Assembly (NCBI GenBank): GCA_030524225.1
Contig: JAUNGV010000019.1
Location: forward strand, 1 to 45,724
Direction: 5' to 3'
Source: Eubacteriales bacterium
Lineage (GTDB): Bacteria > Bacillota > Clostridia > Lachnospirales > Lachnospiraceae
Length of the DNA: 45,724 nt
The position numbers and the translations under genes are program-made. The notes beneath the pieces were generated by a model. The model was not told the DNA's origin. It did no database searches and worked only from the letters and a program-made list of their open reading frames with translations. This document shows positions 1-45,724 of the stretch, piece after piece (the stretch's first letter is position 1; every line of letters begins with the position of its first letter).

Positions 1-10
1 ACTTTGCAAG

Positions 11-40
11 GTTAAATTCCATATGAGGATGGAATTTAAC
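11..40. repeat. Inverted repeat near window start
   Basis: The arms GTTAAATTCCAT (11-22) and ATGGAATTTAAC (29-40) are perfect complements around a 6-nt loop. The hairpin is AT-rich and is followed by only a short T run, so it could be a weak terminator of a gene lying left of the window (rho often sits there in Clostridia) or a regulatory palindrome. The sequence does not decide between them. Confidence 0.5.
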
Positions 41-89
41 TTTGCGAGTGACTTAGTAACAATCCCTCCAACAACCTGCGAAAAACCTC

Positions 90-119
90 TTGCAATTTCG
101 GCGGAACTCATGCTATAAT
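90..119 (+). promoter_or_regulatory. Promoter of rpmE
   Basis: A -35 like TTGCAA (90-95) lies 18 nt before a perfect -10 TATAAT (114-119), which carries an upstream TG (extended -10). Transcription would begin near 126, giving a leader of about 60 nt before the L31 start codon. Firmicutes L31 genes are known to carry structured autoregulatory leaders; a specific fold was not established here. Confidence 0.6.
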
Positions 120-187
120 GACAAAGCTGTTGTGTGGACAGAAATAATCATCACAAAATGTTGATATAGATAGTGAGGTGAGAAACA

Positions 188-397
188 ATGAAAGACGGAA
201 TCCATCCTGCATATTATCAGGCTACGGTGACCTGCAACTGCGGCAACACGTTTGTAACCGGCTCCACGAAGCAGGACATCCACGTGGAAGTCTGCTCCAA
301 GTGCCATTCGTTCTACACGGGTCAGCAGAAGGCAGCGGCTGCAAGAGGACGTATCGAGAAGTTCAACAGAAAGTACGGCGTTGGAGAGAACAAATAG
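188..397 (+). CDS. rpmE: 50S ribosomal protein L31 (zinc-binding type)
   Basis: Small basic protein of the large ribosomal subunit, 69 residues, the normal length. It starts MKDGIHP and shows the typical L31 core: a CNCG pair near residues 17-20, the [14 protein letters not shown] segment near 32-45 with the CxxC pair, and a basic [10 protein letters not shown] tail. Four cysteines make it the zinc-containing (C+) form rather than the zinc-free paralogue used under zinc starvation. The start is fixed by GAGGTGAG just upstream. A terminator follows within 25 nt, so it is probably monocistronic from the promoter at 90-119. Confidence 0.97.
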
Positions 398-419
398 GTT
401 TGAAGAACGCACTATCGGA

Positions 420-457
420 CAAGGTTGGGGCAGAGGTCATTTGCCCCAGCCTTGTTT
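420..457 (+). terminator. Intrinsic terminator after rpmE
   Basis: Thirteen-base arms CAAGGTTGGGGCA and TGCCCCAGCCTTG pair with a single G-T wobble and are followed by TTTT. It lies 23 nt past the rpmE stop and separates it from the DUF1385 gene. Confidence 0.85.
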
Positions 458-514
458 TGCAGTTAGGGAAAAGAATGTGAATACAGAGCGCTTTCAAAGG
501 CGGCAGGGAGGTAT

Positions 515-1477
515 ATGGGACAGACCAAGAAGAAGCAGCACTATTCCGGAATCGGAGGACAGGCCGTTCTGGAAGGCGTGATGATGCGCAATAAGAATAT
601 GTATGCGGTGGCGGTGCGAAAGCCCGATCAGGAAATCGAGGTGGAAATCGACGAATTCCACGGCGTGATGGAGGACAGCGTTCTGCGCCGGATTCCGTTT
701 GCGAGAGGAATCTTTGTCTTTATCGACTCGATGGCACTGGGGCTGCGCTCCCTGAATTTCTCCGCCTCTTTTTATGAGGATGAGGAGTCGGAGCCGACGA
801 AGGCCGACCGTTTTCTCGACCGGATCTCCGGCGGAAACGGGGAGAAGGTGCTGATGGGCGTCACGACGGCGATCTCCTTCCTTCTGGCGATCGCTATTTT
901 TATCCTGCTTCCTTATTTTATTTCAGATTTTCTGAACAGCTATATCCGAAATGCGTCGCTGATGGCGATTATCGAAGGGGTGCTGCGGATTGCGATTTTC
1001 ATGATTTATATCGTGGCGATCACGGCGATGAAGGACATCAAGAGGCTTTACCAGTATCATGGTGCGGAGCATAAGTGTATCAACTGCATCGAGAGCGGCA
1101 AACCTCTGACGGTGGACAACGCGAGAGGGAGCACACGGCTGCACAAACGGTGTGGGAGCAGCTTTATCCTGTTTGTCGTTTTTGTAAGCGTGATTCTCTT
1201 CTTTTTCATCCGGGTGGAGAGCCCGGTGCTGCGTATTGTGATCCGGATTGCCCTGATTCCGGTTATCGCCGGAATTTCCTACGAGCTGATCCGGTTGGCG
1301 GGGTGCTACGATAACCTGCTGGTGAGGATCATTTCAGCGCCGGGGCTCTGGCTCCAGCGGCTGACGACGAAGGAGCCGGATGACTCGATGCTCGAGGTGG
1401 CGATTGCGTCGGTGGAGGCGATTTTTGACTGGAAACAGTATCTGCGCGAGGAGTTCGGAGAGCAGGAGCAGGAATAA
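515..1477 (+). CDS. DUF1385 (YqhQ-like) membrane protein
   Basis: A 320-residue integral membrane protein of the DUF1385 family, whose biochemical role is unknown. The family hallmarks are visible: the N-terminal GGQAVLEGVMMRN segment (about residues 14-26) and the central YHGAEHKCINC motif (about 179-190). Hydrophobic stretches near residues 110-135, 145-168 and 210-255 indicate several membrane helices. The start follows GGGAGG at a good distance. It lies between rpmE and prmC-prfA, the usual neighbourhood in Clostridia, and may be cotranscribed with prmC (147-nt gap with no obvious terminator). Confidence 0.9.
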   Translation: MGQTKKKQHYSGIGGQAVLEGVMMRNKNMYAVAVRKPDQEIEVEIDEFHGVMEDSVLRRIPFARGIFVFIDSMALGLRSLNFSASFYEDEESEPTKADRFLDRISGGNGEKVLMGVTTAISFLLAIAIFILLPYFISDFLNSYIRNASLMAIIEGVLRIAIFMIYIVAITAMKDIKRLYQYHGAEHKCINCIESGKPLTVDNARGSTRLHKRCGSSFILFVVFVSVILFFFIRVESPVLRIVIRIALIPVIAGISYELIRLAGCYDNLLVRIISAPGLWLQRLTTKEPDDSMLEVAIASVEAIFDWKQYLREEFGEQEQE

Positions 1478-1623
1478 AAAATAGAGTCGACCAGATCAGC
1501 AGGCAGTAAATCATCAGCACCGTCGCCGGATTGCGGATAGGAACAGGAATAGAAAAGAAATAGGGACAGCAGCAGATCCGGCAGGAACTTGAATTCAGGA
1601 CAGGAAGCGGAACGGGAGCGGAA

Positions 1624-2484
1624 GTGACAGGACAGACTTACAGGGAACTTTATGAAGAGGGCGCGGCGATGCTCGCGGCGGCGGGCATTCCGGAGGCGCG
1701 TCTGGACGCGAGACTTCTGCTGGAGGATGTCTGCGGGACGGATACGCAGACGCTTCTGGCGCACGGAGAGCGGCCGGTGAGTGATTCGGAGTGCGCCCGG
1801 TACGAGGGTGTGACGGCGCGGCGCGCGGCGAGGGAACCGCTGGCGTATATCGTGGGGGAGCAGGAGTTCATGGGGATTCCGTTCTATGTGACGCCGGAGG
1901 TGCTGATTCCCAATCAGGACACGGAGGTGCTCGTCGAGGAGGCGATGCGCGAGCTGTCGGGAGGGATGCGGATTCTCGATCTGTGTACGGGAAGCGGCTG
2001 CATTCTCCTCTCTCTGCTGCGCTACTCCAGCGGATGCAGCGGTGTGGGAACGGATCTGAGCGAGGCAGCGCTGGCTGTGGCAGAGAGAAATGCGGAGCGC
2101 ATGGCCCTGTCAGAGCAGGTGGAGTGGCGCTGCGGCGATCTGTGGGACGCGGTACAGCCGGAACTTTTTGATATCATCGTCTCGAATCCGCCCTATATTC
2201 CGACGGCGGTGATCGGGACGCTTGCGCCGGAGGTGAGGTCGGCAGAGCCGTATCAGGCGCTGGATGGCGGGGAGGACGGTCTTGTCTTTTACCGGAGAAT
2301 CATCGGCGAGGCGGCGCGGCATCTGCGGATCGGAGGCAAGCTCTTTCTGGAGATCGGATACGATCAGTCCCGGGCAGTGACAGAGCTGCTGCGGGAAGCG
2401 GGATTCCTGGAAATTGAGACGAGACAGGATTACGGCGGTCTCGACCGCGTGGTGCGGGCGGAGCGTGGCCTGAAAACGAAATGA
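1624..2484 (+). CDS. prmC: Peptide chain release factor N5-glutamine methyltransferase PrmC
   Basis: Methylates the glutamine of the GGQ motif in release factors using S-adenosylmethionine, in the cytosol. The 286 residues contain the SAM-binding loop DLCTGSGC (119-126) and the catalytic NPPY tetrapeptide (188-191), which identify the HemK/PrmC family. The substrate-loop motif reads IPNQDTE (95-101) instead of the more usual IPRxDTE. The start codon is GTG, preceded by GGGAGCGG. The gene is followed after 25 nt by prfA, its own substrate, so the two are very probably translated from one transcript. Confidence 0.95.
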   Translation: MTGQTYRELYEEGAAMLAAAGIPEARLDARLLLEDVCGTDTQTLLAHGERPVSDSECARYEGVTARRAAREPLAYIVGEQEFMGIPFYVTPEVLIPNQDTEVLVEEAMRELSGGMRILDLCTGSGCILLSLLRYSSGCSGVGTDLSEAALAVAERNAERMALSEQVEWRCGDLWDAVQPELFDIIVSNPPYIPTAVIGTLAPEVRSAEPYQALDGGEDGLVFYRRIIGEAARHLRIGGKLFLEIGYDQSRAVTELLREAGFLEIETRQDYGGLDRVVRAERGLKTK

Positions 2485-2509
2485 GTAATGCGGCATAGGG
2501 AGGATAGGT

Positions 2510-3589
2510 ATGTTTGATAAACTGGAAGCGCTGCTGATGCGCTATGAAGATATTGCGAGGGAGCTGTCCAGTCCGGACGTGACGGCGAATCAGGAGAGGT
2601 TCCGCTCTCTGATGAAGGAGCAGAGCGATCTTGCTCCCATCGTGGAGGCGTACACGGAGTACCGGAAGCAGAAGCAGAATATCGAGGATTCTCTCGCGAT
2701 GCTGGACGGGGAGAGCGACGAGGAAATGCGCGAGATGTTAAAAGAAGAGCTCGCGGAGTCCAAGAAAAGAGTGGAGGAGCTGGAGGGCGAGCTGAAAATC
2801 CTCCTGCTGCCCAAAGATCCGAATGATGAGAAGAATGTTATCGTCGAGATCCGCGCGGGCGCGGGCGGCGATGAGGCGGCGCTGTTTGCGGCGGAGGTGT
2901 ACCGGATGTATGTGCACTACGCGGAGAACAGGGGCTGGAAGGTCGAGACGATGGACTTCGAGGAGATCGGTATCGGCGGCATGAAGTATGTGACCTTTAT
3001 GATTTCGGGCCGCGGCGCGTACTCCCGTCTGAAGTACGAGAGCGGCGTTCACCGCGTTCAGCGCGTGCCGGAGACGGAGTCGGGCGGAAGAATCCATACC
3101 TCGACGATCACGGTGGCGGTGATCCCGGAGGCGGATGAGACGGTGGAGATCGACATTCCCGACAAGGATGTCCGTGTTGACGTCATGCGCGCCTCGGGCA
3201 ACGGCGGTCAGTGCGTCAACACGACGGATTCCGCGGTGCGGCTGACGCACTATCCGACCGGCATCGTGATTTACAGCCAGACCGAGAAGTCCCAGCTCCA
3301 GAACAAGGCGAAGGCGTGGGCGCTGCTGCGGGCCAAGCTCTACGATATGGAGATGCAGAAGCGGCACGACGAGGAGGCGGATCTGCGCCGCAGCCAGATC
3401 GGGACGGGGGACCGCTCGGAGAAAATCAGAACGTACAATTTCCCGCAGGGGCGCGTAACGGATCACCGAATTAAGCTGACGCTGTACCGGATCGACGCGG
3501 TGATGAACGGCGATCTCGATGAGATCATCGACAGTCTGATCGCGGCGGATCAGGCGGCCAAGCTGCTGAAAATGAATGAGGAGCCGTAA
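2510..3589 (+). CDS. prfA: Peptide chain release factor 1
   Basis: RF1 reads UAA and UAG stop codons and triggers peptide release on the ribosome. At 359 residues it is of normal length. The peptidyl-transferase-contacting GGQ sits at 232-234 in SGNGGQCVN, and the codon-reading PxT tripeptide appears as PET at 187-189 inside the conserved GGRIHTS context, which marks RF1 rather than RF2. The [13 protein letters not shown] block (115-127) is also typical. A GGGAGG site lies before the ATG. The 25-nt gap to prmC suggests an operon with its modifying enzyme. Confidence 0.97.
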
Positions 3590-3692
3590 TCGCAGAGAGT
3601 GCTGTGGTTCGCGGTTTGCCCTGAGAAAGTTGTTATGCGAATCGGATTCCGCGAATCGCGATTACAGATTACTTTTTCCCGGGCCGCAGTTG

Positions 3693-3701
3693 TGATACAC
3701 T
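3693..3701 (+). promoter_or_regulatory. Possible promoter for pheA, ahead of the tandem repeats
   Basis: TGATACACT looks like an extended -10 element, but no convincing -35 was found at the right spacing. If real, the pheA transcript would carry all copies of the 141-bp repeat in its leader. Confidence 0.25.
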
Positions 3702-3787
3702 ATCCATACCAAGTCCGGCCCAACCGCCCGATGGCGCTTGTTCCGGACGCGAATCGGAAGAGGGGCGGTTCCGATTCGGATAGTGCA

Positions 3788-3850
3788 GGTCAGAAACCGC
3801 CTGCGCGGATTTCTGACCGCAGTGCCGCAGACAAGCTGCGGCAGGAAGGA
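3788..3850 (+). promoter_or_regulatory. Double-hairpin leader element, copy A1
   Basis: Hairpin 1 (3788-3818) has arms GGTCAGAAACCGC and GCGG-A-TTTCTGACC around CTGC. Hairpin 2 (3823-3843) has arms TGCCGCAG and CTGCGGCA around ACAAG. The Shine-Dalgarno-like GGAAGGA follows at once (3844-3850). In this copy no start codon follows closely, because the unit is tandemly repeated. Related copies stand before other start codons at 22716, 26771 and 29403. Confidence 0.75.
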
Positions 3851-3928
3851 TAAGTCCGGCTCAACCGCCCGATGGCGCTTGTTCCGGACGCGAATCGGAA
3901 GAGGGGCGGTTCCGATTCGGATAGTGCA

Positions 3929-3991
3929 GGTCAGAAACCGCCTGCGCGGATTTCTGACCGCAGTGCCGCAGACAAGCTGCGGCAGGAAGGA
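3929..3991 (+). promoter_or_regulatory. Double-hairpin leader element, copy A2
   Basis: Identical to copy A1, displaced by one 141-nt repeat period. It lies about 70 nt before the pheA start codon. Confidence 0.75.
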
Positions 3992-4062
3992 TAAGTCCGG
4001 CCCAACCGCCCGATGGCGCTTGTTCCGGACGCGAATCGGAAGAGGAAGGTAACTGGGTAACT

Positions 4063-5196
4063 ATGGAACTGGACTTACAGAAATTCAGACAGGAAATCGA
4101 CGGGATTGACGCGCAGATCGTCGCGCTGTACGAGGAGCGGATGGCGCTCTCGGAGAAGGTGGCGGCCTATAAGATCGCCACCGGCAAGAAGGTGCTGGAC
4201 CGTCAGAGAGAGCAGGAGAAGTTAAACGCGCTGCAGGCGCTGGCTTCAAACGATTTTAACCGGCACGGAGTCCGGGAACTCTTTGAGCAGATCATGGCGA
4301 TGAGCCGCAAGAAGCAGTATCAACTGATTCAGGAGAGCGGCAGTATGAACCGCCTTCCTTTTATTGAGACGGATTCTCTGATTAAGGAGGGCATCCGCGT
4401 CGTCTATCAGGGGGCGGAGGGCTCCTATTCCGAGGCGGCGATGAAGCAGTTTTTCGGAGAAGAGGTTCGCAACTTCTCCGTGGAGACGTTCCGGGACGCG
4501 ATGACGGCGATCGAGGAGGGAACGGCGGATTACGCGGTGCTGCCGATCGAGAACTCCACGGCGGGGATCGTGAGTCAGATTTATGATCTGCTCGTGGAGT
4601 ACGAGAATTACATCGTGGGCGAGCAGATTCTGCGGATCGAGCACTGCCTGATGGCGCCGGAGGGCGCGACTCTTGAAACGATCCGGAAAGTGTACTCCCA
4701 TACCCAGTCGCTGATGCAGAGCGAGCGGTATCTGGCGGAGTATCCCGCATGGCATCAGGTGCCGATGCAGAACAACGCCTTTGCGGCGGCGAAGGTGGCG
4801 AAGGACGGGGATATCACGCAGGCGGCGATCGCGAGCGAGTACGCGGCGAAAAGATACGGCCTGCAGATCCTGCAGCGCGGCGTGAATCAGGCGGAGAACA
4901 ACTCGACCCGCTTTATTATCGTCACCAACCAGAAGATCTTCCTGCGCTCGGCACGCAAGATCAGCATCTGTCTGGAGATTCCGCATGAGAGCGGATCGCT
5001 CTACCACATGCTGTCTCATTTCATTTATAATGATCTGAGTATGACGAAGATCGAGAGCCGCCCGATTGAGGAGCGCAACTGGGAATACCGCTTCTTCATC
5101 GATTTTGAGGGGAACCTGACCCAGAGTTCCGTCAAAAACGCCCTGCGCGGGCTACGGGACGAGGCGCGCAATCTGAAAATACTGGGAAATTATTAA
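4063..5196 (+). CDS. pheA: Bifunctional chorismate mutase / prephenate dehydratase (P-protein)
   Basis: Converts chorismate to prephenate and then to phenylpyruvate, the committed steps of phenylalanine synthesis. Of the 377 residues, about 1-90 form an AroQ chorismate mutase helix bundle, 110-290 the prephenate dehydratase (ENSTAGIV at 163-170; the catalytic TRF within NSTRF at 280-284), and 297-377 an ACT domain with the phenylalanine-binding ESRP motif (331-334). Feedback inhibition by phenylalanine is therefore expected. The nearest purine-rich site, GGAAGG, lies about 14 nt from the ATG, which is long. The leader is occupied by the 141-bp tandem hairpin repeat. Confidence 0.95.
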   Translation: MELDLQKFRQEIDGIDAQIVALYEERMALSEKVAAYKIATGKKVLDRQREQEKLNALQALASNDFNRHGVRELFEQIMAMSRKKQYQLIQESGSMNRLPFIETDSLIKEGIRVVYQGAEGSYSEAAMKQFFGEEVRNFSVETFRDAMTAIEEGTADYAVLPIENSTAGIVSQIYDLLVEYENYIVGEQILRIEHCLMAPEGATLETIRKVYSHTQSLMQSERYLAEYPAWHQVPMQNNAFAAAKVAKDGDITQAAIASEYAAKRYGLQILQRGVNQAENNSTRFIIVTNQKIFLRSARKISICLEIPHESGSLYHMLSHFIYNDLSMTKIESRPIEERNWEYRFFIDFEGNLTQSSVKNALRGLRDEARNLKILGNY

Positions 5197-5302
5197 ATGA
5201 TTAATATCGGACGCGGCCTCAGAGCAGGAGCGGGAGTACATTCGCAGGTGTCGCCGTCTGCGCTGCGGCTTTGGCCGAAACGGTAGATGTCTGTGAGATA
5301 GG

Positions 5303-6643
5303 ATGAGAGGAATAGAACAGAAAATTATGCTGAATCATGAACTGATTGTGTACCGGGCGTTTGAGCCGGAAGAGGGACAGATTTTAGAGGATATCGCCTT
5401 TCTGATGGAGAGAGGGGAGGCGATGGCGCAGGAGGGCGGCGAGGCGCGTGGGAAGGCGCGGGATCTTCTGCACCGCTCGGTGAACAGTCTGCTGGAACTG
5501 GCGGGGACGAACGGCTTTTATGGAAATCTCTGGCACTGCTATCTGGCGAATCTTCTCGTGAATCATGAGAACAGCTACAGCAGAGCCTGTGAGATCCGGG
5601 GAGCCGTCGAGGGGACGGTCAACGAGGCGGCGCTGCATGATATCGCTATTTTCAAGCAGCTTTACGACTATGATTTCGGTCCGCTGACTGCGGCTCTGGA
5701 TATGCCGTTTTTCGGGATGGTTCTCTCGTATGAGCCATGTCCGGAGGCGGGACGGATCTACAACACGAGGATTCGCGACAGGATCTGTGCGCTGGCGCGG
5801 CAGATGAGCGGGGCGCGGACGGCGCAGGAGATGAAAGACGAACTCACCGGGTTCTACCGGGAGTACGGCGTCGGGAAGTTCGGTCTCCACAAGGCGTTCC
5901 GCGTCGCGAGAGACGAGCACGGCGTTCACATTGTCCCGATTCTGAATATCCGCCATGTCCATATGGACGATCTGGTCGGCTACGAGCTTGCCAAGGAGAA
6001 GCTGATCGAGAACACCGAGGCCTTCGTCGCAGGCAAACCGGCGAACAACTGCCTGCTTTACGGAGACGCCGGGACGGGCAAGTCCTCTTCGATCAAGGCG
6101 ATCACGAACGAGTATTACGACAGGGGCTTGCGGATCATCGAGGTGTACAAGCACCAGTTCCAGGATCTGAACGAGGTGATCGCCCAGATCAAGAGCCGGA
6201 ATTACCGCTTTATCATCTATATGGACGATCTGAGCTTCGAGGATTTCGAGATCGAATACAAGTATCTGAAGGCGGTGATTGAGGGCGGCCTTGAGAAGAA
6301 ACCGGAGAATGTGCTGATTTACGCGACGAGCAACCGGCGGCATCTGATCCGGGAGAGCTTCCACGACAGGGACGGCACGGACTTCTCGGAGAAGCACGGC
6401 GGCGACACGGTGCAGGAGAAGCTCTCGCTGGCCAGCCGCTTCGGCGTGAGCATTTACTTCGGTGCACCGTCGATGGAGGAGTATCAGCAGATCGTGGAGA
6501 AGTTGGCGCAGAGAAACGGCATAGAGACTGCCGGCGAGGAGCTGCGGCAGGAGGCGGTGCGGTGGGAGATGCGCCACGGCGGCTTCTCGGGGCGGACAGC
6601 GCAGCAGTTTATCGATCATCTTCTGGGAAAAGAGCAGCAGTAG
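5303..6643 (+). CDS. DUF815-family AAA-type ATP-binding protein
   Basis: A 446-residue soluble ATPase of the DUF815 family, function not established. The N-terminal 220 residues are helical and family-specific. An AAA-like core follows: Walker A GDAGTGKSS (254-262), Walker B FIIYMDDLSF (303-312) and a sensor-like LIYATSNRRHL (338-348). The start is uncertain: the first ATG (5303) has only a weak AGATAGG before it, and an internal ATG at 5327 has nothing better. It ends 9 nt before the ppx gene, so the two are very likely cotranscribed. Confidence 0.85.
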   Translation: MRGIEQKIMLNHELIVYRAFEPEEGQILEDIAFLMERGEAMAQEGGEARGKARDLLHRSVNSLLELAGTNGFYGNLWHCYLANLLVNHENSYSRACEIRGAVEGTVNEAALHDIAIFKQLYDYDFGPLTAALDMPFFGMVLSYEPCPEAGRIYNTRIRDRICALARQMSGARTAQEMKDELTGFYREYGVGKFGLHKAFRVARDEHGVHIVPILNIRHVHMDDLVGYELAKEKLIENTEAFVAGKPANNCLLYGDAGTGKSSSIKAITNEYYDRGLRIIEVYKHQFQDLNEVIAQIKSRNYRFIIYMDDLSFEDFEIEYKYLKAVIEGGLEKKPENVLIYATSNRRHLIRESFHDRDGTDFSEKHGGDTVQEKLSLASRFGVSIYFGAPSMEEYQQIVEKLAQRNGIETAGEELRQEAVRWEMRHGGFSGRTAQQFIDHLLGKEQQ

Positions 6644-6652
6644 GGAGGGCGT

Positions 6653-8200
6653 ATGGCGATACGGAGATTTGCCGCAATTGATATCGGCAGCTATGAGTTG
6701 GGTCTGAAAATCTTTGAGTGCACGAAGCAGAACGGAATCCGCGCGATCGATCATATCACGCACCGGATCGACCTGGGGAGCGATACGTACAATACCGGCA
6801 AGATCAGCCATGCCCGGGTGGAGGAGTTAAAGAGAGTGCTCACCGAGTACCGGGCGATCATGGAGAACTACCGGGTGACCGATTACAAGGCGTACGGGAC
6901 GAGCGCGATCCGGGAGACGGACAACGCCTCGATTGTTCTGAACCAGCTCGAGCAGCACACGGGAATCCGGATCGACATTCTGAGCAATTCCGAGCAGCGC
7001 TTCCTTGATTACAAATCCATCGCCTCCAAGGGCGAGGGCTTTACGAAGATTATCGAGAAGGGGACGGCGATTGTGGATATCGGAGGCGGCAGCATCCAGA
7101 TTTCCCTGTTCGCCAAGGACAGACTCGTCGAGACGCAGAATTTGAAGCTCGGCGTTCTGCGTCTCTATGAGCAGCTCCATCATGTCGACGCCCGCTCCTC
7201 CCAGTACGAGGCGATCATCGAGGAGCTCGTCAACTCGCAGCTGATGGTATTCAAGAACCTGTATCTGAAGGAGCGGGAGATTAAAAATATCATCATTGTG
7301 GATGATTACATCTCCGCCGTGATGCAGCGCCGCTCGGTGATGGGCGGCAAGGAGGCGGGGTATATCGACGCTTCCTCTTATCTGGCGTTTATGGAGAAAA
7401 TCAGCAGCCATAACCAGCAGGATATTGCGAAGGCCCTCGATATCGCGGACGATAAAGTGCCGCTCCTCTATATTTCCGGTGTGCTCGTCAAGTGCGTGGT
7501 GCAGGCGATGGGGGCGGAGCTGATCTGGGCGCCCGGCGTGACCCTCTGTGACGGCATGGTGTACGAGTTTGCGGAACAGAACAAAATTATGCTGCCGACC
7601 CACGATTTTGACGAGGATATTATCGCGTGTGCGCGCACGATCAGCAAGCGGTACAAGGGCAGCAAGACGAGGAGCGAGACGCTGGAGACCATCGCCCTCC
7701 GGATTTTCGAGGCGACGAAGCAGATTCACGGTCTGGGCCAGAGAGAGAAACTCCTGCTGCGCATCGCGACGCTCCTGCACGACTGCGGCAAGTATATCAG
7801 TCTTGTCAATCTGGCGGAGTGCTCTTATCATATCATTATGTCGACGGAGATCATCGGGCTCTCGCATATTGAGCGGGAGATTATTGCGAATGTGGTGAAA
7901 TTCAACCACAGCAATTTCGTTTACTATGAGCAGCAGGAGACGGTGTCCGATCTGGGACGGGAGACGTACCTCGTGATCGCCAAGCTGACGGCGATCCTGC
8001 GGATTGCCAACGGGCTTGACCGCTCCCACAAGCAGAAATTCAGGGACGTGGGCATCACGGTGCGGGACGGCAAGATGATCATCAGCGTGAGCACGAAAGA
8101 GGATATCACTCTGGAAAAAGGGCTGTTTACGCGGCGGGCGGATTTCTTTGAAGAGATCTTCAGCGTCCGGCCGGTCATCAAGCAGAAAAGAACGCTCTAG
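6653..8200 (+). CDS. ppx: Ppx/GppA-type exopolyphosphatase with C-terminal HD domain
   Basis: Expected to cleave terminal phosphate from polyphosphate, or pppGpp, in the cytosol. The 515 residues contain the actin-fold phosphatase signature AIDIGSYE (8-15), the second phosphate loop IVDIGGGS (140-147), and a C-terminal HD domain with LLHDCGKY (374-381). This two-part architecture is typical of long Ppx/GppA proteins. GGGAGGGCGT precedes the ATG. The neighbouring ppk gene makes the opposite reaction, so this locus controls both synthesis and breakdown of polyphosphate. Ppx and GppA activity cannot be separated by eye. Confidence 0.9.
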   Translation: MAIRRFAAIDIGSYELGLKIFECTKQNGIRAIDHITHRIDLGSDTYNTGKISHARVEELKRVLTEYRAIMENYRVTDYKAYGTSAIRETDNASIVLNQLEQHTGIRIDILSNSEQRFLDYKSIASKGEGFTKIIEKGTAIVDIGGGSIQISLFAKDRLVETQNLKLGVLRLYEQLHHVDARSSQYEAIIEELVNSQLMVFKNLYLKEREIKNIIIVDDYISAVMQRRSVMGGKEAGYIDASSYLAFMEKISSHNQQDIAKALDIADDKVPLLYISGVLVKCVVQAMGAELIWAPGVTLCDGMVYEFAEQNKIMLPTHDFDEDIIACARTISKRYKGSKTRSETLETIALRIFEATKQIHGLGQREKLLLRIATLLHDCGKYISLVNLAECSYHIIMSTEIIGLSHIEREIIANVVKFNHSNFVYYEQQETVSDLGRETYLVIAKLTAILRIANGLDRSHKQKFRDVGITVRDGKMIISVSTKEDITLEKGLFTRRADFFEEIFSVRPVIKQKRTL

Positions 8201-8312
8201 GGATGGACAGACGGGAATGACGGCGGCGGTGTGCTGATCTGATACGATCGGATAGCCGGGTATCATTTTAGATAGTTTTGACAGTGTATTTTGCGAATTT
8301 GGAGGAATTTGA

Positions 8313-10514
8313 ATGGCAACGACAGTGGCGCAGGAGGAGAAGCGGCAGTTTTCAGATCCGGCGTATTATCTGAACAGGGAGCTGAGCTGGCTGCAGTTTA
8401 ACAAAAGAGTGTTGTCGGAGGCGCGCAATAAGGAGAATCCGCTCTTTGAGCGGCTCAAATTTCTGAGCATCACCTCCTCGAATCTGGACGAGTTCTTTAT
8501 GGTGCGCGTGGCGTCCTTAAAGGACATGGAGAACGCGGGGTATAAGAAGAAGGACTTCGCGGGCATGACGGTGACGGAGCAGCTCGAGGCGGTTGAGAAC
8601 GAGACCCACGAGTTCGTCGAGGTGCAGTATTCCACGTATAACCGCTCCCTTCTCCCGGCGCTGGAGCAGGAGGGCGTGCAGGTTCTGACGAGTCACGAGA
8701 AGCTCTCGGAGGAAGAGGGGGCGTTCGTCGATCACTTTTTTGAGACGGAGGTCTATCCGGTTCTGACGCCGATGGCGGTGGATTCGTCGAGACCCTTCCC
8801 GCTGATCCGGAATAAGACGCTGAATCTCGGCGCGCTCCTGCAGCGCAAGAAGGACGCGGGCAGGGGGATTCTGCTGCGCCAGAAGAAGGGCGGCAAAAAG
8901 AGTGCGGAGCAGGAGCTGGAATTTGCGGCGGTGCAGGTGCCGAGCGGACTCGCCCGCATCGTGAGACTGCCGAAGAGAGAGGGCGGCCCGGAGAAGATCA
9001 TCCTGCTGGAAGAGGTGATCCGCCGCAATATGCCCAAGCTCTTCCTCAACTACGACATCGTCTGCGTCTATCCGTTCCGCCTGATGCGAAACGCGGACCT
9101 CTCCATCGATGAGGACGAGGCGGAGGACCTGCTCAAGGAGATCGAGAAGCAGCTCAAAAAGCGGCAGTGGGGACAGGCAATCCGTCTGGAGGTGGAGTCC
9201 GGTATGGACGAGAGGCTCCTGATGCTGCTGGAGCGGGAACTGGAGCTCTCCCCGAATGAGATCTATACGATTGACGGGCCGCTGGATCTGACATTCCTGA
9301 TGAAGATGTATGGACTGCCGGGATTCGACGCTCTGAAGGAGCACAGCTATCCCGCGCCGCAGGAGGTGCCGGAGCTGCCGGCGGGCTGCAATATATTCGA
9401 AGAGATCCGCAAGGGGGATATTTTCCTGCATCACCCCTATGAGACGTTCCGCCCTGTCGTCGATTTCGTGGCGCAGGCGGCCTCCGACCCGGAGGTGCTG
9501 GCGATCAAGCAGACCCTCTACCGGGTGAGCGGAAATTCGCCGATTATCGCGGCACTGGCGAGGGCGGCGGAGAACGGCAAACAGGTCACCGTTCTCGTCG
9601 AGCTCAAGGCGCGGTTTGACGAGGAGAACAATATTATCTGGGCTAAGATGCTGGAGAAGGCGGGCTGCCACGTGATTTACGGTCTGGTGGGCTTGAAGAC
9701 CCACAGCAAGATCACTCTCGTCGTCCGGGGTGAGGAGGATGGCATCCGCCGCTATGTGCATCTGGCCACCGGCAATTACAACGATTCGACTGCGAAGCTC
9801 TACACGGATGTGGGACTGTTTACCTGCAAGGAGAGTTTCGGGGAGGATGCCACCGCCGTGTTCAACATGCTCTCGGGCTATTCGGAGCCGCGCTCCTGGA
9901 ACCGGCTCTCCCTGGCGCCGCTCTGGCTCAAGGACCGCTTCCTGTATCTGATCGCGCGGGAGACGGAGCACGCCAGAAACGGTGAACCGGCGCACATCAT
10001 CGCCAAGATGAACTCGCTGTGCGAGCCGGGCGTGATGAACGCTCTCTACGAGGCGAGTGCGGCGGGAGTGAAGATCGATCTGATCGTGCGGGGCATCTGC
10101 TGTCTGCGCGTCGGGATTCCGGGGGTGAGCGAGAATATCACGGTGCGCTCCATCGTCGGCAATTTCCTCGAGCACAGCCGGATCTTCTATTTTGAAAACG
10201 GCGGACGCTGCGAGGTGTACGCGGCCAGCGCGGACTGGATGCCGAGAAATCTCGACCGCCGCGTGGAGATCATGTTCCCGCTGGAGGATGAGGAGATCCG
10301 TGACAAGGCGATCCATATTCTGCAGACGGAGCTGGCGGATACCCTCAAGGCGCATGTGATGCAGCCGGATGGCTCCTATGAGAAGGTGGACCGGCGCGGC
10401 AAGGAAGCGGTCAATTCTCAGCTCGTGTTCGGCAAAGAGGCGGCGCACGCGGCAAAACACGGCGCGGAGCGCGCAAACCAGAGACTGTTCATCCCGGAGG
10501 TCCGGGCGGAGTAG
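8313..10514 (+). CDS. ppk: Polyphosphate kinase 1
   Basis: Reversibly transfers the terminal phosphate of ATP onto a polyphosphate chain. At 733 residues it is of usual PPK1 length. The N domain starts YYLNRELSWLQFN (18-30). The autophosphorylated histidine is H464 in GLKTHSK, and the second conserved histidine is H621 in LEHSRIFYF. The phospholipase-D-like C domains (VELKARFDEENN, RRYVHLATGNYN) are intact. GGAGG lies 7 nt before the ATG. It is 112 nt downstream of ppx and co-oriented. Confidence 0.96.
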   Translation: MATTVAQEEKRQFSDPAYYLNRELSWLQFNKRVLSEARNKENPLFERLKFLSITSSNLDEFFMVRVASLKDMENAGYKKKDFAGMTVTEQLEAVENETHEFVEVQYSTYNRSLLPALEQEGVQVLTSHEKLSEEEGAFVDHFFETEVYPVLTPMAVDSSRPFPLIRNKTLNLGALLQRKKDAGRGILLRQKKGGKKSAEQELEFAAVQVPSGLARIVRLPKREGGPEKIILLEEVIRRNMPKLFLNYDIVCVYPFRLMRNADLSIDEDEAEDLLKEIEKQLKKRQWGQAIRLEVESGMDERLLMLLERELELSPNEIYTIDGPLDLTFLMKMYGLPGFDALKEHSYPAPQEVPELPAGCNIFEEIRKGDIFLHHPYETFRPVVDFVAQAASDPEVLAIKQTLYRVSGNSPIIAALARAAENGKQVTVLVELKARFDEENNIIWAKMLEKAGCHVIYGLVGLKTHSKITLVVRGEEDGIRRYVHLATGNYNDSTAKLYTDVGLFTCKESFGEDATAVFNMLSGYSEPRSWNRLSLAPLWLKDRFLYLIARETEHARNGEPAHIIAKMNSLCEPGVMNALYEASAAGVKIDLIVRGICCLRVGIPGVSENITVRSIVGNFLEHSRIFYFENGGRCEVYAASADWMPRNLDRRVEIMFPLEDEEIRDKAIHILQTELADTLKAHVMQPDGSYEKVDRRGKEAVNSQLVFGKEAAHAAKHGAERANQRLFIPEVRAE

Positions 10515-10561
10515 AGAAGATAGAGCATATCCATGGAAAGAAAAGAGAGGGGGAACGGATT

Positions 10562-10828
10562 ATGATGCAGGAATACGACGACGCGGTGCTGGACTGCTTT
10601 CTGGAGAATCAGGGGCAGCTCTTCCCGGATCCGGTGGCGGAGACGAGAGAGGCGGCGGAATACTTTCTGGAGGACTGCATGGCAGTGGTGGCGGAGAGCG
10701 CCGCTGAGGTGCTGCAGTATTTCGAGGAGATCGGCACGGATATCGAGGGAGAGGACGAGAAGAGTATTCTGGAAGCGGACGAGGTCTTTGAGGTCGGCGA
10801 CGGCAGATATCTGATTGTGGAAGGCTAG
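10562..10828 (+). CDS. Small acidic hypothetical protein
   Basis: An 88-residue, strongly acidic protein that I do not recognise. It is rich in Glu, Asp and Ala, has no signal peptide, membrane segment or cysteine motif, and looks mainly helical (residues 12-55) with a short acidic tail ending in LIVEG. A good site (GAGAGGGGGA) precedes two consecutive ATG codons. It sits 47 nt after ppk and 92 nt before leuS and is probably in the ppk transcript. Similar codon usage to its neighbours supports a real gene. Confidence 0.65.
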   Translation: MMQEYDDAVLDCFLENQGQLFPDPVAETREAAEYFLEDCMAVVAESAAEVLQYFEEIGTDIEGEDEKSILEADEVFEVGDGRYLIVEG

Positions 10829-10920
10829 CCGCCGCCTCATTGACATTACCGGACCTTCCCATTAAAATAAAGGGCTGGAAGATAAACAAAGAAAAACAGC
10901 GGAAAGCAGAGGCATCGAAT

Positions 10921-13338
10921 ATGGTGGAACCTTTTAATCATCGCGAAATCGAAGAAAAATGGCGCAAAAACTGGGAAGCAAACCCGGTCAATGTAAACGA
11001 CGGCAAGAAGCCGAAGTATTACTGCCTTGATATGTTCCCGTATCCCTCCGGCAACGGTCTGCACGTCGGACACTGGAGAGGATACGTCATTTCTGACGTC
11101 TGGAGCCGTTACAAAATGATGAACGGCGGCCACTACATCATCCATCCGATGGGATGGGACGCGTTCGGCCTTCCGGCGGAGAACTACGCGATCAAGATGG
11201 GCGTGCAGCCGGCGGTCTCGACAGCAAACAATATCGCGAACATCAAGCGGCAGATCAATCAGATCGCGGCGCTGTACGACTGGGATATGGAGGTCAACAC
11301 CACGGATCCCAGATTCTATAAGTGGACGCAGTGGATCTTCGTGCAGATGTTCAAACACGGCCTCGCCTATGAGAAGGAAATGCCGATCAACTGGTGCCCG
11401 TCCTGCAAAACCGGACTGGCTAACGAAGAGGTGGTCAACGGTAAATGCGAGCGCTGCGGCGCGGAGGTGACGAAGAAGAACCTGAAGCAGTGGATGCTCC
11501 GCATCACCAAATATGCGGACAGACTGCTGGAGGATCTCGACAAGCTGGACTGGCCGGAAAAGGTCAAGAAGATGCAGAGCGAGTGGATCGGCAGATCCTA
11601 CGGCGCGGAGGTGGACTTCCCGGTGGAGGGCTCCGATCAGAAGATCACGGTCTACACGACGAGACCGGATACCCTGCACGGCGCGACGTTCATGGTACTC
11701 GCACCGGAGCACGCGCTGGCAAAGGAGCTGGCGACGCCGGAGCAGAGAGACGCAGTGGAGAAATACATCGCGGAGGCGGCGAACAAGAGCAACGTCGACC
11801 GCGTGCAGAACAAGGAGAAGACCGGCGTGTTCACCGGCTCCTATGCGACCAATCCGCTGAATCAGGCCAGGGTGCCGATCTGGCTCTCCGATTATGTACT
11901 GGCGGATTACGGCACGGGCGCGATCATGTGCGTACCGGCGCACGACGACCGTGACTTTGAGTTCGCGACGAAGTTCGGCATTCCGATCATTCAGGTCATC
12001 GCCAGGGACGGCAAAGAAATCGAGAATATGACCGAGGCCTATACCGACGCGGCCGGAACCATGATCAACTCCGGCGACTGGAACGGGATGGAGTCTGCGG
12101 TTCTGAAAAAGGAAGCGCCCCTGATGATCGAGAAGATGGGCATCGGGCGCAAGACGACGAATTACAAGCTCAGAGACTGGGTGTTCAGCAGACAGCGCTA
12201 CTGGGGCGAGCCGATCCCGATTGTGCACTGCCCGAAGTGCGGCGCGGTTGCGGTTCCGGAGGACCAGCTTCCGCTCCTTCTGCCGGAGGTCGATCACTAC
12301 CAGCCGACGGGAACCGGCGAATCTCCGCTGGCGGACATCGCGGAGTGGGTCAATACCACCTGCCCGCAGTGCGGCGGCCCGGCCAAGAGAGAGACGAATA
12401 CGATGCCGCAGTGGGCGGGTTCCTCCTGGTACTTCCTGCGCTATGTGGATGTACACAACGACAAAGAGCTCGTCAGCAGAGAGAAGGCGGACAAGTATCT
12501 GCCGGTTGATATGTATATCGGCGGCGTGGAGCACGCGGTGCTTCATCTGCTGTATTCGAGATTCTACACGAAATTCCTGTGCGACATCGGCGTGATTGAC
12601 TTCGACGAGCCGTTCCACAAGCTGTTCAATCAGGGAATGATCACCGGAAAGAACGGCATCAAGATGAGCAAGTCCAAGGGCAACGTGGTCTCCCCGGACG
12701 ATCTCGTGCGGGATTACGGCTGCGACTCCCTGAGGATGTATGAGCTCTTCGTCGGCCCGCCGGAGCAGGATGCGGAGTGGGATGACCGGGGAATCGACGG
12801 TGTGTACCGGTTCCTGAGCCGTTTCTGGAATATGGTGATGGAAAACATGGAGAAAAATGTGGCTGAGACGCCGCAGCTCTTAAAGCTCCGTCATCAGATG
12901 GTGCACGACATCACGATGCGTCTGGAGAATTTCAGCCTGAATACGGTTATCTCCGGATTTATGGAATACAACAACAAGATGGTCGATCTGACGAAGAAGG
13001 GCGGCGTCGATCTGCAGACCCTGCGGACGGCCGTACAGCTGATGGCTCCCTTCGCACCCCATGTCTCCGAGGAACTCTGGAGCAGGCTGGGAGGCACGGA
13101 TTCCGTGTTCCACACGGCGTGGCCCCAGGCGGATGCGGAGGCGATGAAGGAGGACGAGAAGGAGATCGCAGTCCAGATCAACGGCAAGCTCCGGGCGACG
13201 CTCACACTGCCGGTGGACATCTCCAAGGAGGATGCGATTGCCAGAGCCAAAGAGGAACTGGGAGAGCGCGCCGCAGGCACGATCGTCAAGGAGATCTATG
13301 TGCCGGGTAAGATCGTGAACCTCGTCATCAAGCCGTGA
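10921..13338 (+). CDS. leuS: Leucyl-tRNA synthetase
   Basis: Charges tRNA-Leu with leucine; a class I synthetase with an editing domain. I choose the ATG at 10921 (protein MVEPFNHREIEEKW, 805 residues) because LeuRS proteins normally begin just before the NHxEIExKW segment; the frame is open 81 nt further upstream but without a good site. The HIGH motif reads HVGH in PYPSGNGLHVGH. Zinc-type cysteine pairs (CPSC/CERC and CPKC/CPQC) and the KMSKS loop (GIKMSKSKGNVVSPD) are intact, followed by the anticodon-binding helices. No T-box-like leader was seen in the 92 nt upstream. Confidence 0.96.
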   Translation: MVEPFNHREIEEKWRKNWEANPVNVNDGKKPKYYCLDMFPYPSGNGLHVGHWRGYVISDVWSRYKMMNGGHYIIHPMGWDAFGLPAENYAIKMGVQPAVSTANNIANIKRQINQIAALYDWDMEVNTTDPRFYKWTQWIFVQMFKHGLAYEKEMPINWCPSCKTGLANEEVVNGKCERCGAEVTKKNLKQWMLRITKYADRLLEDLDKLDWPEKVKKMQSEWIGRSYGAEVDFPVEGSDQKITVYTTRPDTLHGATFMVLAPEHALAKELATPEQRDAVEKYIAEAANKSNVDRVQNKEKTGVFTGSYATNPLNQARVPIWLSDYVLADYGTGAIMCVPAHDDRDFEFATKFGIPIIQVIARDGKEIENMTEAYTDAAGTMINSGDWNGMESAVLKKEAPLMIEKMGIGRKTTNYKLRDWVFSRQRYWGEPIPIVHCPKCGAVAVPEDQLPLLLPEVDHYQPTGTGESPLADIAEWVNTTCPQCGGPAKRETNTMPQWAGSSWYFLRYVDVHNDKELVSREKADKYLPVDMYIGGVEHAVLHLLYSRFYTKFLCDIGVIDFDEPFHKLFNQGMITGKNGIKMSKSKGNVVSPDDLVRDYGCDSLRMYELFVGPPEQDAEWDDRGIDGVYRFLSRFWNMVMENMEKNVAETPQLLKLRHQMVHDITMRLENFSLNTVISGFMEYNNKMVDLTKKGGVDLQTLRTAVQLMAPFAPHVSEELWSRLGGTDSVFHTAWPQADAEAMKEDEKEIAVQINGKLRATLTLPVDISKEDAIARAKEELGERAAGTIVKEIYVPGKIVNLVIKP

Positions 13339-13460
13339 GAATGGGCAGACAGGACGCGTGCGGTACAGAAATCCCTGCCCTGCCACAGTAAATGCGTGCA
13401 GACAGGAAAATAGAGAAGTTGAAATATGGAATTTGAAATAGAGAATTGGTAAGGCAGCAG

Positions 13461-13497
13461 GCCCTTCCGGGAGTAAGACTTCCCGGAGGGGCTTTTT
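13461..13497 (+). terminator. Terminator closing the housekeeping block
   Basis: The arms GCCCTTCCGGGAG and TTCCCGGAGGGGC pair almost fully around a short loop, followed by TTTTTAT. It lies about 120 nt past leuS. A group II intron fragment begins immediately behind the T-tract at 13502. Confidence 0.9.
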
Positions 13498-13501
13498 ATA
13501 T

Positions 13502-13635
13502 GTGCGCCCGGCGGCGCACGTTTCTAACGGGTGAAAGTCCCGAATCCGCCCGGTAGTGGGAAGGATATAGCCGAAGGCAAGGATGTCCATCGCGAGGATC
13601 GCACTGCGGCGGAATGGAAGAATGTCGCTGATGCG
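13502..13635 (+). mobile_element. Group II intron remnant, 5' domain I fragment
   Basis: The sequence starts GTGCGCCCGGCGGCGCACG, the bacterial group II 5' consensus (GUGYG) forming a GTGCGC/GCGCAC helix, and continues with GGGTGAAAGTCCCG, CGGTAGTGGG and CCGAAGGCAAGG, all typical domain I segments. It is closely related to the second fragment at 42765, with paired changes (CCCG/CGGG here, CCTGG/CCAGG there) that keep the same helix. There is no reverse transcriptase gene and no recognisable domain V, so it is a dead fragment; the right limit is approximate. Its position directly behind a terminator fits insertion by class C introns. Confidence 0.65.
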
Positions 13636-13651
13636 ACCCGCCGCAGGCGGA

Positions 13652-13676
13652 GAATCCTGCTGCGCAGGATTCTTTT
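13652..13676 (+). terminator. Terminator-like hairpin behind the intron fragment
   Basis: GAATCCTGC and GCAGGATTC are perfect 9-base arms around TGC, followed by TTTTA. It would stop any read-through coming from the intron remnant before the esterase gene. Confidence 0.6.
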
Positions 13677-13775
13677 ATGATTCAAGAAATTTCCATAGAA
13701 CGGGTGAGAAATTCGCATATGGCTCCGCAGATGAGAGACTTATAATCTTCCTATATGAATGGAGGAGATGCGAGT

Positions 13776-15215
13776 ATGCATGGAATAACACTGACAAAGC
13801 GTCCTGTGGACTGGGAGGTCGTGCAGCAGGAGAACGGAACCGCCAGAATCCGTCTGGAGGGTTCCTACCGCGTGCATCCGGCGGCGATAGAGGTGGGCGT
13901 GGTTTCCGCGGTTCCCATCGTGCGTGTGATGCGGGAAGAGGATAATATGACGGTGCTGCCCTGGACGAGGGCGGCGCAGATCGATGTGGTGGACGGGGAG
14001 AAGTTTACGGGGACATTTGAGACGGAGATCGAGATTCCGGCGGGCGGCCCGTACCGGATCGATACGAGTCTGGAGACGAGAAGCACGCAGCCGAACCTGA
14101 CGTGGCTCTACCGGGGAGACTGTGTGCTTCATCTGTGCGTGGGCGATCTCTTCCTCATTGCGGGGCAGTCGAACTCCGCGGGATACAGCCGGGATTACTG
14201 CGCTGATCCGCCGCACCTGTGCGTGCATCTGTACCGCAACCGGAGCCGCTGGGATCTGGCCAGCCATCCGATGAATGAGAGCACGGATGCGGGAACGCTG
14301 CCGAATGAAGAGATGGGGGTGCCCGGCGTCTCCCCGTATCTTTCCTTCGGGAAGAAGTATTACGAGCTGACCGGAAGACCGGTGGGACTGATCCAGACGG
14401 CGCTGGGCGGATCGTCGATGCAGCGCTGGAATCCGGCGGACGGTGATCTCTATCAGAATATGACCGACAAGATCCGGCAGACGGGCGGGCGCTATACGGG
14501 GGTGCTCTGGTATCAGGGGTGCTCTGACACCGACCCGGAACCGGCGGCTCATTATCTGGAGCATTTCCGCGACTTTGTGGAGGCGGTGCGCAGGGAAGTG
14601 GGCTATGAGATTCCCTTCTTTACCATGCAGCTGAACCGGCAGATCAACGGACTGCACGACGAGTGCTGGGGCATGGTGCGGGAGGCCCAGAGAGTGGCGG
14701 CGCTGGAGATTCCGGGCGTTCACGTCCTCTCGACGACAAATCTGAGTCTGTGCGACGGGATTCACAACAGCGCCCAGGCGAATGTTGCTCTGGGAGAGAA
14801 GCTGGCGAAGCAGTGTGCGGCGGTCCTGCACGGAGCGGAGGAGTTCGAAGCGCCCGCGCTGACCGGGATCAGAGAGGTCGATGAGACACAGAAAGAGGAG
14901 CTGGGGCTGTCCGGAATCTGGATGGAGCTGACCTTCTCCCATGTGAAGAACTGCCTGCAGCTCTTTACGGCAGAGGGGAAGGAGAGCGGCTTCCTGCTGG
15001 AGGATGCGCATGGGGCGATCGGAATTCGCAGCGCCCGGGCGAACCGGGAGGACAAGAACCGTCTGTATCTGGAACTGGAGCGCAGCGCGGGAGAAGACGC
15101 GCTCTTATCCTTTGCCTGGGAGGCGGATCCCGTGCGTCTGCCGGTGATCGATGAGGTGACGTTCCTGCCGCCGCTGTCATTCTATAAGCGGCCGGTTGCG
15201 GAATTGAAGGCATAA
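13776..15215 (+). CDS. Sialate O-acetylesterase-type SGNH carbohydrate esterase
   Basis: Predicted to remove O-acetyl groups from sugars. The start at 13776 (MHGITLTKRP, 479 residues) is chosen because GGAGGAG lies just before it; an in-frame ATG 21 nt upstream has no site. About 110 N-terminal residues look like a beta-sandwich, then comes the catalytic SGNH domain: nucleophile S132 in LIAGQSN, ALGGSS (209-214), WYQGCSD (245-251; usually WYQGESD) and the acid/base pair D327/H330 in CDGIH. A beta-rich C-terminal domain ends the protein. No signal peptide is present, so it should act on imported sugars. It is followed by the GH29 fucosidase gene. Confidence 0.85.
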   Translation: MHGITLTKRPVDWEVVQQENGTARIRLEGSYRVHPAAIEVGVVSAVPIVRVMREEDNMTVLPWTRAAQIDVVDGEKFTGTFETEIEIPAGGPYRIDTSLETRSTQPNLTWLYRGDCVLHLCVGDLFLIAGQSNSAGYSRDYCADPPHLCVHLYRNRSRWDLASHPMNESTDAGTLPNEEMGVPGVSPYLSFGKKYYELTGRPVGLIQTALGGSSMQRWNPADGDLYQNMTDKIRQTGGRYTGVLWYQGCSDTDPEPAAHYLEHFRDFVEAVRREVGYEIPFFTMQLNRQINGLHDECWGMVREAQRVAALEIPGVHVLSTTNLSLCDGIHNSAQANVALGEKLAKQCAAVLHGAEEFEAPALTGIREVDETQKEELGLSGIWMELTFSHVKNCLQLFTAEGKESGFLLEDAHGAIGIRSARANREDKNRLYLELERSAGEDALLSFAWEADPVRLPVIDEVTFLPPLSFYKRPVAELKA

Positions 15216-15358
15216 CAGGTAAATTACTATATGGATGAAGATGTTTCATTCAGAGTCTGGGAGAGAAGCGGAGCGATCTTTGCAGGGGACTGTCGGAAAG
15301 GAGCCGTAAGGATTTTCCGGCGTGGGAGGACGGCAAGGTGCTCCGGTAAGGAGGAATA

Positions 15359-16786
15359 ATGACACAGATCAACTGGAATGAAGTGCGCAGAGAGGCGCCG
15401 GAGTGGTTTCGGGACGCGAAGTTCGGCCTGTTCTTTCACTGGGGGCCGTACAGTGTACCGGCCTATCAGAACGAGTGGTACTCCCGGAATATGTATGCCA
15501 AGGGACTGGAGCAGAACCGGTATCACGAGGAGAAGTACGGAAAGCTTCATGATTTCGGGTACAAGGATTTCTACCCGATGATGACGGGCAGTAAATTCGA
15601 CGCAAAAGAGTGGGCGCAGCTCGTGAAGGAGTCCGGCGCGAAATATGCGGGGCCGGTGTCGGAGCACTCCGACAACTTCTCTCTGTGGGACAGCAAGGTC
15701 AATCCCGTCAACAGCGTCAATTATGGGCCAAAGCGGGATATCGTGGGAGAGTGCTTCGAGGCGTTCCGGGAGGAGGGAATCCGCACGCTGGCGACCTTCC
15801 ATCACCAGTGGCTGTGGGGATGGTTCATGTCCACGGACAATGAGGCGGACGTCTATGATCCGGCGAACGAGATTTACTACGGACCGGCGCTTCCACTGGA
15901 GACGAACCGTTACTTGCCGTACCGCTATCCGGACGAGAAGTTCTGCAATATCTGGCGCGACAAGGTCTGGGAGGTGATGGAGAAGTACGATCCCGACGCG
16001 GTCTATTTCGACAGCCGGACATGTATCATCGACGAGGCGCACCGGTATGACATTGCGGACTACTATTACCGTACCCTTGGAAAGCAGGACGGGATCATCA
16101 CCTACAAGCAGGAGGATTTCCCGGAGGGAATCGGCGTCTATGATTTCGAGAGAGGGCAGTTCGCGGATCCCAAGCCCTTCCCGTGGCAGTCGGACGACAG
16201 GCTGGAGGACAACGTCACATGGTGCATGGTGCAGGAGCCGAAGTATAAGTCAGCCAAGAGAATCGTGCATCAGCTCTGCGACATCGTCTCCAAGAACGGC
16301 AATCTCCTGCTGAACGTGGGGCCGTATGCGGACGGATCGTTCCATCCGGAGGCGGTGCGGATTCTGCGGGAGATCGGCGCGTGGCTCGCCCTGAACGGGG
16401 AGGCGATCTATGGAAGCCGCCCGTTTGCGGTAGCGGCAGAGGGACCGACCGCGGTGGCGGATACCGAGTACGATGTGGAGAAGATCAAGAAGCAGGTGAT
16501 TCAGGGCGATGAGGCCGGTATGGAGGAGGGAACCTTCTCCTCGAGGGATTACCGGTTTACGACGAAAGGGGACACGCTCTATGCGATCGCGATGGGCTGG
16601 CCTGCGGACGGGAAGTTCCGGATCCGCTCGCTGCGCCGGGGCGGGTCGCTTGAGCGGGAGATCCGCAGCGTCCGGATGATCGGTGTTGATCAGGAACTGA
16701 AGTTCACGAGAAAGGAAGAGGAGCTGATCATCGAGGCACCTGCGCAGAAGCCCTGCGAACTGGCGTATGTGCTGAAGGTGGAGTAA
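15359..16786 (+). CDS. GH29 alpha-L-fucosidase
   Basis: Releases terminal L-fucose from oligosaccharides. The 475 residues show the GH29 start KFGLFFHWGPYSVPAY (21-36), the substrate-pocket segment SEHSDNFSLWDS (101-112; often KHHDGF in relatives), HHQW (148-151) and the nucleophile D218 in AVYFDSR. NGNLLLNVGPYADG later in the protein is also diagnostic. There is no signal peptide, so it is cytosolic. AAGGAGGAAT precedes the ATG. The gap to the acetylesterase gene is 143 nt on the same strand, and the two probably act in sequence: deacetylation, then fucose removal. Confidence 0.93.
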   Translation: MTQINWNEVRREAPEWFRDAKFGLFFHWGPYSVPAYQNEWYSRNMYAKGLEQNRYHEEKYGKLHDFGYKDFYPMMTGSKFDAKEWAQLVKESGAKYAGPVSEHSDNFSLWDSKVNPVNSVNYGPKRDIVGECFEAFREEGIRTLATFHHQWLWGWFMSTDNEADVYDPANEIYYGPALPLETNRYLPYRYPDEKFCNIWRDKVWEVMEKYDPDAVYFDSRTCIIDEAHRYDIADYYYRTLGKQDGIITYKQEDFPEGIGVYDFERGQFADPKPFPWQSDDRLEDNVTWCMVQEPKYKSAKRIVHQLCDIVSKNGNLLLNVGPYADGSFHPEAVRILREIGAWLALNGEAIYGSRPFAVAAEGPTAVADTEYDVEKIKKQVIQGDEAGMEEGTFSSRDYRFTTKGDTLYAIAMGWPADGKFRIRSLRRGGSLEREIRSVRMIGVDQELKFTRKEEELIIEAPAQKPCELAYVLKVE

Positions 16787-16835
16787 GTAAGGGGACAGAG
16801 ACATAATTTCGAAGCGATATTCGGATAGATAAGAG

Positions 16836-16881
16836 TTGCCGGGAGAGACAGGATGACGAAGGATCCTGTTCCTCCCGGTAA
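16836..16881. terminator. Bidirectional terminator between convergent genes
   Basis: A long hairpin with outer arms TTGCCGGGAG/CTCCCGGTAA and inner arms ACAGGAT/ATCCTGT lies between the fucosidase gene and the convergent lipoprotein gene, 50 nt past the fucosidase stop. A T/A-rich flank follows on the plus side. Confidence 0.75.
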
Positions 16882-16889
16882 ATTTATCT

Positions 16890-18539
16890 TTAATGATAAG
16901 ATTCGTTCTGCCGGTCGATATACTCCTCCAGTCCCCCGGCGCGCATTTCCTCCAGCACATCTTCCCACATCTGCGCCGGATCGTCATTGCCGATGATACA
17001 GCGGACGAAGGCGGAGAAGGCGGCGGAGGTGCTGAACTGATCGGTGGGTTCCTTGGGGGCGTTCAGGAAGGCGTAGGGGCGGCTGATCTGCGTCGTGTTG
17101 TCCCGGTTCCACGCGGCGGACTGGCTGGCGAGGCGGACGGCGGATTCGCCGTAGCGAAGCGCGTTGATTTCGTTGACCTCGAAGTCGCTCCAGCCGCCGC
17201 CCCAGCTGGCGATACCGTTGAAGAGGATGATGGAGGGATATTTCTCCATCAGGACGCTTGTGAGATCCGTACCTTCCGTATCCAGCAGACAGGTGAGGGA
17301 GCCGTCCGCTTCCCGTTCATAATCGACGCCTTCCAGACCGTAGTGGCAGAGATTCTGTCCCTCTTCCGAGAGAAGGTATTCAAAGAGGGCGAGGATTCTC
17401 TCCACCTTGGCGTCGTCTGCAGAGGAGGAGATGTAGGATTCCGACCAGAACACGCTGCTCGAATTGGAATAGCGCACGCCGTCAGAGGAGGGGAAAATGG
17501 GAAGCACGTCGACGCACTCCTCAAAGGGAAGTTCGTTCAGTGCGTCCCACTGTTGTTTCAGTTCCATCAGGGCGGAGGGAGAGGACTTGTATTCCAGCGC
17601 GCCGAGGCGGCCGGAGGCGAAGTCCTCTCTGACGGTTTCGGAGGATTTGGAGTAGAATTCGGGATCGAGTCCGCCTTCCTCATAGAGGCGACGGTAGCAG
17701 CGCACGACCTCGGTGAAGGCGTCGTTCGTCCAGGAGGGAACAAAGCGGCCGTCCGCCTGTTCGATCCAGGAATAGGTGTTGCACTGCGGCGCGATGCCGA
17801 GCATGACCCATTTGCCCAGCGCGGAGAGAGGGCTGACGTTGTAGCCGATGGTGTCGTTAATGCCGTTGCCGTCCGGATCGTCGTGGGCGAAGGCGGAAAC
17901 CATGGCGGCGAACTCGTCAAAATTCTGCGGATCGGAAATGCCGAGGGCGTCCATCCAGTCGCGGCGCACCAGAAGGGCGGCGTCCGTCGACCCCAGAATC
18001 TCGTCGGTGAACGAGACGCGGGGAATCGCATAGAACTGTCCGTCGGAATACCGGGTATAGGAGACGGACGAGAGGATCTGTTCCAGCTGCGGATAGGAGG
18101 AGAGGTCGTCAGGGAGCGGGCGGATGGAGCCGGACTGAATCATATCCTCATACAGGGCGGAGTCGTTGCTGTCATTGGAGGAAATGGTCAGCGTGGCAAA
18201 AACGTCGGGCAGAGAGTCCGTCGCGCTCAGTATCTGGTAACGCTCCTTATAATTCGACCATGAGACAGAGACGGGGTGAATCGTGATATTAAAAAGTTCT
18301 TCGATATACTGCGTCACGGCGTCCGGCTCCGATGCGGCTGCCATCTCGTCGATATTCCAGTAGCCGATGCTGATGTCAAGATGTTCGTCAAAGGAGAGGC
18401 TCTGCAGGGACTCCGGCAGAACAGAGCGATCCGGTCCCTGTGCATTCGGTGAGGAGGCGCAGCCGGAGAGAACAGGGATGAGGAAGAGAATGAGAGACAG
18501 AGCAAAAGCGGAATTTTTTAATTTTGTAACAGAGAACAT
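16890..18539 (-). CDS. Solute-binding lipoprotein (CUT1 oligosaccharide type)
   Basis: A 549-residue extracellular sugar-binding protein tethered to the membrane. The signal peptide ends in the lipobox LSGC with C27 as the lipidated cysteine. The start at 18539 follows GAAGGGAG; the open frame runs further upstream but without a better site. The mature part resembles the large LplA/YtcQ-type binding proteins. It lies downstream of, and on the same strand as, the YesN/YesM pair and has no permease beside it on that strand. It may serve the divergent permeases at 21.7 kb, or act as the ligand-sensing partner of the histidine kinase. Confidence 0.85.
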   Translation of the reverse strand: MFSVTKLKNSAFALSLILFLIPVLSGCASSPNAQGPDRSVLPESLQSLSFDEHLDISIGYWNIDEMAAASEPDAVTQYIEELFNITIHPVSVSWSNYKERYQILSATDSLPDVFATLTISSNDSNDSALYEDMIQSGSIRPLPDDLSSYPQLEQILSSVSYTRYSDGQFYAIPRVSFTDEILGSTDAALLVRRDWMDALGISDPQNFDEFAAMVSAFAHDDPDGNGINDTIGYNVSPLSALGKWVMLGIAPQCNTYSWIEQADGRFVPSWTNDAFTEVVRCYRRLYEEGGLDPEFYSKSSETVREDFASGRLGALEYKSSPSALMELKQQWDALNELPFEECVDVLPIFPSSDGVRYSNSSSVFWSESYISSSADDAKVERILALFEYLLSEEGQNLCHYGLEGVDYEREADGSLTCLLDTEGTDLTSVLMEKYPSIILFNGIASWGGGWSDFEVNEINALRYGESAVRLASQSAAWNRDNTTQISRPYAFLNAPKEPTDQFSTSAAFSAFVRCIIGNDDPAQMWEDVLEEMRAGGLEEYIDRQNESYH

Positions 18540-18661
18540 AACTGGGTAACTCCCTTCTGAAGCTGCTGTAGTAAAAAAATATAAGACGGAGAATAAAAGG
18601 AGCCGTAAATGATCGACAGACGGCAGATCTGTCACCTTTCTGGCGGCGAAAGTGGAAATAT

Positions 18662-19477
18662 TCAGTCAGATTCCGGAATTTTGTGGGGGGTAGAAGCGGA
18701 ATTCTCCTGTTCCTTGCGGTAGGCGTTGGGCGTGCAGCCCTTGACCTTCTTGAATACCTTGGCAAAGTAGAAATAATCGCTGTACCCGGACTGCGTCGCA
18801 ATCGCAAAGACGGTCTGCTCCGTGTGCACGAGAAGCCACGCAGCGTAGGAGATGCGCAGGTTCGTCAGGTAGCTGATAAAAGTAATGCCGGTCTCCTGCT
18901 TGAAGATCTGGCTGGCGTAGTTGGCGTTGATCGCGCAATAGGAGGCCAGATCCTGAATGGAGATGTCCTCCCGGTAATGTTGCTCCGTGTAGTCGATCAT
19001 TTTCTGAACGGACTTGTGGGAGGAGGTCAGGTGCGTCGGGACGAACACGTCGGCGCTCTCCTCCGCGGCCTGTTCCGCAGCGGCGGCCTCTTCCTCCTCG
19101 CGGCGTTCCTCGAGCAGCTGATAAGCCTTCTGCATGGAATCGGTCAGTTCGCTCCGGGAGAAGGGCTTTAGGCAGTAGCCGATCGCGTTGTGGAACATGG
19201 CTTTCTGGGCATAGGCGAATTCAGCGTGTCCGCTGATCATGATAAAGAGAGTGCGCAGCCCTTCGGTGTGGGCAGCCTGCAGTATTTCGAGACCGCCCAT
19301 GCCGGGCAGACGGACGTCGACAAAGGCGAGATCCGGCTGGTTGGCGCGAATGTATTCCAGTCCGGAGAGACCGTCGTAGAACTCCTTCGTGATCTGGAAA
19401 TAGTCCTGATTTTTGATCGTGGCGATCAGGCTTTTGATGACCCATTTTTCATCGTCGATGACAATTGCTTCATACAT
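18662..19477 (-). CDS. Response regulator, receiver plus AraC-type DNA-binding domain
   Basis: Transcription factor of a YesMN-type two-component system. The 271 residues split into a receiver domain (1-120; phospho-acceptor D54 in FVDVRLPG, K104 in YCLKPF), an acidic Glu/Ala linker (125-145) and a double helix-turn-helix AraC domain (155-255; SGYSDYFYFAKVFKKVKG). It is much shorter than usual YesN proteins (about 500 residues) because the middle region is missing, but nothing appears broken. The start (19477) has GAGGAACAGG before it and overlaps the kinase stop by 8 nt, indicating translational coupling. Confidence 0.92.
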   Translation of the reverse strand: MYEAIVIDDEKWVIKSLIATIKNQDYFQITKEFYDGLSGLEYIRANQPDLAFVDVRLPGMGGLEILQAAHTEGLRTLFIMISGHAEFAYAQKAMFHNAIGYCLKPFSRSELTDSMQKAYQLLEERREEEEAAAAEQAAEESADVFVPTHLTSSHKSVQKMIDYTEQHYREDISIQDLASYCAINANYASQIFKQETGITFISYLTNLRISYAAWLLVHTEQTVFAIATQSGYSDYFYFAKVFKKVKGCTPNAYRKEQENSASTPHKIPESD

Positions 19478-21341
19478 GGTCCTGTTCCTCTTTTCTGGTC
19501 TGATAGGGAATGCGCAGCTGGAAATTCGTGCCGACGCCCTCCTCGGAATCAATGATAATCGTATAGTCGTTTCCGTAATAGAGCACCATTCGGCTGTTGA
19601 CATTGAGGATGCCGATGCTGTCGTGGTGCTTGGCGTCGAGAGCTGCGAGGTGTCCGGCGGCGTCTCCCTCCTTTGTGTTTTCAGAGGCGGCGGCGACGGA
19701 GGCGCGCAGGCTCTCGAGCTTGTCCGGCGGCATTCCGACGCCGTTGTCAAAGACCCAGATGGCCAGATAGCCGTGCACCGGGTTGCGGCCCGCCCCGATC
19801 AGGAGCTCTCCGTGGGGCTTTAAGCTGTTTTCCAGACCGTGGACAATGGCGTTTTCCACGAGGGGCTGGATAATCATGCGGGGAATCAGACAGTCCCAGG
19901 AATCCTCCGAGAACTCGTACCGGGTGGAGAAGCGGCCCTCGAACCGCTCTTCCTGAATCATGAGATAGGAGCGGACGATCTCCATTTCCTCCCGCAGGGG
20001 GACGAGATCGCTTCCCTTGATACTGTAGCGGAAAAAGGAGGAGAGAGCGCCGGTGACGGAGATGATTTTGTCCGTCATGCCCTCCGCCGCCATGCCGCAG
20101 ATCATCGTCAGCGTGTTGTAGAGAAAGTGGGGGTTGATCTGACTGCGCAGGAAGGCGATTTCCGTCTTCCGGTTACTGGCCTCGATCTCGTACATGCGGG
20201 TGTAGGTGTCAAAAATCGTGTGGTTCAGCCGGTCCGTCTCCGTCAGCATCTCCTCGAAGGCCCGGGCGATATCGCGGATCTCGGTGGAGCCGATCAGGCC
20301 CTGCCGGATAGAGACGCCGTCCTTGACAGCGCGCCGGTCGCCGGTGGAGATCTCCTTCATAATGCCGGTGAGCTGATGCAGAGAGTTCACGAGCGGATGG
20401 TAGGAGACGAAGAGGAAGAGCAGCAGCAGAGCGACCATCACGCCGACGCTGAGCAGCAGGTGCGAGGCGATCTGGCCGACCTGCGCGGTCACGCTGCCCT
20501 TGTCGAGCAGAATATAGAGCGTATGGCTGATGGGAGAGATCGCGCTGCGGCTGACGAGATATTCGGTATCTGCCTCCCTGTCATAGAGGGAAAAGGAGGA
20601 CTGTTCGCGCGTCTCCGGTGTAAGGGAGAGCAGGCTCTGATACAGAGAGGTATCGCCATAGAGCAGAGCTCCCTCGCTGTCCGCAAAAAGAATAGAAGGG
20701 ACGGCGTCGGCCGTGTGATTCTGCAGCGAGCTGCCCAGCAGGCTGCCCGGATCAACGGCGAGGAAGAGAATGCCGAGATACCGGCTGTTCCCGGTGCCGA
20801 GGGAGTAGATCGGCATGGCGAGAACGTGGCAGAGCGTCTGGTGCACGTCGGCGGTTCCGACCGACTGATAGGCAAAACGGGAATGAGCGAGGGAGGCGGT
20901 GAATTCCTCATAATTGCTGCGGGATCCGGTCAGCGCTGCAAAAGAGCCGTCAGAGCCATAGACGGCGATATCGACGATATAGGGGCTGAGCATGGCCGTG
21001 CTGCTCAGCTGAGCTTCCAGCTGCTCATAATAATAGTAGGAATCCTCCGCGGAGCCGCTCGTCAGATAGCTGTGGACAATCGGGCTGTAGGCGACGCTGT
21101 AGCAGATATTCTCATAGCTTTCGTAGGCGTCGGTCGTCGCCCTTGCGAGCTGGGCGGAGTAGGAATCAAGGCTCTGGCGCAGCAGGATATCCTGCAGGCG
21201 CCGGTAATCCCGGATATTAAAAAAGACAATGCCCGCCGTGGCGATGGTGAAAATCACAATCGCAGCGATGAACTGCGCGGTGAGCGGGAGAAAGTGTTTC
21301 TTCCTAATAAAAGATTTTATAAAAGAAAAGAAACGTCGCAT
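19470..21341 (-). CDS. YesM-type sensor histidine kinase
   Basis: A 623-residue membrane kinase expected to sense an extracellular sugar signal. Membrane helices lie at about 18-43 and 293-315, enclosing a 250-residue extracellular sensor domain. A HAMP linker follows, then the His-kinase domain with H405 in QINPHFLYNTL, the N box QPLVENAIVHG (491-501) and the G box DNGVGM (532-537). AAGGAG stands 5 nt before the ATG. The response regulator gene overlaps its 3' end. The divergent importer 358 nt away is the obvious target. Confidence 0.94.
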   Translation of the reverse strand: MRRFFSFIKSFIRKKHFLPLTAQFIAAIVIFTIATAGIVFFNIRDYRRLQDILLRQSLDSYSAQLARATTDAYESYENICYSVAYSPIVHSYLTSGSAEDSYYYYEQLEAQLSSTAMLSPYIVDIAVYGSDGSFAALTGSRSNYEEFTASLAHSRFAYQSVGTADVHQTLCHVLAMPIYSLGTGNSRYLGILFLAVDPGSLLGSSLQNHTADAVPSILFADSEGALLYGDTSLYQSLLSLTPETREQSSFSLYDREADTEYLVSRSAISPISHTLYILLDKGSVTAQVGQIASHLLLSVGVMVALLLLFLFVSYHPLVNSLHQLTGIMKEISTGDRRAVKDGVSIRQGLIGSTEIRDIARAFEEMLTETDRLNHTIFDTYTRMYEIEASNRKTEIAFLRSQINPHFLYNTLTMICGMAAEGMTDKIISVTGALSSFFRYSIKGSDLVPLREEMEIVRSYLMIQEERFEGRFSTRYEFSEDSWDCLIPRMIIQPLVENAIVHGLENSLKPHGELLIGAGRNPVHGYLAIWVFDNGVGMPPDKLESLRASVAAASENTKEGDAAGHLAALDAKHHDSIGILNVNSRMVLYYGNDYTIIIDSEEGVGTNFQLRIPYQTRKEEQDHV

Positions 21342-21527
21342 ACGGACTCCTTGTTCTGCAAGGTGGGATGATGAACACCGTCTCTGTCCGGCTGGTTCAG
21401 ATATCAGGAAAGAGGGGTGTCCGGGTGAAATTCTACAGAGTTTCTATTTATCATACAGCAAATTGCCGACAAAGCACAGAGGTTTTTTACAGATACAGGT
21501 CAGTCTGCCGAACATCGGATGAATTTT

Positions 21528-21576
21528 ATGGAAAAACGGCATGGAAAAAACTCAAAAAAATATAAGTTTTTTCCAT
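21528..21576. promoter_or_regulatory. Repeats in the divergent control region
   Basis: Perfect 12-base arms ATGGAAAAAACT (21541-21552) and AGTTTTTTCCAT (21565-21576) surround 12 A/T-rich bases. A further direct copy of ATGGAAAAA stands at 21528. The repeats lie between the kinase gene and the importer operon and are candidates for binding by the AraC-type response regulator, though a hairpin role is possible. They lie in the 358-nt non-coding gap 21342-21699, which otherwise holds only a TATAAT at 21661 without a clear -35. Confidence 0.5.
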
Positions 21577-21699
21577 AAGGAAACGGTAAAACAGAAAGAA
21601 TATCTAAAATCTACATAAAAGTTTTATGATTCCGCCATACAACATCCCATGTTTGAAACCTATAATAATACTAACACAAACGAAAAGGAGTGAAAAGTG

Positions 21700-22659
21700 A
21701 TGGCGAAAAAGTCAAAATCTTCCGCGACAGTGACGGCGGCCGGAACGCAGAAGACCTTCTGGCAGCTGCTGTGGAAACAAAGAGTATTGGTGCTGATGGC
21801 GCTGGCCCCGGTGATTATGGTGATCATCTTCAAATACGTTCCCATGTACGGGATTCTGATCGCCTTCAAGAATTACAAAGCCTCCAAGGGCGTATGGGGG
21901 AGCGACTGGCTCGATCCTTTTTATAAGAATTTTGCCACGTTTTTCAAAAATGTAAACAGCGGACAGCTTATCTGGAACACATTTAAAGTCGGCGTGCTGA
22001 GCCTGCTCTTCACCTTCCCGGCGACGCTGGGATTCGCGCTCCTCTTAAATGAGGTGAGAAACAAGTGGCTCAAGCGGACGGTGCAGACGATCTCCTACAT
22101 CCCGCACTTTATCTCGGTGGTGGTAATCTGCTCCATGTTAAACGGCTTCGGCTCGACAGAGGGTCTGTTCAATAACATCCGCAGCTTCTTCGGTCTGGAG
22201 CGCGTCGATATGAACAACGGCAGCGAGTACTTCCTGCTCTTCTACATCGGTTCCGCCGTGTGGCAGGTTGTGGGATGGGGTTCCATCATGTACCTCTCGG
22301 CGCTGGCCAACGTGGATACGACGCTCTACGATGTGGCGAACATCGACGGGGCGAACCGCTGGCACAAGGTGCAGCACATCGTGTGGCCCACCATCATCCC
22401 GACGACGACGGTTCTGCTGATTATGAATATCGGTAACGTCCTGAACCAGGATTACACCAAGATCCTCCTGATGCAGAACGACACGAACCGCAGTCAGCTG
22501 GACGTCATCGGAACATTCGTCTATCAGAAAGGTATCGTGGAAGGCAAGTTCGCCTATGCGACGGCTGTCAACCTGTTCATCTCTATCATCGGCTTTGCGC
22601 TTGTTTTTGCCGCGAACCAGATCACGCGGAAGATCAATCCGGAAAACAGCCTGTGGTAA
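21700..22659 (+). CDS. Sugar ABC transporter permease (LplB/YteP type)
   Basis: First membrane subunit of a CUT1 oligosaccharide importer, 319 residues from the ATG at 21700. A GTG directly before it is an equally spaced alternative; AAGGAG lies at 21685-21690. The protein has a first helix near 27-50 (PVIMVIIFKYVPMYGILIAFKNYK, here cited by its position only in part), about five more helices, and the ATPase-coupling EAA loop as DVANIDGANRWHKV, where the first residues are D-V-A rather than E-A-A. It opens the three-gene operon permease-permease-binding protein. No ATP-binding subunit is encoded nearby, so a shared MsmK-like ATPase must be used. Confidence 0.93.
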   Translation: MAKKSKSSATVTAAGTQKTFWQLLWKQRVLVLMALAPVIMVIIFKYVPMYGILIAFKNYKASKGVWGSDWLDPFYKNFATFFKNVNSGQLIWNTFKVGVLSLLFTFPATLGFALLLNEVRNKWLKRTVQTISYIPHFISVVVICSMLNGFGSTEGLFNNIRSFFGLERVDMNNGSEYFLLFYIGSAVWQVVGWGSIMYLSALANVDTTLYDVANIDGANRWHKVQHIVWPTIIPTTTVLLIMNIGNVLNQDYTKILLMQNDTNRSQLDVIGTFVYQKGIVEGKFAYATAVNLFISIIGFALVFAANQITRKINPENSLW

Positions 22660-22715
22660 TCGGAGAAATACAATACGACTGGAAAGAGATCCGGATTTTA
22701 TCAGGAGATAGAAAG

Positions 22716-22742
22716 TGCCGCAGACAAGCTGCGGCAGGGAGG
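22716..22742 (+). promoter_or_regulatory. Leader element, hairpin 2 only (copy D)
   Basis: TGCCGCAG and CTGCGGCA around ACAAG (22716-22736), followed immediately by GGGAGG (22737-22742), 5 nt before the second permease start. The hairpin is identical to that of the pheA-leader copies; the first hairpin is absent. It sits inside an operon, between two permease genes. Confidence 0.7.
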
Positions 22743-22747
22743 TAGAA

Positions 22748-23662
22748 ATGGCTCTGGCAAAAGCACAGAAACAGAAAATGCCAAAAAATAAAGTTTATAT
22801 CGGCAGCAGGGTATTCGATGTGGCGCTTGCGATTTTCATGGTGCTCATCTGTATCGTATTCATCTATCCGTTCCTGAACGTAATTGCGGTTTCGCTCTCG
22901 AGCAACCGCATGATCACAACGGGGCAGGTTACCTTCTATCCGAAGGAGATCCTGTTCGACGGATACAAGCTCCTGCTCGAGGGGCAGAACATTTTCAGGG
23001 CGTACGGCAACACGGTCATCATCGCGATCGCGACGACGGTTATCAGTCTCTCCATGACCTCGCTGCTGGCTTACGTCATGATGATTCCGGACTTTGTGTT
23101 AAAGAAGCCGCTGGCGGTCTTCATGCTGATCACGATGTTCTTCTCCGGCGGTACGGTTCCGACCTACCTGCTGATTCAGAACCTCGGTCTGTATGATTCC
23201 TGGTGGGCACTGATCCTGCCGAACGCGGTGACGGCGTACAACACATTCCTGTACCGGGCGTACTACAAGGGAATCGCCCAGGAGATCAGAGAGGCGGCCC
23301 GCATCGACGGAGCGGGAGAGTTCCAGATCCTGACGAAGATCTATGTGCCGCTTTCCAAGGCGCTGTACGCGACATTCGGACTCTTCTCGGTCGTGACGGT
23401 GTGGAACAGCTACTATGAGGCGCTGCTGTACATCAACAATCCGGACAAGCAGCCGATTCAGATGATCCTGCGCAAGATTATGTTTACCTCGAGAATCTCC
23501 AATATGGATGCGGCGCAGACGGCGATCAGCAACGGTGCGCTGAACCAGCTGAACGTGCAGTATGCATGCGTTATCGCGACGATCGGACCGATCCTTCTGG
23601 TCTATCCGTTCATCCAGAAATTCTTCGAACAGGGCGTGCAGATCGGTGCGGTTAAGGGCTGA
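22748..23662 (+). CDS. Sugar ABC transporter permease (LplC/YtcP type)
   Basis: Second membrane subunit of the importer, 304 residues. I start at the ATG at 22748, directly behind GGGAGGT; the open frame extends 33 nt further into the leader hairpin but that part has no site. Six hydrophobic segments are visible, with the coupling loop EAARIDGAGEFQILTKIYVP and the C-terminal FFEQGVQIGAVKG ending typical of this subfamily. It follows the first permease by 88 nt, a gap holding the hairpin element. Confidence 0.94.
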   Translation: MALAKAQKQKMPKNKVYIGSRVFDVALAIFMVLICIVFIYPFLNVIAVSLSSNRMITTGQVTFYPKEILFDGYKLLLEGQNIFRAYGNTVIIAIATTVISLSMTSLLAYVMMIPDFVLKKPLAVFMLITMFFSGGTVPTYLLIQNLGLYDSWWALILPNAVTAYNTFLYRAYYKGIAQEIREAARIDGAGEFQILTKIYVPLSKALYATFGLFSVVTVWNSYYEALLYINNPDKQPIQMILRKIMFTSRISNMDAAQTAISNGALNQLNVQYACVIATIGPILLVYPFIQKFFEQGVQIGAVKG

Positions 23663-23833
23663 TGAAAAGCTGTCCCGTATGGCGGCAGAGGTCAGAACAG
23701 ATCAGGATGCCGGAACAGATCAGGAATGCTTCCGGCCGGAAAACATAAGAACATAAGATGGGCAGCTCCACTGCACGGAACGGAACAGATCCGCGCAGTG
23801 AGTGAAATAAAAGCAAAAGAAAGGGAGAACAGT

Positions 23834-25624
23834 ATGAAGTTCAAAAGTTTGAAGAGACTGCTTGCTTTGGCACTGGCAGGGGTGATGATGGCCGGTGTGC
23901 TGACAGGCTGCGGCGGATCCGCATCGTCGGACGGCGGTTCGGATGAGGAAGGCAGCGCGGCGGAGAGAGCGGCTGCGGCACAGACCACAATCGAGGTCGC
24001 GGTGTCCGATGCGGACAAGAACGACCCGGCTGCGACGGCGGCGAGCAACGGCATCGAACTGCCGGAACTGCCGGATGGCACGCTGAAATTAAACATCAGC
24101 ATCGCGGATTATCAGCAGTCCTCCGAGGGAACTCTCGTGCAGGAGGAGTGGCAGAAGAGAATGGAAGCGTATCTTGGCTGCACGCTCGACATCACATGGA
24201 CGAGAACGCCCGCAGTGGATTATTCGGCGAATGAGCTGGTCGTCCTGCAGTCCGGCAATGTTCCGGATGCGGCGACGGTGACGAAGGGCGCTTCGGTCAA
24301 CGAGTACGGCGAGGACGGCACGGTGTTAAACCTTGCGGACTACACGGATTACATGGTTTACTATCCGGACTACATGAACGCGACGAACGGCGGTCAGGAT
24401 TACGCAAAGAATGAGGACGGCTCCATGTACTACTTCATGGACGGCTTCTACAATCCGGATGACATTCAGGGCGCACAGTCCTTCACGGCGTTTGCATACC
24501 GCTTCGACATCCTGCAGGAGCAGGGCTGGGAGCCGGCAACGACGCTCGACGAGTTCACGCAGCTCTGCGCGGATATGAAGGATAAGATCGACGACGGCAC
24601 GCTGGATGTGGACTACGTTATCATGAACAGCACGAAGGACTATCCGATCTACAGAGGATTCGTCGGTATCTTCCACACCTGGGACTGCGTTTATTACAAC
24701 GGCGAGGAGTGGGTATTCGGACCGATCGAGGACAACTTCCGTACGATGCTGCAGTATCTGAACTCCCTCTATGAGGCGGGCTACATCGATCCTGAGTTCG
24801 GCACCGCGGACTTCAACCAGTCTCAGGTCAAGGCAACCACGAATGTGGCGGCTATCTGCCCGACTCTCTGGGCAGGCTCTGTAGCGAGCTGGAACACGGC
24901 AAAGACGGACGAGACGATGGAGTGGGGCCTTGCGTTCCTTCCTGAGGACGAGGAGTACGGCACGCCGTGGAAGTGGGGTTCCAGACAGCCCGGCAAGTCC
25001 CTGAATTCCTCCATGGGCATCTATGTCGGAGCAGAGACTGAGTATCCGGAATATGTAGTGGCGATGATCGACTATCAGTACTCTGATTACATGGTTAACC
25101 TGATGAACTGGGGTATCGAGGGCGAGACCTATACCGAGACAGACGGCGAGAAGACCTTTGTCGATGCGATCATGGACAGCGATCAGCCGGCAACCGAATC
25201 CGGTAAGTACGGTCTTACGGCATCTTCGGTCTGCAGAACCGGTGTTCCGTTCAACCCGATCGACTTCAACGCGATGCTTGACGTTGCTTCCCTGCCGGAA
25301 CCCTGGTGGAACGAGACGAACGGCTACTATGAGGGTAAGTACTGGGTAGAGTCTGATGCAAACGGCGGAGAGGATTCCATTTCCCCGTACGACAGACCGC
25401 CGGTGGCATACCTCTCTCCGGAGGAGCAGACGGATAAGGCAGAGCTCTCCTACAGCGGCGCATGCGAGACGAGAGTCAAAGAGCTGGCACTGCAGTTCAT
25501 CACCGGTGAGCGCGATATCGACGACGACGAGGCATGGCAGGCATACATCGACGATGTCAAGAGCCAGACCACGAACGACTTCGACAGCATCCTCGAGACG
25601 ATGAACGAGAAGACTGTGAAGTAA
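23834..25624 (+). CDS. Solute-binding lipoprotein of the importer
   Basis: A 596-residue extracellular binding protein. Signal peptide residues 1-25 end in the lipobox LTGC with C26 lipidated, followed by a low-complexity Gly/Ser/Asp/Glu linker. AAGGGAG stands 6 nt before the ATG at 23834; an upstream in-frame extension lacks a site. The large mature part is rich in Tyr, Trp and Asp, as in proteins binding long oligosaccharides. It is third in the operon after the two permeases (172-nt gap, no terminator seen) and is followed by a terminator at 25668. Confidence 0.92.
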   Translation: MKFKSLKRLLALALAGVMMAGVLTGCGGSASSDGGSDEEGSAAERAAAAQTTIEVAVSDADKNDPAATAASNGIELPELPDGTLKLNISIADYQQSSEGTLVQEEWQKRMEAYLGCTLDITWTRTPAVDYSANELVVLQSGNVPDAATVTKGASVNEYGEDGTVLNLADYTDYMVYYPDYMNATNGGQDYAKNEDGSMYYFMDGFYNPDDIQGAQSFTAFAYRFDILQEQGWEPATTLDEFTQLCADMKDKIDDGTLDVDYVIMNSTKDYPIYRGFVGIFHTWDCVYYNGEEWVFGPIEDNFRTMLQYLNSLYEAGYIDPEFGTADFNQSQVKATTNVAAICPTLWAGSVASWNTAKTDETMEWGLAFLPEDEEYGTPWKWGSRQPGKSLNSSMGIYVGAETEYPEYVVAMIDYQYSDYMVNLMNWGIEGETYTETDGEKTFVDAIMDSDQPATESGKYGLTASSVCRTGVPFNPIDFNAMLDVASLPEPWWNETNGYYEGKYWVESDANGGEDSISPYDRPPVAYLSPEEQTDKAELSYSGACETRVKELALQFITGERDIDDDEAWQAYIDDVKSQTTNDFDSILETMNEKTVK

Positions 25625-25667
25625 TAAGACAGACAGGCGGCTGCGCAGGCAGCCGGCAAATAAGAGA

Positions 25668-25709
25668 ACAGGCGTTGTCCCGGATGGAGAGGGGCGGCGT
25701 CTGTTTTTT
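25668..25709 (+). terminator. Terminator of the first importer operon
   Basis: ACAGGCGTTGTCCC (25668-25681) pairs with GGGGCGGCGTCTGT (25691-25704) along all 14 positions if G-U pairs are counted, followed by TTTTT. Confidence 0.75.
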
Positions 25710-25847
25710 AGAGTGCGCAAATAGCGGGTGCTGCAGCGCCGAAGAAAGTGGGAAGAAAGAGGCGTTTGAGAAGAAATGACGCGATTCCTGAAGCTATGGT
25801 ATACTATTTGTAATTGTCGGTAAAGTTTGATGGAGGTGAAGAAGGGC

Positions 25848-26618
25848 ATGAGTGCTCTCGTAAATAATGATTCGCTTTTTCAAATATTGGCAGAGAGGCG
25901 GGATTCCTCTGCGCAGGTTTTTCATACCACGCCCATCGTTATGCAGGCGTTTGCGGATGACTTTGCCCGCCGCTTTTGCTGGTCAAGCAATGCACTGGAA
26001 GGCAATACGCTGAGTCTGGATGAAACTGTATCGCTGATTGATTATGATGAAGTGCGCGCAGGTCACACTTTTTCGGAATATCAGGAGGCGAAGAACCTGT
26101 TTCGGGCTATCCAGAGATTTCTTTTACCACTGGGGAAAAAAGAAATCTCTGAAGAATGGGTAAAGCGCGTAAACGGCGAGCTGATGGAAACGTCAGGAGG
26201 TTATCGGGAGACAGAGGTGTATATCGGTAATCTGGCAGAAGCAGTATACTTTCCCCCCAACCCGAAGGAAGTTCCATCGCTTATGAAAGCGTACATGGAA
26301 ACTGCCAATTTTTCGCGCGATTCCATCAAGGAAATATTTGAGGAAGCGGCGTTGCAGCATATGAGATTTGAGCGTATACACCCGTTTATCGATGGGAATG
26401 GAAGATGTGGAAGAGTGATTTTGAATCAGCAACTTGTCAATAATGGTATGCTCCCTGTTTCGATCAGTGCGCGGGGAAAATATCGTCAGGCATTCCGGCT
26501 CTTTGACCGAAATGGAGATATATCGAGTATGATACATCTTTTGGCCTCTGCAGAAATTGAGTCAATGGAGAGAGTGTCTCAATTGTTGGAAAAATATGGA
26601 GATGCGCATAGTGTGTAA
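25848..26618 (+). CDS. Fic domain protein, predicted AMP-transferase with built-in inhibitory motif
   Basis: Fic proteins transfer AMP (or related groups) from a nucleotide to hydroxyl side chains of target proteins. The 256 residues (start at 25848, nine nt after GGAGGTG) contain the complete active site HPFIDGNGRCGR (178-189) with H178. An N-terminal helix carries the inhibitory motif S47-x-x-x-E51-G52 (SNALEG), so it is a class II Fic protein that restrains itself. The flap (EAVYFPPNPKEVPSLM) is also typical. Base composition is lower in GC than its neighbours, and it is unrelated to sugar use, suggesting a separate insertion. The target is unknown. Confidence 0.92.
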   Translation: MSALVNNDSLFQILAERRDSSAQVFHTTPIVMQAFADDFARRFCWSSNALEGNTLSLDETVSLIDYDEVRAGHTFSEYQEAKNLFRAIQRFLLPLGKKEISEEWVKRVNGELMETSGGYRETEVYIGNLAEAVYFPPNPKEVPSLMKAYMETANFSRDSIKEIFEEAALQHMRFERIHPFIDGNGRCGRVILNQQLVNNGMLPVSISARGKYRQAFRLFDRNGDISSMIHLLASAEIESMERVSQLLEKYGDAHSV

Positions 26619-26770
26619 TTATTGCTGATTGGCAGACCGTAACCTCTGACAATATACAAAAAGTGCATAGCGGATGTGTTTTTTTTCTATACAAAGATCA
26701 GAATTTCCTCCGTATAATGAACGAAAAGGGCGGCCTGCAGCAGACAGGCAGGAAGCGCCCGGAGAGAGAC

Positions 26771-26832
26771 GATCAGAAACCACTTGTGGAGTTCTGATCG
26801 CAGTGCTGCAGACAGACTGCGGCGGAAAGGGT
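26771..26832 (+). promoter_or_regulatory. Double-hairpin leader element, copy B (GH78 gene)
   Basis: Hairpin 1 has arms GATCAGAA/TTCTGATC with inner CCAC/GTGG; hairpin 2 pairs CTGCAG with CTGCGG around ACAGA. GGAAAGG follows and the ATG is 6 nt further. The stem sequences differ from the pheA copies but the pairs are kept. A TATAAT at 26713 lies upstream without a clear -35, and another GC-rich hairpin (about 26728-26755) stands between. Confidence 0.7.
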
Positions 26833-26836
26833 CATT

Positions 26837-29392
26837 ATGCGAATCACAGATCTGAGGACGAATCAGTTACGGGACAACGGCAATGTGGATGCTGTCAGTC
26901 CCGTTTTTTCATGGAGAATTGAAGGAGACGAGGAGAACATTTATCAGAAGAGCTACCGGATCGAGGTGAAGAGCCACGAAGGGAATGTGCTCTGGGACAG
27001 TGGAGAGATTGCGAGCGGTGCAATGACCTCTCTTCCCTATGCGGGGGAAGCGCTGCGCTCCGATACGAGGTATCTGTGGAGCGTGACGTGCCGGACGGAC
27101 CGGGAGCTGCGGGCGGAGTCCTTCTTCGAGACGGGGCTGCTGCAGCCGGAGGACTGGAAGGGCTGTTTTATCGGGGAGCAGGAGGATCACGTCTATCATC
27201 TGTACCGCAAAACATTCTCCTGCGGCAAAAAGGTGAGGCGTGCCAGGCTCTATCTCTGCGGTCTTGGGCATTTCGTCTGCTGGATCAACGGCGAGACAGT
27301 GTCGGATCATGTGCTGGAGCCGGGATGGAGCAATTACGATAAAACCTGTTTCTATACGGCGTATGATGTGACGGAGAGGCTCGCAGAGGAGAATGCGATT
27401 CTGGTCAAGCTCGGGGACGGCATGTTCAACGTGCCGGGCGGGCGCTACGTCTACTATGAGCGCTCTTACGGAAAATGCAAGCTGTTCGCGCAACTGGAAG
27501 TGGTGTATGAGGACGGAACAGGGGAGACGATTGTCTCGGATGAATCATGGAGGATGGCGCCGAGCCCGATCCGGTTCTGCTGTATTTACGGCGGAGAGGA
27601 TTACGACGGGCGGCTGTGGAACCCGGCGTATGCGATGCCGGGAGAGCGGGAGGAGTTCGCGGAGTCCGCGCGCCGCGTCGAGCCGCCGAAGGGGAAGCTG
27701 CGCGCCATGCCGATGGAACCGATGAAGGTGATGCAGACGTATGAGCCGAAGGAGTGGAAGGAAATCGAGCCGGGCGTCTGGCGCTGTGACTTCGGCACGA
27801 ACTTCTCAGGCTGGGTGCGGATTCGTGTGTGCACGGACGGACAGAGCGCGGGGCATAAAATCGTGATGACGCCGGGAGAGATCCTGACGCCGGAGGGACG
27901 GGTGGACCAGCGCGTCACCGGAAAGGGATATGCGTGGACTTACATTCTGAACGGGGAGAGGGAGCAGGAGTTTGCCCCTGATTTTACCTATACGGGCTTC
28001 CGCTATGTGGAGGTGCGGGGGGCGTCGCCCTGCGCCGGGGAAGGAGAGCAGAGCGGTGTCATTGAGATCCTGCGGTTTGACGGGGAGTTTATTTATCCGG
28101 ATCTGGACAGAGGCGGGGAATTCCTTTGCTCCAATCCGCTGTACAACAGCATTCACGGCATCGTTCTGCAGGCGATCCTGAGCAATACGAAGAGCTATTT
28201 TACTGACTGCCCTCACAGGGAGAAGCTGGGCTGGCTGGAGCAGACGCACCTGATCGGCCCCTCGATCATGTACAACCTGCAGGTACAGGCGCTTTACGGC
28301 AAGGTAGAGCAGGATATGGAGGACGCGCAGAGGGAGAGCGGCCTGGTGCCGGATATCTGCCCGGAGTATGTGACCGGGTTTGACAAATGGCACAAGGGAT
28401 TTCTCGACTCTCCGGAGTGGGGAAGCGCCATCATTCTGAATCCGTGGTACTGCTATCTGCGCTACGGGGATCTGTCGCTGGCGCGCCGCCATTATCCGGC
28501 CATGCGCAGTTATCTGCTGTATCTGGCGGGCAAAACCCACCATGAAATGCTGCACCACGGACTGGGGGACTGGCTCGACATCGGCCCATGCACGCCGCAT
28601 TCCCAGAATACGCCGGTTCCCGTCGTGGCGACCTGCATTTATTACTATGATCTGCGTGTGATGGAGACGCTGGCGCAGCTGCTCGGACAGGAAGAGGACG
28701 CGCAGGAGTACCGGGAGCGGGGAGAGCGCGTCCGTACGGAGTATAACGCCCAGTTTCTCGATGATCAGACGGCGCGGTACGCGAACGGAAGTCAGGCGGC
28801 GCAGGCGATGAGCCTGATCACCGGACTGGTGCCGGAGGAGATGGAGGAGCGCGCGGCCAGAGTGCTGCGGGAGGATGTGACAAAGCGGGGCTACGCCGTG
28901 ACGGCGGGCGATGTCGGCCATCCCTTCCTCGTGGCGGCGCTGATGAAATATGGAATGTCCGATCTGCTCGGAAAGATGACGGACATCACGGAGACGCCCG
29001 GTTACGGCTATCAGGTCATGCACGGGGCGACGACGCTGACTGAGGAATGGGACGGTCCGGATCCGGCTCATCCGCACGGCTCGCAGAATCACCTGATGCT
29101 GGGCAGCATCGAGGAGTGGTTCTACGGAGGTCTCGGCGGGATGGAACTCGTCCGCAGCAGACTGCCGATGGGAGAGATCAGGATCTGTCCGCAGCCGGTG
29201 GAGGGCGTGGACTGGGTCCGGGCATGGACGACGCATCCCTATGGAAAAATTAAGGTGGAGTGGCACAGAGAGGCGGACGGAGGGATTCGGGCGGATGTGC
29301 AGATCCCGCCGAACGTCACGGCGCATCTGCTGAGAGCAGATGGCAGCGAGGAGAGATGTGTGGGCAGCGGAACGTACAGTTATCTGCTTTGA
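26837..29392 (+). CDS. GH78 alpha-L-rhamnosidase
   Basis: Removes terminal alpha-L-rhamnose from oligosaccharides or glycosides. The 851 residues begin with a fibronectin-like and two beta-sandwich domains (to about 400; CWINGE...EPGWSNYDKTCFYTAYDVT is characteristic), then the (alpha/alpha)6 barrel. The catalytic region includes DCPHREKLGWLEQ (about 457-469), with the acid expected among its Asp/Glu residues, and the later TLTEEWDGPDPAHPHGSQNH segment carrying the second carboxylate. There is no signal peptide: a cytosolic enzyme. It is followed after 75 nt by the GH106-like gene in what looks like a two-gene operon. Confidence 0.92.
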   Translation: MRITDLRTNQLRDNGNVDAVSPVFSWRIEGDEENIYQKSYRIEVKSHEGNVLWDSGEIASGAMTSLPYAGEALRSDTRYLWSVTCRTDRELRAESFFETGLLQPEDWKGCFIGEQEDHVYHLYRKTFSCGKKVRRARLYLCGLGHFVCWINGETVSDHVLEPGWSNYDKTCFYTAYDVTERLAEENAILVKLGDGMFNVPGGRYVYYERSYGKCKLFAQLEVVYEDGTGETIVSDESWRMAPSPIRFCCIYGGEDYDGRLWNPAYAMPGEREEFAESARRVEPPKGKLRAMPMEPMKVMQTYEPKEWKEIEPGVWRCDFGTNFSGWVRIRVCTDGQSAGHKIVMTPGEILTPEGRVDQRVTGKGYAWTYILNGEREQEFAPDFTYTGFRYVEVRGASPCAGEGEQSGVIEILRFDGEFIYPDLDRGGEFLCSNPLYNSIHGIVLQAILSNTKSYFTDCPHREKLGWLEQTHLIGPSIMYNLQVQALYGKVEQDMEDAQRESGLVPDICPEYVTGFDKWHKGFLDSPEWGSAIILNPWYCYLRYGDLSLARRHYPAMRSYLLYLAGKTHHEMLHHGLGDWLDIGPCTPHSQNTPVPVVATCIYYYDLRVMETLAQLLGQEEDAQEYRERGERVRTEYNAQFLDDQTARYANGSQAAQAMSLITGLVPEEMEERAARVLREDVTKRGYAVTAGDVGHPFLVAALMKYGMSDLLGKMTDITETPGYGYQVMHGATTLTEEWDGPDPAHPHGSQNHLMLGSIEEWFYGGLGGMELVRSRLPMGEIRICPQPVEGVDWVRAWTTHPYGKIKVEWHREADGGIRADVQIPPNVTAHLLRADGSEERCVGSGTYSYLL

Positions 29393-29402
29393 TGATCGCA
29401 GC

Positions 29403-29462
29403 GCAGAAACCGCCTGCGCGGATTTCTGCACGCGGAGCCGCAGGCGAGCTGCGGCAGGGAGG
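29403..29462 (+). promoter_or_regulatory. Double-hairpin leader element, copy C (GH106-like gene)
   Basis: Hairpin 1 (29403-29429) has arms GCAGAAACCGC and GCGG-A-TTTCTGC around CTGC; hairpin 2 (29437-29455) pairs GCCGCAG with CTGCGGC around GCGAG. GGGAGG (29457-29462) ends the element, 5 nt before the start codon. It fills the gap between the two rhamnosidase-type genes. Confidence 0.75.
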
Positions 29463-29467
29463 TGACC

Positions 29468-32400
29468 ATGCTTTATAAGGAGAATCAGACAGAAGAACTG
29501 TCGCAGGACATTTTCAGGAATCCGCCGGCAGAGTACCGCGGGACGCCGTTCTGGTCGTGGAATTGCGAGATCAGCGAGGAGCTGATCCACTCGCAGATTT
29601 CTGTTTTTCATAAGATGGGATTCGGCGGGGCGCATCTGCATCCGCGCACCGGATTGGAGACGGAGTATCTGGGGGAGGAATTTCTGCGGCTGGTGCAGTA
29701 TGCCGACGAGCAGATGAAGGAACGGGGGATGCTCTGCTGGCTCTACGACGAGGATCGCTATCCGTCGGGGGCGGCGGGAGGTATCGTTACGGAAGACTGG
29801 CGGTTTCGCGCCAAGCATCTGCTGCTGACGAGAGAGAAAAAAGAGGGGATGTGCGCATCCCGGGAGGAATTCTGGGCGAGCGTGGCGCGGGGAGAAAAGC
29901 CTGCGGGGTATTATCTGTGTCACTACCGGATCAAGACCAGAGACGGCTATCTGCAAAGCTACCGTTGCTACAGGCAGGAGGAGAAGAGTGGAAAGGCGTA
30001 TGATGAGGCGGAAAATGTCGCACTGAACCGGAAAATGGGGCAGGCGGTGGACGGGAGAATCTGTGCAGAGCCACAGGCGGAGACCATCGAAGAGCGTCAG
30101 GAGGGACGGCTTTGGATCGCCTATGTGGAGTGGATGCGTGAGTCGCCGTGGTTCAACGATCAGACGTATGTGGATGTGATGAATCAGGAGGCGGTCCGGC
30201 GTTTTCTGGAAGTGACCCATGAGAAATATTATGCGAAACTGGGGGAGGAATTCGGGAAGTCGATTCCGGCTATTTTTACCGATGAGCCGCAGATCAAGGG
30301 CAGTATGGCGCTGGCGGACGGGGAGAGCGAGGCGGATGTGACACTCTCGTACACCGAGGATCTGCCGGAAACCTTTGCGGCGCGCTACGGCACCGATTTG
30401 CTGGAGGTGCTGCCAGAGCTGCTCTGGGACTGGCCGGAGAACAGGGCGAGCGTGCATCGCTATTATTATCACGACCATCTGGCGGAGCGGTTTGTCAGCG
30501 CGTATTCGGATACGATTGCCGACTGGTGCGAGGCGCATCACATCGCGATGACAGGACATTATATGTCGGAGCCGACGCTTTACTCGCAGACGCTGCGGCT
30601 GGGAGAGGCGATGCGGTGCTATCGGAAGCAGCAGCTGCCGGGCGTTGATATTCTGTGCGGGGATCCGGAGTACTCGACGCTCAAGCAGGCTGTCAGCGTG
30701 GCGCGTCAGAAGGGCAGAGAGGGCGTGCTGAGCGAGCTGTATGGTGTGACGCACTGGGATTTTGACTTCAAAGGCCATAAGCTGCAGGGAGACTGGCAGG
30801 CGGCGCTCGGGGTGAGCATCCGCTGCCACCATCTCGCGCTCATGTCCATGGAGGGCGAGGCGAAGCGTGACTGGCCCGCTTCGATCAGTTACCAGTCTCC
30901 GTGGTGGGAGAAGTATTCTTATATTGAGAATTATTTCGCGCGGGTGAACACGGCGATGACGAGAGGGCAGGCGCAGGTATCGGTCGCGGTGGTGCATCCG
31001 ATCGAGTCGTACTGGATTTCCTACGGGCCGGTGGCACAGACAGGGGCGCTGCGCGATCAGATGGACGCAAATTTCCGGGATCTGATCGACTGGCTTTTGT
31101 TCGGACTGACGGATTTTGATTTCCTCTCGGAGTCGATGCTGCCGGAGGAAGAGACGGGCGTGGAGGAGAACGCCGTTCTCCGGGTTGGCCGCATGTGCTA
31201 CCGCACTGTGATCGTGCCGGGACTGCGCACGATCCGCGCGACGACGCTGGAGCTGTTAGAAGCCTTTGCGGCTGCGGGCGGAAGAGTGATGTTTCTGGGA
31301 GAGATTCCGGCTCTGGTGGACGGCGTACCGAGTGAGAGGGCGCAGCAGCTGGCAGCGCGCACGGAGAGACTGCCCTACAGCGCGTATGCGCTGGAGCAGG
31401 CGCTGCAGGAGGAGCGTGATATAGAAATCCGGGGCGCGGACGGGCGGCGCAGCAGCAACCTCTTTTACCAGATGCGCAGGGACGGCGGCTGCAGATGGCT
31501 GTTCGTCTGCCACGTGCGCCGGGAGAACGACATGACAGACCGGGGCGGAGAGATGACGATCCGTCTGCGCGGTCACTGGGATGTGACGGAGTACGACGCA
31601 CTCTCCGGAGAAATCCGGCCGATGGCGGCAATCTGTGAAAACGGCTGGACAGTGGTGAAACGCCGTATGTACCACGAAGACAGCCTGCTCTGGAAACTGG
31701 AGGCGGCAGAAGAAACCGCGAAGACGTGCAGGAATAACGGGCAGGGCGGCAGTGAGAAACTGCCGCAGGAACAAAAAGGAGAGACAGGCGTACTCCAGTC
31801 GTACGGACTCGTGGCGGGCGTGCCGATTGTGCCGCCGCTGAAGGAGACGGTTCTGGCTGTCATCGGAGAGCCGGAGAGCGGGAAGAGAACGGAGCCAAAC
31901 GTCCTGCTGCTGGATCAGGCGCAGTGGAAGTTGGACGAAGGCGAGTGGCATGCGCGGGAGGAGATTCTGCGGCTCGATAATCAGATCCGTACCATCGTGG
32001 GCTATCCGCACCGGCAGGACGCTTATCTGCAGCCGTGGAGAATTCGGAATGCACCGGAGGAGCACACCGTCACGCTGCGCTATGAAATGAAGTCCCGGAT
32101 TGCGACGGAACACCTGCGTCTGGCTATGGAGAGACCGGACAAGGCGCGCATCTACTGGAACGGCGGGGAAGTGAAAGGGCACACAGAGACAGGACATGGT
32201 GGCGAATGCGGACAAAACGTGGACTGGTACGTCGATTCCTTCCTTCGCATTGTTGATCTGCCCGGTTTACAGCAGGGGCGGAATGAGTTGGTGCTTGTGA
32301 TTCCGTACGGCAGAAAGACCAATCTGGAAAATCTGTATCTGCTCGGAAACTTCGGTGTCTGTGCGCGGGGCACACAGGCGGAAATCGTGCCGGAGCCGGA

Positions 32401-32809
32401 GAAGCTGTTTTTCGGAGATATTTCGAGACAGGGACTATCGTTCTACGGCGGCAGCATCGACTACGAGATGCGGTTTGTGCTGGAGAATGAGGAAGAGATT
32501 CAGGTGCGGGTGCCGCACTTTAACGCGCCGGTTCTGGAGGTCTGGATCGACGGAGAAGAGGCGGGCGTGATCGCATTCTCCCCGCACACGCTGGCACTGG
32601 GCCGGAGAGCGGCGGGAGAGCACAGTCTGCGGATCAGGGCGTATGGAAACCGCTTCAACACGTTCGGGACGCTCCATAACTGCGACCCGGAATTCAAGTG
32701 GTACGGACCGGATTCCTACCGTACGGGCGGCGGTCAGTGGAGCGAGGCGTGGCAGCTGCGGCCTTTCGGGATTCTGTCAAGGGTGGAGATTCTGAGAGGG
32801 GAAGAGTAG
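29468..32809 (+). CDS. Large glycoside hydrolase, GH106-like (probable alpha-L-rhamnosidase)
   Basis: A 1113-residue cytosolic protein, starting at the ATG at 29468 behind GGGAGG (an in-frame GTG two codons earlier overlaps the site). It opens with a TIM-barrel-like region: TPFWSWNCEIS, GFGGAHLHPRTGLE, CWLYDEDRYPSGAAGG (around residue 97) and FTDEPQIKGS (around 270), a pattern I associate with GH106 alpha-L-rhamnosidases and their relatives. A predicted beta-sandwich tail (WNGGEVKG, EVWIDGEEAGV) follows. Family assignment is by pattern memory; GH2-like or an uncharacterised family is possible. Pairing with GH78 supports a rhamnose-containing substrate. Confidence 0.65.
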   Translation: MLYKENQTEELSQDIFRNPPAEYRGTPFWSWNCEISEELIHSQISVFHKMGFGGAHLHPRTGLETEYLGEEFLRLVQYADEQMKERGMLCWLYDEDRYPSGAAGGIVTEDWRFRAKHLLLTREKKEGMCASREEFWASVARGEKPAGYYLCHYRIKTRDGYLQSYRCYRQEEKSGKAYDEAENVALNRKMGQAVDGRICAEPQAETIEERQEGRLWIAYVEWMRESPWFNDQTYVDVMNQEAVRRFLEVTHEKYYAKLGEEFGKSIPAIFTDEPQIKGSMALADGESEADVTLSYTEDLPETFAARYGTDLLEVLPELLWDWPENRASVHRYYYHDHLAERFVSAYSDTIADWCEAHHIAMTGHYMSEPTLYSQTLRLGEAMRCYRKQQLPGVDILCGDPEYSTLKQAVSVARQKGREGVLSELYGVTHWDFDFKGHKLQGDWQAALGVSIRCHHLALMSMEGEAKRDWPASISYQSPWWEKYSYIENYFARVNTAMTRGQAQVSVAVVHPIESYWISYGPVAQTGALRDQMDANFRDLIDWLLFGLTDFDFLSESMLPEEETGVEENAVLRVGRMCYRTVIVPGLRTIRATTLELLEAFAAAGGRVMFLGEIPALVDGVPSERAQQLAARTERLPYSAYALEQALQEERDIEIRGADGRRSSNLFYQMRRDGGCRWLFVCHVRRENDMTDRGGEMTIRLRGHWDVTEYDALSGEIRPMAAICENGWTVVKRRMYHEDSLLWKLEAAEETAKTCRNNGQGGSEKLPQEQKGETGVLQSYGLVAGVPIVPPLKETVLAVIGEPESGKRTEPNVLLLDQAQWKLDEGEWHAREEILRLDNQIRTIVGYPHRQDAYLQPWRIRNAPEEHTVTLRYEMKSRIATEHLRLAMERPDKARIYWNGGEVKGHTETGHGGECGQNVDWYVDSFLRIVDLPGLQQGRNELVLVIPYGRKTNLENLYLLGNFGVCARGTQAEIVPEPEKLFFGDISRQGLSFYGGSIDYEMRFVLENEEEIQVRVPHFNAPVLEVWIDGEEAGVIAFSPHTLALGRRAAGEHSLRIRAYGNRFNTFGTLHNCDPEFKWYGPDSYRTGGGQWSEAWQLRPFGILSRVEILRGEE

Positions 32810-32810
32810 G

Positions 32811-32852
32811 TATAATGACCTTGACGAGTTGTTTGCTGACCTGAAAAAATGA
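32811..32852 (+). pseudogene. C-terminal remnant of a RelB/DinJ-type antitoxin
   Basis: The reading YNDLDELFADLKK-stop looks like the end of an antitoxin of the RelB/DinJ group. It begins one base after the stop codon of the GH106-like gene, with no start codon or N-terminal part. Its TGA overlaps the ATG of the toxin remnant (ATGA), the arrangement usual for these operons. Confidence 0.55.
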
Positions 32853-33002
32853 GGAAAACAAAGTATACCGTCAAGTACACGACTGGTTTCAAAAAAGACT
32901 ATAGACGGGCAATCAAGCGCGGCCTGAAAATTGAATTGTTGTAATGTACTGGTGCTGACGTTGGCCCGCACTGGAACACATAGCGACTTGTTTGGCAAAT
33001 AA
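32849..33002 (+). pseudogene. YafQ/RelE-type toxin gene with internal deletion
   Basis: The first 31 codons (32849-32941) read MRKTKYTVKYTTGFKKDYRR and onward to KIELL, the usual start of a YafQ-type mRNA interferase, then hit TAA at 32942. In another frame, 32946-33002 gives VLVLTLARTGTHSDLFGK-stop, the usual C-terminal end of the same family. About 40 residues between them are missing and the frames no longer match, so the toxin is dead. Since both halves keep near-consensus sequence, the loss seems recent. Confidence 0.75.
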
Positions 33003-33010
33003 ACTATCTG

Positions 33011-33043
33011 CCGCCGTATGGGATCTCCTGTACGGCGGTTTTT
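33011..33043 (+). terminator. Terminator behind the toxin remnant
   Basis: CCGCCGTA and TACGGCGG are perfect 8-base arms followed by TTTTT. It probably belonged to the toxin-antitoxin operon and now also ends the rhamnosidase transcript. The 412-nt stretch 32810-33221 contains only the toxin-antitoxin debris, this terminator and about 180 nt in which I see nothing. Confidence 0.85.
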
Positions 33044-33221
33044 CTGTGCGGATTTATTCAAGGCCAACTCTCGTAATTATTTTGCGCCAATCGTCGGAAA
33101 AGTATTTGACTGATAACCGGTCTTTAGGCAGCCATGGCGGAGAGAACACAGTATAGGCGAGGCTGGACAGACAGGAACGGAACCTTTATGATGGAAAAAA
33201 GGGGATGAGCAGAAAGGGGGC

Positions 33222-33617
33222 ATGGCAGTGAACAGAAACGGAAATCACAGAGGCGGAGGATTGTTTGATTTTAACGGGGACGGAAAAGTGAGTTTTGGAG
33301 AGTTGTTTCTCGCCTCTGGTATGTTCCGCCAAAAGGGCAGAAAAAATACACATGGCAGTGTGTTTGTTGATACAGAACCTGACGATACAGAGCCCGATGA
33401 TATGGATTCTGCGGATGGGCAGGATCCGGAAGAGGCGAAATACAGCTGGCGCCAATACTGCGGGGATTATGAGGACACAGGCGTTGATCCGTACGAGTAC
33501 GAAACGAAAGAGGAATATGAACGAACAGGGAAACCGCTTCAGGAGGCAGAAGCAGGAAGAGATCGCAAAGGATACAGCGGTTTATACATGCTGCAGTGTG
33601 AAGCTGCCCTTTTCTGA
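33222..33617 (+). CDS. EF-hand-containing hypothetical protein, N-terminal part of a split gene
   Basis: A 131-residue reading frame behind AGAAAGGGGG. Residues 16-27 form a perfect EF-hand loop (DFNGDGKVSFGE), followed by an Asp/Glu-rich stretch and YSWRQYCGDYEDTGVDPYEY. Relatives I recall from Clostridia carry this acidic part joined to a PriA-like domain, which here is found in the +1 frame at 33517-33804. After about residue 108 the sequence (GRDRKGYSGLYM) is probably out-of-frame reading. Either a frameshift has broken one gene or two overlapping products are made. Confidence 0.5.
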   Translation: MAVNRNGNHRGGGLFDFNGDGKVSFGELFLASGMFRQKGRKNTHGSVFVDTEPDDTEPDDMDSADGQDPEEAKYSWRQYCGDYEDTGVDPYEYETKEEYERTGKPLQEAEAGRDRKGYSGLYMLQCEAALF

Positions 33618-33804
33618 AAAGCCATACGCATACAGAGCAGAGGACAGCGCCCTGCAGATCGAAGACCGCGTGATCGTTCCTGTTGGCGTGGACAATGAAG
33701 AGACGGAGGGCGTTGTGGTTTCCGTCGGTCAGTACGCCCGTATTGCCGTTCCCTATCCGGTTGAGCGGACGAAGACGATACTGAGGAAGGTGACAGAGGG
33801 CTGA
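33517..33804 (+). CDS. PriA N-terminal-like small domain protein, C-terminal part of a split gene
   Basis: Ninety-five residues in the +1 frame relative to the previous gene, overlapping it by 101 nt. The segment VKLPFSEKPYAYRAED followed by IEDRVIVPVGVDNEETEGVVVSVGQ resembles the small beta-barrel at the start of the helicase PriA (LP-x-x-x-x-YxY, GDRVxVPFG, GxVVxV), but no helicase follows. GAGGAAT before the ATG could allow separate initiation. Function unknown; most likely the displaced end of the EF-hand gene. Confidence 0.5.
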   Translation: MNEQGNRFRRQKQEEIAKDTAVYTCCSVKLPFSEKPYAYRAEDSALQIEDRVIVPVGVDNEETEGVVVSVGQYARIAVPYPVERTKTILRKVTEG

Positions 33805-33862
33805 GGGAACGGAATAGTATTTGGGCAGTTGCGGGTAATAGTAATGAAAGAGGGGACAGACA

Positions 33863-35071
33863 GTGGGAGCGGGAACTTATTTTTTGAAACATAAGGATAT
33901 CAGCGCGGCAATCATGGAAATCAACACGGATACAGGACGGGTGCAGGGCGTAACACCTCTGGTTCCGGAGCATATGCCGTTTGCGGGATATGGTGCGGAT
34001 CTGAAAAAAATAGCGGTATGGTGGGATCACCGCGCCATTCCGCAAAAGCGCAGTGATCTGGCGGATTTGTTAAAAGAGGCTGGCTGCGGAAGTCCTGAAG
34101 AATTTATGATGAAAAATCTGTCCCTTTCCCTGTCCGACTGCTACTGGATTTGTCCGGAGGAGCTTCCATTATCGTGGAAGGATGTTAATTTGTATTCCGG
34201 AGCGGGGAATACCGTCGTTTTTTCTGGTAAAAAAGGAAGTTACAGTACGAACCCGGATTCGACGCTCGGAGGGAATCTGGAAAAAAGATGGGTCAATCAA
34301 AATGGCGAATGGTTTTTATATAAAAGCGGGGAAACGATAGACGAACAGCAATCTGTGAATGAGGCATTTGCTTCGTATCTTCACAGAAAGCAGGGAAAAG
34401 AAAACTATGTGGCGTACACTCTTTCTTTTCAGGAAGAGGGCAGATGTGCCGCCTGTATTTGCAGGGATTTTACTTCGGTGGACATGGAGTTTATTCCGGC
34501 ATATGAAATGGTGGAAAGCGGGAAGAAAGCAAATGATATGTCCATGTATGAATTCTATATTGCCCGGTGCACTGCGGCAGGAGCCGCAGAATCGTCTGTG
34601 AGGAATGATATGGAGTATCAGACGCTGAGTGATTATCTGATCACAAATACAGACAGGCATTTGGGGAATTTTGGCATTTTGCGAAATCCGGACACGTTGG
34701 AGGTGATTTCCTGCGCGCCGATTTTCGATTCTGGAAATTCCATGTTTTACAATGCGGTCTATGAACAGTCTTATGAGGAACTGGCCGCTACGCGGGTGAC
34801 ATCCTTCGTTTCCGATGAGGCGAAAATGCTTTCTTACGTGAGAATCCCAGATCTCATTGATCTGTCCTGCGTGCCGGATGTAAACGAAACGATGGAATTT
34901 TATGTGGAGAACGGAATTTCAGAAAATAAGGCGCGGCTGATTGCCGGAAATTATGGAAAGAAAATTGAAATGCTGCAGGATTTTCAGAAAGGAAGAACAG
35001 TTTCCGTTTATTACGGGAGGGAGAAAGATTTGCAGAAACAACAAGCAGAGAAAAGGAAATCTGGCGGATGA
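33863..35071 (+). CDS. HipA/CtkA-like serine/threonine kinase
   Basis: A 402-residue soluble protein with a HipA-type kinase core. Visible motifs are the ATP-contacting lysine K154 in WFLYKSG, the catalytic loop TNTDRHLGNFG with D264 and N269, and the metal-binding D289 in APIFDSGNS, replacing DFG. It begins with GTG (33863), 7 nt behind AGGGG. There is no HipB-like antitoxin gene, so it is not a standard HipAB toxin. Its stop overlaps the next start as ATGA, which couples it to the histidine kinase gene. The target is unknown; a role in modulating the two-component system is a guess from position. Confidence 0.8.
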   Translation: MGAGTYFLKHKDISAAIMEINTDTGRVQGVTPLVPEHMPFAGYGADLKKIAVWWDHRAIPQKRSDLADLLKEAGCGSPEEFMMKNLSLSLSDCYWICPEELPLSWKDVNLYSGAGNTVVFSGKKGSYSTNPDSTLGGNLEKRWVNQNGEWFLYKSGETIDEQQSVNEAFASYLHRKQGKENYVAYTLSFQEEGRCAACICRDFTSVDMEFIPAYEMVESGKKANDMSMYEFYIARCTAAGAAESSVRNDMEYQTLSDYLITNTDRHLGNFGILRNPDTLEVISCAPIFDSGNSMFYNAVYEQSYEELAATRVTSFVSDEAKMLSYVRIPDLIDLSCVPDVNETMEFYVENGISENKARLIAGNYGKKIEMLQDFQKGRTVSVYYGREKDLQKQQAEKRKSGG

Positions 35072-36669
35072 AGAAATCACTTTATCATAAAATTGTATCC
35101 TATTTATTGACGGTTGTCGTGATGGGAATTCTCATCTTTGCGATTACTATCGGCTATTCTGCCCGTGTGACTTATCTGCAGATGAAACAGAATTATCAGA
35201 ATTCTCTGGAAGTCCTGTCCGGGGAAGTGGATCGGGAGCTGGGAAATGTGGCGACCTATATGCAGTCGTTTTTGGGAACCACGTACGCGCAGGAGTTCTG
35301 TAACCTGCCGGGAGAGGCGTTCTTCGCGGAGCAGCGTATCCGGGAGACTCTGTACAATACCCTGTTATTGGAAAAGTATGTTTCCGGCATCTGGATTTAT
35401 TCAGATACAACGGACAGAGAGCAGTGGCATCGAAACGCAGATCGAAGCACCTATGAAGAGGGAAGCGCTATTCGGGAATATTACAGCTCCCGAACCAATC
35501 TGCGCGAGGAGGATCATAACAGATGGCGGATGGTTACACTGGAGGGAAAAGAGTATCTGGTGTACTTTTACATGCAGGGAGAAGTCTGCTGCGGGGCGTG
35601 GTGCCGTGTGCCGGATCTCCTCACAGAGGCTGAAAATCTGATTGAAGAGGGAGACTTCAGCGCTTCTGTGGAAAGTGGAGCTTTCGTGCGCAGCGCATGG
35701 GGAAGTCTTACGATCTCCAGTCCGTTTGTTCAGGTGGAAGGGCTCTCTCTTGTGTTGACAGGGGAGGCACAGTTTCTGCGTGCGTTCAATTTACCGCTTG
35801 CTCTGCTGGCGGGATTCAGTGTGCTCTGCATGGCGCTTATGGCGATTCTCCTGAAAAATATGCGCCTCTATCTGCTCCGTCCGATCAGAGAATTGTCAGA
35901 GGTGATACAGTGCATAGCGGGCGGCGATCTCGATCGGCGCGTTGATACGGAAAATTATGTCGTCGAGCTGGGAGAAATCGGAGCTCATCTGAACGAGATG
36001 GCGGGCAGGATCAAGGATCTGAAAATAGAGGTTTACGAAGAGCAGCTGATGAAAAAGGACGCTCTCATGCAGTTCAGAAACGCACAGATCAGACCTCACT
36101 TTATGCTCAATGTCATCAATACGATTTACAGCATGGCGAGCGTGGGGGAGGATTCTGTTATTATGAAGATGTGCCGCTACCTTTCGGATTATATGCGGTA
36201 TGTATTCAGCAGTAAAGAAATGGTCTGTACGCTGAGTGAGGAAATCAAGCATCTTCAGGAGTATATCCTGATTCAGGAGATGCGCTATCCGGGCAGTATT
36301 GAGTGTGAACTGGAGATCGATCCTGTAATTTTATCCTGCCGCATTCCTACCATGGCGATCCATACGCTTGTGGAAAATACGTTCAAATATGGAATGGGCG
36401 GCAATGAAAGACTGCGTGTGACCATTGGCGGCGCTCTCTCCGGGAATCGTGTTGTGATTACAATTACGGACAATGGCCCGGGATTCCCGGAGGATATACG
36501 GCGCAGACTGGCCGACGGCCGCTATGAGAGGGAGGAAGCGCAGGGAGAGGGAGTCGGAATCCGTAACTGTATTCTCAGGTTCAGAGAGCTCTACGGAGAG
36601 GCATTTCAATTTGAGATAGCGAATCAGCCGGAGACGACGGTCAGGGTGACAGTTCCAATGGAGATCTGA
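35068..36669 (+). CDS. YesM-type sensor histidine kinase (second system)
   Basis: A 533-residue membrane kinase: helices at 12-32 and about 242-263 enclose an extracellular sensor of some 205 residues. A HAMP linker follows (LRPIRELSEVIQCIAGGDL), then the phosphorylation site H344 in IRPHFMLNVINTIY, the N box HTLVENTFKYG and the G boxes DNGPGF and GEGVGI. R342 replaces the usual N before P-H-F; this also occurs in other members. Its ATG overlaps the HipA-like gene, and its stop is directly followed by the regulator gene. Expected to control the importer at 38.4 kb. Confidence 0.93.
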   Translation: MKKSLYHKIVSYLLTVVVMGILIFAITIGYSARVTYLQMKQNYQNSLEVLSGEVDRELGNVATYMQSFLGTTYAQEFCNLPGEAFFAEQRIRETLYNTLLLEKYVSGIWIYSDTTDREQWHRNADRSTYEEGSAIREYYSSRTNLREEDHNRWRMVTLEGKEYLVYFYMQGEVCCGAWCRVPDLLTEAENLIEEGDFSASVESGAFVRSAWGSLTISSPFVQVEGLSLVLTGEAQFLRAFNLPLALLAGFSVLCMALMAILLKNMRLYLLRPIRELSEVIQCIAGGDLDRRVDTENYVVELGEIGAHLNEMAGRIKDLKIEVYEEQLMKKDALMQFRNAQIRPHFMLNVINTIYSMASVGEDSVIMKMCRYLSDYMRYVFSSKEMVCTLSEEIKHLQEYILIQEMRYPGSIECELEIDPVILSCRIPTMAIHTLVENTFKYGMGGNERLRVTIGGALSGNRVVITITDNGPGFPEDIRRRLADGRYEREEAQGEGVGIRNCILRFRELYGEAFQFEIANQPETTVRVTVPMEI

Positions 36670-36672
36670 GTG

Positions 36673-38286
36673 ATGAATATATTGCTGGTAGACGATGAAT
36701 ATTACAGTGTGAAAGCACTTATGGAGAGGATCTGCTGGGAGAGAATTGCCGGGGAAGAGGTTGTTGTACTGGCGGCCTATCATGCGGCGCAGGCCAGAGA
36801 AATCATGACGCAGAAAGAGATAGACATTGTTGTCTGCGACATTGAGATGCCGAGGGAAAATGGCATTGCATTTCTGAAATGGGTCAGGGAACAGGAAATG
36901 GACTGCGAGGCGGTTATTATCACCAGTCACGAACAGTTTCAGTATGCGAAGGAGGCGGTAGCGCTGAATGTGAGCGAGTACTGTGTCAAGCCTCTTGATT
37001 TTATGCAGATGGAAGAACTGCTCAGGCGTCTCGCCGGGAAAATTACAAAGAAGAGAGGCGTGCAGGAGAAGAGCCGGTATGGGGAATACTGGATGGAGAA
37101 CCGGGAGCAGCTGGAGCGCAATCTGTGGGAGAATCTGCTCGGCGGAGTATATCAGAACCAGTGGGACAGGCTGCTGCAGGATGCTGCGAAAATTGATCTT
37201 CCGGTGAGCGAGGGGCGGGAATTTCATTTGATTCTGATCAGTATCCGGCGCTTTCAGATGCGTCTCGCCAGATGGGATCAGGAGAAAATCCAGCAGTCAG
37301 TGCTTCATATCGCAGGAGAAATCCTGGGAGAGAATCAAAATGCGGAGAGTGTGCTGCGCATGGGTACGGAGATTGCGGTGATTGCCAGGAAGCGGGAAGA
37401 GAAGTGGCTGTGTGAACGCTGCGAGACGCTGATGGAGACATGCAGGGAGATCCTGCAGTTAAAGCTTTGCTGTTACCTCTCCTCTCCCTGCGCAATGGGA
37501 GAACTGTGTGAAACGTATGCGCGTCTCTCTAATCTGGCCTATGAGGATGTGGCGAGGACAGAGGGGATTGTGAAAGAAGAGGAAAATGAAAAAAAGACGT
37601 CAGGCGCAATGGGGGAAGCAGACGGGGCATCAGGTATTCCGTGGAGAATCCTCACACTGATAGAAACCGGACAGACGGGAGAGTTTGCGGTGCAACTTCA
37701 TTTGTGGCTGAGCAGAGAGGGAAAGAGCGGGCGCATTGACAGGGAAAGGCTGCTTGCGTTCAGGGAGAGCTTTCTGCAGGCGATTTACCACGATCTGACC
37801 AAGCTGGAACTCTCAGCCAATACGCTCTATGAGCATAATCCGCTGCTGAAGTCGTATTATTACAGAGCGGAGGAATCGGTGGAATATCTGGAAGCATGGA
37901 TCAAGATGATGCTCGGACAGCTGGAGGAGGAAAACAGAAGATACCGGGAGGAGGGAAATGTACAGAGTGTATCTGTTGTGAAAATGAAAGAATTTATCGA
38001 GGCGCATCTGGAAGAAGCACTGACGAGAGAGCAGATCGCTGAAGCGGTAAATCTGCATCCGGATTATGCCGCCCGGATCTTCAAAAAAGAGGAGCAGGAA
38101 TCGGTGATGGAATATCTTTACCGGCGCAGAATAGGAAGAGCGGTAGATTTGATTCGCACGACAGAACTGCCTTTCCATGAGATTGCGCAGCGCAGCGGTT
38201 TTGTGAATACGGCGCATTTTTCCACCGCTTTTAAAAAGGCGACGGGAAAATCTCCGAGAGAATACAGAAAGGAGTGGGGGAGATAG
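36673..38286 (+). CDS. YesN-type response regulator with AraC DNA-binding domain
   Basis: A full-length (537-residue) regulator, twice the size of the other one in this window. The receiver occupies 1-120 (D7/D8 acidic pair, phospho-acceptor D56 in VCDIEMP, K in YCVKPL). A long middle region follows (about 125-430), then the AraC double helix-turn-helix (about 438-535; HPDYAARIFKKE and SGFVNTAHFSTAFKKATGKSPREYR). The ATG at 36673 is preferred to the GTG directly before it. It is adjacent to the kinase stop, with no gap, and ends in a terminator that overlaps its last codons. Confidence 0.93.
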   Translation: MNILLVDDEYYSVKALMERICWERIAGEEVVVLAAYHAAQAREIMTQKEIDIVVCDIEMPRENGIAFLKWVREQEMDCEAVIITSHEQFQYAKEAVALNVSEYCVKPLDFMQMEELLRRLAGKITKKRGVQEKSRYGEYWMENREQLERNLWENLLGGVYQNQWDRLLQDAAKIDLPVSEGREFHLILISIRRFQMRLARWDQEKIQQSVLHIAGEILGENQNAESVLRMGTEIAVIARKREEKWLCERCETLMETCREILQLKLCCYLSSPCAMGELCETYARLSNLAYEDVARTEGIVKEEENEKKTSGAMGEADGASGIPWRILTLIETGQTGEFAVQLHLWLSREGKSGRIDRERLLAFRESFLQAIYHDLTKLELSANTLYEHNPLLKSYYYRAEESVEYLEAWIKMMLGQLEEENRRYREEGNVQSVSVVKMKEFIEAHLEEALTREQIAEAVNLHPDYAARIFKKEEQESVMEYLYRRRIGRAVDLIRTTELPFHEIAQRSGFVNTAHFSTAFKKATGKSPREYRKEWGR

Positions 38287-38306
38287 CAAATCCTCCGCTC
38301 CTTTTT
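38271..38306 (+). terminator. Terminator overlapping the end of the response regulator gene
   Basis: GGAGTGGGGGA (38271-38281) pairs with TCCTCCGCTCC (38291-38301), including G-U pairs, followed by TTTTT. The 5' arm is made from the last coding codons. It separates the regulatory operon from the importer operon. Confidence 0.8.
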
Positions 38307-38424
38307 AAAAGTCGGCCAGAGAAAAAATCTGGTCGGTTCCGGAAAAAAATAAACAGCGCGGACATGCTAAGATAGCGTCATCAGAGTACTGCACGAAGTG
38401 AAAGGAAACAGGAGGAAAAGGGAA

Positions 38425-39963
38425 ATGAAAAAAATCATGGCCATGCTTATGGCAGCCGTTATGATGACGACCGCAGTCGGCTGTTCGAGAAACGGCGGAG
38501 ACTCGTCTGACGCGCAGGCGGAAGCTGTGCAGGGGGAGACGGCGCAGGGGGACCCGGAGGAAATTACGGTTCGCTTTATGTGCTTTGGAACCGTGCCCAC
38601 CGATCTGGCGATCGTGGAAGAGGCGATCAATGAGCTCACGATTCCGGCTATCAATGTGAAAGTGAACTACGAGGCCATCAGCGCATCCAACTACTCGCAG
38701 CAGATCGCGCTGGATATGACGAGCGGAGAGGAGCTGGATGTTTTCTACGGATCTACCTATACCTCAATGGTCAGCAGCAACCAGCTGATGGATCTGTCTC
38801 CTTATCTGGAAGCGTACGGACAGGAGATTACGGCGGCGCTGGGAGAGGATTGGCTGAAAGCGACGAGCGTGGGGGACAGCATCTATGCGATTCCGGTGCT
38901 GAACGGCAAGGCCTCGTCTCTGCAGATTGCAATGCGAACAGATATTCTGGAAAAATACGGACTGACCACTGATTTTGAGATGAATGAGGATATTACAGAT
39001 GAAGGTATGATCGCTACGATCGAGGAGATTACTGATATTCTGGAGGTGGTTAAGGAGAATGAGCCGGAGATGATCGTCATGCATCCGGCGGCGGGCGTCG
39101 GAACGCTTGGGTTGGAGAGTATGATCAATTATGATTCTCTGACGGATGGTCTCGGCGTATTAATGGGAAACGACGGATGGACAGTGGAAAATCTCTATGA
39201 GACCGATGAATTCTATCAGGCGCTGCAGATTGCGCGGGACTGGTACGAGGCGGGCTATATCAAGGCGGACGCCGCAACGGATACGGAGAGCTATACCTCG
39301 TATGCGCAGGCGGGCAGACTCTTTTCCTTTTTCCAAATTTCAGAGGAGGGAGCGGACACGTCGCTGAAGGCGAGCACGGGCTATGATTATACCTGCGTTA
39401 AAATCAAGACGCCGCTTATTACGTCGACGAGCCTGAGCAATATGTTCTGGGGCGTTTCCTCTACTTCGGAAAAGCCGGAGGCTTCCGTCAAGTTTCTGAA
39501 TATGGCGTATTCTGACAAGGATCTGGCCAATCTGCTCTGCTACGGCGTGGAGGGAACGCACTGGCAGTACACAGAAGAAGGAACTGTGGCGTATGCGGAC
39601 GGTCTGGATGCGAGCACGTCCGGTTATCCGTTTACGACGTATTGGGAAATGCCCAGTCATCTGATCGCGGATCCGCTGGAGGGCAATCCGATCGATTACA
39701 ACGAGCGCCTGCTCAACAACAACAAAACGGCGAAAGTGTCCAGAGCGATCGGATTCGCGTTTGACCAGGATCCGGTTAAGACGGAAGTGAGCGCGGTTTC
39801 AGCGGTGCTGAGCGAGTATGGAGGAGGACTGCTGACAGGATCTCTTGATCTGGAGAGCAATTATCCTACCTTTATCCAAAAACTGAAAGACGCCGGCATT
39901 GACACTATTATAGCGGAGAAACAGAGTCAGTTAGATACGTGGCGGGAGGAGAACGGAGTATGA
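38425..39963 (+). CDS. Solute-binding lipoprotein of the second importer
   Basis: A 512-residue binding protein; the signal peptide ends in AVGC with C20 lipidated, then a Ser/Asp/Gln/Glu-rich linker. I start at 38425 because GGAGGAAAAGGG precedes it; nine further in-frame codons upstream are unsupported. A TGCTAAGAT (38365-38373) resembles an extended -10 without a -35, as expected for an activator-dependent promoter. The stop overlaps the next start (ATGA). Confidence 0.9.
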   Translation: MKKIMAMLMAAVMMTTAVGCSRNGGDSSDAQAEAVQGETAQGDPEEITVRFMCFGTVPTDLAIVEEAINELTIPAINVKVNYEAISASNYSQQIALDMTSGEELDVFYGSTYTSMVSSNQLMDLSPYLEAYGQEITAALGEDWLKATSVGDSIYAIPVLNGKASSLQIAMRTDILEKYGLTTDFEMNEDITDEGMIATIEEITDILEVVKENEPEMIVMHPAAGVGTLGLESMINYDSLTDGLGVLMGNDGWTVENLYETDEFYQALQIARDWYEAGYIKADAATDTESYTSYAQAGRLFSFFQISEEGADTSLKASTGYDYTCVKIKTPLITSTSLSNMFWGVSSTSEKPEASVKFLNMAYSDKDLANLLCYGVEGTHWQYTEEGTVAYADGLDASTSGYPFTTYWEMPSHLIADPLEGNPIDYNERLLNNNKTAKVSRAIGFAFDQDPVKTEVSAVSAVLSEYGGGLLTGSLDLESNYPTFIQKLKDAGIDTIIAEKQSQLDTWREENGV

Positions 39964-40892
39964 GACAAGGGGCTGTGCGGAAAATGAAGAAAGGGAGTTT
40001 TACCAAACAGCTCCCTTTCCTTCTCATGACTCTCCCGGGATTGCTGTACTTGCTGATCAATAACTATGTACCGATGTTCGGGATTGTGATTGCTTTTAAG
40101 GATATTGATTTTGCCAAGGGAATTCTGGGATCGGAATGGGTTGGATTAGAGAATTTCAAGTTTCTGTTTCGGACAAACGACGCGTTTGTTATGACGCGGA
40201 ATACGATCTGTTATAATCTGGTTTTTATTCTGCTCGGTACGGCGTTCAGTGTGGCGGTGGCAATTATGCTGAATGAGCTGATCAGCCAGAGGGGGAAGAA
40301 AATCTATCAGACGGTCATTCTCCTGCCGCAGCTGATTTCCATCATTATTGTAGCGTATATTGTCTACGCGTTTCTGAATCCGGAGAGCGGCATGGTCAAC
40401 GGACTTCTGTCGGCGATGGGACTCGAAGAAATTTCGTGGTATTCCGAAAAAAAATACTGGCCGTTTATCCTGACGTTTGTCAATCTGTGGAAAAGCGTTG
40501 GATATTCCAGTATCGTCTATCTCGCCGCGATCAGCGGAATTGATCAGTCCATTTATGAGGCGGCCAAGGTAGACGGGGCGGGAAGATTCCGTCAGATTTT
40601 CCAGCTCACGATTCCGCTTTTGAAGCCCACGATCATAGTCCTGATTCTGATGTCAGTCGGACGCATTATGTATTCTGATTTCGGACTGTTCTATCAGGTG
40701 ACGATGAACTCCGGTGCGCTGTATGAATACACGAATACGATTGACACGTATATTTACAGAGCCCTGCTGCAGCTGAACGATATTTCAATGTCCAGTGCGG
40801 CCAGCGTATACCAGTCGCTTGTCGGGTTTGTGCTGATTATGGCTGTCAATATGATTGTGAAGAAAATTGATCAGGAGAACGCGTTGTTTTAA
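39960..40892 (+). CDS. Sugar ABC transporter permease (LplB/YteP type), second importer
   Basis: 310 residues with six membrane segments; LPGLLYLLINNYVPMFGIV opens the first one after a basic N-terminus. The ATPase-coupling loop is EAAKVDGAGRFRQIFQLTIP. The ATG overlaps the stop of the binding-protein gene by 4 nt, and GGGAGGAG within that gene's end serves as its site. It pairs with the permease at 40932; no ATPase gene is present. Confidence 0.94.
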   Translation: MRQGAVRKMKKGSFTKQLPFLLMTLPGLLYLLINNYVPMFGIVIAFKDIDFAKGILGSEWVGLENFKFLFRTNDAFVMTRNTICYNLVFILLGTAFSVAVAIMLNELISQRGKKIYQTVILLPQLISIIIVAYIVYAFLNPESGMVNGLLSAMGLEEISWYSEKKYWPFILTFVNLWKSVGYSSIVYLAAISGIDQSIYEAAKVDGAGRFRQIFQLTIPLLKPTIIVLILMSVGRIMYSDFGLFYQVTMNSGALYEYTNTIDTYIYRALLQLNDISMSSAASVYQSLVGFVLIMAVNMIVKKIDQENALF

Positions 40893-40931
40893 GAAAAATG
40901 CGGGGAGACCGCATATTAATAGAGGTAAAGT

Positions 40932-41831
40932 ATGGGCGTGATTTCTAAACAGGAAAAAATAGCACAGGTCGTGCTGCATATGATTTTCATAGGAATGTGT
41001 CTGATGGTGATCATTCCGTTCTTACTGCTTTTCATGTCCTCCGTGACAGACGAAAATGTACTCATCCGGAACGGCTATAGTCTGTTTCCGGAAAAATTCA
41101 GCCTGGATGCCTACGCTTATATTTTTATACGCTCCGGAGCGATTGTGAGAGCGTATGGCGTTTCGATTTTTATTACGATTGTGGGAACGGCGTTTAATCT
41201 GATCATTACACCGCTGTTGGCTTACCCGCTCTCGCGATCTGAATTCAAGTACCGGAATACCGTGACATTTATCGTTTTTTTCACGATGCTGTTTAATGGA
41301 GGCATGGTTTCCTCCTATATCATGTGGACGAGATATCTCAATATCAACAATACGATATGGGCGCTGATTTTCCCTAATTTGCTCATGAGCCCGTTTAATG
41401 TTATCCTGATGAAGAACTTTTTCAAGGCGAATGTCCCGAATGAGCTGATTGAATCTGCGCGAATGGACGGGGGAAGCGAGCTGCTGATTCTGACCCGTGT
41501 CGTACTTCCTCTTTCCAAGGCGATCATGGCGACGGTTGGACTGTTTGTGGCGATCGGTTACTGGAATGACTGGCTGAACGGTCTGTACTACATTACGAAG
41601 CGGACGGAGCTGTTCAGTCTGCAGAATTATCTGAACCGTATTTTGCAGGATATTCAGTATCTGAACAGTTCGGCCAATACCGTCAGCAATTACACGCAGA
41701 GTATCAGTATGCCGACGACGTCGATTCGTATGGCTCTGGCAGTGGTGGGTGTCGTGCCTATCATGGTACTCTATCCCTTCTTTCAGAAGTACTTTGTCAA
41801 AGGCATCACAATCGGGGCGGTCAAGGGATAA
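40932..41831 (+). CDS. Sugar ABC transporter permease (LplC/YtcP type), second importer
   Basis: 299 residues, second membrane subunit. The coupling loop reads ESARMDGGSELLILTRVVLP, and the protein ends FVKGITIGAVKG, as is typical of the subfamily. AGAGG lies 8 nt before the ATG and the gap to the first permease is 39 nt. The next gene, the deacetylase, follows after 27 nt, so the operon is binding protein - permease - permease - deacetylase. Confidence 0.94.
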   Translation: MGVISKQEKIAQVVLHMIFIGMCLMVIIPFLLLFMSSVTDENVLIRNGYSLFPEKFSLDAYAYIFIRSGAIVRAYGVSIFITIVGTAFNLIITPLLAYPLSRSEFKYRNTVTFIVFFTMLFNGGMVSSYIMWTRYLNINNTIWALIFPNLLMSPFNVILMKNFFKANVPNELIESARMDGGSELLILTRVVLPLSKAIMATVGLFVAIGYWNDWLNGLYYITKRTELFSLQNYLNRILQDIQYLNSSANTVSNYTQSISMPTTSIRMALAVVGVVPIMVLYPFFQKYFVKGITIGAVKG

Positions 41832-41858
41832 AACGGACGAAAGGAAGAGGAGGAGAGA

Positions 41859-42659
41859 ATGGGGTTGGAGTACTTATATCCGGAAGGTAAGGGAAGAGCG
41901 CTTACGTTTAGCTATGATGACGGGATGACAGCGGACAGACGGCTGGTACAGCTCTTCGATGCGTGGGGACTGAAAGCGACATTTCATTTAAACAGCGGAT
42001 TTCTGGGAAAGGACGGTTATGTGGAGGCGCAGGAAGTGCCGTCCCTGTACCGCAATCACGAAGTCGCCTGTCATGGAGTGCGCCACGCCCATCTGCTGAA
42101 TCTGGCGGCGACAGAGCGGGTGCAGGAACTCTGGGACGACAGGATCGCACTGGAACAGGTGACCGGAGGCATAGTGAGCGGGATGTCCTATGCGTTCGGG
42201 GAATACAGTGAGGAAATCAAATCGACCCTGCGGGCGCTTGGGTTTCGCTATGCCAGAACGGTCTGTGAACATGGGGGATTTCAGCTCCCCGCAGATTTTC
42301 TGAGCTGGCACCCCACCTGTCATCACGCCTCGCCCCGTCTGATGGAATATGCGGAGCAGTTTATGAACCCGCCGGCGTATCTGAATCTTCCCGTCTTTTA
42401 TGTGTGGGGACACAGCTTTGAGTTTGAAAGGACGGACACATGGGAGATTATGGAGAGATTCGCCGAAAAAGTGGCGGGAGACAGCGATGTCTGGTATGCG
42501 ACGAACGGGGAACTCTGTGATTATATTCTGGCAGTGCGGTGGCTGCAGTACAGCGCGTCTATGAAAATAGTACACAATCCGTCCGCGCTGACTGTGTGGG
42601 CCAGAAAGCGGGACGGCTCGGTTCTGACGATTGCGTCCGGGGAGACGAAATCCATTTAA
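41859..42659 (+). CDS. NodB-type polysaccharide deacetylase family protein (CE4-like)
   Basis: A 266-residue cytosolic protein of the CE4/NodB fold. The catalytic and metal residues are present: D20-D21 in LTFSYDDG, and the zinc-binding pair H72/H76 in CHGVRHAH. Later motifs (SYAFGEYSEEIKSTLRALGF and YVWGHSFEFE) agree with small deacetylase-like proteins found in sugar operons. No signal peptide or membrane anchor is seen, so it is not a cell-wall enzyme and probably acts on imported N- or O-acetylated oligosaccharides. GGAAGAGGAGGAGAG precedes the ATG. Confidence 0.85.
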   Translation: MGLEYLYPEGKGRALTFSYDDGMTADRRLVQLFDAWGLKATFHLNSGFLGKDGYVEAQEVPSLYRNHEVACHGVRHAHLLNLAATERVQELWDDRIALEQVTGGIVSGMSYAFGEYSEEIKSTLRALGFRYARTVCEHGGFQLPADFLSWHPTCHHASPRLMEYAEQFMNPPAYLNLPVFYVWGHSFEFERTDTWEIMERFAEKVAGDSDVWYATNGELCDYILAVRWLQYSASMKIVHNPSALTVWARKRDGSVLTIASGETKSI

Positions 42660-42709
42660 AGGACTTTTAAGAGCTGCAAAGTAACTCCGGCGGATATAAA
42701 GATGAAAAC

Positions 42710-42759
42710 ATACGCCTCTTTCAATCTTGTATTACAGTCAGGGATTGAAGGAGGCGTAT
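42710..42759. terminator. Hairpin terminator after the deacetylase operon, intron target
   Basis: The 17-base arms 42710-42726 (ATACGCCTCTTTCAATC) and 42743-42759 (GATTGAAGGAGGCGTAT) pair with one wobble around a 16-nt loop, followed by ACTTT. It lies between convergent genes and may act in both directions. A group II intron fragment starts 6 nt after it. Confidence 0.7.
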
Positions 42760-42764
42760 ACTTT

Positions 42765-42918
42765 GTGTGCCTGGCGGCGCACGTTTCTACCAGGTGTAAG
42801 TCCCGAATTCATTCGGTAGTAGGAATGTTCACCGTGAGATGAAATCTGAAAATAGAAGTTCTCTTACTTACTCGACTGAGAGTCCGGCGACTAAACACCG
42901 TTTTCTATTCGATTGCAG
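42765..42918 (+). mobile_element. Second group II intron remnant, 5' domain I fragment
   Basis: Begins GTGTGCCTGGCGGCGCACG and continues TTTCTACCAGGTGTAAGTCC, CGGTAGTAGG and CACCGTGAGATGAAATCTGAA, all domain I segments of bacterial group II introns. The first 63 nt match the fragment at 13502 closely in the same orientation. No intron-encoded protein or domain V is seen before the next gene, so it is truncated; the right end is approximate and the AraC gene stop lies at its edge. Confidence 0.7.
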
Positions 42919-42919
42919 G

Positions 42920-43765
42920 TTAATTAATAAGTTTCTTTAGCTGATTTTCTTTTCGCCAGTTTATAGGAGATATACCAAGTTCATTTTTAAAAGCTCGTGA
43001 AAAATTAAGTGAATTATCATATCCTACTAAAGTAGCTATTTCTTTTACGGGAAGGGAGGTATTCATTAAGTATTCACTGGCTTTCATCATTCTGTATTGT
43101 AAAATGTATTTCTGAGGATTTATCAAAACGGAATCCTTAAAAATTTTTCCGAAATAACTTGGATCCAAATTGCACCATGAGGCGATATCTGATACAGAAA
43201 TATTATTCTGATAATTACTTTCGATATAATTGATAGCTTCACGAACATAAAAATCATGCAAGCTTCCGCTGATGGCAGTTCTTTTATTAAGAGAACTGTT
43301 AATTAATATGTCGAAAATTAAATACAAATATCCAATTAAACGAATAGAGGAGTCTTGATGATGTTCCATTAAGCAGTTCATTTCCTCCATTAGTATTCGC
43401 CCTTGTTCTGGGGATTTAGGAATATAAATAGGTGACTTAGAAGAAAGTCCAGCATCCAGAAGAAAACTTTGGGCTTTTAAACCATCAAATTCAATCCAGA
43501 TATAATGCCAGGGGCTATTGGCACTGGCAGTGTAAATAGTAACTTGTTTTGGTGAAATTAAAAAGGCTTGTCCGGCTTTTAAAGAATATGTCATATCGTC
43601 GGTAGCAAAGGTTCCACTTCCTGAAATAATATAGTGGAGCAAGTAATGATTATGTACTGCTGGTCCACATGATAACATTGGAGCGCAATGCTCATATCCG
43701 AATTGATAAAGTCGCAGATCAGTATAATTTGTATCATTAAAGATATGTGTTACATTATTTGACAT
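42920..43765 (-). CDS. AraC-family transcriptional regulator with cupin-like sensor domain
   Basis: 281 residues starting at 43765, 8 nt behind AAAGGAG. The N-terminal 150 residues form an AraC-type beta-barrel that binds a sugar (HNHYLLHYIISGSGTF, KAGQAFLISPKQVTIYTA); the C-terminal 100 residues are a double helix-turn-helix (ISVSDIASWCNLDPSYFGKI and YDNSLNFSRAFKNELGISPINWR). It is a one-component regulator, unlike the two YesMN systems to the left. Codon use is AT-rich. It is divergent from the third binding protein, which it very likely controls along with itself. Confidence 0.93.
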   Translation of the reverse strand: MSNNVTHIFNDTNYTDLRLYQFGYEHCAPMLSCGPAVHNHYLLHYIISGSGTFATDDMTYSLKAGQAFLISPKQVTIYTASANSPWHYIWIEFDGLKAQSFLLDAGLSSKSPIYIPKSPEQGRILMEEMNCLMEHHQDSSIRLIGYLYLIFDILINSSLNKRTAISGSLHDFYVREAINYIESNYQNNISVSDIASWCNLDPSYFGKIFKDSVLINPQKYILQYRMMKASEYLMNTSLPVKEIATLVGYDNSLNFSRAFKNELGISPINWRKENQLKKLIN

Positions 43766-43792
43766 CCTCAATACTCCTTTTATTATGTTTGC

Positions 43793-43808
43793 TTTTGATA
43801 TATCAAAA
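43793..43808. promoter_or_regulatory. Palindromic operator candidate 1
   Basis: A perfect 16-base palindrome, TTTTGATA followed by TATCAAAA, lies in the leader of the AraC-family gene between its start and the divergent promoter. It is a candidate operator for negative autoregulation. Confidence 0.5.
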
Positions 43809-43817
43809 TCCTATATA

Positions 43818-43834
43818 GTCAACATATTGTTGAC
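43818..43834. promoter_or_regulatory. Palindromic operator candidate 2
   Basis: GTCAACA and TGTTGAC arms around TAT form a perfect inverted repeat whose right arm overlaps the -35 box (TTGACA) of the binding-protein promoter. A protein bound here would block that promoter. Confidence 0.55.
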
Positions 43835-43859
43835 ACAAACATGGAAAATGATATATATA
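43830..43859 (+). promoter_or_regulatory. Promoter of the third importer operon
   Basis: A consensus -35 TTGACA (43830-43835) precedes TATATA (43852-43857; spacing 16) or the overlapping TATATA at 43854 (spacing 18). The start codon of the binding protein is about 90 nt downstream. Confidence 0.6.
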
Positions 43860-43952
43860 AACGTGATTATATTATTGTATAAAATAATTAGAGATATTAC
43901 AATAAATTTATCAAAAATTTATAGAATTTAAATTAGGAAAAGGGGGAAAGTT

Positions 43953-45335
43953 ATGAATTTAAAGAAGATAGGTGCGATATTGTTAACACTATACGTTATG
44001 ACCACTTTTGTAGCAGGATGCGCGAACAGCACAAATAATGCTCAGGTAGAAGTAGATGGAGAAACAGTAACGGTAAGTGATTCAGAGGAACCAGAGAATT
44101 CTGTGAACGAAAATGAAGCGGTTATTTCTAAAGATATGGAGGGGCATGTAGTTATTTGGGATTGGAATGGGGAGGCCCAGAAACAATATATTGAAGCCTT
44201 TAATAAGATATATCCTAATATTGAAATTGAGGTGCAGGATGTCTCATGGGATGATTATATGACTAAACTGCAAACCAGTTATGTTTCAGGATTGGACCTT
44301 CCAGATATTATTTTAGGGGAAATTGCATGGCGGGGAACGTTAAATGAACTTGGAATATTAGAGAATTTGGAGCAAGAACCCTATAATCTTGATCGAAATC
44401 AAATGGTTGCGTCTTCGGTGCCGCTTACCAGTGATGTGAATGGGAATATAGTAGGTGTTGAGATGCAGGTAACGCCGGCCGGTTTTGCTTATAAAAGAGA
44501 TCTCGCTATTGAATATTTGGGAACAGATGATCCTGACGAGGTTGGAGAAATGATTAAAGATTGGGATACTTTCTTGGAAACAGGATTATCAGTATTGGAA
44601 AAAAGCAATGGAAAAGTGAAGATGATGGCTTCAATGGGAGATATGATTCTTACTACGTTGAGTCAAAATGTTGTGGACTATGTTGATGGTAATGCTGTTG
44701 ACATCACGTCTAAAATGCAAATGCCATTAGAAATTTCTTTTAAAATGTGGGATGCAGGAATTATTGGTAATGTAGAGATGTATTCGGCTGACTGGTATGC
44801 GGCGTATGCTTCTGATGAATACCTTTTTTATGAAGCGGCAGCCTGGTGCCCGCCATATGTAATATCAGTATATGCGGCGGAAGACGAAGGAAATTGGGCA
44901 ATTACGATGCCTCCGAACGGTTCGTTCAATTTAGGAGGAACAACGCTCGGAATTAATAAAGATAGTGAAAATAAATTGGCAGCATGGGCGTATTTACAGT
45001 ATATTTATTTTTCTGAAGAGGGTGGATCTATTATGTACGATTTGACGGGGAATTACACCTGTTATGCGCCTTATTATGAGAGTGACAATAGTTCCTTAAA
45101 TAAAGAAGGACCTTATGACTCCTTCTTTGGTGGACAAAGTTTAGTGGATTTTTATATTAATCAAGCGGCGCCTATGGCGAAGACAGCTGTTCAAACGAGA
45201 TATGATGCTGTTATCGACACTGTATTTCAGAAATTGACTCCTGTCTATATGTTGGAAAAAATGAATGCAGAAGAGGCATTAGAAAAATTTAAAGAAGAAG
45301 TGGAATTACAGGATAATTCTTTGCCAGTAAAATAA
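43953..45335 (+). CDS. Solute-binding lipoprotein of the third importer
   Basis: A 460-residue family 1 sugar-binding protein. The signal peptide ends in VAGC with C23 lipidated. The linker is Asn/Glu-rich, then the core begins HVVIWDWNGEAQKQYIEAFNKIYPNIEIEVQ, the classical MalE/UgpB-like opening (cited by its start at about residue 67). It is of ordinary CUT1 length, unlike the larger LplA-type proteins to the left. AAAAGGGGGAAAG precedes the ATG. AT-rich codon use matches the divergent AraC gene. A hairpin separates it from its permease. Confidence 0.93.
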   Translation: MNLKKIGAILLTLYVMTTFVAGCANSTNNAQVEVDGETVTVSDSEEPENSVNENEAVISKDMEGHVVIWDWNGEAQKQYIEAFNKIYPNIEIEVQDVSWDDYMTKLQTSYVSGLDLPDIILGEIAWRGTLNELGILENLEQEPYNLDRNQMVASSVPLTSDVNGNIVGVEMQVTPAGFAYKRDLAIEYLGTDDPDEVGEMIKDWDTFLETGLSVLEKSNGKVKMMASMGDMILTTLSQNVVDYVDGNAVDITSKMQMPLEISFKMWDAGIIGNVEMYSADWYAAYASDEYLFYEAAAWCPPYVISVYAAEDEGNWAITMPPNGSFNLGGTTLGINKDSENKLAAWAYLQYIYFSEEGGSIMYDLTGNYTCYAPYYESDNSSLNKEGPYDSFFGGQSLVDFYINQAAPMAKTAVQTRYDAVIDTVFQKLTPVYMLEKMNAEEALEKFKEEVELQDNSLPVK

Positions 45336-45400
45336 TGTGCTTCTGAGTTGAGATTTTATTTAGGATAGTATAGATAGGGTATGTTCTTTGCGAGACGGGA

Positions 45401-45434
45401 AGCACTACTTCTTTTTGTCAGAAGTAGTGCTTTT
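45401..45434 (+). terminator. Intra-operon attenuator between binding protein and permease genes
   Basis: AGCACTACTTCT and AGAAGTAGTGCT are perfect 12-base arms around 7 nt, followed by a short TTTTC. Such leaky terminators behind binding-protein genes commonly allow more binding protein than permease to be made. Confidence 0.75.
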
Positions 45435-45449
45435 CAACGAAAGGAATTC

Positions 45450-45724
45450 ATGAACATGAAAAAAATTAAAAGCAAAACAATGTGGGCCTATTTGTTTTCT
45501 TTACCATTTTTGGTGGCATATAGTATATTCATGGTCTTTCCTATGGGGTATTCTTTTTATCTTAGTCTTTTTGATTGGAATGGATTTACAAATAAAAGAT
45601 TTATAGGAATTGAAAATTATATCGAGTTATTTACCAATGATGTTTTGTTTTTAAAAGCAATTGTCAATACATTGATTATAACATTATTCTCATTGCCCGT
45701 TACATTATTAATAGGTCTTGTTAT
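45450..45724 (+). CDS. Sugar ABC transporter permease (MalF/UgpA type), cut by window end
   Basis: About 91 residues of the N-terminus are inside the window. After a short basic start (MNMKKIKSK) comes a first membrane helix at about 11-33, then LSLFDWNGFTNKRFIGIENY, the typical MalF/UgpA-type loop, and a second helix (TLIITLFSLPVTLLIGLV). AAAGGAA lies just before the ATG at 45450; a second ATG two codons on is possible. It continues beyond the right edge, where the partner permease is expected. Confidence 0.9.
   Translation, partial: MNMKKIKSKTMWAYLFSLPFLVAYSIFMVFPMGYSFYLSLFDWNGFTNKRFIGIENYIELFTNDVLFLKAIVNTLIITLFSLPVTLLIGLV

Follow-up and report, generated by a model that had tools for sequence, protein, structure and literature searches.

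REP/BIME elements, which go with RAYT transposases, are short palindromic repeats found in many intergenic copies, with sequence versions specific to a lineage. The riboswitches preQ1-II and SAM-II are pseudoknots that act at the Shine-Dalgarno (SD) sequence. To our knowledge, small interspersed repeats are not noted for lying at start codons. The pneumococcal repeats BOX, RUP and SPRITE are enriched between convergent genes, according to an excerpt of PMC3049150. The element analyzed here resembles REP/BIME in being short, palindromic, multicopy and intergenic, with lineage-specific versions, but it keeps to a single orientation, ahead of start codons, and carries an SD. A further difference is that no Y1 transposase was found in this genome (81% complete): Y1_Tnp (PF01797), the sole transposase family searched, gave 0 matches, which argues against a mobile element, and was present in 24 of the 41 genomes searched. 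With BOX, RUP and SPRITE it shares the nature of a stem-rich interspersed repeat able to lie in transcripts, whereas it precedes start codons and supplies the SD. Like preQ1-II and SAM-II, it has distant segments that pair immediately next to the SD, although the genes behind it are unrelated, its copies number in the tens per genome, and its sites are empty in relatives.

The window is a 45,724-nucleotide contig of a Lachnospiraceae-like MAG from a rumen bacterium, and all coordinates are positions in it. A family of hairpin-rich elements, with about a hundred copies in this genome, seems to deliver a ribosome-binding site (RBS) of its own to unrelated genes, as if a mobile repeat had seized the site where translation begins; related gut bacteria also carry members of the family. 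A full unit (about 135-140 nt) has a fixed order: hairpin HPx (a 16-bp stem with a YGAT loop), hairpin HP0, a GATNGCA linker, HP1, HP2, and the SD. The earlier note had described a two-hairpin element, and HP1 and HP2 are both present, but the full unit also includes HPx and HP0 upstream. A purine-rich SD-like stretch directly adjoins HP2 in most copies tabulated, as that note had proposed. Behind the unit's SD comes either the host start codon or a further unit, so that units are seen stacked in tandem; the distance from HP2 to the start codon is 10-14 nt in 60 of 89 cases. Copies were searched with R1, a covariance model of HP1 and HP2 alone, without SD or start codon, trained on 19 copies (A1, B, and C included) that had been chosen for a perfect or near-perfect HP2 and, in 17 of the 19, also for G-rich sequence 3' of HP2. 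R2 models type II, a second form of the element. A full-scoring R1 search of the window ranked first the five copies that the earlier note had located (A1, A2, B, C, and D); the next match scored 14.6 bits, and the window held no sixth R1 copy above 15 bits. Copy D consists of the second hairpin alone and the start codons of B, C, and D follow the SD by 5-6 nt, both as previously noted:

3713..3748, plus strand, HPx of unit A1 (16-bp stem, loop CGAT; 13 of 16 pairs Watson-Crick)
3750..3778, plus strand, HP0 of unit A1 (CGAATCGGAA..TTCCGATTCG)
3784-3842, plus strand, R1 match of unit A1, 88.3 bits
3788..3818, plus strand, HP1 of unit A1 (GGTCAGAAACCGC..TTTCTGACC)
3824..3842, plus strand, HP2 of unit A1 (GCCGCAG-ACAAG-CTGCGGC)
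3843..3849, plus strand, SD-like AGGAAGG of unit A1, with the next unit behind it and no gene
3854..3889, plus strand, HPx of unit A2, a tandem copy with a 141-bp period
3925-3983, plus strand, R1 match of unit A2, 88.3 bits
3929..3959, plus strand, HP1 of unit A2
3965..3983, plus strand, HP2 of unit A2
3984..3990, plus strand, SD-like AGGAAGG of unit A2
3995..4049, plus strand, third, broken unit 3' of A2 (HPx, half of HP0, and AGGAAGG at 4043-4049)
22714-22735, plus strand, R1 match of copy D, 26.5 bits, HP2 only
22717..22735, plus strand, HP2 of copy D, its sole hairpin, between two ABC importer permease genes
22736..22742, plus strand, SD AGGGAGG of copy D, 5 nt from the ATG at 22748
26767-26823, plus strand, R1 match of copy B, 64.9 bits
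26771..26799, plus strand, HP1 of copy B
26805..26823, plus strand, HP2 of copy B (GCTGCAG-ACAGA-CTGCGGC, one G-U pair)
26824..26830, plus strand, SD GGAAAGG of copy B, 6 nt from the ATG at 26837 of an alpha-L-rhamnosidase gene
29397-29455, plus strand, R1 match of copy C, 79.5 bits
29401..29431, plus strand, HP1 of copy C; the upstream ORF ends at 29392
29437..29455, plus strand, HP2 of copy C
29456..29462, plus strand, SD AGGGAGG of copy C, 5 nt from the ATG at 29468 of a GH106-like gene

R2 also matches the region of copy C (29361-29463; 18.7 bits, E of 0.008). Unit A2 does not lie directly before pheA (CM_2 and PDT domains), because the broken unit intervenes before the ATG at 4063; the AGGAAGG of that broken unit is possibly the SD of pheA, though it stands 13 nt from the ATG. 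The two ends of the unit, GNNTGAAAAA.. and ..CTCCGGAATGGAG, judged by eye, are not inverted copies of each other and thus form no terminal inverted repeats. SD-like sequence is found at both ends and no constant target-site duplication was seen, which may count against a mobile element. Among the 34 copies not behind another unit, 19 have an SD-like core 5' of HPx, compared with 13.5% of random positions.

Across the whole genome, the covariance-model search that the earlier note had suggested returned 92 copies at an E value of ≤1e-3, a scale that the note had missed. At an E value of ≤1, R1 found 126 places, which came down to 120 once five opposite-strand echoes of palindromic copies and one place without a fetched locus were dropped. 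The exact pattern GCCGCAGN5CTGCGGC occurs at 54 places in the genome and its reversed form at 1, which excludes chance for HP2. Of the 92 copies, 68 stand before an SD and start codon, 11 before another unit, 12 before neither, and 1 in a run of N; without the training copies (n = 73), the counts are 53, 9, 10, and 1, respectively. By comparison, 879 of 9200 random same-strand positions (9.6%) precede an SD and start codon, as does the other side of the element in only 2 of 92 copies. A same-strand ORF lies upstream of 89 of the 92 copies, which says little about operon position, since random positions give 72%; in both kinds of count the genes are ORFs rather than annotated genes. The genes downstream are unrelated (adenylate kinase, L9, RNase Z, MscL, OMP decarboxylase, PlsY, peptidase T, rhamnosidase, and others) and do not belong to one pathway, as would be looked for behind a riboswitch. 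For this reason, the earlier suggestion that pheA, the permease, and the rhamnosidases are controlled as a set finds no support.

In relatives, type II is patchy in other genera and in another family of the order. Of the 392 genomes and 174 genera examined in that order, 11 and 9, respectively, contained the HP0 core, against 0 hits for a reversed control. At the rplI site, for which 30 loci from the 39 genomes with rplI were scanned, three units follow the upstream gene here, two do so in genome G054, and one diverged unit is present in G047, while the other 27 of 30 leaders lack units (E ≤ 0.1). The pheA site has two units here; G055 has a single match, a weak one (19.8 bits), and the other 15 of the 17 loci scanned have no units. 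Likewise, the hfq gene of G093 has a unit, and none was seen in its congener G031. Multiple copies combined with sites empty in relatives are what one looks for in a MITE. Near-identical copies lie at several contig ends in G093, where copy counts of this type stand for at least that many, at most 16 candidates having been scored per genome. Judged by eye, type II precedes an SD and ATG at 20 of 20 loci in one set and 27 of 28 in another, with two loci common to both. Random placement, which the earlier note had named as grounds for giving up its reading, is not seen in this genome, but in the sister genomes G014, G010, G008, and G011 most copies are off start codons: of 25 R1 copies, a start codon comes next for 2, another unit for 4, and neither for 19, in a placement count for relatives that covers 48 of 52 matches. 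This argues against the reading we prefer below.

At the RNA level, the HP0 loop of type II base-pairs with the 3' strand of HP2, next to the SD, forming a predicted pseudoknot in which 96.6% of cells are paired and covariation exceeds that of shuffled alignments (0.237 versus 0.157 ± 0.013; 0 of 500). On the same alignment its mismatches are 17 G-U and 1 A-C; another G-U:A-C tally, 24:4, includes two copies paired at the wrong place. For the whole type II fold of 31 pairs, covariation, uncorrected for kinship, is 0.404 versus 0.150 (0 of 500 shuffles), so that type II shows the covariation beyond shuffles expected of a conserved structured RNA. In alignment A2 (not unit A2), which used 30 of 34 references (L063, L200, L233, and L240 were omitted for length or wrong end), loop-side variation is biased because rows were picked by their HP0 loop. 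The pseudoknot is not general: among 47 type I copies, only 2 have, ahead of HP1, 6 nt complementary to the 3' arm of HP2. Shuffling the upstream sequence makes the SD less open for 37 of 47 type I copies (p of 2e-4), while the nested type II fold leaves it no more accessible than shuffled sequence does (0.418 versus 0.404). Mismatches in the remaining stems give a mixed picture: HPx has 16 G-T and 18 A-C with chance stems removed, hence no G-U preference, and type II HP2 has a G-U:A-C ratio of 6:7; the ratio is 22:24 in a looser count and 5:2 on the alignment for outer HP1, and 20:24 and 7:3, respectively, for the HP0 stem. The lack of generality, the nested-fold accessibility, the HPx and HP2 ratios, and the looser counts for outer HP1 and the HP0 stem all count against the preferred reading. 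We rejected an SD-sequestering CTCC:GGAG hairpin as conserved: 91.7% of cells pair, but without double changes and with covariation below the shuffled mean.

Taken together, we consider it likely, though well short of certain, that this is a dispersed mobile-type element that sits between the native SD and the start codon, supplies a new SD, and folds as an RNA beside it. What was observed is the many copies, their strong strand and start-codon bias in this genome, two sites mostly empty in relatives, the patchiness, and the tandem stacking; the insertion mechanism and any regulation we infer. A new copy would enter between native SD and start codon, upon which the host gene would lose its own RBS and use the SD at the element's 3' end. 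The stem adjoining this SD, a role filled by HP2 or, for type II, by the HP0 loop paired with the 3' strand of HP2, would keep the leader folded on itself, leaving the SD usable, so that insertion may be tolerated even before essential genes. Possibly, two exclusive pairings of the HP2 3' strand are put to regulatory use. A bolder extension, which we regard as unlikely, is a translation switch that transposes: the element would be selfish, home to the SD-start gap, swap in its own RBS, free or hide the SD through the pseudoknot, and build up a regulon as it spreads.

The earlier note had left the choice between a REP/MITE-like repeat carrying an RBS and a cis-acting RNA. Its repeat half is supported, the element being multicopy and patchy with sites mostly empty in relatives. 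A purely passive repeat, inserting anywhere and surviving only where a working RBS happens to remain, would account for intergenic, multicopy, patchy occurrence, for the near-identical copies at several G093 contig ends (counts there being minimum values), and for the copies off start codons in the four sister genomes. However, hardly any copies here (2/92) face a gene in the opposite orientation, an SD without further use persists 5' of HPx in 19/34 copies, and pneumococcal BOX, RUP, and SPRITE are instead enriched between convergent genes (PMC3049150, in excerpt), leaving this explanation possible but rather doubtful. As for the cis-acting RNA half, only a part stands, namely, the covarying type II pseudoknot beside the SD with its excess of G-U over A-C cells. 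We judge it somewhat improbable that the element is a true cis-regulatory RNA in which a signal decides the partner of the HP2 3' strand: pairing with the HP0 loop would free the SD, pairing locally or with the SD itself would close it, and spreading copies would form a regulon. Several different sequence pairs maintain the pseudoknot, the alternative HP2 pairing has 91% of its cells paired (covariation, 0.142; shuffled, 0.084), the switching strand directly adjoins the SD, and loops and linkers are conserved across genera, but the downstream genes have no common function, the CTCC:SD pairing lacks covariation, and 45 of the 47 type I copies tested lack the pseudoknot complement.

Long perfect stems could serve as RNase III substrates, and at the rplI leader and the permease pair the units lie between same-strand genes, as would suit an mRNA processing or stability signal whose intergenic stems set cleavage or protect the downstream cistron. 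Such a signal leaves unexplained both the start codons 10-14 nt behind HP2 (60/89) and the SD inside the unit, and upstream same-strand ORFs are no evidence for it (89/92 versus 72% at random); we hold it to be quite improbable. That the unit is a coding repeat, with an ORF running through the hairpins from the NTG with which HPx often opens, is barely credible: among the 22 units whose HPx contains a start codon, 12 have a frame that stays open to the end of HP2, but all three phases occur between HPx and HP1 and stops are common, on which grounds we rejected it. An intrinsic terminator is disfavored by position alone, since SD and start codon come after HP2.

Rfam 15 gave 0 matches in the window at gathering score and none over the element at 15 further loci, three of which had other RNAs elsewhere. 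Read on the opposite strand, the element has three successive hairpins that resemble those of TD-2 RNA (RF03162) in size and composition; TD-2 scored 45.8 bits there in L044 (the best) and 37.8 in L246 (gathering score, 48.7). No match exceeded the cutoff in 41 genomes, and both the score and the strand led us to reject membership. Among open-license PMC papers, the listings returned, together with excerpts of PMC2864571 and PMC3049150, gave no account of an element of this kind. The plasmid collection gave no match, no viral contig had the type I HP1 pattern, and an IMG/VR match (L286) was set aside as two lone hairpins unlike the unit. Three matches in a phage collection are no evidence of phage carriage, because the genes in their records look chromosomal (presumably enolase and MBOAT-like proteins, named from translations). 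If true, a repeat at the start codon that hands its gene a new RBS would be a distinct route to tolerance before essential genes such as those for adenylate kinase and L9, and the dozens of matched 5' leaders form a natural set for studying SD-side structure against translation. Annotation is affected as well: no Rfam family matches these leaders at threshold, and at least one assembly has near-identical copies at its contig ends.

The five copies of the double hairpin that the earlier note had described in the window were recovered at the positions claimed, as the top five window matches to a two-hairpin covariance model, and searching this genome (2.9 Mb, 81% complete), as proposed there, yielded 92 copies at E<=1e-3, rising to 126 places when the threshold was relaxed to E<=1. 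Nineteen copies went into this model, R1, which contains only the two hairpins, HP1 and HP2, leaving out the Shine-Dalgarno sequence (SD) and start codon; its training alignment shows double changes in six of 13 HP1 pairs. The exact HP2 pattern has 54 genomic matches versus 1 for the reversed pattern. A related pattern of linker and HP1 was found in named records, as seven stretches in four Lachnospiraceae MAG genomes including RUG710, RUG11393, and RGIG5640.

Most of these copies directly precede a gene. An SD-like core and an open-frame start codon follow 68 of the 92, a further unit follows 11, neither follows 12, and one runs into Ns, whereas the SD-plus-start test is passed by 879 of 9,200 positions drawn at random from the same strand of these loci and by the other side of the element in 2/92 cases. 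Without the 19 training copies, the corresponding counts are 53, 9, 10, and 1 (n = 73), and a stricter, ATG-only test is passed by 61/92 copies versus 2.7% in the control. The distance from HP2 to the start codon is 12 to 13 nt in 43/89 copies and 10 to 14 nt in 60/89. A same-strand open reading frame ends within 400 nt upstream of 89/92 copies, which says little, since random positions give 72%. Among 30 downstream proteins scanned against profiles, those above curated cutoffs include adenylate kinase, ribosomal protein L9, Jag/EloR, RNase Z, MscL, OMP decarboxylase, PlsY, peptidase T, and D-mannonate oxidoreductase; the downstream genes in the window encode a chorismate mutase/prephenate dehydratase, an importer permease, and two rhamnosidase-type enzymes. 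Copy B and the rhamnosidase gene behind it are preceded at a short distance by a gene for a Fic/DOC-domain protein (window positions 25827 to 26615).

Random placement relative to genes and strands, the outcome that the earlier note had set against its reading, therefore does not describe this genome. In a sister group (G014, G010, G008, and G011), most copies are not placed before a gene: a start codon follows 2 of 25 R1 copies, a further unit 4, and neither 19. The element's behavior in these four genomes is closer to that of an ordinary intergenic repeat. Across the relatives, 48 copies were tested, of which 16 stand before a start codon, 4 before a further unit, and 28 before neither.

Many copies carry two additional hairpins 5' of HP1 and HP2: HPx, whose 16-bp stem is capped by CGAT or TGAT in 64/67 cases (the search was limited to NGAT loops; a few of the stems are chance matches), and HP0. 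Same-genus relatives retain the order HPx-HP0-linker-HP1-HP2 despite different stem sequences, and units stack head to tail, for example with a 141-bp period before pheA. A second form, type II, has HPx and layout in common with type I and runs from an HP0 with loop CCGGAGCGT through GATGGCA, HP1, CCGTCGCG, ACGCTCCGGAATGGAG, and a spacer to ATG. This genome has 44 occurrences of the type II HP0 core (28 on one strand, 16 on the other); across the order, the core is present in 11/392 genomes and 9/174 genera, with 0 for the reversed pattern. A type II model, R2, matches in 9/246 genomes, each scored at no more than 16 places. By eye, an SD-like stretch and ATG end the unit at 20/20 and 27/28 loci, two loci being common to both lists. 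Because copy C of the window is likewise a match to R2 (18.7 bits, E 0.008) and both types alternate in tandem (loci L044 and L135), we take them as one family, of which one might infer type II to be the older form. In relative G031, a frame opened by HPx (locus L233, from 799) runs for 302 codons through the unit into the downstream gene, presumably SDR-like. In relative G021, a unit has a strong match to RF01699 Clostridiales-1 RNA close by (113 bits, L221:1019-1186, minus), and in G182 a T-box leader (99 bits, L257:577-861, minus) neighbors a type II unit.

The HP0 loop and the strand immediately 5' of the SD are complementary, with pairings that are lineage specific: CCGGAGCGT:ACGCTCCGG, TCGAAGCGC:GCGCTTCGA, GCCTGAGC:GCTCAGGC, CCGAAGCGT:ACGCTTCGG, GCCGAGC:GCTCGGC, GGAGCAT:ATGCTCC, and CCGCAGGCGT:ACGCCTGCGG. 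On 30 aligned copies, 96.6% of the cells of this pseudoknot are paired and 13 show changes on both sides; covariation is 0.237 versus 0.157 +- 0.013 for shuffles (0/500; rows picked by loop, relatedness uncorrected), and sliding the partner by 1 to 3 columns leaves only 24 to 46% paired. The SD-side strand can also pair locally as HP2 (91%; covariation 0.142 versus 0.084), and no covariation was seen for a CTCC:SD pairing. G-U versus A-C cells number 17:1 in the pseudoknot alignment (24:4 in a looser count), 18:6 in type I HP2, 6:7 in type II HP2, and 16:18 in HPx; HP0 gives 7:3 and HP1 5:2 on the alignment, whereas looser counts, which may overrun the stem, give 20:24 for HP0 and 22:24 for the outer HP1 of type I. 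From these counts, the pseudoknot looks selected as RNA, while HPx might just as well be conserved as DNA. Type I mostly does without the pairing: in 2/47 copies, 6 nt complementary to the 3' arm of HP2 stand ahead of HP1. The type I SD is opened by the nested fold (0.586 versus 0.497 with shuffled upstream sequence; 37/47, p 2e-4). In 30 type II copies, the nested fold does not open the SD (0.418 versus 0.404 shuffled) in a program that cannot form the pseudoknot.

Occupied and empty sites were compared at several genes. Three units precede rplI here, two in G054, and a diverged one in G047, while the other 27/30 rplI leaders are without a unit at E<=0.1; in G020, G019, G012, G017, G016, and G002, rplI and its upstream gene, which we take to be gdpP-like, abut or nearly so. 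Before pheA, this genome has two units and a fragment, G055 a weak match to a diverged type II-like unit (L169:1382-1477, 19.8 bits, E 0.017), and the other 15/17 loci scanned none. A unit precedes hfq in G093, and none was seen there in G031 of the same genus. Since 19/34 copies not behind another unit have an SD-like core 5' of HPx, versus 13.5% of random positions, it seems that the native SD often stayed in place and a second one was brought in, a pattern not expected from random insertion with subsequent selection. Neither a constant target-site duplication nor a plasmid copy of the unit was found in our searches.

The earlier note knew of no described family that matches, and no Rfam model reaches its gathering score over the element. 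The opposite strand of type II shows a subthreshold resemblance (L044:1566-1665, 45.8 bits; L246:1462-1565, 37.8) to TD-2 RNA, which is linked to Treponema denticola, a hint that other bacteria may have a distant relative. Unlike REP/RAYT systems, this incomplete genome has no Y1 transposase, the sole transposase family searched; the unit by eye lacks the inverted termini of a MITE, and its downstream genes lack the shared function expected of a riboswitch. Enrichment between convergent genes is described for BOX, RUP, and SPRITE (PMC3049150). Given these differences and the Rfam result, we describe the unit as a mobile-type, ribosome-binding-site-carrying structured leader, a form of small interspersed repeat.

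Near-identical units lie in the first 130 bases of G093 contigs C1, C5, C6, C32, and C134, as if breaking the assembly. Type II units also occur in three entries labelled as unverified bacteriophage from human feces (MT837007.1, MT836788.1, and MT838414.1; L287 to L289). The genes after them look bacterial to us, one presumably an enolase and two next to MBOAT-like genes; the records are probably bacterial contigs, and the family may thus also live in human gut bacteria.
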